A DNA stretch of 64,000 bases from Rhodospirillaceae bacterium. GTDB taxonomy: Bacteria > Pseudomonadota > Alphaproteobacteria > Rhodospirillales > JABHCV01. The translations under genes and the position numbers were made by a program. Positions 1 to 64,000 of this stretch are shown here, piece after piece (position 1 is the first letter of the stretch; each line of letters opens with the position of its first letter). The DNA lies in NCBI GenBank assembly GCA_014382375.1, contig JACNJU010000062.1:1-64000 (forward strand). The letters are read 5' to 3'. The notes under the pieces were generated by a model. It was given only the letters and a program-made list of their open reading frames with translations. It was not told the origin of the DNA and made no database searches.

Positions 1-533
1 ACCTTCATTTCAAGGCCGTTCACGATGCTTGCGAGCTGCCGGTCATCATTTACAACATTCCCGGCCGTAGCGTCGTTGATATGACGGTTGAAACAATGGC
101 CCGGCTTGCTGAATTGCCCAACATCGTCGGCGTTAAGGATGCAACCGGTGATCTGGTGCGGCCGATCCAGACCCGGATCGCCCTTGGCGAGGACTTCTGT
201 CAGCTTTCGGGCGAAGACGCGACCGCATTAGCCCACCTGATTGGTGGCGGCGTCGGGTGTATCTCTGTCAGCGCCAATGTGGCACCGCGCCTGTGCGCGG
301 ATATGCAACGGGCGTGGCGCGAAGGCGATTTGAAAACCGCCATGGAATTACAGTTCCGACTTCAGCCACTGCACGATGCCATGTTCTGTGAATCAAGTCC
401 TGGACCGGTCAAATATGCAGGCGAACTGCTTGGCCTTTGTTCGTCAGAAACGCGCTTGCCTATTTGCGAGATTTCCGAACCTCACAAAAAGCAGGTCAAG
501 GACGCGCTGGTGCAAGTTGGTCTGCTCAATTAA
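1..533 (+). CDS. dapA: 4-hydroxy-tetrahydrodipicolinate synthase, 3' part (truncated by window edge)
   Basis: Condenses pyruvate with aspartate semialdehyde, the first committed step of lysine and diaminopimelate synthesis, in the cytoplasm. The frame is open from base 3, so only the last ~176 residues of a usually ~290-residue protein are visible. Seen directly: 'YNIPGR', which carries the catalytic tyrosine of the family, and 'VGVKDATGD', which carries the Schiff-base lysine, followed by the 'LSGEDATAL' and 'GCISVSANV' segments of the TIM barrel. The gene ends 25 bases before smpB on the same strand, so co-transcription is likely. The dapA-smpB pair is common in alphaproteobacteria. The assignment is firm; the start lies outside the window. 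Confidence 0.95.
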   Translation, partial: LHFKAVHDACELPVIIYNIPGRSVVDMTVETMARLAELPNIVGVKDATGDLVRPIQTRIALGEDFCQLSGEDATALAHLIGGGVGCISVSANVAPRLCADMQRAWREGDLKTAMELQFRLQPLHDAMFCESSPGPVKYAGELLGLCSSETRLPICEISEPHKKQVKDALVQVGLLN

Positions 534-558
534 GCGATCCAGGCCGAAGGCGTGACAA

Positions 559-1035
559 ATGGCAGCTAAGAAAAAGAAAACGGCAGTCAATTTTGCCGCC
601 CAGAACCGCAAGGCCCGTCACAATTATTTCATCGAAGAGAACTTCGAGGCGGGCATCATGCTTGCCGGTTCGGAAGTTAAATCCCTGCGTGCTGGCCGGG
701 CGACCATTACAGAGGCCTTCGCCGGCGATCAGGATGGCGAGTTGTATCTGTTCAACGCCTATATCCCCGAATACGACTCGGCCAAGCACTTTAACCATGA
801 CCCCAAACGACCGCGCAAACTGCTGATGCATCACCGCGAAATTGAAAAATTACTGAATGCCATCAATCGCAAAGGGATGACACTTGTCGCCCTCGGCATC
901 TACTTCAATGACCGCGGGATTGCCAAGGTTGATCTGGGGCTGGCACGCGGCAAGCAATTCCACGACAAGCGCGCCGACATCAAGGAACGCGACTGGAAGC
1001 GCGACAAGGCAAGGCTTATGCGCGACAAGGGGTAG
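559..1035 (+). CDS. smpB: SsrA (tmRNA)-binding protein SmpB
   Basis: Binds tmRNA and takes it to stalled ribosomes for trans-translation. The length of 158 aa is normal for the family. Visible hallmarks are '[12 protein letters not shown]' at the N-terminus, '[14 protein letters not shown]' in the OB-fold core, and a basic C-terminal tail ('[14 protein letters not shown]') of the kind that reaches into the decoding site. The start ATG at 559 follows dapA by 25 bases. The gene meets the leftward cyclase gene tail to tail, with only 5 bases between the stop codons and no hairpin seen there. No tmRNA gene was found in this window. Confidence 0.96.
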
Positions 1036-1040
1036 GGGTT

Positions 1041-2453
1041 TTAGGCCGTCTCCTGCGCCTTTGCTACCTCGACAATCTCTGTCACCGCCATCGCCGCGAT
1101 ATCGCGGAACTTGACGTATTCTGGATTGCCCAGATCAAGCAGGTTGGAAATCCGCGAATAAGTCGCCGGGACGAGGATGCTGGAGCCGTCTTCGGCACGT
1201 CGGTGAACGCCGTAATTGACCCGCTCGCGCTCTTTGGATGATAGTTGTCCAAACATTGCCTTGGTGATCCAGATTGTTCCTTGACGGGCGAAATCGCTTA
1301 GGCGCGCTGCCATGTTGATGGTGTCGCCCAGGACGGTTACTTCCACATGGGTCGGTGTCTGGTAGGTGCCGAACCATTCCTGGCCCTCGTGCAGGCCGAT
1401 GTTCAGTACCAGCTCATTGGTCCAGTTCTTGCGCTCTTTCCAGGTTTGTGAAATTTCACGCATGGCCTCTCTCATTTCCCCGGCACACATCATGGCGTTC
1501 ATGGCGTGGTTGCTGTCGGGTTGGGGGAAGAAATAGTAAACCATGCCGTCCCCCACATGCTTGCCGTGGGTGGCATAATATTTACGCAGCTTCGGTTCCA
1601 TCGCGCCCCAGACATCGTTGATCAGTTCAAAGTATTCTTCGGGCGGTAGTTCGGCGCAGATTTTCACGGAATCCTGCAAATCGGCGACGACGACGGCGAC
1701 CTGCGTCAGGTAGGGACGACGGCGCTTCATCAGATCGCGGATGACGATATCGCGCCGGCCAAGTAATTGCATCAGTGAGTCATCGGCATCGTTTGCCGGC
1801 ACAAAAACAATGAAGAAACCCTCGCGGAAGGTTGATGCGTAAATATCGAACCACTGTTCGGCTTGACCATGCGGGGCCAGATTAAGCTGGGTGTGGAGAA
1901 CCTGACCCAAAGGGGCTGGCTCGGCCTCATCATACAAGCGCCCCAGCTCATCAATGTTTTCATCTTCCATATCAGGGTCGGCGGTCAACAGAGCCGTTCT
2001 TGAGAACCTGTTTTTGGCCATCGACAAGTGAAATTTCAACAACTCCTCGCGACTGTCGGCCTGCATCAGTTGTTTATCCTGGAAAAACAGGCCAAAGATG
2101 TTGCGTTCGGCAATATCGCGGGTCATTGCCCCCTGAAGGGTGACAAGTCGCCCTGCGGCATCCTCGTTCGTCCATTCCAACTCGAAACGGGTATTAATCA
2201 TGTAAGCTGGTGAATGCACCTGGTCGATTGTCAGGCGCAGACCACCACCGGCAATCTGTTCAACACCTTTAGCGTGAGAAGCGCGGCGTTCAGCGCGTCG
2301 GCGCTCGTCGGAGGTTCTGGATTCGTCGAGAGCTTTATTTCGGAGAGGAGGCGGGTTTCCATCAATGGGATGCATCGCTGTTTTTGCAGGATGATCCATC
2401 AAGCGATTGGCGTTAGCTATCCTGAATTGATAAGAACTGTCTACGACACCCAT
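1041..2453 (-). CDS. class III adenylyl cyclase with PAS/MEKHLA-like N-terminal region
   Basis: Predicted to make cAMP from ATP. The 470-aa protein has a charged N-terminus (~1-65), a region starting 'SPAYMINTRFELEWTNEDAAG' that looks like a PAS-type sensor fold (~75-230), and a C-terminal class III nucleotide cyclase domain (~245-440). Metal-binding aspartates sit in 'VVADLQDSV' and 'HVGDGMVYYF'. The lysine before the second motif and the aspartate in 'VLGDTINMAARL' are the usual adenine-selecting positions, and the N...R pair of the transition-state site is kept, so an active adenylyl cyclase is likely. No membrane segment is apparent. The ligand of the sensor part is unknown. The start at 2453 is the longest option; internal methionines nearby are possible. 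Confidence 0.85.
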   Translation of the reverse strand: MGVVDSSYQFRIANANRLMDHPAKTAMHPIDGNPPPLRNKALDESRTSDERRRAERRASHAKGVEQIAGGGLRLTIDQVHSPAYMINTRFELEWTNEDAAGRLVTLQGAMTRDIAERNIFGLFFQDKQLMQADSREELLKFHLSMAKNRFSRTALLTADPDMEDENIDELGRLYDEAEPAPLGQVLHTQLNLAPHGQAEQWFDIYASTFREGFFIVFVPANDADDSLMQLLGRRDIVIRDLMKRRRPYLTQVAVVVADLQDSVKICAELPPEEYFELINDVWGAMEPKLRKYYATHGKHVGDGMVYYFFPQPDSNHAMNAMMCAGEMREAMREISQTWKERKNWTNELVLNIGLHEGQEWFGTYQTPTHVEVTVLGDTINMAARLSDFARQGTIWITKAMFGQLSSKERERVNYGVHRRAEDGSSILVPATYSRISNLLDLGNPEYVKFRDIAAMAVTEIVEVAKAQETA

Positions 2454-2756
2454 AACCCCACTGCCTTTTTCCTAGAACTTGTTGTTCCGCCCGCTGTTTT
2501 TTTTGCGAGATTTATTAGCGTGGGGGAAGTCTAGAAAAGATCATATGAACAAGACGTGAGAACGTTGTTCATATGTTATTCATTTTAGCGGCTGGTCCGT
2601 CCCCTCCACTTGCGACACCTTGGCAAAATCCGTCACGGTCACTATCTGGATCAGGTTATCAATTGATTTTCAGGTTGTTAGCACTGTTTTGGCTGCCTAT
2701 GTTTCTGGTCTATCCAGTGAGTCTTGATTACACTTTAGGTTAAGGAAACATCCTGT
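2454..2756. other. intergenic region between divergent cyclase and DUF4170 genes
   Basis: About 300 bases lie between two divergently read genes, so the region should hold the promoters of both. I see no coding frame with a plausible start and ribosome site. The only strong structure is the 11-bp inverted repeat at 2542-2575, annotated separately. A purine-rich stretch, 'TTAAGGAAACATCC', just before 2757 serves as the ribosome binding site of the rightward gene. Confidence 0.6.
2542..2575. promoter_or_regulatory. perfect 11-bp inverted repeat, possible operator
   Basis: The arms CATATGAACAA (2542-2552) and TTGTTCATATG (2565-2575) are exact reverse complements around a 12-base centre. No T-run follows on either side, so an intrinsic terminator is unlikely. 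The position, ~90 bases upstream of the cyclase start and ~180 upstream of the DUF4170 gene, fits a binding site for a dimeric regulator. Which regulator is unknown. Confidence 0.5.
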
Positions 2757-3020
2757 ATGACCGAAAAACCGCTTCTGCACCTCGTTTTCGGGGGCCACGT
2801 CGAAGACCCGCGTAAACTGGATTTTACCAGTTGTGATAATATTGATGTTGTCGGAATTTTCCCCAATTACCAGGAAGCCCTTGATGCCTGGCGCGGGGCA
2901 TCACATGCCCACGTTGATGAAGCTGACATCAAGTATGTGATCGTCCACCTGCACCGTCTGTTTGATCCTGAAACAGGAGAGGCAATGGAAGACCATGAGC
3001 ATGGTCCGGCGGACGCATAA
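2757..3020 (+). CDS. DUF4170 family small protein
   Basis: An 87-residue acidic cytoplasmic protein without signal peptide or membrane segment. It resembles the alphaproteobacterial DUF4170 family, recognised by an N-terminal 'LVFGGHVEDP', a middle 'DVVGIFPNYQEALDAW' and the near-invariant 'YVIVHLHRLFDP' close to the end. The biochemical role of the family is not known to me. The start ATG is preceded by an AAGGA-type site with good spacing. The neighbours (cyclase upstream and divergent, PQQ-repeat gene convergent 3 bases away) give no functional clue. Confidence 0.75.
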   Translation: MTEKPLLHLVFGGHVEDPRKLDFTSCDNIDVVGIFPNYQEALDAWRGASHAHVDEADIKYVIVHLHRLFDPETGEAMEDHEHGPADA

Positions 3021-3023
3021 AGG

Positions 3024-4166
3024 CTACTTTAGAATTTTGTAGGCGTAGACGGTACCAGAAGAGTCACCCATGAAAAGGCTGTCGCCGCTGACACTGGGGC
3101 CAATACGTGAATCCATGCCCGTCGGCTGAGACCAAAGCTCCGTGCCATCTTCTAGATTAAGGGCAAAGACCGTGCCTCGCTGGCTCATGAAGTACATTTT
3201 TGGGCCGACAATAACCGGTTTGATCAGCAGATAATTAAAGGAACCACCCGGAATGTTAAATTCCCAGCGTGGCATACCATCTGTGGTGTCCCAGGCATGG
3301 ACCCTGGTATTGGCCGAACCATAGTAGAGCACATCACCCTGGCCAATAACCGAGGGCACCCAATTGCCGGTGCCCTGTCGCCAGACCAGCTTGCCGTTGG
3401 CAGCGTCAAGGCCGCTCACGTAATCCTGATAGCCGACAAAGACAACCCGGTCCTTGGTGGCGTACAAGGCCTTTGGTAAGCCGTCTTCGGATTCATAAAT
3501 CCATTTTTGCTGTCCCGTCTGGCTGTTCAGGGCATAGAAACGCGCCGGTCCACCTTCATCAACCACTATCTCGGGATTTATATAGCTGCCGCCCACATAG
3601 ACTATTCCCGAATTTTGGAATGCGGTTTGCAGCAAGTAATTTTCGCTGGTGAAAACCCAGTTTATCTTGCCGTTTGCAGGATTGATGGAAAACAGTTTGG
3701 CACCGCTGTAGGTGTCTGTTGTGATGCCCTGACCCACAAGGGCAGTTGATACATAAAGGCTTCCATCGGAAATATGTGGTTGGCGCTGGCAATTGATCCC
3801 CAGTTTGATCCTCCACAACAGGCTTCCGTCTTTACCATCAAGGGCCGCCAGATCACCGCCCTTCAGGCAGACAAAAGCCCGTGCGCCGTCGCTCCCCATG
3901 CCACGGGTCCAGAGTCCTTCAGTTGGTGCGTACGTCCATTTGACGGCACCATTTGATTTGTCATAGGCGGTCAATGGAAGGCCTTTGGGAATAACAAGAA
4001 CGCGGTTGCCAATAACCAGGGGAGGGTGGTTGATCACCTTTCCGGTATCAACGCGCCAAGCCAGTTTGATGGCGTCATTACCGGCGCTCGATATGGTGCT
4101 GGCAACCAACCAGCCAAGAGTACTGATAAGGATCAAAAGGGCACTTATTTTACTTGCTCTGGTCAT
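3024..4166 (-). CDS. PQQ-like repeat (beta-propeller) exported protein
   Basis: A 380-aa protein with an N-terminal hydrophobic export signal (~residues 8-28, 'ISALLILISTLGWLVAST') followed by repeated blades of the PQQ/BamB-like propeller type. The 'ALDGKDGSLLWRIKLG', 'SINPANGKINWVF', 'ALNSQTGQQKWIY', 'GLDAANGKLVWRQ' and 'ALNLEDGTELWS' segments are the usual 'D-x-x-G-x-x-x-W' blade signature. It should be periplasmic. Whether it binds PQQ cannot be said; I do not see the disulfide and metal-site pattern of alcohol dehydrogenases. It could be an electron-transfer partner of the cytochrome encoded just upstream on the same strand, although a terminator hairpin (4178-4209) separates the two. 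Confidence 0.8.
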   Translation of the reverse strand: MTRASKISALLILISTLGWLVASTISSAGNDAIKLAWRVDTGKVINHPPLVIGNRVLVIPKGLPLTAYDKSNGAVKWTYAPTEGLWTRGMGSDGARAFVCLKGGDLAALDGKDGSLLWRIKLGINCQRQPHISDGSLYVSTALVGQGITTDTYSGAKLFSINPANGKINWVFTSENYLLQTAFQNSGIVYVGGSYINPEIVVDEGGPARFYALNSQTGQQKWIYESEDGLPKALYATKDRVVFVGYQDYVSGLDAANGKLVWRQGTGNWVPSVIGQGDVLYYGSANTRVHAWDTTDGMPRWEFNIPGGSFNYLLIKPVIVGPKMYFMSQRGTVFALNLEDGTELWSQPTGMDSRIGPSVSGDSLFMGDSSGTVYAYKILK

Positions 4167-4177
4167 CGTCGATATCC

Positions 4178-4209
4178 AAAAAAAAAGGCGGGAGGAAAAT
4201 CCTCCCGCC
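4178..4209 (-). terminator. intrinsic terminator after the diheme cytochrome gene
   Basis: On the minus strand a perfect 10-bp GC-rich stem (plus-strand arms GGCGGGAGGA 4187-4196 and TCCTCCCGCC 4200-4209) with a 3-base loop is followed by nine T residues (plus-strand A-run 4178-4186). It lies 27 bases past the cytochrome stop codon and just before the next leftward gene, so it should end or attenuate the cytochrome transcript. Confidence 0.9.
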
Positions 4210-4236
4210 TTTATAACTTAACGAAGCGTCTTGTGG

Positions 4237-5148
4237 CTACATCCCGTGAGCAACAATCGGGCCGTCACGGTTTTCTTCGGTGATGTCAAACTCAATGCTA
4301 GGAGGCATACGGTTGTTACGCAGGCGTTCCTTCATCTTTGAATGACCCCAGTCATAATCGGTAGCGCCGACTTTAGACTGACCGAAAAGCGGAACTCCGG
4401 GAGGCTGTGAAAGAACGTCGCCGCCCTTCATGATGCCTTCGTACGAGGAGAGATCCATTTCGTGATAGGAATCTTCGCTGTTGTCGAAGTGACAGGAGGT
4501 GCAAGAGGCCGTACCTTCGCCCCAGGCACCATCTGTGGTGAACAGCGGCAGAATTTTGCTGCTGAATGTGGCGTCATTTTTGGCGCCAGCAGCAACCCAT
4601 GCTTCGATTGTACCAACCTCAGTACCGGTCGGACCGTCACGGTTTTCTTCGGTAATGTCAAATTCAACACCCGGGGGCATGCGGTTGTTACGCAAACGTG
4701 CCCTCATCTTGGAATGACCCCAGTCATAATCGGCGGCGCCAATCTGGGACTGACCAAAAAGTGGAACTCCCGGAGGTTGTGAAAGAACGTCGCCGCCCTT
4801 CATGATGCCCTCGTAAGAGGAAAGATCCATTTCATGGTAGGATTCTTCGCTGTTGTCGAAGTGACAAGAGGTGCAAGAGGCCGTACCTTCGCCCCAAATA
4901 CCTTCCTTGGTAAAGAGCGGCAGGATGTCAGTTGTAAAATCACCCAACGTGGAATTGCCGCTCATGTCTGTGTAGGTGAAGCCGGTCTTTGGAGCGCCGG
5001 AATCAACCCAGGCACCAATAAGATCAACTGCTTTGATCGCACCAGGGCTACTTTCCATAACCATCATTTTTTCACCGCTGACGCAGGCGGTCGCCATGGT
5101 CGCCATCACGGCCCCCACAACGAGACCCTTTAGTGGAAACTTCTTCAT
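4237..5148 (-). CDS. diheme c-type cytochrome, probable lipoprotein, with duplicated domain
   Basis: Predicted periplasmic electron carrier of 303 aa. The start at 5148 is chosen because it follows a strong AGGAGAGGAGA site and gives a normal signal sequence ('MKKFPLKGLVVGAVMATMA') ending in 'ATAC', a possible lipid-modified cysteine. A longer frame to 5214 exists but lacks these. Two heme-binding CxxCH motifs ('CTSCH') begin at about residues 92 and 216, exactly 124 residues apart, inside two near-identical domains of ~103 residues. Each also has 'NNRMPP', a possible methionine-ligand region. Copy one ends with a helix-like 'VGTIEAWVAAGA' segment that copy two lacks, because the protein stops six residues after 'ENRDGP'. 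It is transcribed alone, with its own terminator. Redox partner unknown; the PQQ-like protein next door is a candidate. Confidence 0.85.
   Translation of the reverse strand: MKKFPLKGLVVGAVMATMATACVSGEKMMVMESSPGAIKAVDLIGAWVDSGAPKTGFTYTDMSGNSTLGDFTTDILPLFTKEGIWGEGTASCTSCHFDNSEESYHEMDLSSYEGIMKGGDVLSQPPGVPLFGQSQIGAADYDWGHSKMRARLRNNRMPPGVEFDITEENRDGPTGTEVGTIEAWVAAGAKNDATFSSKILPLFTTDGAWGEGTASCTSCHFDNSEDSYHEMDLSSYEGIMKGGDVLSQPPGVPLFGQSKVGATDYDWGHSKMKERLRNNRMPPSIEFDITEENRDGPIVAHGM
4258..4938 (-). repeat. tandem intragenic duplication (372-bp period) in the cytochrome gene
   Basis: Two ~309-bp segments, 4630-4938 and 4258-4566, encode almost the same protein domain including the CxxCH heme site. The offset between them is exactly 372 bp (124 codons). 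Most DNA differences are at third codon positions, so the duplication is not recent and both copies appear to be kept by selection. Confidence 0.85.
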
Positions 5149-5688
5149 TCGTCTCTCCTCTCCTCTGTTATTTTGAAACGCCAAGGCTTTTCTGCCGTAT
5201 TTATGCGGGTGCAAGATTGATTTCGAGAGACATTGGAGGCTTGTTTAATATGGCCCCTCTTGGATTGTTTAGCACAAGAAAACACACCACCCTTGGTATA
5301 GGAGTTCAGGGTCATCCTTAAATCTGAACATACCCATTTCTCGAATGTGGTGTTTCCCCTGAGCCCCTCTCGCTATTATTCTTTGTACCCTCCCCCTCAT
5401 ATTAACGCGAGTATACATGATAAAAGCGTCTCTAAGAAATTTATACTGACCTTGCTTGTCAATAAACCTCAATCAACCAAAGTATGAATAGGAAAATCGC
5501 ACATAAACTAAAGTTTGAATGTAAAAAATGAAAGCATTGATGATTGAATGACTAAAACTTTTTCGCGTTTTGATATATTAGCGATTTAGTTATTTATTTC
5601 AAATGATTAGAGACAAAAAACAGAACTGTTCATTTCTACCTTTTGCATGATAGTGTAAGTAAAATTCAATTTTAAGACGGAGCCCTCA
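5149..5688. other. AT-rich intergenic region upstream of LuxR-type gene
   Basis: About 540 bases, visibly richer in A and T than the flanking genes, lie between the leftward cytochrome gene and the rightward LuxR-type gene. It should contain promoters for both. The frames inside it are short, lack ribosome sites and show no recognisable protein. I see no strong long inverted repeat, tRNA or terminator. The composition suggests either a large regulatory region or a remnant of acquired DNA. Confidence 0.5.
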
Positions 5689-6255
5689 ATGGCCGATACC
5701 AGCCTTTATGATTTTCGCAATTCCGGGCGAATAAAGTTCCTTGGAGGCTCATTAATCGTTCTGCTGGTTTGTGAAATTCTGCTTATTCTTGATGTCGTCT
5801 CCGAGTCTCTGAATTTTGATGTCGATATATACAACCAATATCACGGCCCCATTGAAGCTGCGGCTGTTTTCTTTCTTGGCTTGACGTTGCTTGTTATTGG
5901 CGCTGATTTTTGGCGGTTAATTATTGAAAACCGGCAATTCCGATCTCTTCTTGGCATTGCCTCGGGTGAATTCCTGTTCATACTGGGGGGGAAGTTTACT
6001 GACTGGAAGCTTTCTGCTTCGGAACGTGAGGTCGCCTTACTTCTAATCAAAGGCTTATCAATTCAGGAAATCGCCGATATCAGAGAGACTAAAACGGGCA
6101 CCATCAAAAGTCAGTGCAGCGCAATTTACAGGAAGGCAGAGGTCAAAGGCCGCAATGAACTGGTCGCTTACTTTGTCGAGGATCTGCTCTCTGGCGAGTC
6201 ATTGAGCGATATCATGGATGCTATACCCCCCCAGGTAGAAGGCGTCAGTTCTTAG
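5689..6255 (+). CDS. membrane-anchored LuxR-type transcriptional regulator
   Basis: 188 aa with two hydrophobic helices near the N-terminus (~residues 19-37, 'GGSLIVLLVCEILLILDVV', and ~56-75, 'AAAVFFLGLTLLVIGADFW') followed by a C-terminal GerE/LuxR helix-turn-helix (~105-165). The DNA-binding part shows 'LSASEREVALLLIKGLSIQE' and 'KTGTIKSQCSAIYRKAEV', the usual layout with the conserved glutamate and the K-T-x-x-x-H/Q recognition helix. No receiver or autoinducer-binding domain is present. The layout implies a regulator tethered to the inner membrane that senses an envelope or membrane signal. It sits alone behind a long AT-rich region; its target is unknown, the cytochrome gene being a nearby candidate. 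It overlaps the end of thrH by 4 bases. Confidence 0.8.
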   Translation: MADTSLYDFRNSGRIKFLGGSLIVLLVCEILLILDVVSESLNFDVDIYNQYHGPIEAAAVFFLGLTLLVIGADFWRLIIENRQFRSLLGIASGEFLFILGGKFTDWKLSASEREVALLLIKGLSIQEIADIRETKTGTIKSQCSAIYRKAEVKGRNELVAYFVEDLLSGESLSDIMDAIPPQVEGVSS

Positions 6256-6854
6256 CGAGCTTTAGCATTTTCGAAAATTTCACTCAATTCCTGATAACTG
6301 TGACTGAGCGGAAGGTGGGGGAAATCGGCAATAACATTGTCGGGTGCCTGAAACAGGACACCCAGTTCGGCTTCTTCGAGCATGCCGGTGTCGTTGTAGG
6401 AATCACCGGCGGCAAATACCTTGAAATTCAATGCCTTGAAGGCCGATACAGCGGCCCGTTTATGGTCGGCCATGCGTAAGGTATAGCCGGATATCCTGGC
6501 GTTTTCTACATGCAGGCGGTGGCAAAACAGGGTTGGCCAGTTGAGTTGCGCCATAAGTGGTTTGGCAAATTCGTAAAAAGTGTCAGACAAGATCACAACC
6601 TGGTAGCGTGTCCGAAGGCTTTCAACAAATTCAAGGGCACCATCCATAGGGGTCATGGTGGCAATAACGTCCTGAATATCATCTATTCCCAGCCCGTGCT
6701 GGTCAAGAATGGCCAGCCGCTGGGCCATCAACTGATTATAATCGGGAATATCGCGGGTGGTTGCCCGCAAGGCATCAATGCCGGTTCGTTCGGCAAAATT
6801 GATCCAGATTTCCGGAACCAGAACCCCTTCCAGGTCAAGACAAACAATCTCCAC
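6252..6854 (-). CDS. thrH: HAD phosphatase ThrH (phosphoserine phosphatase / homoserine phosphotransferase)
   Basis: Predicted HAD-family phosphatase able to hydrolyse phosphoserine and to move its phosphate to homoserine, as described for Pseudomonas ThrH. About 200 aa. Motifs seen: 'CLDLEGVLVPEIW' (nucleophile Asp, with the D-x-E variant typical of ThrH), 'VILSDTFYEF' (motif II), a lysine in 'DHKR' and 'AGDSYNDTGML' (motif IV). The GTG at 6854 is preferred over an ATG at 6890 because homologues begin '(M)EIxCLDLEG' and a GGGGG site lies six bases upstream. With this start it overlaps the upstream uracil-DNA glycosylase gene by 20 bases, so translation is probably coupled. Confidence 0.88.
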   Translation of the reverse strand: MEIVCLDLEGVLVPEIWINFAERTGIDALRATTRDIPDYNQLMAQRLAILDQHGLGIDDIQDVIATMTPMDGALEFVESLRTRYQVVILSDTFYEFAKPLMAQLNWPTLFCHRLHVENARISGYTLRMADHKRAAVSAFKALNFKVFAAGDSYNDTGMLEEAELGVLFQAPDNVIADFPHLPLSHSYQELSEIFENAKAR

Positions 6855-7482
6855 GAATTTCCCCCACAAGATTATTAAAGACGCCTTCAAACATTTCAGT
6901 GGTCAAACGACCAGTATTGGTGTTGTAGCGCGAGCAGTGATAGCTGTCCATCAGGGTCAGGCCCCCCGTTAGTTTGTGGCGGGCTGCATGGGCGAAGGGG
7001 ATTGCCTTTTTTTTCTCGCCAAGGCAAGACAACACGGCACCATGGGCGACAACCCCAAGGGCGAGAATGACTTTTAGCTTCTTCATATTTGCTATTTCGG
7101 CTGAAAGATATGGTCTGCAAGCCGCTATTTCCGGGCCCGTTACCTTATTTTGGGGAGGGGCACAGCGAACGGCATTGGTGATTCGGCAGTCACGTAATTT
7201 TAGCCCGTCATCGGCTTCTGCCCCAAAGGTTCCCCCGGCCAGGCCGAACTTGATCAGGGTTGGATAGAGCAGGTCACCGGCAACATCACCGGTAAAAGGT
7301 CGCCCGGTGCGGTTGGCGCCTTTCAGGCCAGGTGCCAATCCGACAATCAAAAGGCAAGAATCCAGATTGCCAAATGAGACAACCGGCCCATTGTGCCATT
7401 CCGGAAACCGCGCCCGATTATCGTTTCGGTAGGCGAGCAAGCGCGGACAAAGCGGACACTCGTGATCGGGTTGCTCTACCAC
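6835..7482 (-). CDS. family 5 uracil-DNA glycosylase (UdgB-like)
   Basis: Removes uracil and other deaminated bases from DNA at the start of base excision repair. 215 aa. The family-5 signature 'GLAPGLKGANRTGRPFTGD' (~residues 48-66) is present with alanine where family 1 and 4 enzymes have an acidic catalytic residue, as expected for UdgB. Motif 'HCSRYNTNTGRL' lies near the C-terminus. Cysteines C9 and C12 ('CPLCPRL') and two later cysteines fit the 4Fe-4S cluster of this family. The GTG start directly abuts the stop codon of the NYN gene, so the two are translationally linked. Confidence 0.9.
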   Translation of the reverse strand: MVEQPDHECPLCPRLLAYRNDNRARFPEWHNGPVVSFGNLDSCLLIVGLAPGLKGANRTGRPFTGDVAGDLLYPTLIKFGLAGGTFGAEADDGLKLRDCRITNAVRCAPPQNKVTGPEIAACRPYLSAEIANMKKLKVILALGVVAHGAVLSCLGEKKKAIPFAHAARHKLTGGLTLMDSYHCSRYNTNTGRLTTEMFEGVFNNLVGEIRGDCLS

Positions 7483-8079
7483 TCAAGCTGATTCCAGGCT
7501 GAGGTCTTCTTCGTCGGGCAGATTCGGGTGGTCATCGCTGTCATAGGCGTTGCCAGAACGGGCTATTTTGTCACGCAGATCATCAAGTTCGATAAAGGCG
7601 TCGGCCTGGCGGCGTAATTCATCGGCTGCCATGGGGGGATGCGAGCGCACTGTGCTGACAACGCTGACCCGGGTGCCACGGCGTTGCACGGCCTCAACCA
7701 AACGGCGGAAGTCCCCATCACCTGAGAATAAGACGATATGATCGAGCTGCTCGCACATCTCCAACGCATCAATGGCGATTTCGATGTCCATATTGCCCTT
7801 TATTTTGCGCCGTCCGGCTGAATCGGTAAATTCCTTGGTCGGCTTGGTGACCATGGTGTAGCCGTTATAATCGAGCCAGTCGACAAGCGGCCTGATCGGG
7901 GAATATTCCTGATCTTCCAGAAGTGCTGTGTAATAAAGGGCACGAACCAGTCGGCCTTCGCCCTGAAAGACTTTCAGTAGCTGTTTGTAGTCGATATCAA
8001 AGCCCAAAGCTCGTGCTGCAGCGTATAAATTGGATCCATCAATAAAAAGGGCAATTTTTTCGTCTTTGTAAATAATCAT
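7483..8079 (-). CDS. NYN-domain (LabA/DUF88 family) putative ribonuclease
   Basis: A 198-aa protein of the PIN-like NYN fold, a family of metal-dependent RNases or RNA-binding proteins. Conserved acidic positions are visible in 'ALFIDGSNLY' (residues ~10-19), 'GNMDIEIAIDALEM' and 'HIVLFSGDGDFRRLVEAV', all in the expected order. The C-terminal ~35 residues are acidic and probably disordered. It is the first gene of a leftward three-gene operon with uracil-DNA glycosylase and thrH, and is divergent from folK across an AT-rich spacer (8080-8241). The cellular substrate is unknown. Confidence 0.85.
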   Translation of the reverse strand: MIIYKDEKIALFIDGSNLYAAARALGFDIDYKQLLKVFQGEGRLVRALYYTALLEDQEYSPIRPLVDWLDYNGYTMVTKPTKEFTDSAGRRKIKGNMDIEIAIDALEMCEQLDHIVLFSGDGDFRRLVEAVQRRGTRVSVVSTVRSHPPMAADELRRQADAFIELDDLRDKIARSGNAYDSDDHPNLPDEEDLSLESA

Positions 8080-8241
8080 AACGAAAATATCCTTTAATAA
8101 TAATCATATATGTAACTTTAATCATTTAATTAATTAAAATAATACGTGACTGTCTTGGCCTGGAAAATGTTCATGGCCGCAACCTGTGAAATCAGGTTAT
8201 CTATAGGTAGGTATCATTTAGGCGACTGGCAAGTTGAAATT

Positions 8242-8781
8242 ATGAGCTTTGGAAATCCAGCATCGAAACCACAATTACCAATCCTGATTGGTATAGGCGC
8301 CAACCTTGCCAGTGCGCAATGGGGGGGGCCGCGTTCGACGTGCGAGGCAGCGCTTAATGCCCTGGAACAGGCAGGGTTGACCATAGTACAACAATCCAAT
8401 TGGTATAAATCAGCTCCTGTACCGATTTCATCACAACCCTGGTTTATCAATGGCGTTATCGCTGTTGAAACGTCCCTGGAACCAGCTGGATTGATGGCTT
8501 TGATGGCCAGTATCGAAACCGACTTCGGGCGCACCCGTGAACAAAAAAATGCGGCCCGAACGTTGGACCTTGACCTGATTGCATATGGCGAAACAATCAG
8601 CGGTTGGGATCATGGCGAGACGGCGGGATTGATCATACCGCACCGCCGGATGCATGAGCGTGGGTTCGTTCTTTTGCCATTACGCGAAATTGTACCTGAC
8701 TGGTTCCACCCGGCCCTGCATCTGTCATTAGATGAGATGATTGCCGCCCTTGATGTCGATCAGCAGACAATTCGTGACTAA
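8242..8781 (+). CDS. folK: 2-amino-4-hydroxy-6-hydroxymethyldihydropteridine pyrophosphokinase
   Basis: Transfers pyrophosphate from ATP to the pterin alcohol in folate synthesis. 179 aa from the ATG at 8242, chosen because the conserved domain starts directly after it ('PILIGIGANLASA'); the frame extends upstream to 8146 but with no family similarity. Seen: 'WYKSAPVPISSQPWFINGV' (substrate pocket), 'IETDFGRTREQKNAARTLDL' followed by 'DLIAYG' (the HPPK signature with the metal-binding Asp pair), and 'IPHRRMHERGFVLLPL'. The folB and folP partners are not here. The ribosome site before 8242 is weak. Confidence 0.93.
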   Translation: MSFGNPASKPQLPILIGIGANLASAQWGGPRSTCEAALNALEQAGLTIVQQSNWYKSAPVPISSQPWFINGVIAVETSLEPAGLMALMASIETDFGRTREQKNAARTLDLDLIAYGETISGWDHGETAGLIIPHRRMHERGFVLLPLREIVPDWFHPALHLSLDEMIAALDVDQQTIRD

Positions 8782-8817
8782 AGCAGGAAAAATGGCCGAT
8801 AATATCCGTGTATTTCC

Positions 8818-8848
8818 TTGCTTTGTTGGCAAATGCCCAATATATAAT
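8818..8848 (+). promoter_or_regulatory. candidate sigma-70 promoter of rpoZ
   Basis: TATAAT at 8843-8848 is an exact -10 consensus. TTGCTT at 8818-8823 could act as -35, with a long 19-base spacer. The predicted start would give a ~35-base leader before rpoZ at 8890. The -35 assignment is uncertain. Confidence 0.4.
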
Positions 8849-8889
8849 CGGCGATTCATTTACAGTTTTGTTGGTAGAGAGAAAAACCT

Positions 8890-9282
8890 ATGGCCCGCGT
8901 TACAGTTGAAGATTGCGTTCTAAAGATTCCCAATCGTTTCGATTTGGTGATGCTGGCAGCCCAAAGGGCCCGCAATATCACCGCTGGTGCCGGTCTGACC
9001 ATCGAAAGGGATGATGACAAGAACCCGGTTATAGCGCTTCGCGAAATTGCCGATGAAACCATCGAAATTGATGAATTGCAGGAATCCTTGATCAAGAGTC
9101 TGCAACAACACGTCGAAACGGAAGAGCCTGAAGAAGATGATGTGGACTTGCTGTCCGTACAGCAGGGCCAAGCCGACGATGAAGAAGGCGCAACGCCGCC
9201 TATGGAAAAGCTTTCTTCCATGTACGAAGATGCCGACCTGTCGGCCAACCCGGAAGACGAGGCAACATCAAAGGACGCGTGA
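8890..9282 (+). CDS. rpoZ: DNA-directed RNA polymerase omega subunit
   Basis: Small subunit that helps fold and assemble the beta' subunit and contributes to ppGpp binding. The N-terminal ~65 residues match the family: '[20 protein letters not shown]', '[12 protein letters not shown]' and '[15 protein letters not shown]'. The remaining half is an acidic tail rich in Glu and Asp, as in other alphaproteobacteria (130 aa in total). It lies 41 bases before the rsh gene, a conserved rpoZ-rsh arrangement that pairs a ppGpp target with its synthase. Confidence 0.95.
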
Positions 9283-9323
9283 CGCATGGACAGAACCTCC
9301 GCTGAATATTTCCGGGGGATCTG

Positions 9324-11471
9324 ATGATCCGGCAATTTGAACTTGTCGATCTGGTAAAATCCTACGATCCCAATGCGGATGAAGCAGTGCTTGATCGCGC
9401 TTACGTGTTTGCCATGAAAGTACATGGCAATCAAAAACGCGCCTCGGGTGATCCTTATTTCCTGCACCCCCTTGAAGTTGCCGGTATTCTGACAGAATAC
9501 AAACTGGATGCCGCCACCATCGTTACGGCGCTTCTCCATGACACCATCGAAGACACCCTGGCGACCCAGGAAGAAATCGACAAGCTGTTCGGTAAGGAAG
9601 TTGGTCGTTTGGTCGATGGGGTCACCAAGCTAACCCGCATTGAAATGCAGTCTGACCATGCCAAGCAGGCTGAAAATTTCCGTAAATTGCTGTTAGCCAT
9701 GTCAGATGATATTCGTGTTTTGTTGGTCAAACTGGCTGACCGTCTGCACAACATGCGGACACTTCATTTTATCAAAAGCGAAGATAAGCGCTTGCGCATT
9801 GCCATGGAAACCATGGAAATTTACGCCCCGCTGGCCGAACGCATCGGTATGCAGGAAATGAAAAATGAACTCGAGGATCTGGCCTTTGCCCAAACCAATC
9901 CAGAGGCACGCAGATCAATCATGGCGCGGCTGGAATTCCTTCGTGAAGAAGGCGGCGATCTGGTTTCCCGGATCAAGAAGGAATTGACGAAAACACTGAG
10001 CAAGGCCGGGCTAAAGGTTGAAATCAGAGGCCGGGAGAAACTTCCCTTTTCAATCTGGCGTAAGATGCAGCACAAAGATGTCGCTTTCGAGCAATTGTCC
10101 GACATCATGGCTTTCAGGATACTCGTTGGTTCAGTAGAGGATTGCTATCACGCCCTGGGCATCATCCACAGCACTTATCGGGTCGCTCCGGGTCGCTTCA
10201 AGGATTACATTTCGACAGCCAAACCAAATGGTTATCGCTCTCTCCATACCGGGGTATTGGGGCCTGAACAACACCGTATTGAAATTCAGATACGGTCTCA
10301 TGAAATGCATGATATCGCAGAAAACGGTGTCGCCGCCCACTGGACGTATAAACAGAAGGCCGGCAAGACAGAAGGGCGGCAATACCGCTGGATCAGGGAA
10401 TTGCTCGATATTCTCGATCACGCCACTTCGCCCGATGAATTTCTTGAGCACACCAAGTTGGAAATGTATCAGGATCAGGTTTTCTGTTTCACCCCGCGCG
10501 GTGATCTGATCAACATGCCGCAAGGGGCGACGCCTGTTGATTTTGCTTACGCCGTCCATTCGGAAGTGGGCGACAGGTGTGTTGGCGCAAAGGTCAATGG
10601 GCGGATGATCCCGCTGCGCAAGGAATTACGAAATGGTGATCAGGTTGAAATCCTGACCTCAAAGGTTCAGACCCCATCGCCGACGTGGGAGCGATTTGTT
10701 GTTACCGGCAAGGCTCGTGCCCGTATCCGCCGCTTTGTTCACTCCCAGGAACGCGAACAGTATCAGCAGTTGGGCCGCGCGATCCTGCAACGGGCCTTCC
10801 GTGAAGAAGGTTATGAATACACAGACAAGGCGTTGTCCGGTGTTCTCAAGGTCTTTAATCAGGGATCGACAGATGATCTGGCCTCACAAGTCGGGGCCGG
10901 GCACTTACACGCTCGTGACATAGTCGAGGCGGTTTTCCCCGGCAGTAAGAAAAAACGCGATCAGAATGTTATCCCCCTAACCAAGGCAAAGCCAAAAGCC
11001 GGTAAGGGAAGTTCCAAAAACGCTATCCCCATCAAGGGCTTGATTGCCGGTATGGCTGTACACTATGCGGGTTGCTGCCATCCGCTGCCCGGTGACAGGA
11101 TCGTTGGCATCATCACCACTGGCAAGGGTGTCACCATTCACACCATCGATTGCGACACCCTTGAAACCTATGCCGATACACCTGAACGCTGGCTTGACGT
11201 ATCCTGGCAACAACAAACAGAGACACCCGATGTTTATGTTGGACGTGTTCATTTGACGGTGGTTAACGAACCTGGCGTTCTGGGTACGCTGTCCATGGTT
11301 ATTGGCAAGAACGGTGGTAATATTTCCAACCTCAAGATTATCAACCGGTCGCAGGAATTCTATGACCTTTTGATCGACATCGAGGTGGAAAACCTAAAAC
11401 ATCTGACAGAAATTATCGCCGCCCTGCGCGCCACTCCGGCCATTGATATGGTTGAACGGGCACGCGGATAG
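9324..11471 (+). CDS. spoT: bifunctional (p)ppGpp synthetase/hydrolase (Rsh/SpoT type)
   Basis: Makes and degrades the stringent-response alarmone ppGpp. 715 aa with the full long-RSH layout: HD hydrolase (~20-175; 'ALLHDTIEDT' holds the HD pair), synthetase (~230-350; 'FSIWRKMQHK' and 'DIMAFRILV', then 'FKDYISTAKPNGYRSLHT'), TGS (~385-450; 'VFCFTPRGDLINMPQGATPV'), a conserved cysteine pair region 'HYAGCCHPLPGDRIVG' and a C-terminal ACT domain (~640-712). Both catalytic domains keep their key residues, so it should be bifunctional, as expected where only one long RSH is present. The gene is often named relA or rsh in this class. Confidence 0.95.
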   Translation: MIRQFELVDLVKSYDPNADEAVLDRAYVFAMKVHGNQKRASGDPYFLHPLEVAGILTEYKLDAATIVTALLHDTIEDTLATQEEIDKLFGKEVGRLVDGVTKLTRIEMQSDHAKQAENFRKLLLAMSDDIRVLLVKLADRLHNMRTLHFIKSEDKRLRIAMETMEIYAPLAERIGMQEMKNELEDLAFAQTNPEARRSIMARLEFLREEGGDLVSRIKKELTKTLSKAGLKVEIRGREKLPFSIWRKMQHKDVAFEQLSDIMAFRILVGSVEDCYHALGIIHSTYRVAPGRFKDYISTAKPNGYRSLHTGVLGPEQHRIEIQIRSHEMHDIAENGVAAHWTYKQKAGKTEGRQYRWIRELLDILDHATSPDEFLEHTKLEMYQDQVFCFTPRGDLINMPQGATPVDFAYAVHSEVGDRCVGAKVNGRMIPLRKELRNGDQVEILTSKVQTPSPTWERFVVTGKARARIRRFVHSQEREQYQQLGRAILQRAFREEGYEYTDKALSGVLKVFNQGSTDDLASQVGAGHLHARDIVEAVFPGSKKKRDQNVIPLTKAKPKAGKGSSKNAIPIKGLIAGMAVHYAGCCHPLPGDRIVGIITTGKGVTIHTIDCDTLETYADTPERWLDVSWQQQTETPDVYVGRVHLTVVNEPGVLGTLSMVIGKNGGNISNLKIINRSQEFYDLLIDIEVENLKHLTEIIAALRATPAIDMVERARG

Positions 11472-11553
11472 CGGCCTGCCCGATTATAAATATTGTCCCC
11501 TAAGACGTTCTTTTTCTTCACTTTATCTAATCTATGGGCGTATATTCTCGGCT

Positions 11554-12156
11554 ATGTTCAAGCGCCGCGAAAAGCCAAAATTACACCACCGTGCACGGGA
11601 TTTCTTGTGGCCCAGCCTGGGTTGGAAACGATCTACTGAGTATCTCTTTCACAGGATTGGCAGACTGCCGGGCACTTCTCACACCATCGCCGCAGGCTTT
11701 GCCTGTGGTGCAGCAATCTCGTTTACGCCTTTTGTTGGCTTACATTTCATTCTCGGCGGTCTCTGTGCATGGCTAATTCGCTCTAATATCATGGCTGCGA
11801 TTATTGGCACGGCAGTCGGCAATCCATGGTCATTTCCTTTTATCTGGACGCTGATTTATAATCTGGGCATCTCGATGGGGGCAGGGAGCAATGGTTCTGC
11901 CGCTAGCGATCTTGATTTTCCAACAATCTTTTCGTCCTGTATGGATGCTTTATTGAGATTCGATCTGGTTTACCTTATGGAAACCGCGTGGCCTGTGTTA
12001 TGGCCTATGTTTATTGGCGGATTACCTGCTTTTGTTGTCGTTTGGCTGGTTTTTTATATTACCCTCAGGCCACTCATTGATAACTATCAAACCAAGCGAA
12101 GAGAACAACGAATGCGCAAAGAAATAGAATCACGAATACAGGAAACAGAACAATGA
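11554..12156 (+). CDS. DUF2062 membrane protein
   Basis: About 200 aa with several hydrophobic segments and the DUF2062 pattern: '[20 protein letters not shown]' followed by 'FVGLHFI', then '[18 protein letters not shown]'. The ATG at 11554 begins '[20 protein letters not shown]', the usual N-terminus in Rhodospirillales; the longer frame to 11443 overlaps rsh and has no similarity. The function of the family is unknown. It sits between rsh and pdxJ, a conserved position in this class, and its stop overlaps the pdxJ start by 4 bases (ATGA), indicating coupled translation. Confidence 0.85.
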
Positions 12157-12893
12157 ATATGCCTTTGCGCCTGGGGGTCAACATCGACCACGTCGCCACC
12201 ATCCGCAATGCCCGTGGTGGCATTCACCCCGATCCTGTTGACGCAGCAAAACTGGCCGTGAAGGCGGGTGCCGATGGCATTACAGCGCATTTGCGTGAAG
12301 ATCGCCGGCATATATCCGATAGCGACATCACCCGTCTGTGTAACGAAGTCGACAAACCCCTGAATTTTGAAATGGCCGCGACAGACGAAATGTTGGAAAT
12401 TGCTCTGGGCCATGTCCCCCACGCAGCCTGTATTGTTCCGGAAAAACGCGAGGAAAGAACCACCGAAGGCGGGTTGAATGTCGTATCAGGCCATAATCGG
12501 CTGATGCCCTACATTGACGTACTGGGAAAGGCTGGCATTCGGGTATCTGTTTTTATCGAACCCGACATAGGCCAGCTTGATGGCGCCAAGGCACTAGGGG
12601 CGCCAGTCGTTGAATTGCACGTTGGGGCCTATTGTGATTCGACAGGCGGCGATCAGGAAAGAGAATTTGCACGCATTGTCGCCGCTGCCGCTCATGCTGA
12701 GGAAATAGGCCTGGAATGCCATGCAGGTCATGGCCTGACGTTTGATACAGTCGCCCCGGTTGCCGCCATACCGACCATAGCCGAACTTAACATCGGCCAC
12801 TTTCTTATTGGTGAGGCGATTTTCACCGGCCTTGAAAACAGCATCCGTTCCATGCGCAGGTTAATGGATGAGGCGAGGGCATCGTCCGCTTAA
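12153..12893 (+). CDS. pdxJ: pyridoxine 5'-phosphate synthase
   Basis: Condenses 3-amino-2-oxopropyl phosphate with deoxyxylulose phosphate to make pyridoxine phosphate (vitamin B6). 246 aa, normal length. The barrel signature '[16 protein letters not shown]' carries the active-site histidine and asparagine; '[11 protein letters not shown]' binds phosphate; 'LECHAGHGL' and '[11 protein letters not shown]' are the later conserved loops. It overlaps the DUF2062 gene by 4 bases. In most alphaproteobacteria acpS follows directly; here lepB does, after 99 bases. Confidence 0.96.
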
Positions 12894-12909
12894 ACTTGAC
12901 ATCACCGCC

Positions 12910-12934
12910 CCGCGATGGCTTGATCGCGGCGCTT
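12910..12934 (+). terminator. possible weak terminator after pdxJ
   Basis: A perfect 7-bp stem (CCGCGAT 12910-12916 and ATCGCGG 12923-12929) with a 6-base loop is followed by only four T residues a few bases on. It lies 16 bases past the pdxJ stop in the 99-base gap before lepB. The short T-run makes efficient termination doubtful. Confidence 0.35.
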
Positions 12935-12992
12935 TTCAGGCAGAGTTGGCAAGTTCGTTGCCCTCGCGATTTGTTTTAATGACTGGATATCC

Positions 12993-13769
12993 ATGAATCC
13001 GACCGATGGCGACAGCCCAACCCACGACAGCGAGAATGCATCAAAGAGCGGCGGAATCAAGGAAACGATCATCACCATCGTCTATGCTGGCTTGATCGCT
13101 CTGGGTATTCGCTCCTTTGCTTATGAGCCATTTTCGATTCCCTCAGGGTCGATGATTCCAACTCTGGTTGTTGGCGATTATCTGTTCGTTTCAAAACTTT
13201 CCTATGGTTACAGTCGTTATTCATTGCCTTTAAGCCTGCCGCTTATTCCAGACCGTATCCTGTTTAGCGAGCCCGAGCGTGGAGATGTTGTCGTCTTCAG
13301 GTTACCCACCGATACGGAAAAAGATTACATCAAACGCTTCGTCGGACTTCCCGGTGATCGAATTCAGGTCAAGCAAGGAATCCTGCATATTAATGGAGTC
13401 GCCGTGAAGCGCGAAAAGGTTGATGATTATCTGATTGATAATGGTTTTGGCAGCGTCCGCCGGGTGCCAAGGTATATTGAAACCCTGCCGGGTGGTCGCA
13501 AGCATTTCATCAATGAAGAACAGGGTGACACCGGGCCTAGTGACAACACTCCTGTCTATACAGTTCCTGAGGGCCATTATTTTGCCATGGGTGATAACCG
13601 GGACAATTCGTCTGACAGTCGCTATCTTGACAGGGTTGGTTATATCCCCCGGCAAAATCTGATCGGTCGGGCGGATGTGAAATTTTTCTCAGTTGATGGT
13701 GATGGCTGGAAATTCTGGCAATGGCCATCAACGGCACGTTTTGATCGTTTCTTCGACGGTATTGAATAA
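12993..13769 (+). CDS. lepB: signal peptidase I
   Basis: Inner-membrane serine protease that removes signal peptides from exported proteins. 258 aa with one N-terminal membrane helix (~25-45, 'TIITIVYAGLIALGIRSFAY'). The nucleophile serine is in 'IPSGSMIPTL', and the general-base lysine is in 'YIKRFVGLPGD'; 'GHYFAMGDNRDNSSDSR' is the box E motif. The following rnc gene begins 10 bases after the stop, so the two are probably one transcript, as in many bacteria. Confidence 0.96.
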   Translation: MNPTDGDSPTHDSENASKSGGIKETIITIVYAGLIALGIRSFAYEPFSIPSGSMIPTLVVGDYLFVSKLSYGYSRYSLPLSLPLIPDRILFSEPERGDVVVFRLPTDTEKDYIKRFVGLPGDRIQVKQGILHINGVAVKREKVDDYLIDNGFGSVRRVPRYIETLPGGRKHFINEEQGDTGPSDNTPVYTVPEGHYFAMGDNRDNSSDSRYLDRVGYIPRQNLIGRADVKFFSVDGDGWKFWQWPSTARFDRFFDGIE

Positions 13770-13779
13770 GACCAGTCAG

Positions 13780-14481
13780 ATGACAGGTAACCTCACTGAA
13801 CTTGAAGCAGCCCTGGATTACACATTTTCCAGCCCTCAGCTGCTGACTCTTGCGCTGTCTCATTCAAGTCTGGCTAAAAGCCGGGCCGATCGGGACCAGA
13901 CAAATCAACGGCTTGAATTTCTCGGTGACAGGGTCCTGGGGCTGGTTATTGCCGGCATGATCTACGAAACCTTTCCTGATGAGGAAGAAGGGGCCATGGC
14001 GCGCCGCCATACAGCCCTTGTGCGCAAAGAAGCCCTGGCTCGTATCGCTCATGATCTGGCGTTGGCAGATTATATCCTTATGGCGCCTTCTGAAGAGGAT
14101 AGCGGCGGCCGCGAAAACGAGGCCCTCCTGGCAGACACCTGTGAGGCGATTATCGCCGCATTGTTCATGGATGGGGGCCTTGGCACGGCCGAGACCTTTA
14201 TCCGTCGCCACTGGATGCCCCTGATGTCTGAAGACCTGTCACCGCCCAAGGATGCAAAAACAACCTTGCAGGAATACGTTCAAGCCAAGGGAATGAAATT
14301 ACCAATCTACCGTGAGGCCTTGCGTGAAGGCCCACCCCATGACCCGATATTCACCGTCGAGGTTTCAATTGATAACGATAAATTTTTGCCCGGTACGGGT
14401 AAATCAAAACGCCAGGCCGAACAGGTTGCGGCTTCCGCCATGCTGCGCCATCTGGATATCGATGAAGAGGAAATAGAGTAG
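13780..14481 (+). CDS. rnc: ribonuclease III
   Basis: Cleaves double-stranded RNA in rRNA maturation and mRNA decay. 233 aa from ATG 13780, the choice that avoids overlap with lepB and fits homologues; the frame extends upstream to 13693 within lepB. The catalytic signature 'RLEFLGDRVLGLVIA' (one unusual R in place of the common A or S of 'FLGDAVL') and 'LLADTCEAIIAALFMDGG' supply the acidic metal ligands. A dsRNA-binding domain occupies the last ~70 residues ('DAKTTLQEYVQAKGMKLPIY', ending 'SKRQAEQVAASAML'). It directly precedes era with no gap. Confidence 0.95.
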   Translation: MTGNLTELEAALDYTFSSPQLLTLALSHSSLAKSRADRDQTNQRLEFLGDRVLGLVIAGMIYETFPDEEEGAMARRHTALVRKEALARIAHDLALADYILMAPSEEDSGGRENEALLADTCEAIIAALFMDGGLGTAETFIRRHWMPLMSEDLSPPKDAKTTLQEYVQAKGMKLPIYREALREGPPHDPIFTVEVSIDNDKFLPGTGKSKRQAEQVAASAMLRHLDIDEEEIE

Positions 14482-15390
14482 ATGAGTGGCGCGCCAAAAA
14501 CCCGTTGCGGTTTCTTTGCCCTGATCGGGGCTCCCAACGTTGGTAAATCGACACTCGTCAATCGCCTGGTTGGGGCCAAGGTATCCATTGTTTCACCAAA
14601 GGTTCAGACAACAAGAACCCGTGTCCTGGGAATTGCCATCAAAGATCAGGCACAGATTATTTTTATCGACACACCGGGCATTTTCGCGCCCAAGCGGCGG
14701 TTGGATAGGGCAATGGTCGCCAGCGCCTGGGGCGGCGTGTCCGACGCCGACGGGGCGCTTCTGCTGGTTGACGCCCTACGCGGCATCAATGCCGATACGC
14801 AAGTCATTCTGGACGGTCTGAAGAAACAGAAACGACAGGTTATGCTTGGCATCAACAAGATTGATCTGGTTAAGAAACCGGTACTGCTGGACCTTGCCGC
14901 CAAGTTATCGGCCACCGGCCTTTTTACTGAAATTTTCATGATTTCGGCTGAAACCGGTGACGGTGTCGATGACTTGATGGAGTATCTGTCGGCCAATGTG
15001 GGCGAAAGTCCGTGGATGTTTCCAGAGGATCAGATTTCAGATATGCCGTCCCGGCTTTTGGCGGCGGAAGTTACCCGTGAGAAGGTTTTTCTTCAATTGC
15101 ATCAGGAACTACCTTACGCAGTGACCGTTGAAACTGAAAAATGGGAACAGCGTGATGATGGTTCTGCCAAGGTCGATCAGATCATCTTTGTTGAGCGCCC
15201 GGGCCAGAAGGCCATCGTGCTCGGTAAAAAAGGCGCGCGCATTAAAAAAATTGGCGAGGCTTCCCGTAGAGAACTTGAAGACCTTCTGGGGCATCGGGTT
15301 CATCTGTTCCTTTTCGTCAAGGTCCGCGAAAAATGGGGCGACGATCCTGAGCGTTATCATGATTGGGGACTGGACTTTAACGCCAAATAA
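14482..15390 (+). CDS. era: GTPase Era
   Basis: Essential GTPase that binds 16S rRNA and checks 30S subunit maturation. 302 aa. G1 'GAPNVGKSTLVN', effector region 'TTRTRVLGI', G3 'DTPGIF' and G4 'NKIDL' are all present, followed by a C-terminal KH RNA-binding domain ('VLGKKGARIKKIGEASRREL'). The start ATG follows the rnc stop immediately, so rnc and era are coupled. It ends 13 bases from the stop of an oppositely oriented gene, with no clear terminator between them. Confidence 0.97.
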   Translation: MSGAPKTRCGFFALIGAPNVGKSTLVNRLVGAKVSIVSPKVQTTRTRVLGIAIKDQAQIIFIDTPGIFAPKRRLDRAMVASAWGGVSDADGALLLVDALRGINADTQVILDGLKKQKRQVMLGINKIDLVKKPVLLDLAAKLSATGLFTEIFMISAETGDGVDDLMEYLSANVGESPWMFPEDQISDMPSRLLAAEVTREKVFLQLHQELPYAVTVETEKWEQRDDGSAKVDQIIFVERPGQKAIVLGKKGARIKKIGEASRRELEDLLGHRVHLFLFVKVREKWGDDPERYHDWGLDFNAK

Positions 15391-15403
15391 CGGGTGCTGA
15401 TTT

Positions 15404-15964
15404 CTATTCCGGATCAGCCTTAATGGGGGCTTTGTTAGCCATATCTTCAATGCGCGCGGCCCCGGAACTGCGACGATCAACACCACCGTTTTCCAGTCGC
15501 CATTTCTCGTTTTTCGATAAGGCTTCAGCCCACGCTTCGGGTTCATCATCAGGGTCGACGACGTCCGTGTCCCTGTAAGGCCAGGTTAATTTATGAACGC
15601 TGAGTTTGGTTTCCTCAATTTCACCGTCATCGAGTTTCTTCAATGATATTTTGACGATCTGGTGAACAAACGTACCGGTCACCTTTCGTAGTGACGAGGG
15701 TCGGCGAACATATTCCGGATCGTAAAGGCTGTCTTTTAAGCTTGAATAATTATTGTTGGTAAACTCAAGCAACTGGTTGATCAGTTCATTTTCCTCAAGA
15801 TAGAGGGGCAATTCCGACATGACGTCCTTGAGAACAGAAAACACCAGGTTGGCATTGTTTTCAATGCGGGGATCTTCATTCAGTTTATTGGCGACAGCAC
15901 CGAAATAGGAAGCCCGGTCTGGGTCCATACTTGCCAAGGCTTTCTCGATAATTTTTTTATGCAC
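15404..15964 (-). CDS. hypothetical protein
   Basis: A 186-residue, charged, probably soluble protein that I do not recognise. There is no signal peptide or membrane segment. The N-terminal half looks helical ('KKIIEKALASMDPDRASYFG', 'LVFSVLKDVMSELPLYLEEN'). A middle part, 'GTFVHQIVKISLKKLDDGEI', may form strands, and the C-terminus is acidic to disordered. It is oriented against its neighbours and sits between era and recO, which are usually adjacent in this group, so it looks like an insertion into a conserved cluster. Its start at 15964 is ~60 bases from recO. Confidence 0.55.
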   Translation of the reverse strand: MHKKIIEKALASMDPDRASYFGAVANKLNEDPRIENNANLVFSVLKDVMSELPLYLEENELINQLLEFTNNNYSSLKDSLYDPEYVRRPSSLRKVTGTFVHQIVKISLKKLDDGEIEETKLSVHKLTWPYRDTDVVDPDDEPEAWAEALSKNEKWRLENGGVDRRSSGAARIEDMANKAPIKADPE

Positions 15965-16024
15965 CGTTACACTCTAATTTGATTCGTTGATTATTTTATA
16001 ACATGTAGGGCTTTGCGACATCAG

Positions 16025-16750
16025 ATGGAATGGTCAGACCAGGCAATCGTACTTTCGGCAAGAAAGCACGGCGAAACATCCGCCATTGTCACCTTGATGA
16101 CAAATACATACGGCGTTCATGCTGGCCTGGTCAGGGGTGGGGCGGGAAAGCGCAAACGCGGTGATTTGCAGCCGGGAAACCGGGTCGAGGCGCATTGGCG
16201 TGGACGGTTGGCCGAACATTTAGGCTCCTATGTTTGCGAAGTTCACGAGGCACACGCCGCACTCCTGATGGATGAACCGGACGCACTGGCCTGTTTGAGC
16301 GCCGCCCTTGCTACATGTGAAAGCGCTCTTCCTGAACGCGAGCCACATCCGTCCATCTTTGCAGGACTGGGGATCCTGCTTGCCTCACTTGAAGGCGAAG
16401 ACTGGCCCAGCGTCTACGTAAAGTGGGAGCTTGGGTTATTAGGGGAGTTGGGATTCGGACTTGATTTCAGTTGTTGTGCATCCACCGGCGTGACTGAAAA
16501 CCTGATTTACGTATCGCCGAAATCAGGCCGTGCCGTTTCTGCCGAGGCCGGAAAAATTTACAAAAACAAAATGCTTAAACTGCCACCGTTCCTGCTTCGC
16601 GAGGGCGTTAGCGGAGAGCCCGGGGAAATTGTCGATGGTCTTGTCCTGACCGGTTATTTTCTTGAGCGTCATGTCTTCGGACATTTACGCTCCAAATCCC
16701 TGCCAGCGGCTCGTCACAGGTTGCTTGAACGGTTGCGCAGGAATATATAA
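16025..16750 (+). CDS. recO: DNA repair protein RecO
   Basis: Helps RecR load RecA onto SSB-coated single-stranded DNA in the RecFOR pathway. ~241 aa. The N-terminal OB-fold start 'MEWSDQAIVLSARKHGETSA' and 'VTLMTNTYGVHAGLVRGGAG' match the family; the later 'ELGFGLDFSCCASTG' region corresponds to the usual zinc-finger area, in which the typical C-x2-C spacing is altered. The ATG at 16025 is chosen over a TTG at 16013 that has no well-placed ribosome site. The adjacent downstream gene overlaps only if its longest frame is used. Confidence 0.9.
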   Translation: MEWSDQAIVLSARKHGETSAIVTLMTNTYGVHAGLVRGGAGKRKRGDLQPGNRVEAHWRGRLAEHLGSYVCEVHEAHAALLMDEPDALACLSAALATCESALPEREPHPSIFAGLGILLASLEGEDWPSVYVKWELGLLGELGFGLDFSCCASTGVTENLIYVSPKSGRAVSAEAGKIYKNKMLKLPPFLLREGVSGEPGEIVDGLVLTGYFLERHVFGHLRSKSLPAARHRLLERLRRNI

Positions 16751-16790
16751 AGACCCTAATATAGTTTTCTTAAGGCGATGGGAGTTGAGT

Positions 16791-17291
16791 TTGAAACGGG
16801 TTTTACGATTGGCGTTGTTTGCGGCCCTGTTGCTGATCCCGACGGTGGGCCAAAGCGAATACCGTGAAGAGAGCCTCGACAACGACTACAGGAGCGAAAT
16901 TGAGGCGCTGGCCGAGGAAGGTAAGTTTCTAATCCTTTTTTTCCATCAGGCTGGTTGCCCTTACTGCGACAAGATGCGCGCCCGCGTCCACCCGGTTGCC
17001 AAGGTGATGGATTATTTCACCGACAATTTTGTCATGATGGAAAGCAACATTCGTGGAAATCTGGATATTATCACCCCCGATGGAACGGAAAGTAGTGAAG
17101 TCGATTTCGCCAAAAAAGTCAGGGTCCGGGCGACACCGGTTTATATTTTCTATGATACGGATGGCACACCGGCCCTAAGAACAACAGGTTTTCTTGATCC
17201 CGACAAATTTCTGCTGGCGGGTAAATATGTCGTTGAAGGCGTTCACAAAACCAATAAATCCTTCTTCCGCTACCTTCAGGAACAGAACTGA
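16791..17291 (+). CDS. exported thioredoxin-fold protein (SoxW/DsbE-like)
   Basis: Probable periplasmic thiol-disulfide protein of 166 aa. The TTG at 16791 is chosen because a GGGAG site lies six bases upstream and it gives a clean signal peptide ('KRVLRLALFAALLLIPTVG'); the longer frame from 16662 runs inside recO. The active site is 'AGCPYCDKM' (CxxC), with a cis-proline loop 'VRATPVYIFYD' about 80 residues later. Similar thioredoxin-like domains are called SoxW or thioredoxin-7. It stands 3 bases before a TolC-like gene and is likely co-transcribed with it and a short adaptor gene. Its reduction partner and substrate are unknown. Confidence 0.82.
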   Translation: MKRVLRLALFAALLLIPTVGQSEYREESLDNDYRSEIEALAEEGKFLILFFHQAGCPYCDKMRARVHPVAKVMDYFTDNFVMMESNIRGNLDIITPDGTESSEVDFAKKVRVRATPVYIFYDTDGTPALRTTGFLDPDKFLLAGKYVVEGVHKTNKSFFRYLQEQN

Positions 17292-17294
17292 CCT

Positions 17295-18680
17295 ATGAAG
17301 TTATTGAGGCTCGTTGCTGTTTTATTTTTTGTATGGAGCGGGGGTTCCCATGCCCAGGAAGCAATCCCGGAACTGAACGTCCAGCAGATCATTGAGCTCA
17401 TCGAAAGCAATGGCAATTATGCCTTCGCCGCTGCTGCCGCCGACATTGACATCGCCCGGGCCAGGCGTGACCAGGCCCGCTCAGCCCTTTACCCCAGGCT
17501 GTCCCTAAACGCCACCGGCCAACATTATCAATCGACCCAAAAATGGCTTGCCGATAACGCCGAAGTGTACGGCGGCCTGGAAGTTGTCCAGCCGATCTAT
17601 GATTTTGGCAAGACCGGTGCGACCATCGATGCTGCCGGTTCGGACGTGGAAGCCGCTGAAAAGGCACTGGTGAGCGCCCGAAATGCTGTCTTGCTTGAAG
17701 GGATGGCATTGTTTTTTGAACTTCATGCTTCCGAAGTGCAATTGCGCGCCTATAACGAGAATCATGCCTCGGCTTATGTGCGCTGGGACCGGGCCAAGGA
17801 ACAACTTGGCCTTGGCCGTGCCAGCCCGCTTGATGTGGCGAAGGCGCTGGCGCTGGTAGAAAAAACCCGGTTCGAATATTATCGCGAGCGCAGCCGCAAC
17901 AACACATACCGGATTCGGCTTGAAGAATTAATTGCCCAGGCGCTTCCCCAAGAATTGATTTCGCCGCCTCTACCACCAGAAAATGCGCCCCTTGAGGTGA
18001 ATCGGGAAGAATTCGCTCTCGTCGTTATCAAGCGCAACCCGCAAACCGCGGCCTTGATCAAACAGGTTGAGGCCAAGCGTTTACAAAGGGGTGGTATCTC
18101 AAACCTTCCAAGTCTTGAAGCCTTCGGTAACCTTGGTCATTCAAGCAGGGATCTGCGTGGCCGAAACGAATATGCCGTTGGCGCGCGGTTATCCTGGCCG
18201 ATCTTCAATGGTGGCATCATAGGTGCCGAACGCAACCAGTTAGCGGCCGAGGAAACGCGTTTAGGCGCCATGCTGGAAGTCAAACGCAGGCAACTGCGCA
18301 GACAATCCTTTGCGGTCCTGATGGATCAGAGTGATGCCTTTCAAAGAGTCATTGCGGCCAGGGCAGGGCTGGATTACGCCCAGAAGAACCTGCTTCGGCG
18401 TCAGCAGTTGTACTCACAGGAAAGGGTTGCTGATCTGGGACGGGCGATGATTGATAATTCGACGGCTGAGGCCGAATTGATCAGGGCCACCGGTGCCTAT
18501 TATGTCGAAATGGCTCACATCGCCGTGTTGTTGGGCCTTAACCCAGCCCAGGGACTTGATGAAGGCTTGCTTGCATCGGTGCTTGAAGGGCAGGGGCCTG
18601 TGGAAGATTTCGTCCCTAAAGGCGGCAGTGGCTATGGTCAGGATGATCAGGACAAGGTGAACAGGAAAATCGTAGAATGA
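17295..18680 (+). CDS. TolC-family outer membrane efflux protein
   Basis: 461 aa with a Sec signal ('LLRLVAVLFFVWSGGSHA', cleaved about residue 21) and two long helical repeats of the OEP family. Typical segments are 'DIDIARARRDQARSALYPRL' with 'SLNATGQHY' and, in the second half, 'VGARLSWPIFNGGIIGAERN'. It should form a trimeric channel through the outer membrane and periplasm. It lies between the thioredoxin gene (3-base gap) and a short HlyD-like adaptor (4-base ATGA overlap), but no ABC, RND or MFS pump gene is found nearby, so the inner-membrane partner must be encoded elsewhere or be absent. Confidence 0.88.
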   Translation: MKLLRLVAVLFFVWSGGSHAQEAIPELNVQQIIELIESNGNYAFAAAAADIDIARARRDQARSALYPRLSLNATGQHYQSTQKWLADNAEVYGGLEVVQPIYDFGKTGATIDAAGSDVEAAEKALVSARNAVLLEGMALFFELHASEVQLRAYNENHASAYVRWDRAKEQLGLGRASPLDVAKALALVEKTRFEYYRERSRNNTYRIRLEELIAQALPQELISPPLPPENAPLEVNREEFALVVIKRNPQTAALIKQVEAKRLQRGGISNLPSLEAFGNLGHSSRDLRGRNEYAVGARLSWPIFNGGIIGAERNQLAAEETRLGAMLEVKRRQLRRQSFAVLMDQSDAFQRVIAARAGLDYAQKNLLRRQQLYSQERVADLGRAMIDNSTAEAELIRATGAYYVEMAHIAVLLGLNPAQGLDEGLLASVLEGQGPVEDFVPKGGSGYGQDDQDKVNRKIVE

Positions 18681-19210
18681 AATCCAAAATGAATGTCGTT
18701 ATGCACCCATTGGCTCTTCTTGCTTTGACCTTGTTTTTAACGTTAAGCGCCAATCCCGCCTGGGCCATTGACCGAAAACTGTCTTTTGGTGTTTCGGGTG
18801 TCGTTATCGCGGTAAAAGTAAAATCCGGCGACCGTGTCAAGGCGGGAGACGTTTTGGCGATCCTTGACCCGACTATTTTTAAAGCCCGCAAACGTTCCGC
18901 CGATGCCAATGTCAAGGCGAGCAAATTGATTCTTGAGTTGGCCGAAGTGAAACTGACCCAGATGCGCGATTTGTTTGATGCTCTTTCGACTTCACAGGAA
19001 GAAGTCGAAAAGGCGGAAATTGCTCATGCCCACGCTTTGGCGACTTATGAAAAAGCCAGGTCGAGTGCAGAAATTACAGGTTGGCGGCTGCAGCGTACGC
19101 TCCTCAAAAGCCCCTTTGCCGGAACTGTCACTGAAGTTGCCGGTTACCCCGGAATGGTTATCAATAAATTTGCCGGATCCCAAACGGTGATCATCGTAAA
19201 CGACCAATAG
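18677..19210 (+). CDS. short HlyD/RND-type periplasmic adaptor-like protein
   Basis: 177 aa, about half the normal length of a membrane fusion protein. A signal peptide ('LALLALTLFLTLSANPAWA') is followed by the first half of a lipoyl domain ('GVSGVVIAVKVKSGDRVKAG' then 'DVLAILDP'), a helical hairpin (~55-125, 'SADANVKASKLILELAEVKL') and the second lipoyl half ('LLKSPFAGTVTEVAGYPGM'). The beta-barrel and membrane-proximal domains that contact a pump are missing: the frame ends 'TVIIVNDQ' in a natural stop, not in an obvious frameshift. It overlaps the TolC gene by 4 bases. It may be a minimal adaptor or a decayed one. Confidence 0.75.
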   Translation: MKSKMNVVMHPLALLALTLFLTLSANPAWAIDRKLSFGVSGVVIAVKVKSGDRVKAGDVLAILDPTIFKARKRSADANVKASKLILELAEVKLTQMRDLFDALSTSQEEVEKAEIAHAHALATYEKARSSAEITGWRLQRTLLKSPFAGTVTEVAGYPGMVINKFAGSQTVIIVNDQ

Positions 19211-19308
19211 GACGTATTTTTTTAATACGACAGTTTGACGATTTAGTCCTATCGGGTACTATATGTGGTAGATATTACCACAATTAGGACCATCTTTTAG
19301 GACATTCC
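19208..19308 (+). promoter_or_regulatory. parC promoter region with TAGGAC repeats and inverted repeat
   Basis: A good sigma-70-like pair is present: TTGACG (19235-19240), a 16-base spacer and TACTAT (19257-19262). The hexamer TAGGAC occurs at 19208-19213, 19285-19290 and 19298-19303, and in inverted form (GTCCTA) at 19246-19251 inside the promoter spacer. A separate 7-bp inverted repeat, TGTGGTA / TACCACA (19264-19270 and 19276-19282), lies just past the -10. The arrangement suggests a regulated promoter; no regulator is known. Confidence 0.45.
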
Positions 19309-21537
19309 ATGAGCAAGATCGCCCCTATCGGGGAAATTCGTGACACCCGGCTTGCCGATGCTCTCGGCGAACGCTATTTGAGTTATGCGCTTTCGACCAT
19401 TATGTCGCGCTCCCTGCCTGATGTGCGGGACGGTTTAAAGCCTGTGCACCGTCGTCTTCTCTATGCCATGCGCCAGTTGAAGCTGGATCCGTCTTCCGGC
19501 TTCAAGAAATGCGCCCGTGTTGTCGGTGACGTGATGGGTAAGTACCACCCGCACGGTGATGTCGCTATTTATGATACTCTGGTCCGCCTGGCCCAGGATT
19601 TTTCCGTACGCTACCCATTGATCGACGGGCAGGGCAATTTCGGCAATGTCGATGGTGATAATGCGGCGGCCATGCGCTACACAGAATCGCGCATGACAAC
19701 GGCCGCCACAGCCCTGCTGGAAGGCATTGATGAAGATGCCGTTGATTTTCGGGAGACCTATGACGGTGAGGATTCCGAACCTGTCGTTCTGCCTGCCAGT
19801 ATTCCTAATTTGCTGGCTAATGGCTCTGCCGGAATCGCCGTCGGAATGGCGACCTCCATTGCCCCCCATAACATAGACGAGCTGGCGACGGCGCTGGCCC
19901 ACATGATCAAATTTCCCAACGTCACATTCGATAAACTGACCGACATTATCCCTGGGCCGGATTTTCCAACCGGTGGCGAACTGGTTGAACCGCGCGAGGC
20001 CATTGTTGAGGCTTACCGAACCGGGCGCGGGGGGTTTCGTTTACGGGCGCGTTGGAAAAAAGAAAAACTCAGTCATGGTCTTTTTCAGATCGTCGTTACT
20101 GAAATTCCCTATCAGGTACAAAAATCCAGGTTGATAGAAAAAATAGCTGAGCTGATGAACTTGCGAAAATTGCCCATGCTGGCGGATATTCGTGATGAAT
20201 CAACCGACGAGTTGCGCATTGTTCTGGAACCCAAAAACCGCACGGTTGAACCCGAAATGCTAATGGAACATCTGTTCAGGCAAACCGATATGGAAACCCG
20301 TTTCGGCCTGAACATGAACGTGCTCGACGCCCAGGGTGTGCCGCGGGTGTTGAACTTGCGCGAAGTCCTGCAAGCCTTTCTCGATCATCGTCACGATGTT
20401 CTGGTCCGCCGTTCCAAATTCCGGCTCGGCAAGATTGAACACCGGCTGGAAATCCTCGGCGGCTTCCTGGCGGCTTTCCTCAATCTGGATGAAGTGATCC
20501 GCATTATTCGCGAGGAAGATGACGCCAAGGCTGAATTGATCAGGGCTTTTGACTTAAGCGAGGTTCAGGCTGAAGCGATCCTCAACATGCGCTTGCGCCA
20601 ATTGCGCAAACTTGAGGAAATCGAAATCCAGAAAGAAAACCTGAAATTGAGCACCGAGAAAAAGGAAATCAAATCCCTGCTTAAGGATGAAAAGGCTCGC
20701 TGGAAGGTCATTGCCGGGGAAATTGCCGAAATCAAAAAGCAGTTTGGTGTAAAAACCGACATTGGCAAACGCCGCACCGTTATTGGTGCGCCGCCAAGTG
20801 CGGTTATTGTTCCCCTGGAGGCGATGATTGAACGTGAGCCGATTACCGTTGTCTGTTCGGCCAAGGGCTGGATCAGAGCCATTAAGGGTCACGTTGATGG
20901 TGGTGGCGAGCTTAAATACAAGGAAGGGGATACCGAAAAATTCTTCCTGCACGCCCAAACCACCGATAAGTTACTGGTCTTCGCCACCAATGGCCGCTTC
21001 TACACCATCGGCTGCGACAAGTTGCCGGGTGGGCGCGGGCACGGGGAACCGTTGCGCCTGATGATCGATCTTGGCAATGAAGATGATCCGGTCGCCATGT
21101 TCATCCACGCACCGGATCGACGCCTGCTGGTTGTTTCAGATGCCGGGCGTGGGTTCATCGTCGGCGAAAATGATGTCATTGCCCAGACCAAGAACGGCAA
21201 ACTGGTCCTCAACCTGAGCCCGGGGGAAGAGGGCACTGTCGCGGCGATTATTGAGGAGGGTGCCGATCACGTCGCCACTGTCGGCCAGAACCGCAAGCTG
21301 CTGGTCTTCCCGATTGACGAGTTGCCGGAAATGACCCGCGGGCGTGGAAATATTCTGCAACGGTTCGCCAAGGGTGGACTTGCCGATGCCAAGACATTCA
21401 AGTTGACCGATGGCCTGAGCTGGAAAACCGGCGAGCGCACCCGCACGGAACCGGAGATCAGGAACTGGGTCGGTAAACGCGCCCAGGCAGGACTAAAAGT
21501 CCCCCGCGGCTTCCCGTCAACGGGGCGGTTCAGCTAG
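19309..21537 (+). CDS. parC: DNA topoisomerase IV subunit A
   Basis: Breakage-reunion subunit that, with ParE, unlinks daughter chromosomes. 742 aa. '[20 protein letters not shown]' and '[19 protein letters not shown]' belong to the winged-helix core, and the active-site tyrosine sits in '[10 protein letters not shown]'. The shorter C-terminal domain with few beta-pinwheel blades separates ParC from GyrA and fits this length. It ends in a 4-base overlap with the stop of the leftward TRAP gene. recO and parC are often neighbours in this class; here four features separate them. Confidence 0.95.
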
Positions 21538-24179
21538 AAATCCAGCGAGATATCCTGGTGCACGGCCCTGCAACTGGCGACCTCGGTTGCCTGTTCGGGG
21601 CTTAGGCGTTCCTGCTGGCGCAGGCCGATGGTGTCGCGGATGGCCATGTCATAATCATTCAGGCCTGACGCTAATTCATTGGCCGCCTGTTTTCGCCACG
21701 AAACTTCCGAGGCGAAGGTCGCAAGAGCCTGGTTAAGTTCCATGGCGGCTTTTTCAGGATCGGGCGTGTTGCCTCTGAAGGCCCGCCTGACTTGCGAAAG
21801 GCTTGACCTGATCTGAGTTGCCCCCCTGATCGCACCAAGGGATTTTTCGACAAGTTTAATGGCCTCGGCGGCCTGTTCATGAGATTGGCTGGCAATGATT
21901 CCGACGAGCGCCTTGAGTTGCTCTTCCATGGCCGCCAGGGCGTCGGCGTCGGCGATGATTTTTATCACCTCGGCTAACGGTTCATAGGCTTCATCAACGG
22001 TGCGGCGGTATTTCCTGCGCGCGTCATTGTTTGCCTTGGCCAGTTTCAGATAGCCAGCACGAGCCGCCTTCCAGCTTTCCGGAATGGTTTGTTCAAGTTC
22101 GGCAATGTCGACATTGATAGACGCTATTTCCTGCTCCATTGCCCGGCTGTCGCCACCTGAGCGCCTGCGCATCAGGTTTTCCTGTTTTTTGCGTTCGGCT
22201 TTCAGGCGACGAACTTTTGCTTCTATATCACGAACCTCCCGGTGTTGGGGTTTGTAGTCGGGGATATAGGCACCGAGTGCTGTATCAGCCTGGCGCACAC
22301 TGTCTACAAGACTGAAGGTTTTTGTCGCCGAAACAAATCCTTCGGAAAGGACGGTGCGTGTTTTTTCCGGAAGATAGCTGATGTTGAGGGTCTGTGCCGC
22401 CGCAATGGCTTTCTTCAACGCATCACCTTTAACGTCATATTGGGCAAAGACCATTTCCTCGACACACAACTGCAGACGGGGATTACGCGGTGGTGGCGCG
22501 GTTTCAGAGGTCAGGTTGACACGGTTGGGAAGGTAATTCACCAGCGTTGGGAACACGCCGACAATAGCCAGCCCCGTAAGCTGCAGCAAAATGAAGGGTA
22601 TAACCCCCTTGTACATCTGAATGGTGCGAACCGTCGCCGGGGCGACACCGCGAAGGTAGAAAAGAGCAAAACCGAATGGCGGCGTCAGGAACGAAGTCTG
22701 CATATTGACCCCGATCATCACGCCAAGCCAGACGCCGGTGACGTTGGCCGTTGTATCAGCAAGCAAAATCGGGGCAATGATTGGCACCACGACGACAGCA
22801 ATTTCAATAAAATCCAGAAAGAACCCAAGCAGGAAAATAACAAACATGACGACAAGGAATTTGGTGATAAAGCCGCCGGGCAATCCATTGAGGAAGTGTT
22901 TGACCAGTTCCTCTCCGCCAAAGGCGCGGAACGCCGCTGTCAGCATGGCCGCACCGAGCAGGATAATAAACACCAGCGATGTCGTCTTTGCGGTCTCAAT
23001 CATGACACCGCCCAAGGTGTCATTGATGGTGTATGTCCGCCACGCTGTCCAGCCGATGGAAAACAAGAAGACAGCTACTGCCGCCAAAGCCAGAAAGATG
23101 ACAACGGCGTCTTCAGTGGTCTTCGCCGCCTTGATGTTGATATCGAAGTTGTTGAGCAACAAGCCGATAACGACAACCGAGACGATGGCCAGAATGGCGG
23201 GTGTGAAGGCGCCCTTTTTGCCATCCATCAACCGGTAACCAGCCATCACCATGGCGCCAACGGCGCCAATAGCGCCGGCCTGGTTGACCGTGGCGACACC
23301 AAGAACAATCGAGCCCAAAACAACAAAAATAAGTGTCAGCGGTGGTACCAGTGACAATACCACCCGCTTGTAGAATTCCCTGTCGTATTTCCCCTTGTAG
23401 GGAACCGGAGGGGCAGCTTTCGGTTTGATAAGAGCGTAAATCAGAATGTAGGCCATATACAGGCCTACAAGGACCAGACCGGGGAACAATGCGCCCAGGA
23501 ACATCTCACCGGCACTGGTCGATGTCAGACCATATTCGGCAGGCATTGATGTCAAGCCTGTGGTATCCAGGAATTCCTGTTTGCGAAGTGTACCGGCGCG
23601 GTCAGTCGCACTCGACAACTGATCGGCCAGAATAATCAGGACAATGGACGGCGGGATAATTTGCCCCAGCGTTCCCGAGGCGGCAATGGTACCTGTTGCC
23701 AGGGGAACATTGTAATTATTGCGGAGCATCACGGGCAGGGAGATAAGCCCCATGGCAATTACCGTAGCGCCAACGATGCCGGTCGTGGCGGCAAGCAGAG
23801 CGCCGACAAAAACCACTGAAATTCCAAGCCCGCCCGGAACCGGTCCAAACAATTGGGCCATGGCAATCAACAAGTCTTCAGCGATTTTCGAACGCTGCAA
23901 CATGATTCCCATGAAAACAAACAGCGGGATGGCGATCAGGGTATCGCGCTCGACTTCAAAATAAATTCCCCGAAAATTGGTAATGGCGGCGTTGATCCAC
24001 TGCATGGGCCCGCCCTGGGCGAAGAAGGCGCTGGCGTCACCGGCAAAAACGTATCCGGACAATGCTGCCGCACCAATGGTAATAATTGCCGAACCAGGCA
24101 GGGCGAAAGCGACGGGGAATCCTGAAGCCAGTGCAGAAATCAGCAAAATCACCAGCAGCAGGAGAAAAATGACTTCCAT
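21534..24179 (-). CDS. TRAP transporter large permease (DctM type) with long C-terminal extension
   Basis: Inner-membrane, ion-coupled uptake protein of a tripartite ATP-independent periplasmic transporter. 881 aa, about twice the usual ~430. The first ~570 residues hold the DctM domain, with an extra loop and added helices in the middle ('[20 protein letters not shown]', '[19 protein letters not shown]', '[20 protein letters not shown]'). The last ~300 residues are hydrophilic and strongly charged, with likely coiled coils ('[20 protein letters not shown]'). The extension is of unknown role. It is last in a leftward dctP-dctQ-dctM operon, 6 bases after dctQ. Confidence 0.88.
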
Positions 24180-24185
24180 CGTTCC

Positions 24186-25283
24186 TTAAACTTTCTGCTC
24201 GTTAGTATCCATGGCATCTAACAGCGCCGAACCACTGTTCATGTTATCTTCTGGCTTTTCTTTTTCTGGTGGCTGCGGTTCGCCCAAAAGAATGGAGGCG
24301 TTGCTCAAGAAATAACCGATAAACTGAATCATCATTGAGACGGCATAGATCATCAGGAAGCCCGCCATCAGGTATTTGACGAACATGCCATACCCATTCT
24401 GGGTCACTTCGTAACTGAGAAGTGGCGCGTTAATCAGGTTGGAATTGCCCCACATGCCGAAAATCAAAATAATCCAACATACCGGTATCCCCAGAATCAA
24501 TGAGCCGATGGTGTTGGACCAGGCTTTGCCGCTCTCGCTGAAGCCCGTATATAAAATATCAACACGCACATGGCCTTCCTCGATCAGCGTATAGGCGCTG
24601 GCGAACAGGAACAGTCCGGCGTACCAGAAACGTACCAGATCGCCCATGAATGCCTGTTCGTAAGAGAAGACAAAGCGGGCGATGACAATCAGCAGTTCGG
24701 CAAGAACAATCAAAAACGCCAGCCAGATAAAGCCCAGTGAACGGGTGAACAGGCCAATGATAAAACCAATAGCGACCAACGGGTAGTGAACATGGATGCC
24801 GCGGTAGCTGGCACGCCCCAATTCCTTGGTCAATCCCAGACCGAACAATTGTTCCATGAATCCTTCGATCCTGAGAAACGAAATGGTGATATCAGCAACA
24901 CCGATAAGCAGGATTGTCCAGAAGGCGGAACGAACAATGTAGGCGGCCAGCAACGCCATGGTCTCTGAATCTGTGTGCATGGAACGCGAACGGGTCATCA
25001 AAACAAAAACAATGCTGGCAACGATTGAGCCTGTGTAGACAACCAATTGCACCCAGCCCAGGGTCAATTCGACACCCTCAAGGGCTGAACTTAGAGGGTT
25101 CATTCCCAACAGACCATAATGGGCGAACAGGACATCAACCCCGGGCCAGCCCTGCCAGAAAATCAGGAAATTATTTAAAACGAAAAGCAGACAAAATGCC
25201 GTCCCAGTATATGCAAAAGCACGTAAAACCAAAGCCGTCGGTTTTAGTTCATAGTCAACTGAATTGTCAGGTAGCGCTGTCAT
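24186..25283 (-). CDS. TRAP transporter small permease (DctQ type), enlarged
   Basis: 365 aa, compared with ~160-230 for most DctQ proteins. The C-terminal half (~195-345) is the DctQ domain: 'WYAGLFLFASAYTLIEEGHV' then 'RVDILYTG' is the family's usual loop. The N-terminal ~190 residues add about four further membrane helices ('LVLRAFAYTGTAFCLLFVL', 'LGWVQLVVYTGSIVASIVFV'). The tail is short and charged. This large form is seen in TRAP systems with large DctM partners, which is the case here. It is separated from the binding-protein gene upstream by ~100 bases that contain a strong hairpin. Confidence 0.85.
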   Translation of the reverse strand: MTALPDNSVDYELKPTALVLRAFAYTGTAFCLLFVLNNFLIFWQGWPGVDVLFAHYGLLGMNPLSSALEGVELTLGWVQLVVYTGSIVASIVFVLMTRSRSMHTDSETMALLAAYIVRSAFWTILLIGVADITISFLRIEGFMEQLFGLGLTKELGRASYRGIHVHYPLVAIGFIIGLFTRSLGFIWLAFLIVLAELLIVIARFVFSYEQAFMGDLVRFWYAGLFLFASAYTLIEEGHVRVDILYTGFSESGKAWSNTIGSLILGIPVCWIILIFGMWGNSNLINAPLLSYEVTQNGYGMFVKYLMAGFLMIYAVSMMIQFIGYFLSNASILLGEPQPPEKEKPEDNMNSGSALLDAMDTNEQKV

Positions 25284-25326
25284 AAATAATTGGTCGTTAT
25301 TGAGTTTGACACAAGATAGATAGCGT

Positions 25327-25359
25327 AAAGCGGAGCCCTCGTTTGATGGGCTCCGCTTT
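25327..25359 (-). terminator. strong hairpin between dctP and dctQ (attenuator or 3' stabiliser)
   Basis: Plus-strand arms AAAGCGGAGCCC (25327-25338) and GGGCTCCGCTTT (25348-25359) are perfect 12-bp complements with a 9-base loop. It lies just after the stop of the binding-protein gene on the minus strand. Only three T residues follow, so partial termination or mRNA protection is more likely than a full stop. Either would leave more binding protein than permease. Confidence 0.7.
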
Positions 25360-25382
25360 CGCTTGGTCTTTGCGACTTCGAC

Positions 25383-26540
25383 TTAAACGCCGAGAACGCG
25401 GTTACGCTGGGCCACATAGGCCTGATCGGAAATTTTCGACCAGGCACCCAGATCCTTACGGGCGGCCAGGAAGCTTTCGTGAATTTCACCAGCAAGCGGG
25501 CTATGTGCACGAACGGTTTCAAACACTTCAGCCGCGGCAACGCCGAAACTGTCATAGACGTCATCGTTGAATTCACGCAGTTTGACGCCCTGGTTCTGGA
25601 CCAGATCGGCAAGTGCTTCACCACTTTTGGCGTTATATTCAGCCATCATGACATCATTTTCCATGGAGGCCGCAGCTTCGATGATGGTTTGATCTGTCTT
25701 CGAAAGTGTGCCCCACCAGGAAGCATTCATACCCAGTGCAAGTGTTGAGCCGGGCTCATGCATGCCAGGGAAGTAGTAGTATTTGGCCGCTTCGTAGAAC
25801 TTCATGAAGCGATCGTTCCAGGGGCCGACCCACTCGGTGGCATCAATAGCGCCGGAAACCAGGTTTTCATAAATTTGACCACCGGGAATTGAAACAGGCG
25901 AGGCACCCAATTTGGCCAGAACGTCGCCGCCCAGACCGGGAATACGCATTTTCAGGCCCTTGAAGTCGTCGGCCGAGTTGATTTCCTTGTTGAACCAGCC
26001 ACCCATCTGGACACCGGTGTTGCCGGCCATCAGGTTTTTCAGGCCAAATTCACCGGCCAGCTTGTCCCACAATTGCTGGCCGCCACCGAAGCGGATCCAG
26101 GCGTTCATTTCGGTATAAGTCAGGCCGAAAGGAACGGCGGTAAAATATGCCCAACCCAGGTGCTTGCCTTTCCAGTAGTAATCGGCAGCGTGATAAGCCT
26201 GCGCATTACCCGATGCGACTTCATCAAAGGAGTCAAACGCGCCAACACGTTCTTTGGCGGCGAAATACTGTACCTTGATGCGGCCTTCGGTCATGTCATT
26301 GATACGTTGGGCCAATCGCTGGGCACCAGTTCCAAGGCCCGGGAAATCCCGTGGCCATGTGGCGACCATGACCATGTCGATGGTTTTCTTGACAATGGCA
26401 GGTGCGGCTACAGGTGCTTCGGGTTTTGGGCATTCTTTTTCGACGATTTTTACTTTTTCTTCGCAACCCGAAAGCAACGCAGCGCCGACACCGACAACAG
26501 CCGCAGCACCACCAAGTTTGAGAGCTTCTCTACGTTTCAT
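25383..26540 (-). CDS. TRAP transporter substrate-binding protein (DctP type)
   Basis: Periplasmic or lipid-anchored receptor of 385 aa. The N-terminus 'MKRREALKLGGAAAVVGVGA' has a twin-residue basic start and ends in 'LLSGC', a lipobox, so it is probably a lipoprotein. The body matches the DctP fold close to the 2-oxoacid and lactate receptors (TakP-like): 'IPGLGGDVLAKLGASPVSIP', 'AIDATEWVGPWND' and 'AKYYYFPGMHEPGSTL'. The last segment carries the cation and carboxylate-binding residues in TakP-type proteins, so a 2-oxo or hydroxy carboxylic acid is a reasonable ligand guess. It is the first gene of the operon and has a good GGGAGGA ribosome site. Confidence 0.9.
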   Translation of the reverse strand: MKRREALKLGGAAAVVGVGAALLSGCEEKVKIVEKECPKPEAPVAAPAIVKKTIDMVMVATWPRDFPGLGTGAQRLAQRINDMTEGRIKVQYFAAKERVGAFDSFDEVASGNAQAYHAADYYWKGKHLGWAYFTAVPFGLTYTEMNAWIRFGGGQQLWDKLAGEFGLKNLMAGNTGVQMGGWFNKEINSADDFKGLKMRIPGLGGDVLAKLGASPVSIPGGQIYENLVSGAIDATEWVGPWNDRFMKFYEAAKYYYFPGMHEPGSTLALGMNASWWGTLSKTDQTIIEAAASMENDVMMAEYNAKSGEALADLVQNQGVKLREFNDDVYDSFGVAAAEVFETVRAHSPLAGEIHESFLAARKDLGAWSKISDQAYVAQRNRVLGV

Positions 26541-26675
26541 GGAAATAAATCCTCCCTGGAATTAAACAATTTATTGGTCTTGATTTACGAATTTAGACTT
26601 TCGCCAAATTTAAGAACTTAAGATGCCCGATTGTGCGGCCTACTTCAATAACCTAATACCTTTTTACCTATTATA

Positions 26676-27434
26676 TTATTCCGTTGGTTTAACGCCTTGC
26701 CTTGTTTCTGATTCTTTCCAGCCTTGCGGGGAATACATCTCAAGTGGCTGAAATCCTGTTTTATAAGACATTTTCCGACAACCATCGATCCAGAACCCCA
26801 GATATACATAGTGCAGTCCCTGTGCGCGTGCGTGCTGGACGAGCCATAAAATCATATAAGTGCCAAGGCTTCTGCGGTTTTCCATATCCGTGTCGAAGAA
26901 GCTGTAAACGGCGGAAAATCCATCACGCAGTTTGTCGATCAGGATAGCGCCAACCAGTCTGTCCTGGTGGCGGAATTCGACCAGTGCCGTATCAATGATG
27001 TTTTCTTCAACGAGGGATTGATAATCAGAAAAGTCCATGTTTTCCATATCACCCCCAGCGTGCCGCGAATTTTGATACGTCGAAAATAGCGCAAACTGCT
27101 CTTCATTGGCGAAGGGGGCGACTTCCATCACCTCCAGATCAGAATTACGAGACAGGATTTTCCGTTGGGTGCGCGAAAGTTTAAATTGATCGGCAAGAAT
27201 TCTGACGGCTACGCAATCATCACAGCCTGGGCATGCCGGTGCGTAAGCGATACCGTGAGAGCGTCGGAAACCGGCCCGGGTCAGGGTTTCGTGCAGGGAC
27301 TGTGCCTGCCTGTCACCAAGTTCGGTAATGACGCGTCGTTCAACTCTGTCGGCAAAATATGGACAAGGCAAAGGGGCAGTGGTGAAGAAATAATGAGTGC
27401 CACTTGTCGGGGCCAGAAGGCGGCTATGACGCAT
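26676..27434 (-). CDS. bpt: aspartate/glutamate leucyltransferase (Bpt; arginyltransferase family)
   Basis: Adds leucine from Leu-tRNA to proteins with N-terminal Asp or Glu, marking them for ClpS-ClpAP degradation (bacterial N-degron pathway). 252 aa. The N-terminal ATE domain starts with 'CPYFADRVERRVITEL' and contains 'AYAPACPGCDDCVAVRI', and the C-terminal GNAT-like half includes 'AVYSFFDTDMENRRSLGTYM' and 'YLGFWIDGCRKMSYK'. It is 9 bases after motB on the same strand and so is likely the third gene of a motA-motB-bpt transcript. Confidence 0.92.
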   Translation of the reverse strand: MRHSRLLAPTSGTHYFFTTAPLPCPYFADRVERRVITELGDRQAQSLHETLTRAGFRRSHGIAYAPACPGCDDCVAVRILADQFKLSRTQRKILSRNSDLEVMEVAPFANEEQFALFSTYQNSRHAGGDMENMDFSDYQSLVEENIIDTALVEFRHQDRLVGAILIDKLRDGFSAVYSFFDTDMENRRSLGTYMILWLVQHARAQGLHYVYLGFWIDGCRKMSYKTGFQPLEMYSPQGWKESETRQGVKPTE

Positions 27435-27443
27435 GTCGGGGGC

Positions 27444-28472
27444 CTATTGCTTGGTTTCCTCATCATCAAACAGGGGACTGCTCGCAGGCTGTTCTTTTAT
27501 TGCGGCAGGCTTTTCGGGGGCTGCAATTGGTGCGACTATGGAGCCGCCGGAGGCAGCCGGTTGTTCCTCCGGGGGGCTCTCTTGTGGTTGTTGCGGTACA
27601 GGCTGGTTGCCGGACCCCCGTAACAGGACGATTGAAAGGCGGCGGTTACGGGCATTTTTCGGGTCATCAGGCATCAGGGGCTCGGTATCGGCGCGACCGA
27701 CAACGCGGGCAACCCTTTTTTCATCCACACCCAGGCCCTTCAGGACCCGGCGTGCATTATTGGCCCGGTCGGCCGACAATTCCCAATTGCTAAAGCCATC
27801 GTTCCTGACGAAGGGGACAGCATCAGTATGACCAGAAATGGCAATGTTTTGTGGCATTTCCAAAATTACCTGGGCAACAAGTTCCAGAACCTTGCGGGCG
27901 TGAAGGTACATATCTGACCCGCCACTTGGGAACATCGCCAGCCCTTCCTGATCGACCAGTTGAATACGCAAGCCTTCAGGTGTGTTGTCAATCATCAGGC
28001 TTTTTGCCAGCTGTTTCAGTTGAGGGGACGCTTGAATGGCCTCATTGAGGGCTTCTTCTGCCTTTTCGAACTGTTCTTCTTCCTGTGCTTTTTGCAGTTC
28101 CTCAAGTTGTTCAGTTGAAGCATCGCCTTCTTCTACGTCCTTGATATCAGCGGCACCAACTTTCGGCGGCGGCAAATCAACGACGACACTGGGTCTAGAG
28201 GCATCTTGCTGGGAGACACCTTCTTCGCCAATCGTTTTACCGGCAAGAATATCACCACTACCTGACTGGCTTGAAGACGCGGTTGTCGGCGCAAAGTAGT
28301 TGGATATGCCTTCCAGTTGTTCCTGGGTAACCGAATTGAGCAGCCATAACAGCAGGAAAAAGGCCATCATCGCCGTCACGAAATCGGCGTAAGCAATTTT
28401 CCATGCGCCACCGCCATGCCCGCCGCCGGATTTGTAAACTTTCTTGATGATAATGGGTTGTTGATCTGCCAT
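27444..28472 (-). CDS. motB: flagellar motor stator protein MotB
   Basis: Peptidoglycan-anchored stator subunit, 342 aa. A basic N-terminus ('IIIKKVYKSGGGHGGGAWKI') is followed by a single membrane helix whose start carries the proton-binding aspartate ('AYADFVTAMMAFFLLLWLL'). A long acidic linker (~90-160) leads to an OmpA-like peptidoglycan-binding domain (~170-280; 'AISGHTDAVPF', 'NWELSADRANNARRVL'). The C-terminal ~55 residues are Pro- and Gln-rich and probably disordered. It starts 3 bases after motA. No other flagellar structural gene is seen nearby. Confidence 0.95.
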   Translation of the reverse strand: MADQQPIIIKKVYKSGGGHGGGAWKIAYADFVTAMMAFFLLLWLLNSVTQEQLEGISNYFAPTTASSSQSGSGDILAGKTIGEEGVSQQDASRPSVVVDLPPPKVGAADIKDVEEGDASTEQLEELQKAQEEEQFEKAEEALNEAIQASPQLKQLAKSLMIDNTPEGLRIQLVDQEGLAMFPSGGSDMYLHARKVLELVAQVILEMPQNIAISGHTDAVPFVRNDGFSNWELSADRANNARRVLKGLGVDEKRVARVVGRADTEPLMPDDPKNARNRRLSIVLLRGSGNQPVPQQPQESPPEEQPAASGGSIVAPIAAPEKPAAIKEQPASSPLFDDEETKQ

Positions 28473-28475
28473 TTT

Positions 28476-29330
28476 TTAACTCGGCAGGTTGCCAATCATT
28501 TCTTCGACTTCTACAAACGTTGGCCGAACGCCTCCGGGTAGACTTTTACGGACGAATTCAACGGATACCTGCGGCGCGTATCCCTGCATATGGGCAATCA
28601 GCCCGGCTTTGATGCAGCTCATGTATTTTGAATCCGCCTCAAAACTGGCGCCAACTGATTGCGCAATCGGGGCCAGAAAGCCATAGGCGATCAAGATACC
28701 ACTAAATGTACCCACCAGAGCCGCACCAATCAGGTGACCAAGAACTTCCGGTGGTTCGGTAATCGAACCCATGGTGTGAATAACACCAAGAACGGCGGCG
28801 ACAATACCAAGGGCGGGGGTGGCATCGGCCAACCCTTGAAGGGCAGCCGCGACGGCATGATCCTCATCGTGGTGCATACCCAATTCAGTATCGATGATTT
28901 CAGCGACTTCATGGGCGTTTGACGTGCCCAGTGTCAGCATGCGTAAATAATCACAAAGAAATTCAACGGCATGATGGTCTTCAATAAAACCGGGGAAGTT
29001 TTGAAACAGGGCGCTTTCATGTGGGTTTTCCACGTGCGCTTCCAGGGCCAGGTCGCCTTTGCTTTTGGCCAGCTTGAAGACTGAATAAAGGACACCGATG
29101 AGTTCCATGTAATCTTCGGCCTTGTACGACGGGCCCTTCAGGAAGGTTCCCATGGCGCTGAGGGATCTTTTTATGTAGCTGGGGTTACCAGCCACGAAAG
29201 CGCCCAGTGCACCACCGAAAATAATAAGGAATTCCAACGGCTGCCAGAGCACGTCCAGGTGACCACCGGCGGCAACATAACCACCAACAACGCTGCCCAT
29301 GACAACAAGATACCCAATTATCGCGAACAT
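28476..29330 (-). CDS. motA: flagellar motor stator protein MotA
   Basis: Proton-channel stator subunit of 284 aa with four membrane segments: two near the N-terminus ('FAIIGYLVVMGSVVGGYVA', 'FLIIFGGALGAFVAG') and two after residue ~165 ('LGIVAAVLGVIHTMGSI', 'LVGTFSGILIAYGFLAPIA'). A large cytoplasmic loop between the pairs should contact FliG. The family pattern, with conserved prolines near the channel ('DATPALGIVAAVLGV'), is present. It is the promoter-proximal gene of the motA-motB-bpt set; its promoter should lie in 29331-29500. Confidence 0.95.
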   Translation of the reverse strand: MFAIIGYLVVMGSVVGGYVAAGGHLDVLWQPLEFLIIFGGALGAFVAGNPSYIKRSLSAMGTFLKGPSYKAEDYMELIGVLYSVFKLAKSKGDLALEAHVENPHESALFQNFPGFIEDHHAVEFLCDYLRMLTLGTSNAHEVAEIIDTELGMHHDEDHAVAAALQGLADATPALGIVAAVLGVIHTMGSITEPPEVLGHLIGAALVGTFSGILIAYGFLAPIAQSVGASFEADSKYMSCIKAGLIAHMQGYAPQVSVEFVRKSLPGGVRPTFVEVEEMIGNLPS

Positions 29331-29554
29331 TTAGACGAAACCCCCGGGTATCCGTAGTTCATTTTTATTCGTTTCTGGATGTTCTCGCATTTGCAGTCCG
29401 AAGGCTATAAGTTTCGAAATTGTTTTTATACATTCAATTGTTTGCAGGCAGACAATAGAACAAGATCGTCAGTGGCTGGTACCGTTTTCAATCCAATACA
29501 GTGGTAAATAAAAATAGCCCACCCACACAAGGTAATTCTATCAGGAAAAAATAC

Positions 29555-30031
29555 GTGAGCATCGATAAATTAACATTCCGAAAAGTGCTTGGCCGTTTTG
29601 CCACCGGGATCACCATCGTAACCGGTTTATCCGAGGATAATATTGCCGTTGGATTAACCGTCAACGCCTTTACGTCCTTATCGCTAGAGCCACCATTGGT
29701 TCTTTTTTGTCTGGACAAGGCAACGGCCAGTGTTAATGCCTTTAAAGAAGGCGATGGTTTCGCCCTTAATATGTTGAACGAGAACCAACAGCAGTTGTCG
29801 GTCAAGTTTTCGTCAAAAATTGAGGACCGATTCGCCGGTGTGGATTTTGACACTTGGGATACAGGCGTGCCCATTCTGGGCGGCTGCCTGGCTAATCTTG
29901 AGTGCATCATCGATGCTGTCCACGATGGTGGCGATCATCTGATCATCGTTGGCCGGGTCAAAAGGGTTGCGCAAGTTGAGGCAGGTAAACCACTGCTTTA
30001 TTTCGACGGTGCCTATGGCCGCATAGCCTGA
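29555..30031 (+). CDS. flavin reductase domain protein
   Basis: 158 aa from a GTG at 29555, chosen because an AGGA site is well placed upstream; the frame also runs back to 29501 without one. It fits the flavin reductase (HpaC/NTAB-like) split barrel: 'FRKVLGRFATGITIVTGL', 'VGLTVNAFTSLSLEPPLVLF' and a late 'GGDHLIIVGRVKRV'. Such proteins reduce FMN or FAD with NAD(P)H, often for a two-component monooxygenase, but no monooxygenase is nearby. The next gene, a methyltransferase, starts 8 bases downstream. Confidence 0.85.
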   Translation: MSIDKLTFRKVLGRFATGITIVTGLSEDNIAVGLTVNAFTSLSLEPPLVLFCLDKATASVNAFKEGDGFALNMLNENQQQLSVKFSSKIEDRFAGVDFDTWDTGVPILGGCLANLECIIDAVHDGGDHLIIVGRVKRVAQVEAGKPLLYFDGAYGRIA

Positions 30032-30039
30032 TCATCCCC

Positions 30040-30828
30040 ATGGAACAACTATCGAGCGCCCGCAGTTTCCTGAAAATGCCAGTGGTTAAGCTGTTTGGTT
30101 CGCAATTCCTGGCAGCCGTCACCTTGTTTTTGGTCATTATCCCGGTTTACGTCTCATTTGAAGACACGATGCCGTCCTTAACGGTTATTTTCGCCATTCA
30201 GGGTGTTGTTGCAGCTACAATCGGGGTGTTTTTCGGGCTGGCAAAATGGTGGGCAGGCATTCAGATAGCACTTCCTTTTGCCGCCTTTTATTCTGCCAAC
30301 CTGGAAATTCCCGGCTTCGTCTGGCTACTGCTTTTTGCTCTCAGCGTTCTGGTTTACTGGAACAGCGCCCGCGACGGTATTCCGCTGTATTTAAGCAATT
30401 CCACGACCTGGTCGGCATTGGCACAATTACTACCAGAAAAGGAAGGTATCCGGTTTATTGATCTGGGTGGCGGGGTCGGTGGTACGGCTCTTTTCCTTGC
30501 ACGCAACAGGCCAGACGCGCACATCCTGTCCATGGAATCCGCTCCCATTCCGGCGATGATTTCCAGGTTACGCTGGAAATGGTCGGGACTGAGCAATGTG
30601 GAAATGCGTTCGGCAGATTTCTGGAAAGAGAATCTGGCTGCCTATCAGGTCGTCTATGCGTTCTTGTCGCCGGTCCCCATGAATAGGCTATACGAGAAGG
30701 TGAAGGCGGAAATGAAACCGGGTAGCCTGTTTATCAGCAATTCGTTCGACGTTGAGGGCATCCAGGCCGATGAGGTGCTTGAACTGAATGACAACCGTAA
30801 AACGAAGCTGCATCTCTACAGAAACTAG
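30040..30828 (+). CDS. membrane-anchored class I SAM-dependent methyltransferase
   Basis: 262 aa. The first ~110 residues hold three or four hydrophobic helices ('FGSQFLAAVTLFLVIIPVYV', 'LTVIFAIQGVVAATIGVFFG', 'FVWLLLFALSVLVYW'), and the rest is a Rossmann-type methyltransferase with the SAM-binding loop 'FIDLGGGVGGTALFLAR' and a following acidic 'HILSMESAP'. The motif III/post-I region 'YQVVYAFLSPVPMNRLY' is also seen. The membrane part implies a lipid, quinone or membrane-protein substrate. It follows the flavin reductase by 8 bases and overlaps the end of the CoA-transferase gene by 4 bases on the opposite strand. Confidence 0.78.
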   Translation: MEQLSSARSFLKMPVVKLFGSQFLAAVTLFLVIIPVYVSFEDTMPSLTVIFAIQGVVAATIGVFFGLAKWWAGIQIALPFAAFYSANLEIPGFVWLLLFALSVLVYWNSARDGIPLYLSNSTTWSALAQLLPEKEGIRFIDLGGGVGGTALFLARNRPDAHILSMESAPIPAMISRLRWKWSGLSNVEMRSADFWKENLAAYQVVYAFLSPVPMNRLYEKVKAEMKPGSLFISNSFDVEGIQADEVLELNDNRKTKLHLYRN

Positions 30829-31982
30829 TCGTCCAGGTTGGATAGTTCAGCGATGATTGCCTGCCTGTGCGCATCAAGGTCGGGGGCGGGGGAACGTGTC
30901 GGCGGGTCATCAAAATCCGACATTTTGATTGGATTTCCAGCCATTTTAAGCGAATTGGCACTAACGATCATATTTCGTGCATTTACCTGCTGATCGGCTA
31001 GGACCTGATCGACACTGTTTATCGGTCCCGAAGGAACGCCAGCCTTCTCCAGGATTTCCAGCCACTGGGCTACGGGTTTAACGCTCAGAGCCTTTTCCAA
31101 CTCGTCCTTGAGGGCCGCACTGTGCTCGGTTCTTAAGGGATTGCTTTCAAACAGGGGGTTTTTCGCCAAGTCCTGTTGACCGATGGCTTCACACAGATTT
31201 GCAAAAAGGGTGTCGTTGCCAGCGGCGATGATCAGGTAACCGTCCAATGCCTGGAAGGCATCAAAGGGGGTGATCGACGGGTGCCGCGCCCCAATTGGGC
31301 CCGGGGCCTCGCCGGTAGCGGCGTAGCGGGCGATGGCGTTTTCCAGAATGGCAACCTGACAATCAAGCATGGAAACGTCAATTTTTTGACCCTGGCCAGT
31401 TTGCTGACGATGATAAAGCGAGGCATTAATGCCGATGGTGGTGAACAAGCCGGCGGTAATATCACCGACTGAGGTGCCAACACGGGTCGGTTCGCCATCG
31501 GGATGCCCGGTCAAGCTCATCACCCCGCCCATGCCCTGAACGACAAGATCGTAAGCCGGACGCTTTGAATAGGGACCACTGTGTCCAAAGCCGGACGCCG
31601 CAGCGTATATCAGGCGCGGATACTTTTCGTGCAGATCATCCCACCCGTAACCCAGTTTTTCCATTGTTCCCGGACGGAAATTCTCAACCAGAATGTCGGC
31701 CCGGGATAAAAGCTGCTCGAAGATAAGCTTGTCAGCGTCGTCTTTCAGGTTAAGGGCGATGCTTTCCTTGCCCCGGTTCAAAGACATGAAGTAGGCGGAC
31801 TTCTGATCTTCCTCAGAGCCTACAAAAGGCCCGAAATGTCGGGCGTCGTCTCCTCCCGCCGGGATTTCCACCTTAATCACCCGGGCACCCAGATCGGCCA
31901 GCACCATGGTGCAATAAGGACCGGCCAGAACCCGGGTCAGGTCGATAACCGTAATGCCGGACAAAGGCCCCTGTATAGACAT
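30825..31982 (-). CDS. class III (CaiB/BaiF family) CoA-transferase
   Basis: Moves CoA between carboxylic acids by a covalent aspartyl mechanism. 385 aa, normal length. Seen: 'VIDLTRVLAGPYCTMVLADL', 'VKVEIPAGGDDARHFGP', and 'VGTSVGDITAGLFTTIG', in which the aspartate after 'VG' is the expected catalytic residue. A glycine-rich loop 'QGMGGVMSLTGHPDGEPTR' is also typical. The substrate cannot be told from sequence. It is transcribed away from the second TRAP operon across ~210 bases, so a link between uptake and CoA activation of the same acid is possible but is inference. Confidence 0.92.
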   Translation of the reverse strand: MSIQGPLSGITVIDLTRVLAGPYCTMVLADLGARVIKVEIPAGGDDARHFGPFVGSEEDQKSAYFMSLNRGKESIALNLKDDADKLIFEQLLSRADILVENFRPGTMEKLGYGWDDLHEKYPRLIYAAASGFGHSGPYSKRPAYDLVVQGMGGVMSLTGHPDGEPTRVGTSVGDITAGLFTTIGINASLYHRQQTGQGQKIDVSMLDCQVAILENAIARYAATGEAPGPIGARHPSITPFDAFQALDGYLIIAAGNDTLFANLCEAIGQQDLAKNPLFESNPLRTEHSAALKDELEKALSVKPVAQWLEILEKAGVPSGPINSVDQVLADQQVNARNMIVSANSLKMAGNPIKMSDFDDPPTRSPAPDLDAHRQAIIAELSNLDD

Positions 31983-32193
31983 AGTGATCCCCTAAAATGA
32001 CTCTTATTAGCTGTCTAATAAGTTGGCGAGAGCTTTCTGTATAGCGCCAAAATAGGGAACAGCTTTCCACATTATGAAAAGAGCCGATATTAAAATGGTA
32101 CATTAGGCCACTATAAGGATGTCTAAAGAATAGAAAATTACCGAAAAAATCGCCGAACTCAATGGCGTGAATGTAACCAACAAGGAGATAAGG

Positions 32194-33195
32194 ATGAATT
32201 ACCTTCATAAATCAATGGCCGGATTTGCCGGTGCCGCTGCTGTCGTTGCGATGTCGTTTTCGGCCTCGGCGACGAGTCTTAAAGCGTCTCACCAGTGGCC
32301 CGGTGGAAAAGGCGACGTTCGCGATGTCATGGTGCAAATGATTGCGGAAGAAGTCGCCAAGGCCAATGTTGACCTTGAGATTAAAGTCTATCCCGGCAAG
32401 TCTCTTTTCAAGCCGAAAGAACAGTGGCAAGCAATGGTTAAGGGGCAGCTGGATATTTCGGCATTCCCGCTTGATTACGCCAGTGGCTTTCACCCACAGT
32501 TCAGCGCTACCTTGATGCCGGGTCTGGTAAAGAACCATGACCATGCCAAGCGCCTCAACGATTCTCCGTTCATGGATGATATCAAGAAAATCATCAATGA
32601 CGCCGGTATTGTTGTGATATCCGATGCCTGGCTGGCCGGTGGCTTTGCTTCCAAGAAACATTGCATTTACGGCCCTGAAACAATGGCCGGCCAGGTTACC
32701 CGTGCAGCCGGTCCTGCTTTTGAACAGATGCTTGTTGGTGCCGGGGCGTCGATTTCTTCAATGTCCAGTTCGGCTATTTATCAGGCCCTGCAAACCGGCG
32801 TGCTAGACGCAGCCAACACCAGTTCGGGCAGCTTCGTGTCTTACCGCATTTACGAACAGGTCAAGTGCCTGACCGCACCAGGTGATTTTGCCCTGTGGTT
32901 CATGTATGAGCCGATCCTGATGTCCAAGAAAAGCTGGGACAAGCTGAATAAAGCTCAACAAGACGCCCTAATGGCCGCTGGCCAAAAGGCTGAAGATTAC
33001 ATGACAGGTGAAGCCAAAGGCCTGGATGACAAGCTCGTCGATGCTTACAAGAAAGCAGGTGTCGAGGTCGTCACAATGACCGGAGCCCAGGCTGATGCCT
33101 GGAAGGCGATTGCCGATAAGACCTCTTACAAAATCTTTTCCGAGAAAGTTCCCGGCGGCAAAGAATTGATCGCCAAAGCACTGGCCGTCGATTAA
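32194..33195 (+). CDS. TRAP transporter substrate-binding protein (DctP family), second system
   Basis: 333 aa from ATG 32194, which follows an exact AAGGAG ribosome site. The Sec signal 'MNYLHKSMAGFAGAAAVVAM' continues to 'SFSASA' before the mature 'TSLKASHQWPGG'. The DctP fold is supported by 'VYPGKSLFKPKEQWQAMVKG', 'DAWLAGGFASKK', 'GQVTRAAGPAFEQMLVGAGA' and 'YQALQTGVLDAANTSSGSF'. It is not close to the TRAP receptor at 25383-26540. The ligand is unknown; a carboxylate is usual. The first gene of a dctP-dctQ-dctM operon. Confidence 0.92.
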   Translation: MNYLHKSMAGFAGAAAVVAMSFSASATSLKASHQWPGGKGDVRDVMVQMIAEEVAKANVDLEIKVYPGKSLFKPKEQWQAMVKGQLDISAFPLDYASGFHPQFSATLMPGLVKNHDHAKRLNDSPFMDDIKKIINDAGIVVISDAWLAGGFASKKHCIYGPETMAGQVTRAAGPAFEQMLVGAGASISSMSSSAIYQALQTGVLDAANTSSGSFVSYRIYEQVKCLTAPGDFALWFMYEPILMSKKSWDKLNKAQQDALMAAGQKAEDYMTGEAKGLDDKLVDAYKKAGVEVVTMTGAQADAWKAIADKTSYKIFSEKVPGGKELIAKALAVD

Positions 33196-33206
33196 TAAAA
33201 TGGTTT

Positions 33207-33237
33207 TGGGGGCGGTTCATTTTTATGGCCGCTCCCA
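33207..33237 (+). terminator. hairpin between dctP and dctQ of the second TRAP operon
   Basis: Arms TGGGGGCGG (33207-33215) and CCGCTCCCA (33229-33237) pair over 9 bases with one G-U wobble and a 13-base loop, 12 bases past the dctP stop. No T-run follows, so it looks like a 3'-end stabiliser or weak attenuator rather than a true terminator. It matches the placement of the hairpin in the other TRAP operon. Confidence 0.5.
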
Positions 33238-33303
33238 TCGCCTTCCTTGACTTGTTAGTATCGGAGTGTCACCAATTTTAAACGCTGGTGGGGGAGGCCA
33301 TTC

Positions 33304-33831
33304 GTGAAAAGTTTTATCAATTTCGTTTCTGCGGTTTCCAATTTGTGCGGAGTGGTTGCCGCCTTTCTGGTCGGTTCGGCGATTGTCGTGGTTTGCCAAA
33401 TGGTTGTCATGCGTTACTTCCTCAATGCGTCAACAATCTGGCAGACCGAATTCGTTATTTTCTCGCTTGTCGCCTCCACCTTTATCGGCAGTCCGTATGT
33501 TTTGCTGATCAAGGGTCATGTCAATGTTGACCTGCTTCCCCATTACCTTGGCACCAAGGGGCGTTACGCTTTGGCTATGTTCGCCAGTCTGTTGGGGTTT
33601 GTCTTCTGTTCGGTATTAGCCTGGAAAGGCTATTTGCATTTTCATGAAGCGCTGGTCAATGGCTGGACAACGGATACGGTCTGGGCCTTGCCACTGTGGA
33701 TCCCTTATCTCTCCATCCCCATAGGTATCGGCTTGTTGTCGTTGCAGTATGTGGCCGATATCATCGCACTGGCAACCGGTCATTCGATGCCGTTCGCTAT
33801 GGATCATCATAGCGGACTTGAGGGAGAATAA
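33304..33831 (+). CDS. TRAP transporter small permease (DctQ family), second system
   Basis: 175 aa with four membrane helices ('VVAAFLVGSAIVVVCQMVVM', 'FVIFSLVASTFIGSPYVL', 'ALAMFASLLGFVFCSVLAW', 'WIPYLSIPIGIGLLSLQYV') and the standard loop 'KGHVNVDLLPHYLG' after helix two. The GTG start has a GGGGGAGG site about seven bases upstream. Normal length for the family, unlike the enlarged DctQ at 24186. It ends 2 bases before dctM. Confidence 0.92.
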   Translation: MKSFINFVSAVSNLCGVVAAFLVGSAIVVVCQMVVMRYFLNASTIWQTEFVIFSLVASTFIGSPYVLLIKGHVNVDLLPHYLGTKGRYALAMFASLLGFVFCSVLAWKGYLHFHEALVNGWTTDTVWALPLWIPYLSIPIGIGLLSLQYVADIIALATGHSMPFAMDHHSGLEGE

Positions 33832-33833
33832 TC

Positions 33834-35150
33834 ATGAGCCCTCTGGTTATCGGTGTCCTTGTCTGCGTTTCGACGCTGATTATTCTGTCAACGGGTATTC
33901 CCGTGGCATTTGGACTTGGTTTGGTCGCAATTTCATTCCTGGTCGTCTTCGAAGGCATCAGCTCCCTTGATATTTTAGCTGATCTTTTTTTTGGCGGAAT
34001 TGCTGAATTCTCGCTGGTTTCAATCCCAATGTTTATTGTCATGGGCGCGGCCGTCGCGTCTTCCCCGGCAGGCAAGGATCTGTATGAAGCCCTCGACAGG
34101 TGGCTGCACAAGGTTCCTGGCGGTTTGATTATTTCGAACATCGGTGCCTGTTCGGTATTTGCAGCCCTTAGTGGTTCATCACCGGCAACCTGTGCGGCGA
34201 TTGGCAAGATGGGCATCCCTGAGATGCGCAAACGCGGATACCCCGATGGTCTGGCGACAGGGGCGATCGCCGCCGGTGGAACGCTGGGCATTTTGATTCC
34301 ACCATCGATCACGATGATCGTTTACGGTATTGCCACCGAAACATCTATTGGCAGACTTTTTATTGCGGGTTTACTTCCTGGCCTGATGCTGACAGTCCTG
34401 TTTATGGCCTGGTCGCTGTATACGGCATGGCGGCATGGCTACAGTTTCAATGAAGAAGGCTACGGCTTTACGCTAAAGCAGAAACTTGAAATCCTGCCGC
34501 GTGTCCTACCTTTCCTGATCATTATTGCCGGCGTTTTGTTTGTTCTTTATGGGGGGGTCGCCACTCCGTCAGAGGCCGCAGGCGTCGGGGCCATGTTCGT
34601 GCTGATCCTGGTCGCCGTTATTTACAAGGTGTACCAGCCAAGAAGAATCTGGGCAATTATCAGCGATTCAATGAAGGAAAGTGTGATGATCCTGATGATC
34701 ATCGCTGCCTCGGCCCTGTTCAGTTACACGCTATCGAGCTTGTTCGTCACTCAGTCGGTTGCCGAATACATCGTCGCTCTGGATGTCAACCGTTGGGTTC
34801 TGATGGGTATGATCAACCTATTCCTGCTGGTCGCCGGGTTCTTCTTGCCACCAGTTGCAGTTATTTTGATGACCGCGCCGATCCTGCTTCCGATCATCGA
34901 ACAGGTCGGCTTCGACCCTTACTGGTTCGCGGTCGTCTTTACCATCAATATGGAAATCGGTCTGATCACGCCGCCGGTCGGGCTTAATCTTTACGTGATC
35001 AACGGCATCGTTCCCGACATCAGTCTGCCGACGATTCTGAAAGGTGCCTTCCCGTTTATGCTGTGTATGGTCCTTGGCATTGTGCTGTTATGTCTGTTCC
35101 CCCAAATCGCGACATGGTTACCCACCTACATGATGGGGGTCGCGCTTTAA
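33834..35150 (+). CDS. TRAP transporter large permease (DctM family), second system
   Basis: 438 aa, the usual length, with about twelve hydrophobic segments. Family motifs: 'IPMFIVMGAAVASSPAGKDL', 'AIAAGGTLGILIPPSITMIV', 'VATPSEAAGVGAMFVLILVA' and 'INMEIGLITPPVGLNLYVIN'. It forms the ion-coupled transport unit with DctQ and takes substrate from the binding protein encoded by the first gene. The stop lies 2 bases from the stop of the oppositely oriented BON-domain gene; no terminator was found between them. Confidence 0.94.
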   Translation: MSPLVIGVLVCVSTLIILSTGIPVAFGLGLVAISFLVVFEGISSLDILADLFFGGIAEFSLVSIPMFIVMGAAVASSPAGKDLYEALDRWLHKVPGGLIISNIGACSVFAALSGSSPATCAAIGKMGIPEMRKRGYPDGLATGAIAAGGTLGILIPPSITMIVYGIATETSIGRLFIAGLLPGLMLTVLFMAWSLYTAWRHGYSFNEEGYGFTLKQKLEILPRVLPFLIIIAGVLFVLYGGVATPSEAAGVGAMFVLILVAVIYKVYQPRRIWAIISDSMKESVMILMIIAASALFSYTLSSLFVTQSVAEYIVALDVNRWVLMGMINLFLLVAGFFLPPVAVILMTAPILLPIIEQVGFDPYWFAVVFTINMEIGLITPPVGLNLYVINGIVPDISLPTILKGAFPFMLCMVLGIVLLCLFPQIATWLPTYMMGVAL

Positions 35151-35152
35151 AT

Positions 35153-35785
35153 TCAGGAAACAGGTTTGATCTCGACAAAACTTTTGACGTTTTTGACGCC
35201 CTTGGTGTCACGAATAATGCTCAGGACCGTGTCCAATTCTTCCTGCGAACCGGCCCGGCCAATGATGTAAATGGTGTTGATGACCGAACGCCAACGGTAA
35301 TTGACTGAACGCACACCCTTGGCCGCAAGCAACTGACCCTTGACCTTTGTTTCAAGCCAGTAGTCATTGACGGTTTGCTGGACACCACCGCTTTGCGCAC
35401 TATCACGGCTTTCTGCCTGCTGGCGCCTCTGGTCGCGCTCGCTGGTCGAAACCAGACGGATTTCATTGTACAGGGTCTTGACCCGGCTATCGGCACTGGC
35501 GAGGCCCAGAACCTTGTTAATAGTCTCCGTATTATCAAGGCCGCCGGTCAGCAGCAGACGTTGCTCCCAGACATCAATACCGATATCAAGGGCCAGATTT
35601 TTATCTGTCTGGATCAGTTGTTTGAGCAAATAACTGGCGATTTTCAAATCAGTGATCTGATCTTCGGTGATACGGTCCTCAAAGGCCGATTGGGCGGCAT
35701 CCTGTAAAACGGTTGGTGTACAGGCACTGAGCGAAAAACCTGCCAACAGGAACGATGCGGCGAATGCTATTTTTATTTTTCTCAT
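35153..35785 (-). CDS. BON-domain outer-membrane or periplasmic lipoprotein
   Basis: 210 aa from the ATG at 35785, chosen because it gives a textbook lipoprotein signal ('MRKIKIAFAASFLLAGFSLS' then A-C, lipidated Cys at about residue 22). Two BON (bacterial OsmY and nodulation) domains follow: ~40-115 ('GIDVWEQRLLLTGGLDNTET') and ~140-205 ('YRWRSVINTIYIIGRAGSQE'). BON proteins bind phospholipid and help envelope integrity or stress survival (DolP/OsmY family). It is divergent from the hydrolase gene across a short spacer. Confidence 0.85.
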   Translation of the reverse strand: MRKIKIAFAASFLLAGFSLSACTPTVLQDAAQSAFEDRITEDQITDLKIASYLLKQLIQTDKNLALDIGIDVWEQRLLLTGGLDNTETINKVLGLASADSRVKTLYNEIRLVSTSERDQRRQQAESRDSAQSGGVQQTVNDYWLETKVKGQLLAAKGVRSVNYRWRSVINTIYIIGRAGSQEELDTVLSIIRDTKGVKNVKSFVEIKPVS

Positions 35786-35844
35786 GGTATGATTCCCCCG
35801 GACGGTTTGGATAAAAATATATAGAATCCCATAACACAGGTTTG

Positions 35845-36765
35845 ATGTTCGCAAATAACAGACCTTCGAATCAACCATTCACAAAGGCCGGCAATCAAGT
35901 GAGTGTTCAACATAAAGAAGAAGGGTTTTTAAGTCTTGGGCCACACGGGTTTCACCGTCTTGACTATACCCTTTGGGGTAAGTCAGGCGCTGAAAGGACA
36001 GTGATCTGCGTCCATGGGCTAACCCGCAATGGCAGGGACTTTGACTTTCTCGCCGCTGACCTGGCCGAAAATGACTGTCGGGTCGCTTGCCCTGATTTGC
36101 CAGGCCGTGGCCATAGCCACTGGCTGGGCGAGCCTGCCGATTACAGCCTGCCTGTGTACATGTCTGATATGACAGCGATGATTGCCCGTCTTGGTGTTGA
36201 ACAGGTTGACTGGGTCGGCACCTCGCTTGGCGGCTTGATCGGCCTGTCACTGGCAGCCCAGACCAATTCACCCATCCGCTCGCTGGTCATAAATGATATC
36301 GGGCCCTTTGTTCCGGCTGAGGCCTTGAAAAAAATTGCTGAATACGTTGGTCACAACGAGGCGTTTGCGACTTACAACTCCCTTAAAACCTATTTGATGA
36401 ATGTCCATTCGACCTTTGGACCCTTAAACGATGAACAATGGGATCACCTGTGCCACCATTCTGGCCGCGAGAACGCGGACGGGTCGTGGCGCCTTCATTA
36501 TGATCCGGCCATTGCCATCCCATTCCGTCAGGCCGCTGCTCATGATATTGACCTATGGTCGCTTTGGGAGCAGGTGACTTGCCCGGTATTGATCCTGCGA
36601 GGCGAGCAATCCGATGTCCTGCCTCGGGACGTTGCCCACCAGATGCTGGAGAGAGGTCCGGCGGCGGAATTAATTGAATTTCCTGCCACGGGTCATGCTC
36701 CGTCACTGATGACTGATGAACAAATTGAAGCAATCAGAACCTGGTTTGACGCTGTTAGTGTTTGA
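35845..36765 (+). CDS. alpha/beta hydrolase
   Basis: ~306 aa single-domain alpha/beta hydrolase, cytoplasmic. The nucleophile elbow is 'VGTSLGGLIGL' (G-x-S-x-G), the oxyanion region is 'ICVHGLTRNGRDFDFLAADL', the acid is in 'LRGEQSDVLPRDVA' and the histidine is in 'ATGHAPSL'. The C-terminal part 'PVLILRGEQSD' is typical of esterases and C-C hydrolases, so the substrate is not predictable. The ATG at 35845 or a GTG at 35899 ('VSVQHKEEGFLSLGPHG') could be the start; neither has a strong ribosome site. Confidence 0.85.
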   Translation: MFANNRPSNQPFTKAGNQVSVQHKEEGFLSLGPHGFHRLDYTLWGKSGAERTVICVHGLTRNGRDFDFLAADLAENDCRVACPDLPGRGHSHWLGEPADYSLPVYMSDMTAMIARLGVEQVDWVGTSLGGLIGLSLAAQTNSPIRSLVINDIGPFVPAEALKKIAEYVGHNEAFATYNSLKTYLMNVHSTFGPLNDEQWDHLCHHSGRENADGSWRLHYDPAIAIPFRQAAAHDIDLWSLWEQVTCPVLILRGEQSDVLPRDVAHQMLERGPAAELIEFPATGHAPSLMTDEQIEAIRTWFDAVSV

Positions 36766-36869
36766 AATTTATCGCTAAATGCTAATTTTTTATGATTGGA
36801 ATTGCAAATAATCGCCTATATTGACCGGCAACAGATTGATTTTATTTATTCAGGCTTTGGAGACGCGAA

Positions 36870-37358
36870 ATGAACCAAGCTCTCGCGACGACGAGTGGTC
36901 ACGATATTAATGCCATCGGCGGAGACAATCTTGAGAACTTCGTTACCTTTACAATTAAGGATCAGCTGTTCGGTATCCCTGTCTTGCAGGTTCAGGATAT
37001 TCTGACGCCGACCACCATTGCCTCGGTTCCACTGGCCCCGCCAGAAGTCAAAGGTTCAATCAACCTGCGTGGACGGATCGTGACGGTGATTGATGTGCGT
37101 GTCCGCCTTGGCCTTGGCAAACAGGAAAACCCCCGTGACAGTATGGGCGTTACCATTGAGCATAAACACGAGCTATACACATTGCTCGTCGACAAGGTTG
37201 GCGATGTCATTGGACTTGCCAGCGACCTGCATGAAAGCAATCCGGGCACCCTGGATTCACTATGGCGTGAATTCGCCAGCGGTGTTTTCCGGCTTGAGGG
37301 CAAGTTGATGGTGGTCCTTGATGTCGAGCGATTACTCGGCTCCATGAGGGAAGAATAA
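36870..37358 (+). CDS. cheW: chemotaxis adaptor protein CheW
   Basis: Links chemoreceptors to the CheA kinase. 162 aa. The fold is recognised by 'FVTFTIKDQLFGIPVLQVQD', 'PEVKGSINLRGRIVTVIDVR' and 'LVDKVGDVIGL', ending 'LEGKLMVVLDVERLL'. The ribosome site GGAGACG precedes the ATG. It stands alone with no che cluster around it, as is common in alphaproteobacteria where an extra CheW lies outside the operon. It is consistent with the motile lifestyle shown by motAB. Confidence 0.92.
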   Translation: MNQALATTSGHDINAIGGDNLENFVTFTIKDQLFGIPVLQVQDILTPTTIASVPLAPPEVKGSINLRGRIVTVIDVRVRLGLGKQENPRDSMGVTIEHKHELYTLLVDKVGDVIGLASDLHESNPGTLDSLWREFASGVFRLEGKLMVVLDVERLLGSMREE

Positions 37359-37448
37359 AAAAAGGGCCCCTTTAAGCCAGCCATTAAGTCGTTCGTAAAG
37401 AGCCATATCAGGAACTTTGTGCGGGGGCAGGAGCGTCACCACCGATCG

Positions 37449-38309
37449 TCAATGTTTGCTGTCTTTGGCTTTGCCAGCTTTCTCACCATCCTTCGAATAG
37501 TATCGTGACTCGATGGCCTGTTCATCAAAGTCGTCAATTTCGTATCCAAGTTCATCTGCAACATCTGCAATGCCGGGAATTTTACGCCACGAAGATACGT
37601 TCCATCTGTCATCACTTTTGTAATTATACAGGTCAACATTATAACGACGGGAGTGGAAGAAAGAATTGCGAACGGGCAAATCAAGAAAATCAAGGAGCTC
37701 TTCCACCTGTTGGTTTTCGGGCCCAAGCAAATCCTCATACTTGATCCTCAGCCATGGGGCGTCGGTTTTTTTCTCCAGTTGAAGTGCGTAGTTATTGAAC
37801 TCGGTCCAGAAATAGAGACATTTCTGGAATGTCGACAGATCTTCCCATAAATCCTTGAGTTCAGGAAAAGCTGAATTTTTGTCAAACGGTGACAACAGAC
37901 TGCTGATGGTCATCGTTTCACGCCCCTCCCCGTAGTAATTATGTGTTGTCATTGAAGAGGCGGTGGTGATGGGATGGCGGGAAATGTGGACAATTCTGAT
38001 CCGCCCCTGCAATCGTTTCAGGAGATAGGAAATGGCGCCGTATGAGGGCCAGCCGGTTTCAATATAATGAATGTTACCTTCTTCATATTCCTTTGAAATG
38101 ATTTCGTCGATCCTGGCTATATGCCCGTCCCTGAGTTCGGAATATTCCGGTTCATTAATATCCTCACCATTAAATAATTTATTGGCAAAATATCCTGCAT
38201 GAACCGGCTCATGGACAGCGAAAACGCGATCACTGTAATTTTTGTCCAACGCATCAGCGCACCATTGTGTGCCACATCTTCCAGTCGATAAAAAAAACGT
38301 AGCAACCAT
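37449..38309 (-). CDS. PAPS-dependent sulfotransferase family protein
   Basis: 286 aa, soluble. The N-terminal 'FFLSTGRCGTQW' matches the 5'-phosphosulfate loop, and 'RIRIVHISRHPITTASSM' matches the 3'-phosphate-binding strand with the R-x-P pattern, in the right order and spacing for the Sulfotransfer superfamily. The rest is rich in Tyr, Asp and Asn. Acceptor unknown: surface glycan, lipid or small molecule. No PAPS synthesis or glycan cluster is nearby. Base composition appears more AT-rich than the flanking hemB and cheW genes, which may mean acquisition by transfer. Confidence 0.75.
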   Translation of the reverse strand: MVATFFLSTGRCGTQWCADALDKNYSDRVFAVHEPVHAGYFANKLFNGEDINEPEYSELRDGHIARIDEIISKEYEEGNIHYIETGWPSYGAISYLLKRLQGRIRIVHISRHPITTASSMTTHNYYGEGRETMTISSLLSPFDKNSAFPELKDLWEDLSTFQKCLYFWTEFNNYALQLEKKTDAPWLRIKYEDLLGPENQQVEELLDFLDLPVRNSFFHSRRYNVDLYNYKSDDRWNVSSWRKIPGIADVADELGYEIDDFDEQAIESRYYSKDGEKAGKAKDSKH

Positions 38310-38397
38310 TATACCCTCTTCGAATTGGAGCCTGTTGCATTTTCAAAACAGACTATATGAGGAATAGGTTAATAGCTCGTTCTTAATAGGGAAATTC

Positions 38398-39429
<1,032 letters not shown>

Positions 39430-39459
39430 TTAAGAAGATGAAAATCCAAAGACCATAGG

Positions 39460-40635
39460 TTACAGCCCCATGTCAACGTCACCGGGGATCCGGGGATATA
39501 ATGGTGGCTCGTCTATATTGACGAAAGTCTCGGCGATAAAGCCGTTGAAGCTTGAGGTCATGGAATTTGAATAAGCGCCAGCCTGACCGATTTCAATCCA
39601 GTCCCCCTCACGAATACAGTTCGGAAGGTTGATTTGGCCCGGAATGCAGTCTGTTGAATCGCATGTCGGTCCGAACATTGAGAAAGGGCTGGTCTCACTT
39701 GAAACCGTTTGACCAGGACGGATTACCCGCATTGGCAACTCAATCCCGGCGGTCAGGGTTTCAGACAGGCTGTGGTAAACACCGTCATTGATATAAAGGG
39801 ACTGCTCCTTGCGCAACATGACCTGAACAACAAGGCTTGAGCCACTGGCGACAAGGCCGCGTCCGGGTTCGCACATCAACACACAATCACCGCGCAGATT
39901 GATTTCCTTTATCGTATCGGTGATGGCCGTGACGAAGTCTTCCAGTGGCGGTGGCTTGTCATTAACGTAATGGACCGGAAAGCCGCCGCCGACATCAAGA
40001 TAGTGAATGTCCACATCCGACTTATCCATAACCTGGCCCATAATGCGAATTGCCTCGGCAAAAGCTTCGGGACTTCGACATTGCGAACCAACGTGAAAAG
40101 CAAGACCCGGCTGAAAGCCTTCGGCGGCGACCCGGTTGAGAAGAGCCGGAGCTTCATCAACGGTAATCCCGAATTTTTGCGACAGGTTGTAGGCGACATT
40201 GGCCGCCGGTGTGATCACCCGCACCAGACAGACCTTACCGTCGCCACCACCGATGGCTGAGACGATTTTATCGAGCTCCCGGTGGTGATCGATGACAAAA
40301 TGATCGACCGAATAAACATCCTTGGCCGCAGCTATAGCGCTTGGTGATTTGACCGGATGCATGAAATAGCAATCTGCCTGGGGGAAATTTTCCCGGATCA
40401 AGGCGATCTCGGTTAGCGAGGCGGTATCGAAATGGCGAATACCGGCCTCGAAAAGTGGGCCCAGGACATTTAGGTCAGGGTTGCACTTGACCGCATACAA
40501 AACCCGCCCCGGAAAGGTATCCAGAAAGCGTTTGGCGTTGCGCTTCAGCTCTTCAGGGCGTAGGCAGTAAACCGGATATCCAGGCTGCAGTGCTTCGATC
40601 ATCGCATCAACAGTGGAAAAGTGCTTCAGGGGCAT
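39460..40635 (-). CDS. PLP-dependent (group IV, fold type III) ornithine/diamino acid decarboxylase
   Basis: 391 aa alanine-racemase-fold decarboxylase. The PLP lysine is in 'LYAVKCNPDLNVL', the phosphate site is 'LDVGGGFP' and 'CEPGRGLVA', and the C-terminal active-site cysteine is in 'GPTCDSTDCI'. The 'CDS' box is typical of ornithine or lysine decarboxylases of the eukaryotic type rather than LysA, so polyamine (putrescine) synthesis is the best guess. Arginine or lysine use cannot be excluded. It is upstream of hemB on the minus strand and divergent from icmF across 172 bases. Confidence 0.85.
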   Translation of the reverse strand: MPLKHFSTVDAMIEALQPGYPVYCLRPEELKRNAKRFLDTFPGRVLYAVKCNPDLNVLGPLFEAGIRHFDTASLTEIALIRENFPQADCYFMHPVKSPSAIAAAKDVYSVDHFVIDHHRELDKIVSAIGGGDGKVCLVRVITPAANVAYNLSQKFGITVDEAPALLNRVAAEGFQPGLAFHVGSQCRSPEAFAEAIRIMGQVMDKSDVDIHYLDVGGGFPVHYVNDKPPPLEDFVTAITDTIKEINLRGDCVLMCEPGRGLVASGSSLVVQVMLRKEQSLYINDGVYHSLSETLTAGIELPMRVIRPGQTVSSETSPFSMFGPTCDSTDCIPGQINLPNCIREGDWIEIGQAGAYSNSMTSSFNGFIAETFVNIDEPPLYPRIPGDVDMGL

Positions 40636-40755
40636 CTGCGTCTACTTTTTATAAAGGGACAAGTCAGTGCGATAGGTGACACTATTCCATTGCTGCTGCA
40701 AGGACGATTTTTCAACCTGATCCTTTACCATGGTTGTGTTTTATATTAAGTTGAC

Positions 40756-40773
40756 GTTTACGTTAACGTAAAC
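40756..40773. promoter_or_regulatory. perfect 18-bp palindrome upstream of icmF, probable operator
   Basis: GTTTACGTTAACGTAAAC is its own reverse complement with no spacer. It lies 34 bases before the icmF start and ~120 bases before the divergent decarboxylase gene. The core resembles the TTTACGT-AACGTAAA type of site that I recall being described for MerR-family LiuR regulators of branched-chain amino acid catabolism. That link is from memory and by inference. The position close to the gene suggests repression or MerR-style activation of icmF. Confidence 0.65.
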
Positions 40774-40807
40774 TTGTTGAAGACCCGATTTTTCAGGAGT
40801 TAAGGCC

Positions 40808-43800
40808 GTGCCGGATGACGCCGTCATTCAGAAATCCTCATCAAACCATCAGGATTTAACCATACCCCCGCGCTTTATTACCGCCGCCAGCCTGTTTGAT
40901 GGACATGACGCGGCGATTAACATCATGCGCAGGATCTTGCAGGCACAGGGTGCCGAGGTCATTCATCTGGGTCACAATCGTTCTGTCGAGGAAGTCGTAA
41001 CTGCCGCCGTTGAAGAAGACGCTGACGCCATAGCTGTCAGTTCCTACCAGGGCGGTCATGTTGAATATTTCAAGTATATGATCGACCTGTTGGCCCAAAA
41101 GGGACGCCCGGATATTCATGTCTTCGGTGGTGGTGGCGGGGTCATCACGCCCGAAGAAATGGCTGAATTGAACGAATATGGTGTCAATCGGCTGTATTCC
41201 CCTGAAGATGGTCGCCGCATGGGCCTGGAAGGCATGATCATCGATATGATCGAGCGGGCCGGGCAGAAAAAGGGACCTGCCCGTTCTTTTGATCTGGATG
41301 CATTAACCAAGGGTGACCCGGCCGCACTGGCTATGGTCATCACGGCCCTTGAAAACAGCACCCTCGACGATGCTGCGTCCCAGAAATTGGAAAAGCTGTC
41401 TAAAGACAATGCTTCCGTGCCGGTGTTGGGCATTACCGGAACCGGTGGGGCCGGGAAATCCTCACTGACGGATGAAGTTATCCGCCGTTTTCGTCTTTAT
41501 TCAGGTGAGCCACACATTGCCGTTGTCGCCATTGACCCTTCCCGACGAAAGACCGGAGGGGCGCTTTTGGGTGACCGCATTCGCATGAACGCCATTTCCA
41601 GCGACAATATCTTCATGCGTTCACTTGCCACCCGTGGCGGTGGCAGCGAGGTTCCGAAAAGTCTTCCGGCCATTGTTGGTGCCTGCAAATCAGCCGGGTT
41701 TGACCTGGTTATCATAGAAACACCCGGTATCGGCCAGGGTGACGCTGGTATCGTCGGTATGGCCGACCTGTCTCTTTACGTCATGACCCCGGAATTCGGC
41801 GCAGCCAGCCAGCTTGAAAAGATCGACATGCTCGACTTTGCCGATATCGTCGCGGTCAATAAACTTGACCGAAAAGGTGGTCTTGATGCGATCAGGGATG
41901 TTCGCAAGCAAGTGCAGCGAAACCGTCAGGCTTTTAGCGAAGACCCTGACCAGATGCCGGTCTTTGGCACCATTGCTTCACGTTTTAACGATGCAGGTAT
42001 TACCGCTTTATATCAAGAGATTATCCACCAATTTTCTGAAAATGGTTTAACAACATTCTCATCATCATGCGATCCGGTCGGGACGCGGGTTTCGGAGCCC
42101 GGCGACGCCATCGTGCCGCCTGAACGGCAGCGTTATCTGGCCGAAATCGCTGAAACCGTGCGTGGCTATCACAGCGATGTGGAAAAACAGGTGACCATTG
42201 CCCGGGAACGCCAGCAATTGCAGGCGTCTAAATCAATGCTGGGCGGAGATAGCGTTGAACTGGACAAACTGATCGCCGCCCGTGACGACATGCTTGATCC
42301 CAGGGCCTGTAAACTTCTCGATGAATGGCCAGCCCTAAGGGAAAGTTACCGTGGCGAGGAGTTGATCACCGAGGTTCGCGGCAAGGAAATCCATACAATG
42401 TTGAGCCGCGAAAGCCTTTCTGGTAGCCAGATTCCCCGCGTTTCCCTACCAGATTTTGTCGATCAGGGTGAAATTCTGAAATGGCGGATGCGTGAGAACC
42501 TGCCGGGTCATTTCCCTTATACAGCCGGCGTGTTCCCGTTCGAGCGGGCTGGTGAGGACCCGACACGGATGTTTGCCGGTGAAGGCGACGCCAAACGCAC
42601 CAACCAGCGTTTCAAGTATTTATCCGCCCATTCAGATGCCAAGCGGCTGTCGACGGCCTTTGATTCCGTGACGCTCTACGGTTTCAATCCGGACGAGCGC
42701 CCTGATATTTATGGCAAAGTCGGCAATTCCGGCGTCTCCATCGCCACTTTGGATGACATGAAGGAGTTGTATGACGGTTTCGACCTTTGTCAGCCATCGA
42801 CATCAGTGTCCATGACCATAAACGGTCCGGCGCCAACCATTCTGGCGTTGTTCCTGAACACGGCCATAGACCAGCAGATTGACCGCTTTACGGCGGATAA
42901 GGGCAGGGCGCCTGATGCCAGCGAGGCAAATGAAATCCGTGCCTGGGTCCATGAAAACGTACGCGGCACCGTCCAGGCTGACATCCTGAAAGAAGATCAA
43001 GGCCAGAACACCTGTATTTTTTCGACAGAGTTCGCCTTGAAGATGATGGCTGATATTCAGGAATACTTCGTCGAAAACCGGGTCAGAAACTTCTACTCAG
43101 TGTCCATATCCGGCTATCACATTGCCGAAGCAGGGGCCAACCCGATCTCGCAACTGGCCTTTACCCTGTCAAATGGCTTCACCTATGTGGAAACGTATCT
43201 GGCGCGGGGTATGAATATTGATGATTTTGCCCCCAACCTGTCGTTTTTCTTCTCCAATGGGATGGATCCGGAATACGCGGTCATGGGCCGTGTTGCCCGC
43301 AGGATATGGGCTACGGCCATGCGTGATCGCTACGGGGCCAACGAGCGCTCACAAAAGCTGAAATACCATGTTCAGACGTCCGGCCGATCCCTTCATGCCC
43401 AGGAAATGTCCTTTAACGACATTCGCACAACCTTGCAGGCGCTGATTGGCATTTATGACAATTGCAACTCCCTGCACACCAACGCCCATGATGAGGCCTT
43501 CACGACCCCGACCGAGGACAGTGTCCGCCGGGCCCTGGCGATCCAGATGATTATCAACCGGGAATGGGGGCTGGCGATGAACGAGAACCCCAATCAGGGG
43601 GCTTTTGTCATCGACGAGTTGACCGACCTTGTTGAAGAAGCCGTGTTGCAGGAGTTTGAGCGCATTTCTGAACGTGGTGGCGTTCTGGGTGCTATGGAAA
43701 CCGGCTATCAGCGCGGCAAAATCCAGGATGAATCCCTGTACTACGAGACTAAAAAACACGATGGCTCTTACCCTATCGTTGGCGTCAACACCTTCACCAA

Positions 43801-44062
43801 TCCCAACGAAGACGAAGCCGTTGTCACCCCCGACCTTGCGCGCTCGACAGACGCAGAAAAAAAGAGCCAGATCAAACGCCTGAGAGGCTTCCAGAAGGCA
43901 AATGCAAAATCCTGCCGGGAAATGCTGGCGCGCCTCAAATCAGCAGCAACCAACAACGAAAATGTCTTCGCCGTGCTTGTCGAAGCAGCTCGCCATTGCT
44001 CCCTTGGCGATATCACCGAGGCGCTTTTTGAAGCGGGCGGCCAATACCGCCGCAATATGTAA
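40808..44062 (+). CDS. icmF: fused isobutyryl-CoA mutase / G-protein chaperone (IcmF)
   Basis: Coenzyme B12-dependent mutase that interconverts isobutyryl-CoA and butyryl-CoA, fused to its own GTPase chaperone. 1084 aa, normal for IcmF. Layout: B12-binding domain (~20-150; '[20 protein letters not shown]', where the histidine ligates cobalt), MeaB-like G domain (~195-440; P-loop '[14 protein letters not shown]' near residue 211, 'NKLDRKGG' near 350), linker, and the substrate-binding mutase barrel (~540-1060; '[10 protein letters not shown]', '[19 protein letters not shown]', '[20 protein letters not shown]'). The GTG start has an AGGAG site 8 bases upstream. Related acyl-CoA substrates such as pivalyl-CoA are possible. 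The palindrome upstream suggests specific regulation. Confidence 0.94.
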
Positions 44063-44109
44063 TCCTTCAAACGGGTGACATCGCAAATCCATTGGGTTTA
44101 TATAAACCC

Positions 44110-44337
44110 ATGAGCACTGATAAAAATCATGGCCGCGAAGTTCTGGTCGAAATGCATTACACCTCCGGTCGTTCGGTCAGGGTCGTTGCCATCGATCCGG
44201 TCACTGGAACAGAAGTTACCATGGTCGGTGATGCATCACGCAGCGAAGCGGAATTGAAACGCCTGGCAGCGAATAAACTTATGTATGTACTCAATAAAAA
44301 GAAAAATGCCGAAAAACCGGAAAACGACCTTTATTGA
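44110..44337 (+). CDS. small conserved protein (DUF6898-like)
   Basis: 75 aa, soluble, basic C-terminus. The sequence 'REVLVEMHYTSGRSVRVVAI' followed by 'DPVTGTEVTMVGDASRSEAE' is a small beta-rich domain that I associate with the alphaproteobacterial DUF6898 family, found near rpiB and glyA in this class. Function unknown. The ATG at 44110 is preferred to 44092. It lies between icmF and rpiB. Confidence 0.65.
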   Translation: MSTDKNHGREVLVEMHYTSGRSVRVVAIDPVTGTEVTMVGDASRSEAELKRLAANKLMYVLNKKKNAEKPENDLY

Positions 44338-44468
44338 CCCTAACAATATGTATTTACCTGCGCTTGTGCTTGTGGTTTGTTGGCATCGGGTGCGGATATG
44401 TGGTACTTATAATTTTTCTGGAAATAGCCCAATAGTTTTTTGGTTTTGTACGAGCAAAAGGGACCTTT

Positions 44469-44912
44469 ATGTCTTCTGAAACCATCGCCATCGCCAGCGA
44501 CCATGGCGGCTTCGAATTGAAAAACGAACTCAAGCAGGTCCTCTCCGATCTTGGCTTTGCGATCCTCGATCTTGGTGCCGACAGCATGGAGTCCGTTGAT
44601 TATCCGGATTTCGGTTACGCCGTGGCTGGGGCTCTCAAGCAAGGTCTGGCGACCCGCGGCGTTCTGGTTTGTGGCAGCGGCATCGGCATTTCCATCGCTG
44701 CCAACCGCCATCCGGTTATTCGCGCGGCCCTGATCCATGATGCACTGGGCGCTAAATTGTCGCGTCTTCACAATGATGCCAATGTCATCGTCTTCGGCGG
44801 TCGTATGATCGGCCCGGACCTGGCCAAGGATTGCCTGCGCGTGTTCCTTGAAACAGAATTCGAAGGCGGTCGGCATGCCCGGCGGGTCGATAAACTTTCC
44901 AATCCTGAATAA
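44469..44912 (+). CDS. rpiB: ribose 5-phosphate isomerase B
   Basis: Interconverts ribose 5-phosphate and ribulose 5-phosphate. 147 aa. The active-site region 'VLVCGSGIGISIAANRHP' has the catalytic cysteine, and 'AIASDHGGFELKNELKQVL' at the N-terminus and 'ALGAKLSRLHNDANVIVFGG' match RpiB. An AAAAGGGACC ribosome site precedes the ATG. It stands 30 bases before glyA, a conserved rpiB-glyA-nrdR-rib order. Confidence 0.95.
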   Translation: MSSETIAIASDHGGFELKNELKQVLSDLGFAILDLGADSMESVDYPDFGYAVAGALKQGLATRGVLVCGSGIGISIAANRHPVIRAALIHDALGAKLSRLHNDANVIVFGGRMIGPDLAKDCLRVFLETEFEGGRHARRVDKLSNPE

Positions 44913-44942
44913 TTTTTTTTATTACGCTTAAGGGGGTCGCCG

Positions 44943-46253
44943 ATGTCTGGCGCAAATAATGCCTATCCATCTCAAAATCATGAGAATTTCTTCAATCAGT
45001 CGCTTGTCGAAACAGATCCGGAGTTGATGGCTTCGATCAAAGACGAACTGACTCGTCAGCAAGAGCAGATCGAACTGATCGCGTCGGAAAACATCGTTTC
45101 CCGGGCCGTCATGGAAGCTCAGAGCTCTGTAATGACCAACAAATATGCTGAGGGATATTCCGGGCGGCGCTACTATGGTGGTTGTGAGTATGTCGATGTC
45201 GCCGAAACCCTTGCTATTGAGCGGGCGAAAAAACTTTTCAATTGCGGCTTCGTAAACGTGCAGCCCCATTCAGGTTGTCAGGCCAACGGCGCCGTTATGT
45301 TAGCCCTGCTGAAGCCTGGCGACACCATTTTAGGCATGTCGCTGGCCGCTGGTGGTCATTTGACCCATGGCGCACCGCCAGCCCAATCGGGCAAGTGGTT
45401 TAACGCCATCCAGTACGGTGTCCGTAAAGAGGATGCCCTGGTCGATTTCGATGAAGTCGAAAAACTGGCGAAAGAGCACCAGCCGAAACTGATCATCGCC
45501 GGGGGGTCCGCTTATCCCAGAACCCTCGATTTTGCCCGATTCCGGGAAATTGCCGATCAGGTCGGAGCGATTTTACTGGTCGATATGGCGCATTTTGCTG
45601 GCCTTGTCGCCGCCGGTGTCCACCCGTCACCACTTCCCATTGCCGACGTTGTTACCACGACGACACACAAAACCCTTCGCGGCCCGCGCGGCGGCATGGT
45701 TCTGACGAACAATGAAGACATCGCCAAGAAAATCAACTCTGCGGTATTTCCCGGCCTTCAGGGTGGCCCGTTGATGCATACTATCGCCGCCAAGGCGGTC
45801 GCCTTTGGCGAAGCCCTGAGGCCCGAGTTCATAGAGTATTCAAAGTCAGTCGTCGAAAACGCCCGTGTTCTGGCCGAGACCCTGATTGAGCGGGGACTGG
45901 ATATCGTCTCTGGCGGCACCGACACTCATTTGATGCTGGTTGATCTCAGGCCCAAGGGACTTAACGGTCGGGATGCCGAGCACAGTCTTGAACGAGCTCG
46001 CATGACCTGTAACAAAAATGGTATTCCATTTGATCCTGAAAAACCCACTGTTACCTCGGGCGTTCGCCTGGGCACACCGGCAGGCACGACACGCGGTTTC
46101 GGGCCGCAAGAATTTCGCCAAATCGGCAATTTGATCGGCGATGTTCTTGATGGCCTGGCTTCGTCCTCCAACGATAATTCATCGGTCGAGGCGGCGGTTG
46201 CCGAACAAGTCCTGACCCTTTGCCAAAACTTCCCGATTTACCGGGACATTTAA
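44943..46253 (+). CDS. glyA: serine hydroxymethyltransferase
   Basis: PLP enzyme that turns serine and tetrahydrofolate into glycine and methylene-tetrahydrofolate. 436 aa. The PLP lysine is in '[19 protein letters not shown]'; other marks are '[20 protein letters not shown]', '[17 protein letters not shown]' and '[18 protein letters not shown]'. The ATG at 44943 has an AAGGGGG site upstream. An N-terminal 20-residue extension is typical of alphaproteobacterial GlyA. nrdR starts 13 bases after its stop. Confidence 0.97.
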
Positions 46254-46266
46254 AGGAGTTCATCCA

Positions 46267-46722
46267 ATGCGATGTCCATTTTGCGGTAGCGACGACACCC
46301 AGGTAAAAGATAGCCGACCGACCGAGGAAAACGCGACCATTCGAAGGCGTCGGTATTGTCCGTCCTGCGGTTCACGTTTCACGACATTCGAGCGGGTTCA
46401 GCTACGTGAATTGACCGTCGTTAAAAAAGATGGTGAAAAAGCACCCTTTGACCGTGACAAAGTCACCCGATCCTTGAGAATTGCCCTGCGTAAACGGCCC
46501 GTCGACAACGAGAAGATCGAACGCGTCGTCAATGGCATCCAACGCCGTCTGGAAACTCTGGGTGAGACCGAAATACCAACCAAAGTGGTTGGTGAAATGA
46601 TCATGGATAACCTACATGATCTTGATCAGGTCGCCTACGTGCGTTTTGCTTCTGTTTACCGGAATTTCCGTGAAGCAAAAGACTTCGAAGAATTCATCGG
46701 TGAACTGGGTGACGAAAATTAA
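46267..46722 (+). CDS. nrdR: transcriptional repressor NrdR
   Basis: Represses ribonucleotide reductase genes when dATP is high. 151 aa. The N-terminal zinc ribbon has cysteine pairs '[10 protein letters not shown]' and '[15 protein letters not shown]', joined by '[15 protein letters not shown]'. The ATP-cone (~48-138) includes '[20 protein letters not shown]' and ends '[19 protein letters not shown]'. Its gene is linked to the riboflavin genes, as in many proteobacteria. No NrdR box was recognised in the window. Confidence 0.97.
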
Positions 46723-46752
46723 GCGGACGGGTGGTGCAGACGGGGGTCTGTG

Positions 46753-47862
46753 ATGAGCTCTCCAGATATCGATACGCTCCACATGCAAACGGCACTGACC
46801 CTTGCCGGTCGTGGGCTTGGTCTGGTTGCGCCCAATCCCGCTGTGGGTTGTATTATTGTCGGTACTGAAGGTGGCGTTGTCGGTCGCGGTTGGACCCAGC
46901 CCGGTGGACGCCCGCATGCGGAAACGGAAGCTATTGGTCGTGCCGGCGATCAATGCCAGGGCGCTACTGCCTATGTTACCCTTGAGCCTTGTGACCATCG
47001 CGGCAAAACCCCACCGTGTTCGGTGGCCCTGATCGATGCCGGTATCAAGCGCGTGGTTATCGCTTGTGAAGACCCCGACCCCAGGGTCGCAGGGAAGGGG
47101 GGCGAGCGGTTGAAGGCCGCCGGAGTGGACGTTGTTCAAGGCATTCTTGAAGCCGAAGCCCGGACTCTGAACGCCGGTTTTATGTCCCGTCTTTCGAAGG
47201 GGCGGCCCTTGTTGACGCTCAAATCAGCAACCAGTCTGGATGGCCGCATCGCAACCCGCACCGGTCACAGCAGGTGGATAACCGGCACAGAAGCCCGGGC
47301 TGCAGTTCACATGTTACGGGCCCGCCACGACGCCATCATGGTCGGTATCGGCACGGCCCTGGCCGATAATCCTTCTTTAAATTGTCGGCTACCGGGTATG
47401 GAAGCATTCTCGCCGACCCGAATCATTGCTGACAGTACCCTGCAATTGCCAGCCTCAAGCGCCGTGGTTCAATCGGCCGGTGACATCCCGACAATCATCA
47501 TCGCAGGAAAGGGGGCAGATAAGGGCAAAATCAGGGAACTTAAAAATAAAGCCGTCAAGGTCATCGAGGTTGCTCCTTCTGCCTCAGGGCATCCGGCACC
47601 GGCAGCCATGGCAAAGGCATTGGCAGATGAGGGGCTGAACAGTGTTTTGATTGAAGGCGGCGGCAAATTGGCGGGGGCTTTTATGCAAGCAGGGCTGATC
47701 GACCGTCTGGCATGGTTTCATGCAGCCAAACTAATTGGTGGTGACGGTGTTCCCTCGGTCGCTGCATATGGTGTAGAAAGCCTTCCTGACGCACCAACTT
47801 TTTACCGCACCTCTTTAAGAACATGCGGCGAAGATGTTTTTGAAACTTACGAACGTAGATAA
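46753..47862 (+). CDS. ribD: bifunctional riboflavin deaminase/reductase RibD
   Basis: Deaminates and then reduces the pyrimidine intermediate of riboflavin synthesis. ~369 aa. The N-terminal deaminase has the zinc site 'GGRPHAETEAI' and 'TLEPCDHRGKTPPCSVAL'; the C-terminal reductase has 'SLDGRIATRTGHSRWITG' and 'VLIEGGGKLAGAFMQAGLID'. The ATG at 46753 directly follows a GTG at 46750; either could initiate. It ends 4 bases before the ribE start. Confidence 0.95.
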   Translation: MSSPDIDTLHMQTALTLAGRGLGLVAPNPAVGCIIVGTEGGVVGRGWTQPGGRPHAETEAIGRAGDQCQGATAYVTLEPCDHRGKTPPCSVALIDAGIKRVVIACEDPDPRVAGKGGERLKAAGVDVVQGILEAEARTLNAGFMSRLSKGRPLLTLKSATSLDGRIATRTGHSRWITGTEARAAVHMLRARHDAIMVGIGTALADNPSLNCRLPGMEAFSPTRIIADSTLQLPASSAVVQSAGDIPTIIIAGKGADKGKIRELKNKAVKVIEVAPSASGHPAPAAMAKALADEGLNSVLIEGGGKLAGAFMQAGLIDRLAWFHAAKLIGGDGVPSVAAYGVESLPDAPTFYRTSLRTCGEDVFETYERR

Positions 47863-47866
47863 TACC

Positions 47867-48460
47867 ATGTTTACAGGCATCATCACAGACATCGGAACAG
47901 TACGATCACTGGTCAAGACAGGCGATACCCGTATTGAAATCAGCACCGCTTTTGATGTCGCGTCCATTGATATAGGCGCCTCCATCTGCTGTAGCGGGGC
48001 TTGTATGACTGTCATTGAACGCGCCGAGGACTGGTTTGGCGTCGAGGCGTCGGCTGAGACTCTGTCAAAAACCGTTCTGGGTTCCTGGACACAAGGAACC
48101 AGGGTCAATCTGGAGAGGGCGCTTAGGGCCGGTGACGAAATGGGAGGCCATGTCGTATCGGGTCACGTCGATGGAACAGCAACGCTGACTGATCTTGAAA
48201 AGGAAGGCGATTCCCTTCGCCTCAGTTTTAAGACAAGCAATGATTTGAAAGGCTTTATAGCGCCCAAAGGCTCAATCACCCTGGACGGTGTCTCCCTGAC
48301 CGTCAATGAAGTGGACAACGATACCTTTGGCGTCAATTTGATCGCCCATACTCAAAAAGAGACCACATTTGGTAATATTTCAACTGGTGACATCGTCAAT
48401 GTGGAAATAGATATGCTGGCACGCTATGTTGCGCGGCTTCTCGAAATCGAGCGATCCTGA
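47867..48460 (+). CDS. ribE: riboflavin synthase alpha subunit
   Basis: Dismutates two dimethylribityllumazines to riboflavin. 197 aa from ATG 47867, which begins the family's invariant 'MFTGIITDIGTV'; the frame also runs back into ribD but without similarity. Two lumazine-binding repeats are visible: 'GASICCSGACMTVIERAEDW' in the first and 'KGSITLDGVSLTVNEVDND' in the second, plus 'GGHVVSGHVDGTATL'. Sometimes named ribC. Confidence 0.96.
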   Translation: MFTGIITDIGTVRSLVKTGDTRIEISTAFDVASIDIGASICCSGACMTVIERAEDWFGVEASAETLSKTVLGSWTQGTRVNLERALRAGDEMGGHVVSGHVDGTATLTDLEKEGDSLRLSFKTSNDLKGFIAPKGSITLDGVSLTVNEVDNDTFGVNLIAHTQKETTFGNISTGDIVNVEIDMLARYVARLLEIERS

Positions 48461-48493
48461 AAAGATTGCACATAAAGGATAAAGATAAAAACC

Positions 48494-49609
48494 GTGCCCC
48501 ACTCAAAGAACCTGTCGCCCACTGAAGATATAATTGAAGATGCCCGAAATGGCAGGATGTTCATCCTGGTTGATGACGAGGAACGCGAAAATGAGGGTGA
48601 CCTTGTTATTCCGGCACAGATGGCGACGCCAGAAGCGATCAACTTCATGGCTAAATATGGGCGCGGTCTTATTTGTCTGACTCTGACGTCTGAACGCATT
48701 GACGAGCTTAAGTTGCCAGCGATGCCCCGCCATAACGATTCCCGCCATCAAACCGCCTTTACGGTTTCCATCGAGGCGCGCGAAGGGGTGACCACCGGTA
48801 TTTCGGCATCTGACCGGGCCCGCACCGTCGCCGTCGCCATTGATCCGACCAAGGGTGTCAATGATATCGCTAGCCCCGGACATGTCTTTCCGCTGGAGGC
48901 CCGCGCCGGTGGTGTTCTTGTTCGCGCTGGCCATACAGAGGCAGCCGTCGATGTATCCAGGTTAGCCGGGCTTAATCCGTCAGGCGTGATTTGTGAAATC
49001 ATGAACGAAGACGGGACCATGGCGCGGATGCCGGACCTGGTGAAATTCGCCCAACACCACGAATTGAAAATTGGCACCATTGCCGATCTGATCGCCTACC
49101 GGCTGAAAAATGACAGGCTGATTGAGCGGACGCTGGAAACATCGTTCAACAGCAACCACGGCGGTGAATTCAAGATGGCGGTTTACGTCAATAACATCGC
49201 CTATGCCGAACACATTGCCCTGATTAAGGGTGATGTCTCCGATGGCCAGCCGGTGCCGGTGCGTATGCACGCCCTGAATGTCCTTGATGATGTGCTTTCC
49301 GATACCATGTCTGGTAAAGCCGATGAGTTGCACCGGGCCATGGAAATGATAGCCGATGAAGGGCGCGGTGTTATCGTCCTGATCCGTGAGCCACAACCAA
49401 CCAGCCTGTCCGACCGGGTTCGTCACAAGTTAGGCGAGGAAGTGAAATCAAGCAGTGAGCTACGCGATTACGGAGTCGGCGCACAAATTTTGCTTGATCT
49501 TGGAATCAGGGATATGATTCTGCTATCCAATACCCATCGCAACATTGTCGGCCTGGAAGGGTATGGCCTCACAGTCATCGAGCAGCGCGCGATACCACAT
49601 AAAACTTAA
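48494..49609 (+). CDS. ribB: DHBP synthase RibB fused to a degenerate GTP cyclohydrolase II domain (RibBX type)
   Basis: The N-terminal half (~1-205) is an intact 3,4-dihydroxy-2-butanone-4-phosphate synthase: '[20 protein letters not shown]' and '[20 protein letters not shown]', with '[20 protein letters not shown]'. The C-terminal half keeps the RibA fold, but the zinc-cysteine segment (normally C-x10-C-x-C) reads '[20 protein letters not shown]' with no cysteine, and the catalytic 'QEGRGIGL'-type loop is replaced by '[12 protein letters not shown]'. Thus it cannot be a normal GTP cyclohydrolase II; this matches the RibBX variant known from Proteobacteria. A separate ribA must exist elsewhere. 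GTG start. Confidence 0.92.
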
Positions 49610-49626
49610 ACGATAAGGAATTTTTG

Positions 49627-50091
49627 ATGTCTGATACACCGAGCATCCTGATCGTCGAGGGCCGCTTCTACGATGATATTGCAGATGAACTGGCCAAGGG
49701 CGCAATTGCCGTTCTTGAAGAGGCAGGTTTGAACTATGAACGGATGCCTGTGCCCGGTGCTTTTGAGGTTCCCCAGGCTATCCGCTTCGCCATTCGCTCG
49801 ATGGAGATCGGATCCGCAATGAGTCGCTATGCCGGTTTCATCGGCTTCGGTTGTGTGATCAGGGGCGAGACAAGTCATTATGATTATGTCTGTCAGGAAT
49901 CATCCCGGGCGTTGATGAATATTGTCATGAATTACAGCGTTGCCCTTGGTTATGGAATTTTGACTGTGGAAAACCGCGATCAGGCGTGGGAACGGGCTGA
50001 TGTCAGCAAAAAAAACAAAGGCGGTGATGTCGCCCGCGCGTGCTTGAGGATGATGGACGTTAAAAAACACTTCCGTCTTGTGCCACGATGA
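49627..50091 (+). CDS. ribH: 6,7-dimethyl-8-ribityllumazine synthase
   Basis: Penultimate riboflavin enzyme. 154 aa from the ATG at 49627 (a TTG three bases earlier is also in frame). Marks: 'ILIVEGRFYDDIADELAKGA', 'VPGAFEVPQAIRFA', and 'GCVIRGETSHYDYVCQESSR' with the active-site histidine. The usual 'LTxENxxQA' appears as 'LTVENRDQAWERA'. It overlaps the nusB start by 4 bases (ATGA), a conserved and probably coupled pair. Confidence 0.96.
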   Translation: MSDTPSILIVEGRFYDDIADELAKGAIAVLEEAGLNYERMPVPGAFEVPQAIRFAIRSMEIGSAMSRYAGFIGFGCVIRGETSHYDYVCQESSRALMNIVMNYSVALGYGILTVENRDQAWERADVSKKNKGGDVARACLRMMDVKKHFRLVPR

Positions 50092-50591
50092 ATGCTTCAA
50101 GCGACGAAGACAAAGCCAATCCGGGAGTTGACCGTTCATCAGCAAGGCTTGTCGCCGTACAGGCACTTTATGAAATAGACATGACGGGTATTGATGCCGA
50201 TCCCGTCCTGGATGAATTCCTTCGTCAACGTTGGAAATCAGCCCTTGCCATGGCTACGGAAGGCGAAGAAGACTTGCCCGAAATGGCGGCCCCAGATGGT
50301 GCATTGCTGGCTGAAATTGTACGTGGTGTTACTGAAAAACGCGATGAACTGGACGGTATCATCGGCCCGTCACTGTCAGAAGACTGGAGCGTCGAGCGTC
50401 TTGAAGTGATCTTACGGGCAATTCTGCGGGCTGGTACATTAGAGTTGCTGACCATGGGGAAAGTTCCGGCGCGCGTGGTGATCAACGAATACGTCAATGT
50501 GGCGAGGGCTTTTTTTGACGATAACAAACCTGCTCTGGTTAACGGTGTGCTTGATAAAATTGCCCGAGTCCTACGGTCGACGGAATTTTAA
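50088..50591 (+). CDS. nusB: transcription antitermination factor NusB
   Basis: Binds BoxA RNA with ribosomal protein S10 in rRNA antitermination. 167 aa. The helical core is shown by 'SSARLVAVQALYEIDMTG', 'LEVILRAILRAGTLELLTMG' and 'VPARVVINEYVNVARAFFDD'. A ~15-residue insert with 'EGEEDLPEM' lies in the middle. It overlaps ribH by 4 bases and is followed by thiL after two bases. Confidence 0.95.
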   Translation: MNASSDEDKANPGVDRSSARLVAVQALYEIDMTGIDADPVLDEFLRQRWKSALAMATEGEEDLPEMAAPDGALLAEIVRGVTEKRDELDGIIGPSLSEDWSVERLEVILRAILRAGTLELLTMGKVPARVVINEYVNVARAFFDDNKPALVNGVLDKIARVLRSTEF

Positions 50592-50593
50592 AA

Positions 50594-51598
50594 GTGAGTA
50601 ACAGGCCCGGTGAATTTGATCTGATCGGGAAGTACTTCAGGCCCTTGGCAAGCGCGGAAAGTGGAGCTGCGGATTTATGTGACGACGCCGCCGTACTGGC
50701 TCCAAAAGATGGTCATCACCTGGTCGTTACAATGGATACGCTGGTTTCGGGGGTTCATTTTCTTGAATTCACGCCTCCTCATTTTATTGCCGCCAAGACC
50801 TTGCGGGTCAACCTGTCGGATCTAGCCGCCATGGGCGCGGAACCGGCCTGGTATACATTGTCCCTGTCCTTACCCAGTGGCGGCGAGAACATCTATGGGG
50901 ATGACTGGCTCGACAGTTTTACCCAGGCTCTGGAAGTGGAACAGATGCTCTACGCCATTACCCTGGTCGGCGGTGACACCGTTTCCACACCGGGCCCTTT
51001 GTCTTTGAGCGTCACCGCCATGGGTTGGGTAAAGACGGGCCAGGAGATGAAACGCTCAGGGGCCAAGCCGGGAGACATTATTTATACTAGCGGCACAATT
51101 GGCGATGCGACACTCGGTTTGGCTGCCGTTCAGGGGGATTTCTCTGAATTGGAACCTTCGAGCCTGGAAATCCTTACCGAGCGTTATCATCGACCGCAAC
51201 CAAGGCTTGACCTTGGTCGGGAGTTATACGGTCTTGCCAGTGCCGCAATTGATATTTCTGACGGGTTGGTTCAGGATATGGGCCACATTTGTACGTGCTC
51301 GAAAGTCACTGCCACAATTCGTGCTGATGACATCCCGCTGTCTGCGGTCGGGCAGGGGATTGTTGAAAATGACCCTGACATGATGAACGTGATAATGTCG
51401 GGTGGTGATGACTATGAACTTGTTTTCTGTGTTCCGCCAGAACGACAAAATGCCGTCACCAACCTGGCCGATAAATTGAACCTGTCCTTGACACCGATTG
51501 GTGTTGTGGAAGCTGACGGCGCGGGCAACCAGGTCAAGATCATAGATGGTGATGGTGTGGAAATCAGAATGCCCACAACAGGTTACCGGCATTTTTGA
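50594..51598 (+). CDS. thiL: thiamine-monophosphate kinase
   Basis: Phosphorylates thiamine phosphate to the active diphosphate. 334 aa of the AIR-synthase/PurM fold. Seen: 'GEFDLIGKYFRPLA', 'DDAAVL', 'VVTMDTLVSGVHF', 'LRVNLSDLAAMGAEPAWYTL' and 'LVGGDTVSTPGPLSLSVTAM', with 'MSGGDDYELVFCVPP' near the end. The GTG start sits 2 bases after the nusB stop. The nusB-thiL pair is widely conserved. Confidence 0.95.
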   Translation: MSNRPGEFDLIGKYFRPLASAESGAADLCDDAAVLAPKDGHHLVVTMDTLVSGVHFLEFTPPHFIAAKTLRVNLSDLAAMGAEPAWYTLSLSLPSGGENIYGDDWLDSFTQALEVEQMLYAITLVGGDTVSTPGPLSLSVTAMGWVKTGQEMKRSGAKPGDIIYTSGTIGDATLGLAAVQGDFSELEPSSLEILTERYHRPQPRLDLGRELYGLASAAIDISDGLVQDMGHICTCSKVTATIRADDIPLSAVGQGIVENDPDMMNVIMSGGDDYELVFCVPPERQNAVTNLADKLNLSLTPIGVVEADGAGNQVKIIDGDGVEIRMPTTGYRHF

Positions 51599-51700
51599 TT
51601 GCCTTAACGAATGCTTCCACATTTGAAGGGGACACGATAAGATTTCCGTTCAGGTCTGTTGACCGGACATTATTATTGTTATTTTGGGGCCACTTCCGCT

Positions 51701-52162
51701 ATGGACGTCAAAAAAATTGTTATTATTTTCTCCGTTTTATTGATGCTTTCGGGCGGAACCGTCAGTGTGTTGAAGTTTCTGGAAATGGGCCCGTTTGCAC
51801 CGGTCACTGAAGAAGAACTGAATGCCGAAAAAGAAGTCGTCCCCGATGTGCCGCCCGTCGCTATTGCAATGGATGATTTATATATTTCAATTTTAGCTGA
51901 AGACAGGGTCGCCGCTACGGTAATGATTAAATTGAGTGTGGAAGTGATTGGTAAGGAAAACGAAGAAAAGGTCACCAAGCTTCTACCCAGATTGGGGGAT
52001 TCCTTTTTTAAGGATCTTTACGTCTTTATCCCTCGCGTCATTCGCCGTCAGAACAAACTTAATGCTGACATTCTTTCCGAGCGTCTGTTGATGGTTGGCA
52101 AAAAAGTGATGGGACCCAATGTCATTAACAATATCATTATTGAAGAAGTCAACGAGCGTTGA
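51701..52162 (+). CDS. FliL-like single-pass membrane protein
   Basis: 153 aa from the ATG at 51701, the start that places the membrane helix at the N-terminus ('VKKIVIIFSVLLMLSGGTV'). A Pro- and Glu-rich linker is followed by a periplasmic domain 'DDLYISILAEDRVAATVMIK' and 'LSVEVIGKENEEKVTKLLPR' with a helical end 'RQNKLNADILSERLLMVG' and 'NVINNIIIEEVNER'. This order (helix, linker, strand-rich domain, final helix and strand) is that of FliL, the flagellar stator helper. The match is by pattern only. No flagellar operon surrounds it. Confidence 0.55.
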   Translation: MDVKKIVIIFSVLLMLSGGTVSVLKFLEMGPFAPVTEEELNAEKEVVPDVPPVAIAMDDLYISILAEDRVAATVMIKLSVEVIGKENEEKVTKLLPRLGDSFFKDLYVFIPRVIRRQNKLNADILSERLLMVGKKVMGPNVINNIIIEEVNER

Positions 52163-52448
52163 TTCTTGCCGAAGCACTAAAGTGAAGTCCCGACACAACC
52201 CCCTAAAGAACAAACAGCCAGCGAAAATCTCGTTAATTAAAAATATCTAATATTCAAGATATTTCAGTCTATTAATGGATTTTTATTGCTTGTGTCATTA
52301 TTTTTTTTCCTTTCCAGGGCATTGTTATAAGTGGCTGGTTGCTTTGGAAACTCGATTCTGTCATTTTCCCCCTGAATTTTTTGTGTGTCCCCTGATTCTC
52401 TTACTCTGGAGAACCCTGGGACTGTCCATCAAACGAGGTATGTAAAGC
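52163..52448. other. AT-rich leader region of hppA
   Basis: About 285 bases with many T-runs lie between the FliL-like gene and hppA. A short inverted repeat, AAATATC / GATATTT (52241-52247 and 52258-52264), is visible in very AT-rich sequence and may be chance. I find no coding frame or known riboswitch pattern. The promoter of hppA must be here; no clear -35/-10 pair stands out. Confidence 0.4.
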
Positions 52449-54542
52449 ATGTCGAATGTCTATAATCTAATCATTGCCGGTGGCGTTATTGCGCTTGCTT
52501 ACGGTATTTATGCCATTCGTTCCGTCCTGGCCGCTCCGGCCGGTACAGATCGAATGCAGGAAATTGCCAGCGCCATTCAGGAAGGGGCTCGTGCCTACCT
52601 GAACCGTCAATATTCGGCCATTGCCATGGTCGGTGTCGTCATCGGCGTGTTATTGGGCCTGAAACTTGGGCTGCTGGTTGCCATCGGTTTCTTCATCGGC
52701 GCTATTCTTTCTGGATTAGCGGGTTTTGTCGGCATGAATGTTTCTGTTCGCGCCAACGTCCGCACCGCTGAAGCCGCCCGTTCTGTCGGGCTTGCAGGTG
52801 GTTTGGACATCGCCTTCAAATCCGGTGCTATCACCGGCATGCTGGTGGTTGGTCTGGCCCTGTTGGGTCTTGCCGGTTACTACATGGTGCTTCTTAACAT
52901 GGGCCTGGGTGAAAGCCCCGAAGGCATGCGTCACTTGCTTGAAGCCCTTGTCGCGCTTGGTTTCGGCGCTTCGCTGATTTCCATCTTCGCTCGTTTGGGT
53001 GGCGGTATCTTTACCAAGGGTGCCGATGTTGGCGCCGATCTGGTAGGTAAAATCGAAGCCGGTATCCCCGAAGACGACCCACGCAACCCCGGCGTCATCG
53101 CCGATAATGTTGGTGACAACGTCGGCGATTGCGCCGGTATGGCCGCCGACCTATTCGAAACCTATGCCGTAACCATGGTCGGCACCATGCTGCTGGCCGC
53201 TATCTTCTTCACCGGCCAGGACCAGGAAACCATGATGGCTTTCCCACTGGTTATCGGCGCGGTGTGCATTTTGGGTTCGGTTATCGCCACCTGGTTCGTC
53301 AAACTTGGGGCTTCCAACAACATCATGGGGGCGCTTTATAAAGGCTTCATCGCCAGCATGGTCATTTCGGCTATCCTGATTGCCGGCATTATCAGTTGGA
53401 TGTTTGGCTTCGACGCCACCTTCACCGGTGCCGGGCGCACCATCACCGGCATGGACCTGTTCCTTAGCGCCTTGACCGGTCTGGTTGTCACCGGCCTGAT
53501 CGTCTGGATCACCGAGTACTACACCGGCACCGAACACCGGCCGGTGCAAAGTGTCGCCTCGGCATCTGTAACTGGGGATGCGACTAACATCATTCAGGGC
53601 TTGGCGATTTCCATGGAATCGACGGCGCTGCCGGTTATTGTTATTTGCGGTGGTATCATTTCGGCGTACCTGACCGCTGGTCTGTTTGGGCTGGCGATTG
53701 CTGCGACAACGATGCTTGCCCTGGCCGGTATGGTCGTGGCGCTTGATGCCTTCGGCCCCGTTACCGATAACGCTGGCGGTATTGCCGAAATGGCCGAACT
53801 GCCAGAGGACGTCCGCAAGACGACCGATGCGCTGGACGCCGTCGGCAACACCACCAAAGCGGTGACCAAGGGCTATGCTATCGGTTCCGCCGGTTTCGCT
53901 GCTCTGGTTCTGTTTGCAGCCTATACCGAAGACCTCAAGCATTATTTCCCCGATGTCAATGTGACCTTCAACTTGCAGGATCCGTTCGTTGTTGTCGGCC
54001 TGTTTATTGGCGGCTTGTTGCCGTTTCTCTTCGGCTCTATGGGGATGATGGCTGTCGGTCGCGCCGGTGGCGAACTGGTCGTTGAAATCCGTCGCCAGTT
54101 CAAGGAAATCCCCGGCCTCATGGAAGGCACCGGCAAGCCTGAATACGGCAAATGTGTCGATATGCTGACCAAGACGGCAATCAAGGAAATGATCCTGCCG
54201 TCGATGTTGCCGGTGTTTGCCCCGGTGGTCATCTATTTTGTCATCATGCCGATTGCCGGGCAGGGGGCCGCCTTCACGGCGCTTGGCGCGATGCTTCTGG
54301 GTTCTATCGTTACCGGCCTGTTCGTCGCCATTTCGATGACCTCCGGTGGCGGTGCCTGGGATAATGCCAAGAAGTACATCGAGGATGGCAACCATGGCGG
54401 CAAGGGTTCAGACGCCCACAAGGCTGCCGTTACCGGTGATACGGTTGGCGATCCTTACAAGGATACAGCAGGGCCAGCCATCAACCCGATGATCAAGATC
54501 ATCAACATCGTAGCTATCTTGTTGTTGGCAATTCTGGCCTGA
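52449..54542 (+). CDS. hppA: proton-translocating membrane pyrophosphatase, potassium-independent type
   Basis: Pumps protons across the inner membrane using pyrophosphate hydrolysis. 697 aa with ~16 membrane helices. The substrate-binding site '[20 protein letters not shown]' and '[20 protein letters not shown]' has the Lys and Asp residues that hold Mg-pyrophosphate; a later '[20 protein letters not shown]' and '[19 protein letters not shown]' complete it. The motif '[16 protein letters not shown]' has lysine after 'GNTT', the mark of the K+-independent class, as in Rhodospirillum rubrum. It ends at a strong terminator. Confidence 0.97.
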
Positions 54543-54563
54543 TCAAACAACGACAAAGACATG

Positions 54564-54601
54564 AAAAATCCCCGGAGGGTTCACCTTCCGGGGATTTTTT
54601 T
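54564..54601. terminator. bidirectional intrinsic terminator between hppA and bamE
   Basis: Arms AAAAATCCCCGGAGGG (54564-54579) and CCTTCCGGGGATTTTT (54584-54599) pair over 16 bases with a single G-U wobble and a 4-base loop. T-runs occur on the right for the plus strand, and A-runs on the left give T-runs on the minus strand. It lies between two convergent genes and should serve both. Confidence 0.92.
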
Positions 54602-54619
54602 GTTCCTATTGAAGTGGTG

Positions 54620-55054
54620 CTAGTTAAAGCGGCCCAGGTTGCCGAACAGTTGGTCGATCAGGGTGAATTCGTTGCCGGCTGTTGGCGTCGTGCGATCGAC
54701 AGGCTGGATATTCTTGCCGTTTTCGGCGCTCAGAGTTTCGATCGTACTGACAATGCCGTCCTTATCAAACTTTAGGATTATGACTTTTCGCTCTTTAACC
54801 TCGGGCTCAAAGAAGGCAACGGTTTCGGTGCGTTGGGAGACATAGAGCCAGGTTTCCTGATCAAAAACGGCGACACTGGACGGGGTTCCGAGGATTTCCT
54901 CGATTTCAGCACGTGATTGCTCCCCCGGCACGATCTCGCTCAAGCGTTCCGGATCAGGCAAATTACCGCGCACGTCAATCTTTGGTGTACAGGCGCCAAG
55001 CAGCACCAACAGACCGAAGGTAAATAAAAGCTTTGAAGGTTTTGATATCAACAT
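54620..55054 (-). CDS. bamE: outer membrane protein assembly factor BamE
   Basis: Lipoprotein of the BAM complex that inserts beta-barrel proteins. 144 aa. The signal 'LLFTFGLLVLLGAC' ends in a lipobox cysteine at about residue 22. The SmpA/OmlA domain includes 'IVPGEQSRAEIEEILGTPSS' and 'ETWLYVSQRTETVAFFEPEV', the latter common in alphaproteobacteria, with 'RKVIILKFDKDGIVSTI'. It is divergent from the bc1 chaperone gene, a conserved neighbourhood. Confidence 0.92.
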   Translation of the reverse strand: MLISKPSKLLFTFGLLVLLGACTPKIDVRGNLPDPERLSEIVPGEQSRAEIEEILGTPSSVAVFDQETWLYVSQRTETVAFFEPEVKERKVIILKFDKDGIVSTIETLSAENGKNIQPVDRTTPTAGNEFTLIDQLFGNLGRFN

Positions 55055-55164
55055 TATTACTTGGCCCCGTTTAGGCAGAGGGTGCGTCTATAAAGCATCA
55101 GATGACTATTAGTATATGATAAAACAAACCAATCGAAGTCCGTTATCAAAAGTCTGATCTTAAA

Positions 55165-55716
55165 ATGAACATTCTGAAGAACTTTTTCTCTTTTTCCCGC
55201 GAAAAAGAAACCGCTCATAAAATGTATCGAATCATTGTCGAACAGGCCCGTCAGCCTGTCTTTTACAAGGATTTCGGCGTCGCAGACACCTTCGATGGTC
55301 GTTTTGATATGATCTCCCTGCATATGATTCTTGTCATCCGCCGTTTGAAATCGGACGTTGAGAAAACCCGAAAACTGTCTCAGGCCTTGTTCGATTACAT
55401 GTTCGACGATATCGATTTGAACCTGCGCGAATTGGGAATCGGTGACATGGGGGTACTCGTCAGGGTCAAAAAAATGGCCAAAGCCTTTTATGGGCGCCTC
55501 GAATCCTATGATCTGGGACTTTCAGAGGACGATGATACGAATTTAGCGGCCGCCCTTGAACGCAACCTGTTCCGCGAGAACGAAACAACGGCGGAGAATC
55601 TGGCCCTTATCGTATCCTACATGCGCAGCGAGGCAGCCCGATTGGACGCCTGTGAAGTCGGCTCCCTCCTGAAGGGCGAGTTTGATTTTATCCCGCCGTC
55701 CGGGTCGGAAGGTTAA
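55165..55716 (+). CDS. ubiquinol-cytochrome c chaperone (CBP3 family)
   Basis: Thought to help assemble the cytochrome bc1 complex, by analogy with mitochondrial CBP3. 183 aa. The domain is recognised by 'YRIIVEQARQPVFYKDFGVA', 'DTFDGRFDMISLHMILVIRR', 'LSQALFDYMFDDIDLNLREL' and 'GIGDMGVLVRVKKMAKAFYG'. No membrane segment. It lies 7 bases before the DUF177 gene on the same strand, an alphaproteobacterial arrangement. Its presence implies a bc1 complex. Confidence 0.92.
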   Translation: MNILKNFFSFSREKETAHKMYRIIVEQARQPVFYKDFGVADTFDGRFDMISLHMILVIRRLKSDVEKTRKLSQALFDYMFDDIDLNLRELGIGDMGVLVRVKKMAKAFYGRLESYDLGLSEDDDTNLAAALERNLFRENETTAENLALIVSYMRSEAARLDACEVGSLLKGEFDFIPPSGSEG

Positions 55717-55723
55717 GAAAACG

Positions 55724-56275
55724 ATGGATATGAAACCGGAATTCAGTTTTTTCATCAATTGCGAAACACTGAAAGAAGCCGAAAAAACGTATCAAATCGA
55801 AGCCCGTGACGACGAGCGCAAAGCGCTTGCCAAGCGTCTTGACCTGTTGAGTCTGGACAGTTTAAAAATTTATGCCGTGGTGTCCCGGCAATCGTCCGAT
55901 CTGGTGCACACCTTATGTAAATGCAGTGCGGAATATGTCCAAGCTTGCATTATAACGTCCAAGCCTTTGAAGATTGAGTTGAATTTTGATTTTGAACGCC
56001 TGTTTAGTGCGTCAGCCGAAGCTTATTTAGGCAGTGACGTTGAACCAGATGAGGAAGAGGGGGCTGCTAACGAGGAGATTCCAGAACCGCCGGATCCGAT
56101 GACAAATGGCGGTTTTGATCTTGGCGAATGCGTTGCCGAACAGCTATCATTGGAGATTGATCCCTTTCCACGAGCCGCCGATGCTGTCTTCGATGGTATG
56201 GTGAGCGCCGGGGATGATGATAGCACACTGCGGGCTAACCCGTTTGCCATCCTTGAACAGCTGAAAAAGAAATAA
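55724..56275 (+). CDS. DUF177 (YceD) family protein
   Basis: 183 aa from ATG 55724; the frame runs back to 55682 inside the previous gene. The YceD/DUF177 family is linked to 23S rRNA accumulation and nearly always precedes rpmF, as here. Seen: a central 'LKCSAEYV'-type segment as '[20 protein letters not shown]' (one conserved cysteine pair region), then '[20 protein letters not shown]' and the C-terminal '[12 protein letters not shown]', all family marks. An acidic insert lies in the middle. Confidence 0.9.
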
Positions 56276-56327
56276 ATTTTATCTGTGATGCAGCTTGCCC
56301 CAGAGGCATTTATTGTTTAAGAAACAC

Positions 56328-56346
56328 CGCTTCGCTCAATGAAGCG
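56328..56346 (+). promoter_or_regulatory. small hairpin in the rpmF leader
   Basis: CGCTTC (56328-56333) and GAAGCG (56341-56346) form a 6-bp stem with a 7-base loop, 19 bases before the rpmF start codon. It could affect translation of L32, but the stem is short and may be chance. Confidence 0.25.
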
Positions 56347-56364
56347 CAACTGAGAGAACTGAAC

Positions 56365-56550
56365 ATGGCCGTCCCTAAAAAGAAAATTTCAAAATCGCGT
56401 CGCAACATGCGCCGTTCCCATGATGCGCTTAAGGGCGCGACCTATGAAGAATGCTCCGAATGCGGCGAATTAAAGCGCCCGCACCATGTCTGTGCATCTT
56501 GTGGTCAGTACAAAGGCCGTGAAGTCATGGAAGCTGGTGACGCCGCCTGA
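56365..56550 (+). CDS. rpmF: 50S ribosomal protein L32
   Basis: 61 aa. The N-terminal '[20 protein letters not shown]' is characteristic, and two cysteine pairs ('CSECGE' and '[12 protein letters not shown]') make this the zinc-binding form. Between DUF177 and plsX, the standard order in this class. Confidence 0.97.
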
Positions 56551-56602
56551 TCCTGTATAGGATTAGCTCCAGATTTACTGGTTTCTGCACAAGGACTTAT
56601 CT

Positions 56603-57649
56603 GTGATTACGCGTAATTTAACGCTTTCACTTGACGCCATGGGTGGCGATAACGCCCCAGGCATGGTGGTGGATGGCATCGGCCTTGCGCTTGCACGCAT
56701 GCCGCATGTTAATTTCCTGCTGTACGGCGACGAGAAACAATTAATCCCGCTTCTTGACAAGGTTCCAGCCGTGCGCTCAATTTGTCAGGTTCGTCATACG
56801 GAAGATGTCGTCTCCAACGACGAGAAAGCCGGGGCCGCCCTGCGTTCAGGGCGTAATTCAAGCATGCGTCTGGCCATTAACGCGGTCCACGAAGGTGAAG
56901 CTGCAGGAATCGTATCAGCCGGCAATACCGGCGCCCTGATGGCAATGGCAAAATTCGTTCTGAAAACGCTTCCTGGCATTGATCGCCCGGCAATCGCTAA
57001 GAATTTCCCCACCATGCAAGGCGATTGCATCATTTTGGACCTGGGTGCCAATGTTCAGTGCGACGCTGATAATCTTGTCCAGTTCGCCGTCATGGGCGAA
57101 GCCTATGCACGCAAGGTGTTGGGCATCGAGCAACCGTCCATTGGTATCCTCAACATCGGTTCGGAAGATGTAAAAGGCCACGAGCAACTGCAACAAGCGG
57201 CGGCCATGCTTCAGGAAATCAATCTTCCCATCCGTTTCCACGGCTTTGTTGAAGGTGACGACATCACCAAAGGAACAGTAGACGTCGTCGTCACCGACGG
57301 TTTCACCGGCAATATCGCCCTGAAAACGGCGGAAGGCACCGCCCGCATGTTCAGCAACTTCCTGAAAGAAGCGATGATGAATTCGCTGCTGTCCAGAACC
57401 GGGGCTTTGCTGGCAAAAAAATCTCTTTCCAAATTCAAGGGCCGGATCGATCCCCGGCGTTACAACGGCGCCATGTTCCTTGGCCTAAACGGAATTTGCA
57501 TCAAGAGCCATGGCGGTGCCGACGCCTTTGGATTTGCCAACGCACTCGATGTCGCTGTCGATTTAATTACCGATGATCTTAATGACGTCATTAAGGAAGA
57601 CCTCTCCCATCTCGACGAGATGCATCCAGAATCCTTGATCAAACCATGA
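56603..57649 (+). CDS. plsX: phosphate acyltransferase PlsX
   Basis: Makes acyl-phosphate from acyl-ACP for phospholipid synthesis. 348 aa, normal length. Seen: '[19 protein letters not shown]', '[20 protein letters not shown]', '[11 protein letters not shown]'-type motif as '[20 protein letters not shown]' and '[20 protein letters not shown]'. The GTG at 56603 has an AAGGA site 7 bases upstream. It overlaps fabH by 4 bases, so the two are coupled. Confidence 0.96.
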
Positions 57650-58602
57650 CGATACACTCACGGATCAGCGGTACCGGTTCATTCCTCCCCGAACGGATTG
57701 TCACCAATGCCGAGTTGGCTAAAACCGTTGATACGTCCGATGAGTGGATTGTTGAGCGCACAGGTATTCGCCAACGCCATATTGCCGCCGAAGGGGAAAC
57801 CACCGCCAATATCGCCCATCAGGCGGCCCTTCGCGCCCTTGATGCGGCTGCTGTCAGTATCGCCGACATTGACCTTGTCGTGCTGGCCACCGCGACACCC
57901 GACAACACCTTTCCTTCAACGGCGACCAAGGTCCAGTCCCTGCTTGGCATGACCCATGGTGCGGCTTTTGATATTCAGGCCGTCTGTTCGGGCTTCGTTT
58001 ACGCACTCGCTATCGCTGATAATTTTATCAAGGCAGGGCAGGCAGAACGGGTTTTGGTCATCGGCGCTGAAACATTCTCGCGCATTCTCGACTGGGAAGA
58101 TCGCACAACCTGTGTCCTGTTTGGTGATGGTGGCGGGGCTGTCGTCCTGGAAAAATCCGAAAAAGAAGGCATTCTTTCAACACACCTTCATTCAGATGGC
58201 CGTTACGGAAATTTGCTTTATGTTGACGGCGGACCCTCGACAACCCAGAGCGTTGGACATTTGCGCATGTCCGGCCCTGAGGTTTTCCGTCATGCTGTGG
58301 TTAATCTGGCCAGTGTTGTTGACGAATCATTGGCCGCAAATAACTACCAACGTTCCGATATTGACTGGCTGGTTCCCCATCAGGCAAACCTGCGTATCCT
58401 TACGGGAACTGCTCGCAAGCTGGGTCTTGCACAGGACAGGGTTGTGGTTACGGTCGACAGGCACGCCAACACTTCTGCCGCTTCCATTCCATTGGCCCTG
58501 GACGAGGCTGTCCGTGATGGCCGCATTCAGGAAGGACAACTTGTCCTGATGGAAGCCATGGGCGGGGGCTTCACCTGGGGCGCTGCCCTGGTGCGTTGGT
58601 AG
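57646..58602 (+). CDS. fabH: beta-ketoacyl-ACP synthase III
   Basis: Starts fatty acid synthesis by joining acetyl-CoA and malonyl-ACP. 318 aa. The catalytic triad is seen: cysteine in '[19 protein letters not shown]', histidine in '[12 protein letters not shown]' and asparagine in '[18 protein letters not shown]'. '[18 protein letters not shown]' is the usual N-terminal mark. It overlaps plsX and is followed by ihfA. Confidence 0.97.
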
Positions 58603-58707
58603 ATAAACCAACAAAATTAGTCAGTTCCCGGCATCCCTTTGATATTGACGGATTTCTTCGGGAACGATACCCTCATTCCATCAGTCGCCAGTTGGGGTTT
58701 GAGCAAG

Positions 58708-59007
58708 ATGTCCGGAAAAACAATTACACGCGCACAACTCGGTGAATCGGTTTATCAGGAAGTTGGCTTGTCGCGTAGTGAATCAGCTGACCTTCTTGAA
58801 TCCGTCCTGACCCATGTTTCTGATGCACTGGCTCGCGGCGAGACCGTTAAAATATCATCCTTTGGTAGTTTTTCCGTCCGTCAAAAAGGACAGCGTATTG
58901 GTCGCAATCCGAAAACCGGTGAGGAAGTTCCGATCCTGCCGCGCAAGGTTCTGGTTTTCCGTCCTTCCCAGGTTTTAAAGAACCGGATCAATAGCAAAGG
59001 TCCCTAA
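58708..59007 (+). CDS. ihfA: integration host factor subunit alpha
   Basis: DNA-bending nucleoid protein. 99 aa from ATG 58708, which begins '[20 protein letters not shown]', the usual N-terminus; the frame extends to 58639 without similarity. The flank-binding arm '[20 protein letters not shown]' and '[18 protein letters not shown]' fit IhfA. Located after fabH and before a MerR gene, a conserved order. Confidence 0.95.
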
Positions 59008-59032
59008 AACTTCTTAAGTAAAGTACGCTTCC

Positions 59033-59401
59033 ATGGCAAAATCGAGTTCCGCCTTCAGGACCATTAGCGAAGTCGCTGAGGAACTTGACCTTCCCCAGCA
59101 TGTTTTGCGTTTCTGGGAATCCAAATTCAGCGTTATCAAACCAATGAAACGCGGCGGCGGTCGTCGCTATTACCGTCCCCAGGACATTGAAATTTTGCGC
59201 CGTATTCGAGGCCTTCTTTACGATGATGGATACACCATCAAGGGGGCACAGAAATTATTCAGGGAAGGTGGCAAGCCCAGTTTGAATGAGGACAAACCGA
59301 AAAGTTCTGAAGACACGTCAGGCAAGGTTTCAAAAGTCCAGAAAGAACTAAAATCAGTGCTTGGCGAGCTCGAAGACATTCGCGTTCTTTTAGGGGCATA
59401 A
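59033..59401 (+). CDS. MerR-family transcriptional regulator
   Basis: 122 aa. A winged-helix MerR domain occupies residues ~8-78 ('[20 protein letters not shown]', '[20 protein letters not shown]' and '[17 protein letters not shown]'). The C-terminal ~45 residues are charged and helical, with no metal-binding cysteine, so it is not a metal sensor of the CueR or MerR kind. This orthologue regularly follows ihfA in alphaproteobacteria; its target is not known to me. Confidence 0.9.
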
Positions 59402-59419
59402 ACATCTCGATTTGGCCCG

Positions 59420-59448
59420 TTGCACCGTATCGCCAGCACCCTTATAGT
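59420..59448 (+). promoter_or_regulatory. sigma-70 promoter of tRNA-Pro
   Basis: TTGCAC (59420-59425) and TATAGT (59443-59448) are separated by an ideal 17-base spacer, with the tRNA starting 35 bases past the -10 box. It is a convincing housekeeping promoter for the tRNA gene. Confidence 0.65.
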
Positions 59449-59482
59449 GCGGCCTCTGCCGATTGGAGAAAACCAGAATTAT

Positions 59483-59559
59483 CGGAGCGTGGCGCAGTCT
59501 GGTAGCGCACTACACTGGGGGTGTAGGGGTCGTAGGTTCAAATCCTATCGCTCCGACCA
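59483..59559 (+). tRNA. tRNA-Pro (anticodon GGG)
   Basis: A 77-base cloverleaf. The acceptor stem CGGAGCG (59483-59489) pairs with CGCTCCG (59549-59555), then A and an encoded CCA (59557-59559). The anticodon stem CTACA / TGTAG encloses the loop CTGGGGG with anticodon GGG at 59517-59519, and the T-arm contains GGTTCAAATC. It reads CCC and CCU codons. A promoter and a terminator flank it. Confidence 0.97.
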
Positions 59560-59566
59560 ATTGATG

Positions 59567-59598
59567 AAAGGATCAGCCTTGATTGGCTGGTCCTTTTT
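59567..59598 (+). terminator. intrinsic terminator of tRNA-Pro
   Basis: Arms AAAGGATCAGCC (59567-59578) and GGCTGGTCCTTT (59585-59596) pair over 12 bases with one G-U wobble and a 6-base loop, running into TTTTT (59594-59598). It begins 8 bases after the tRNA CCA end. Confidence 0.88.
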
Positions 59599-59710
59599 CA
59601 TTTTAAAATTGCTGCGGATTTATAGAAGATAAATATTTACTGAGAACTTATACCGGCTATCATCATGGCAATCTTTGAATCGATCCGTATTCCAATATGG
59701 CCAACACCCA

Positions 59711-60157
59711 ATGACGTCAGCCGAAGATCAATTAACAAAATTACTACAGGTCGCCGAGGGTAGGTTTGATGACCTGACCCAGGAGAATTTGGGCCTTCAA
59801 CTGGAATTAGATGCTCTGAGGAAGGAAAATCAGGATATTTCCCAGTCTTTCTTTGAGCTGATGGACGCACAAAAGCTTGAGTCTGAACAAATGGTTCAAC
59901 TAACCGAACAAATCTGGGCACTGGAAGAAGCGCTCGCGTTGTCTCACGAAAAAGCCACTGAACAAATGGCCATCATGAAGAACAAGTTTAACTCCATGAA
60001 CGATTACATGAAAGACACGCTGGAAGCGGCTTCACAAAACGCCTCACGCATTGAGTTGGCGGCGCGGGTTTATGAAATGAGCCAGAAAGCCCAACTCGAC
60101 GATATTGATAAACAAATTGCTGAATTTAATGATCAGCTTAAACCGGGAAAACTTTAA
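59711..60157 (+). CDS. hypothetical coiled-coil protein
   Basis: 148 aa from ATG 59711 (an upstream ATG at 59675 is also possible). It is almost entirely helical, with heptad-like stretches: 'FDDLTQENLGLQLELDALRK', 'KLESEQMVQLTEQIWALEEA' and 'QKAQLDDIDKQIAEFNDQLK'. No signal peptide, membrane helix or enzyme motif. I do not recognise the family. It ends 42 bases before the aldehyde oxidoreductase gene on the same strand, so they may be co-transcribed, but no functional link is established. Confidence 0.6.
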   Translation: MTSAEDQLTKLLQVAEGRFDDLTQENLGLQLELDALRKENQDISQSFFELMDAQKLESEQMVQLTEQIWALEEALALSHEKATEQMAIMKNKFNSMNDYMKDTLEAASQNASRIELAARVYEMSQKAQLDDIDKQIAEFNDQLKPGKL

Positions 60158-60199
60158 CAACCCGAAGAGAATAATCTCAAACGATCAGGGAGAATCCTA

Positions 60200-62020
60200 A
60201 TGTCATGGCAAGGTAAAGTTTTGCGCGTCAATTTAACGGCAGGCACCTGTAAAGGTGAAGATATTAACATGGATTGGGCCTTGAGTTTTCTTGGTCAGCG
60301 TGGTCTTGCGACCAAATATATGATGGCTGAAAGTGACCCTGCGGCCGATCCGCTTTCACCGGCCAACAATCTTATATTTGCCACCGGCCCCCTGACCGGG
60401 ACACCGGCCTCAACGGGCGGGCGTTATTCGGTTATCACCAAAAGCCCCCTTGGTAATCAGATTGCCTGTTCAAATTCAGGTGGTCACTTCGGTGCTGAGT
60501 TGAAAAATGCCGGCTGGGATATGGTTATTTTCGAAGGCCGTTCGGAAAAACCCGTCTATCTGTTTATCGATGATGACGAAGCCCAGCTTCTTGATGCTTC
60601 TGAAATTTGGGGAAAATCCGTTTGGGAAACCGAACCGGCCATTAAAACCATACACCAGGATCCGCAAATCAAAATCGCTTCCATCGGTGTTGCCGGTGAG
60701 AAGATGGTGCGCTTCGCCTGTGTCGTTAATGATCTGGACCGGGCCGCCGGGCGTTCTGGGGTGGGCGCGGTTATGGGCTCAAAGCAACTCAAAGCCATTG
60801 CCGTGCGGGGCAACAAAGGGATTGGCGTCAAGGATATGACGGCGTTTCTTGCCGCGGCGGCTGTATCAAACAAACGCATCGCCGACGATGACGAGGCAAA
60901 GGGACTGACCGAAGACGGCACCATGGCGATGATGAATATCACCAATTCCTATGGTTCCCTGCCAACCCGTAATAATCGGGAGTTACAGTTTGACGGCATT
61001 GATACGGTCAACCTTCAAGCCATGAAATCGCTCCGAAAAAGCGATGGCAAAGCCAACCTGAAAACCAACAAGGCCTGCTTTGCCTGCACAATCGGTTGTG
61101 GGCGGGTTGCGCAAATGGACCCGGATCATTTTTCACTTTCGCAGCGCAAAAATTTCCCGACCGTATCGGGTGGCCTTGAGTACGAATCCGGTTACTCTTT
61201 GGGGCCGATGGTCGGCGTCAATGACATCGAGGCTGCGACCTACGCCAATTATGTTTGTAACGAGCAGGGCATGGATCCGATCTCGTTCGGGGCGACCCTG
61301 TCCGCCGCAATGGAACTGTTTGAAACAGGTGCCATCACACAAAAAGAAACAGGTGGCGTAAATCTAAAATTCGGATCGGCTGATGCTTTGGTGAAAATGG
61401 TCGAATTGACTGGCCGCGCCGAAGGATTTGGCGAAGAGTTAGGTATGGGTTCAACCCGCCTGTGCAACAAATACGGTCATCCGGAATTCGCCATGGCGGT
61501 CAAGGGGCAGGAAATTCCAGGTTACGACGGACGCGCCATGCAGGGAATGGGCCTTGCCTATGCCACTTCGAACCGTGGCGCTTGTCATCTTAGAGCCAGC
61601 ACCTACGGCGATGATTTTGAACATATTCGCCCCGAGGGTAAAGCCAGGGTCGTCGTGGATACCCAGAATGACACCGGCACCACCGATTCGGCTGGAATTT
61701 GCCAGTTTCCGGGTTATAGCATGGAAGAAATATCAGCCTTGCTGTCGGCTGCTTGCGAGGGCGACTGGTCAGTTGAAAATCTTGGTGTTGTCGGTGAGCG
61801 GATCTGGAATCTTGAAAAACAATTCAACCTCGCCGCCGGATTAACCATGGCCGACGACACCTTGCCGGAACGGATGCTCAAGGAACCGGCACCAAGCGGT
61901 GCTGCCAAGGGCAAGGTTTGTGAGTTGGACAAAATGCTGCCCGAATATTACGAGCTTCGTGGCTGGAACAAAAAAGGTGAACCGACGAAGGAAACCCTGA
62001 CCCGGCTTTCCCTGGACTAA
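60200..62020 (+). CDS. aldehyde ferredoxin oxidoreductase (tungsten/molybdenum-pterin enzyme)
   Basis: Oxidises aldehydes to acids, or reduces acids, with ferredoxin-like carriers, using a bis-pyranopterin metal cofactor and one 4Fe-4S cluster. 606 aa, normal size. The N-terminal domain begins 'GKVLRVNLTAGTC' and contains 'FATGPLTGTPASTGGRYSVI' and 'SGGHFGAELKNAGWDMVIFE'. Cluster cysteines are in 'CFACTIGCGR' (~residue 292, C-x2-C-x3-C), and a fourth lies in 'DSAGICQF' (~residue 497). 'DLDRAAGRSGVGAVMGSKQL' is a pterin-site motif. The MoaD-like gene 14 bases downstream supports the cofactor. Physiological aldehyde unknown. No ferredoxin subunit is adjacent. Confidence 0.92.
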   Translation: MSWQGKVLRVNLTAGTCKGEDINMDWALSFLGQRGLATKYMMAESDPAADPLSPANNLIFATGPLTGTPASTGGRYSVITKSPLGNQIACSNSGGHFGAELKNAGWDMVIFEGRSEKPVYLFIDDDEAQLLDASEIWGKSVWETEPAIKTIHQDPQIKIASIGVAGEKMVRFACVVNDLDRAAGRSGVGAVMGSKQLKAIAVRGNKGIGVKDMTAFLAAAAVSNKRIADDDEAKGLTEDGTMAMMNITNSYGSLPTRNNRELQFDGIDTVNLQAMKSLRKSDGKANLKTNKACFACTIGCGRVAQMDPDHFSLSQRKNFPTVSGGLEYESGYSLGPMVGVNDIEAATYANYVCNEQGMDPISFGATLSAAMELFETGAITQKETGGVNLKFGSADALVKMVELTGRAEGFGEELGMGSTRLCNKYGHPEFAMAVKGQEIPGYDGRAMQGMGLAYATSNRGACHLRASTYGDDFEHIRPEGKARVVVDTQNDTGTTDSAGICQFPGYSMEEISALLSAACEGDWSVENLGVVGERIWNLEKQFNLAAGLTMADDTLPERMLKEPAPSGAAKGKVCELDKMLPEYYELRGWNKKGEPTKETLTRLSLD

Positions 62021-62034
62021 AGCATACCCCAAAA

Positions 62035-62277
62035 ATGAAAATTCACCTGCAATTCATTGCCTTGCGGTTGGCCGAACTTCCAACTGAAGGCAAGGACGAA
62101 CTTGAGCTTGAAGAAGGCGCAAGCCTTACTGAAGCCCTTGACGCATTGGGGATCAGCGACAACAAATCCTATATGACGCTGGTCAATGAATCGTCAATTC
62201 CAGGAACCGAACGCGCAACAACCATTCTCGCTGATGGGGATACCCTGACGCTTTTTTCTCCGATTAAGGGTGGATAG
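62035..62277 (+). CDS. MoaD/ThiS-family sulfur carrier protein
   Basis: 80 aa ubiquitin-fold protein ending in Gly-Gly ('LTLFSPIKGG'), the site adenylated and thiocarboxylated for sulfur transfer to the pterin. The middle 'EEGASLTEALDALGISDNKS' and 'ATTILADGDTLTLF' fit the family. It lies immediately after the aldehyde oxidoreductase gene, as in many tungsten-enzyme operons, so it probably serves that cofactor rather than the general MoaD role. Confidence 0.88.
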   Translation: MKIHLQFIALRLAELPTEGKDELELEEGASLTEALDALGISDNKSYMTLVNESSIPGTERATTILADGDTLTLFSPIKGG

Positions 62278-62303
62278 GGAGTGGACTCGAAATTTCAGAT
62301 ATT

Positions 62304-63194
62304 TTGATCGCTGACTTAGCTGCTTTCGGTGCCGCCCTGACTTGGTCATTTGGAACAATGATTGCCGTTGAACCGGCCCGACAATTGGGTGCTTTCGCCT
62401 TTACCCGGACAAGAATGGCCGTCGTCTTTTTTATGCTCAGTTTTGCGGCAGCCACGTACGGCGGTTGGCAAACGATCAATCCAGATGATTTACCTATGCT
62501 TGCCCTGTCAGGTTTTATCGGGATTTTTATCGGTGACACGGCGTTGTTTGCAGGGCTGTCCCGGTTGGGACCCAGACGGAATTCCATTTTATTCTCCACC
62601 AATGCACCGCTAGCCGCAGTATTGGGTTACTTCTTCCTTGATGAAATTCTCAGCTTCGACGCCATCATCGGCTGCGCCCTGGTGACAAGCGGTGTCATCC
62701 TTTCGATTATTTTTGGCAAACGCCGTGATCAGGTTCACCAATGGGAAGAGGTTCATGGATCACTGATATTTGGCGTCGGAATTGGCCTGTTGGCAGGTTT
62801 GTGCCAGGCCGTCGGCGCCATCCTTGCCAAGCCTGCACTTATTGCCGGGGCGGACCCGATAGCGGTTTCGGCCATCAGGGTAGGGGTCGGAGCTTTTTGT
62901 CTGGTCGTGGCCCTATTGGTGCCGGGTCAAACAATGAAGGCAAAAACAAAAATGAACCTGAAACTTTTTGGCCGTGTCGCCCTTAGTGGTTTTCTCGGTA
63001 TGGGCATTGGCATGAGCCTGTTGTTGTTCGCCCTGGCCCGTGAAAGCACCGGTATTGTGATGACGTTGTCTTCGATGATGCCGGTTTTGGTCCTGCCAAT
63101 CCTTTGGTATTTAACCCGGGAAAGACCGGCAACAGGCGCTGCCATGGGCGCTGTTCTGTGCGTTATCGGCACAGGCCTGATCTTCCTGACTTAA
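62304..63194 (+). CDS. EamA/DMT-superfamily transporter
   Basis: 296 aa with ten hydrophobic helices arranged as two EamA repeats: 'ADLAAFGAALTWSFGTMIAV', 'SGFIGIFIGDTALFAGLSRL' then 'GPRRNSILFSTNAPLAAVLG' in the first, and 'LSGFLGMGIGMSLLLFALAR' with 'SSMMPVLVLPILWYLTRERP' in the second. Drug/metabolite exporters of this family carry amino acids, sugars or other small molecules; the substrate is not predictable. The TTG at 62304 is the only near-cognate start at this position; an ATT at 62292 behind a GGGAGTGG site is an alternative, so the start is uncertain. Confidence 0.85.
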   Translation: MIADLAAFGAALTWSFGTMIAVEPARQLGAFAFTRTRMAVVFFMLSFAAATYGGWQTINPDDLPMLALSGFIGIFIGDTALFAGLSRLGPRRNSILFSTNAPLAAVLGYFFLDEILSFDAIIGCALVTSGVILSIIFGKRRDQVHQWEEVHGSLIFGVGIGLLAGLCQAVGAILAKPALIAGADPIAVSAIRVGVGAFCLVVALLVPGQTMKAKTKMNLKLFGRVALSGFLGMGIGMSLLLFALARESTGIVMTLSSMMPVLVLPILWYLTRERPATGAAMGAVLCVIGTGLIFLT

Positions 63195-63313
63195 AAGGTC
63201 GGGAAGTCGGGGACAAACTCGCTCAAACAATTCATTGAATACTTGTAAGCAAACCTTAAATAGGGAATGCTTTGAAATAACAATGAAATAAAGACAATAA
63301 GAAGGAATGTTTA

Positions 63314-63658
63314 ATGTCTGAAAATGACGACTATAAAGATCTGTTAAGGCAAAAACACTTCCTGGGCGAAGTCGAACAAGCCATTCGTTTTGCCAATACT
63401 GAACTGATCCATAAGCAGATTCCGCTATTAAACAAGGATACAATCCTTGCCTTCGCTGTTCAGGTTGGCAAATTGCGGGCTAATTATCTTGAAGCCGCCT
63501 TTAAGATTGGTCTCAACGAAAGCGCCAAGGCACCGGAGGGCGACGTCATTGATGATATTAAAAGAAAGCGCGAATTGTTTGAAGTCGCGCGTCAGGCATT
63601 TGATGCCTTGCGGGATGCTATCGAGAAGGGCTACGTCGATATTGATACTGTGGATTAA
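63314..63658 (+). CDS. small hypothetical protein
   Basis: 114 aa, charged and probably all helical ('KDLLRQKHFLGEVEQAIRFA', 'VQVGKLRANYLEAAFKIGLN', 'KRELFEVARQAFDALRDAIE'). A start with an AAGGA-type site (AAGGAATG before 63314) supports translation. I do not recognise it. It ends 4 bases inside the stop of the convergent STAS gene. No signal peptide or membrane helix. Confidence 0.6.
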   Translation: MSENDDYKDLLRQKHFLGEVEQAIRFANTELIHKQIPLLNKDTILAFAVQVGKLRANYLEAAFKIGLNESAKAPEGDVIDDIKRKRELFEVARQAFDALRDAIEKGYVDIDTVD

Positions 63659-63999
63659 CGCTTAAGGGCATCTTCGAGGGTCTCTTCGATTTCGAAAACT
63701 GTTTCCAGCCGGGCCAATTTTAAGACCCTCATCACCGGTGGTTTGATTGATGCAATTGTGAAGTTCTTACCTTTCTTGTGAGCATTCTGAAATGCTTCAA
63801 GAAGACTGGCGATACCTGAACTGTCGATCAGTTCAACACCTGACATGTCAACCACGATGGAACGTCCCTGCGGTGCGCTTTCCTTCAGTATGGTTCTGAC
63901 ATCCCCCGAAAATTCCAAATCAATATCACCGCTGAAGGAGATAATGACGGTGTCTTTCTCGGTCCAGACTTCATGCTTCATCGTCGAAAAAACCTTCAT
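63655..63999 (-). CDS. STAS-domain protein (anti-sigma factor antagonist type), possibly cut by the window edge
   Basis: 114 aa single STAS domain. 'VVDMSGVELIDSSGIASLLE' holds the serine that partner kinases phosphorylate in anti-anti-sigma factors, and 'VIISFSGDIDLEFSGDVRTI' is the first conserved strand pair. It may belong to a partner-switching system, or could be an MlaB-like phospholipid transport STAS. No kinase or phosphatase is visible in the window. The start at 63999 lies at the edge; ATG at 63981 is an alternative, and a longer N-terminus beyond the edge cannot be excluded. Confidence 0.82.
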   Translation of the reverse strand: MKVFSTMKHEVWTEKDTVIISFSGDIDLEFSGDVRTILKESAPQGRSIVVDMSGVELIDSSGIASLLEAFQNAHKKGKNFTIASIKPPVMRVLKLARLETVFEIEETLEDALKR

Positions 64000-64000
64000 A

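Follow-up and report, generated by a model that had tools for sequence, protein, structure and literature searches.

In the 64,000-nucleotide window analysed here (positions 1 to 64,000 of contig JACNJU010000062.1 from a Rhodospirillaceae bacterium), icmF is preceded by a perfectly self-complementary stretch of 18 bp, GTTTACGTTAACGTAAAC. This raises the questions of whether the stretch is a regulatory site, which regulator would read it and how icmF transcription would respond. An initial annotation of the locus had proposed a LiuR-type site tying icmF to the branched-chain amino acid regulon, an assignment supported by the copies found elsewhere in the genome and by conservation upstream of icmF. 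We conclude that a 22-bp element overlapping the palindrome is very probably a LiuR operator lying over the inferred icmF core promoter, where bound LiuR would block RNA polymerase until branched-chain amino acids are being degraded.

The icmF locus and its palindromes

The icmF product scored 1873.9 bits against NF045497 (cut-off 1500; fused B12-binding, GTPase and mutase domains) and matched PDB 4xc6, a solved fused isobutyryl-CoA mutase that we take to be the Cupriavidus metallidurans enzyme; the match covers residues 21-1084 at E=0. In the alignment with 4xc6, Phe589 and Gln733 fall on the positions presumed to determine substrate specificity in Cupriavidus IcmF, which were reportedly established by Jost et al. 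in 2015. Methylmalonyl-CoA mutase carries Tyr and Arg at the two positions, according to the available part of PMC7238569.

The palindrome indeed lies between icmF and a divergent decarboxylase gene, as first annotated, with 34 bp separating its end from the GTG start codon (Table 1). This decarboxylase accompanies icmF in 3 of 101 IcmF loci, all from one genus and including the present one. On the other side, the order icmF, small ORF, rpiB and glyA recurs in locus L015 (Rhodospirillales bacterium), whose IcmF is 74% identical, which suggests an alphaproteobacterial host. The small ORF 3' of icmF (44110-44337, MSTDKNHGREV...) has relatives in 14 of the 101 loci, its own included.

A sequence check verified perfect self-complementarity over all 18 bp, with the axis at 40764/40765. 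The view that a gapless palindrome of this length is very unlikely by chance did not hold: the window contains three perfect palindromes of at least 18 bp (40756-40773, 44093-44110 and 57578-57595), and 60 dinucleotide-preserving shuffles of the window yielded a mean of 0.25, with at least one in 14 of the 60. We therefore rejected palindrome length as an argument for function. What is improbable about 40756-40773 is its letters, not its symmetry, as matches to GTTTACGTTAACGTAAAC with up to three mismatches are expected 0.03 times per window.

Regarding the other two palindromes, TGGGTTTATATAAACCCA at 44093-44110 starts 30 bp past icmF, its last base being the A of the ATG of the 75-aa small ORF, and has no second genomic copy when up to three mismatches are allowed. 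The third, CTTAATGACGTCATTAAG, lies inside ORF 56603-57649 (plsX-like by eye) and is probably a chance occurrence.

Table 1 Features of the icmF upstream region and intergenic copies of the element in the same genome
Feature	Position	Strand	Remark
Divergent PLP-dependent decarboxylase gene	39460..40635	-	Best model lysA, under its cut-off
Putative -35, TTTACC	40724..40729	+	Predicted; 17 nt before putative -10
Putative -10, TAAGTT (weak)	40747..40752	+	Predicted; overlaps left edge of operator
30-bp block, TAAGTTGACGTTTACGTTAACGTAAACTTG	40747..40776	.	Identical in three genus members (alignment of G000, G001, G003)
Predicted LiuR operator, 22-bp element TTGACGTTTACGTTAACGTAAA	40751..40772	+	Three ACGT cores in 6-bp steps; axis 40761/40762
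Perfect 18-bp palindrome	40756..40773	.	Covers middle and right ACGT of operator
AGGAG, ribosome-binding-site-like	40795..40799	+	By eye; 8 nt before GTG
icmF, fused isobutyryl-CoA mutase/GTPase, 1084 aa	40808..44062	+	NCBIfam NF045497
Intergenic copy TTGACGTTTACGTAAACGTCAA, perfect 22-bp palindrome	C141:5650-5671		Upstream of isovaleryl-CoA dehydrogenase gene
Intergenic copy TTGACGTTGACGTAAACGTAAA	C141:6975-6996		10 bp upstream of listed TTG start of MerR gene
Intergenic copy TTGACGCTAACGTAAACGTCAA	C185:7519-7540		Between genes for an enoyl-CoA hydratase and a hotdog thioesterase

A 22-bp element centred on the middle ACGT

Read in 6-bp units, positions 40751-40772 consist of TTGACG, TTTACG, TTAACG and a closing TAAA. 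The 30-bp block that is identical in the three genus members is centred on the same axis as this 22-bp element, and its flanks are strongly changed in G003 and less so in G001. To compare the layout with that of other sites, we used 150 elements from which duplicates had been removed irrespective of strand. Three exact ACGT cores are present in 100 of them, and their consensus, TTGACGTTTAC/GTAAACGTCAA, is symmetric around the middle ACGT. Among these 100 three-core elements, 23 are perfect 22-bp palindromes, compared with 5 having a perfect left and 7 a perfect right 16-mer. In 54 the two linkers are reverse complements of each other, whereas self-complementarity was seen for 16 left and 15 right linkers. 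An earlier tally with some duplicate entries had given closely corresponding numbers (105 three-core elements, 25 palindromes, 5 and 7 16-mers, linker counts of 57, 16 and 15). In the 155-element set, 134 elements fit the 22-mer at up to three mismatches, and the remaining 21 were left out of the element listings.

The 18-bp palindrome, initially regarded as the operator unit, was accordingly rejected as the conserved unit in favour of a 22-bp unit around the middle ACGT. The predicted functional element reaches further left than those 18 bp, spanning 40751-40772, and its conserved symmetry axis is 40761/40762 and not 40764/40765, 3 bp away. Since both the tallies and the genus block centre on the middle ACGT, the perfect 18-bp palindrome most likely arises as a side effect of repeating the 6-bp unit. 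MerR dimers touch half-sites about one helical turn apart, a distance that suits cores spaced by 12 bp better than cores spaced by 6 bp. The symmetry of the arms is one of consensus, not of covariation: without coupling, a hand estimate from column frequencies predicts matched linkers in about 54 of 105 elements, against 57 of 105 observed. Two liuR promoters carry TTTACCTTTACGTAAAGGTAAA, in which both outer arms are altered alike; apart from these two, we found no coupling between the arms beyond the common consensus.

Variants of the layout occur as well. Some sites, e.g. those at L063, L066 and L081, have only two ACGT cores, and this form may suffice, perhaps with an axis like that of the 18-bp palindrome. 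Upstream of icmF in L048 (L199, 1270-1305), between the divergent liuR and icmF genes of a Chromatiales MAG, the LiuR element is lengthened to a perfect 36-bp palindrome, CAGTATATTGACGTTTACGTAAACGTCAATATACTG (by eye). Near a LiuR homologue in L174 (1401-1450), two LiuR elements are adjacent, 34 bp apart.

Copies elsewhere in the genome and the regulator gene

We scanned the 3.3-Mb genome with the 16-bp core pattern TTKACGTNNACGTMAA, allowing up to one mismatch, and obtained six places, of which four are intergenic and two lie inside ORFs. The latter, C174:32262 in a flagellin-like and C190:37651 in a thioesterase-like ORF (both named by eye, one mismatch each), were set aside as coding and probably due to chance. 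All four intergenic copies show the three-unit 22-bp layout, the C185 copy with ACGC as its first core. Besides icmF, the intergenic matches precede genes for an isovaleryl-CoA dehydrogenase, a liuR-like MerR protein and an enoyl-CoA hydratase/thioesterase pair, the opposite of the refuting outcome named with the initial annotation, in which no further copies would lie near catabolic genes. The acyl-CoA dehydrogenase encoded behind TTGACGTTTACGTAAACGTCAA has isovaleryl-CoA dehydrogenases as its closest solved structures (best 4o5m, E 4e-204).

The regulator had been stated to lie outside the window, and a candidate gene is indeed found on contig C141. It encodes a 129-aa MerR-family protein (C141:6575-6964) that scores 69.7 bits against PF13411 (cut-off 21.6) and 62.4 bits against PF09278 (cut-off 25.4), and stays under the cut-off of all 15 NCBIfam models listed, e.g. 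CueR with 61.6 versus 147.4, so that it does not count as any of these curated equivalogs for metal sensors or other MerR proteins. The copy TTGACGTTGACGTAAACGTAAA lies 13 bp from the next ATG of this gene, and two thioesterase-like ORFs followed by the isovaleryl-CoA dehydrogenase gene are located downstream. A MerR-family gene close to one for isovaleryl-CoA dehydrogenase, each preceded by a site, is the organisation known for LiuR, and we refer to the gene as liuR. Its product is the one LiuR-like protein of the genome at E <= 1e-20.

Conservation upstream of icmF and co-occurrence with LiuR

The second refuting outcome, loss of the site upstream of icmF in relatives, did not occur either. 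Our order set comprised 60 genomes including the present one, 21 of which carry icmF, defined as a match above 1000 bits (one is cut by a contig end). The site is present upstream of icmF in 18 of these 21, own genome included, and absent in G035, G051 and G026. The named set comprised 80 IcmF loci, reduced to 78 after dropping L015 and L040 with less than 150 bp upstream; the icmF start was taken as the start of the tblastn match, not as an annotated start. Within 400 bp upstream, 39 of the 78 named genomes carry the core pattern (31 without and 8 with one mismatch), and the site is missing there in the other 39. No further named locus was gained at exactly two mismatches within this distance (0/78), and the reversed pattern, used as a control with zero to two mismatches, was likewise found in 0/78. 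Beyond the 400-bp stretch, 771,646 bp of the same loci contain five clusters, and four of the five are located 0.92-1.02 kb upstream of icmF. In L046 (2926-3918; Burkholderiales) and L091 (3128-3970; Polaromonas), the two such loci inspected, a polyphosphate-kinase-2-like ORF (by eye) lies between site and icmF, an arrangement that suggests a LiuR-controlled operon.

According to their record titles, the 39 site-bearing loci belong to beta- and gammaproteobacteria, apart from one Rhodospirillales locus (L069) and two whose titles say no more than 'Proteobacteria', and comprise genera such as Cupriavidus, Massilia, Limnohabitans and Granulosicoccus as well as an Olavius symbiont. The site is absent from icmF loci titled actinobacteria (such as L072 and L083) or Desulfobulbus (L038 and L051), and the two Cupriavidus loci of the named set are divided, L022 having the site and L043 lacking it. 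Two observations concern possible misbinning: the site and left flank of L069 resemble those of the Limnohabitans loci L055 and L077, and the icmF upstream regions of G041 and G030 (L110/L111) are identical.

The site and LiuR tend to occur in the same genomes. A LiuR homologue (E <= 1e-20; 42-54% identical to the query) is encoded in 54 of the 78 named genomes, and site and homologue occur together in 37, the site alone in 2, LiuR alone in 17 and neither in 22 (Fisher p 1e-6, with no correction for kinship). Thus 37 of the 54 LiuR-bearing genomes have the site within 400 bp of icmF and 4 more about 1 kb upstream, while for the remaining 13, the Cupriavidus locus L043 among them, no site was found in the icmF stretch searched. 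Conversely, the site occurs without a LiuR match at E 1e-20 in the named L069 and L094, in G003 (67% complete) and in G041 (7% contamination). LiuR-type sites are present in 53 of 55 LiuR homologue loci (about 2-3.4 kb, from the same genomes), some being the icmF site itself, and in 8 named loci among the 101 IcmF loci liuR is adjacent to icmF and divergently oriented, and the site occupies the region between the two genes. Among the 60 order-set genomes, LiuR is found in 17 of the 21 with icmF and in 6 of the 39 without. Of the three icmF-bearing order genomes lacking the site, G035 and G051 have no LiuR match at E 1e-20, and the best match of G026 is 50% identical, with no site at its locus.

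Promoter layout at the site

We infer the promoter geometry from sequence patterns. A generic sigma-70 promoter and terminator scan at the icmF site returned nothing, and scoring the -10 by four of six matches over 55 icmF sites gave no clear promoter peak, the top count of 12 falling at spacing 12 (the right arm of the operator), followed by 4 at 15 and 3 at 17. The following counts were made after inspecting the sequences. TTTACC or TTGACC occurs at the putative -35 offset of the window in 5 of the 18 site-bearing order genomes, counting the present one. More generally, TTKAC precedes the operator at -27 in 5 and at -21 in 6 of the 18, compared with 6 hits in total at the remaining offsets between -100 and -1; -27 and -21 differ by one 6-bp unit. 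In all 11 cases, a TAAGTT or TACGTT that overlaps the operator lies 17 nt past TTKAC. In the present genome, transcription of icmF would be expected to start near 40759, inside the operator.

A second layout emerges from the named, mostly beta- and gammaproteobacterial sites, where the left arm of the operator may double as the -35. Exactly 17 bp past the left-arm hexamer, TANNNT is found in 14 of the 38 named sites and in 13 of the 66 sites near liuR (oriented by position only), against a background of 0.9% per position beyond 20 bp; the count covered spacers from 16 bp up, and its P values are post hoc. Among the 38, none has TANNNT at 18-20 bp, and 23 have it at neither 16 nor 17 bp.

Activator promoters of the MerR family (MerR, CueR, SoxR) have spacers of 19-20 bp around an inverted-repeat operator of roughly 22 bp. 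In both layouts described here, the promoter core would have normal spacing and be covered by bound LiuR. The putative 17-bp spacing and the predicted position of the operator over the promoter core thus point to repression rather than to MerR-type activation.

Discussion

By all the sequence evidence, the element upstream of icmF appears to be a genuine LiuR operator kept across several proteobacterial groups. Building on the observed element, its copies, their conservation and the regulator gene, we infer a course of binding, repression, ligand-dependent induction and metabolic purpose as follows. A LiuR dimer would most likely bind the 22-bp near-palindrome centred on 40761/40762 and block RNA polymerase at icmF. 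During branched-chain amino acid degradation, LiuR would be released or change its contacts, so that icmF would be made together with liuR, the isovaleryl-CoA dehydrogenase and the genes for acyl-CoA processing. IcmF would then interconvert n-butyryl-CoA and the valine-derived isobutyryl-CoA, which would give access to ordinary beta-oxidation.

LiuR belongs to the MerR family, and could in principle activate icmF by untwisting the DNA of an operator placed inside a 19-20-bp spacer; the TTGACG at 40751-40756 is -35-like, and in G003 a GATAAT follows at a 19-bp spacer (by eye). The available part of PMC3223726 terms LiuR a MerR-family repressor. As neither G000 nor G001 retains this 19-bp spacing, and TANNNT stands at 17 bp in 14 of the 38 named sites and at 18-20 bp in none, we consider activation unlikely. 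It is very unlikely that the element serves another regulator with ACGT cores, such as a MerR paralogue or an acyl-CoA-responsive TetR protein. ACGT-rich palindromes are not confined to one regulator family and 2 of the 39 named site-bearing genomes lack a LiuR match, but the genome holds a single LiuR-like protein at E <= 1e-20, and the element is present both in front of the gene for that protein, 10 bp from its listed start, and in 53 of 55 LiuR loci elsewhere.

The shared intergenic region would also allow the divergent decarboxylase gene to be the true target in place of icmF. We regard this as highly improbable, given that the decarboxylase lies beside icmF in only 3 of 101 loci of a single genus and the site goes with icmF. 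That the palindrome is a chance or structural feature, e.g. an RNA hairpin, serving no regulator would agree with the 0.25 perfect 18-bp palindromes expected per window and with the two further ones present; it is hardly credible in view of the 30-bp block, identical in three genus members of which one has strongly changed flanks, and because the site recurs both ahead of icmF, in 39 of the 78 named genomes, and next to genes of related function within the present genome. The reading as a LiuR operator over the icmF promoter is thus the one we retain.

LiuR regulons have been described in 103 genomes from 15 taxonomic groups (Table 1 of PMC5343134, as far as available). For Rhodospirillum rubrum, the available part of PMC7238569 reports an 'ILV box' at liuR, ivd and liu genes, and its authors considered it unlikely that an isobutyryl-CoA mutase operates there; among the papers listed, it is the one that names this enzyme as well as LiuR, with no tie between LiuR and icmF found in that part. 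Nor was a link of LiuR (or MerR) to icmF, isobutyryl-CoA mutase or methylmalonyl-CoA mutase found in the available portions of the literature searched, which excluded Kazakov et al. 2009 and RegPrecise. A literature search on IcmF returned little, and nothing on the control of icmF. A LiuR operator at icmF in several proteobacterial groups, shared with liuR in eight cases, would tie IcmF to valine and leucine catabolism, and the site suggests that the enzyme belongs to the breakdown pathway of leucine, isoleucine and valine in many bacteria. The three-unit operator and the 17-bp promoter spacing predict that LiuR, as a member of the MerR family, works as a plain repressor. As a tentative proposal that may well not hold, icmF could be an ancient and so far unreported member of the LiuR core regulon, both in beta- and gammaproteobacteria and in the probably alphaproteobacterial order of this genome, making isobutyryl-CoA/n-butyryl-CoA interconversion a built-in B12-dependent branch of branched-chain catabolism; the three-ACGT operator would slide by one 6-bp unit relative to the promoter between lineages with repression kept, and may hold two overlapping LiuR dimers.

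Compared with known systems, the enzyme resembles the presumed Cupriavidus metallidurans IcmF (4xc6) over residues 21-1084 of 1084, with the Phe and Gln of the specificity positions kept. The predicted operator shares with the activator promoters of MerR, CueR and SoxR the regulator family and an inverted repeat of about 22 bp, but differs by its putative 17-bp instead of 19-20-bp spacing and by its position over the promoter core. In the available parts of the literature on the LiuR regulon or 'ILV box' of Proteobacteria, a MerR-family regulator likewise has sites both at the promoter of its own gene and at the gene for isovaleryl-CoA dehydrogenase, whereas icmF, unlike at the present locus, was not found among the targets (PMC3223726, PMC5343134, PMC7238569). 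To this known regulon, our analysis adds the site at icmF, corrected boundaries and symmetry axis of the element, and a proposed mode of action.
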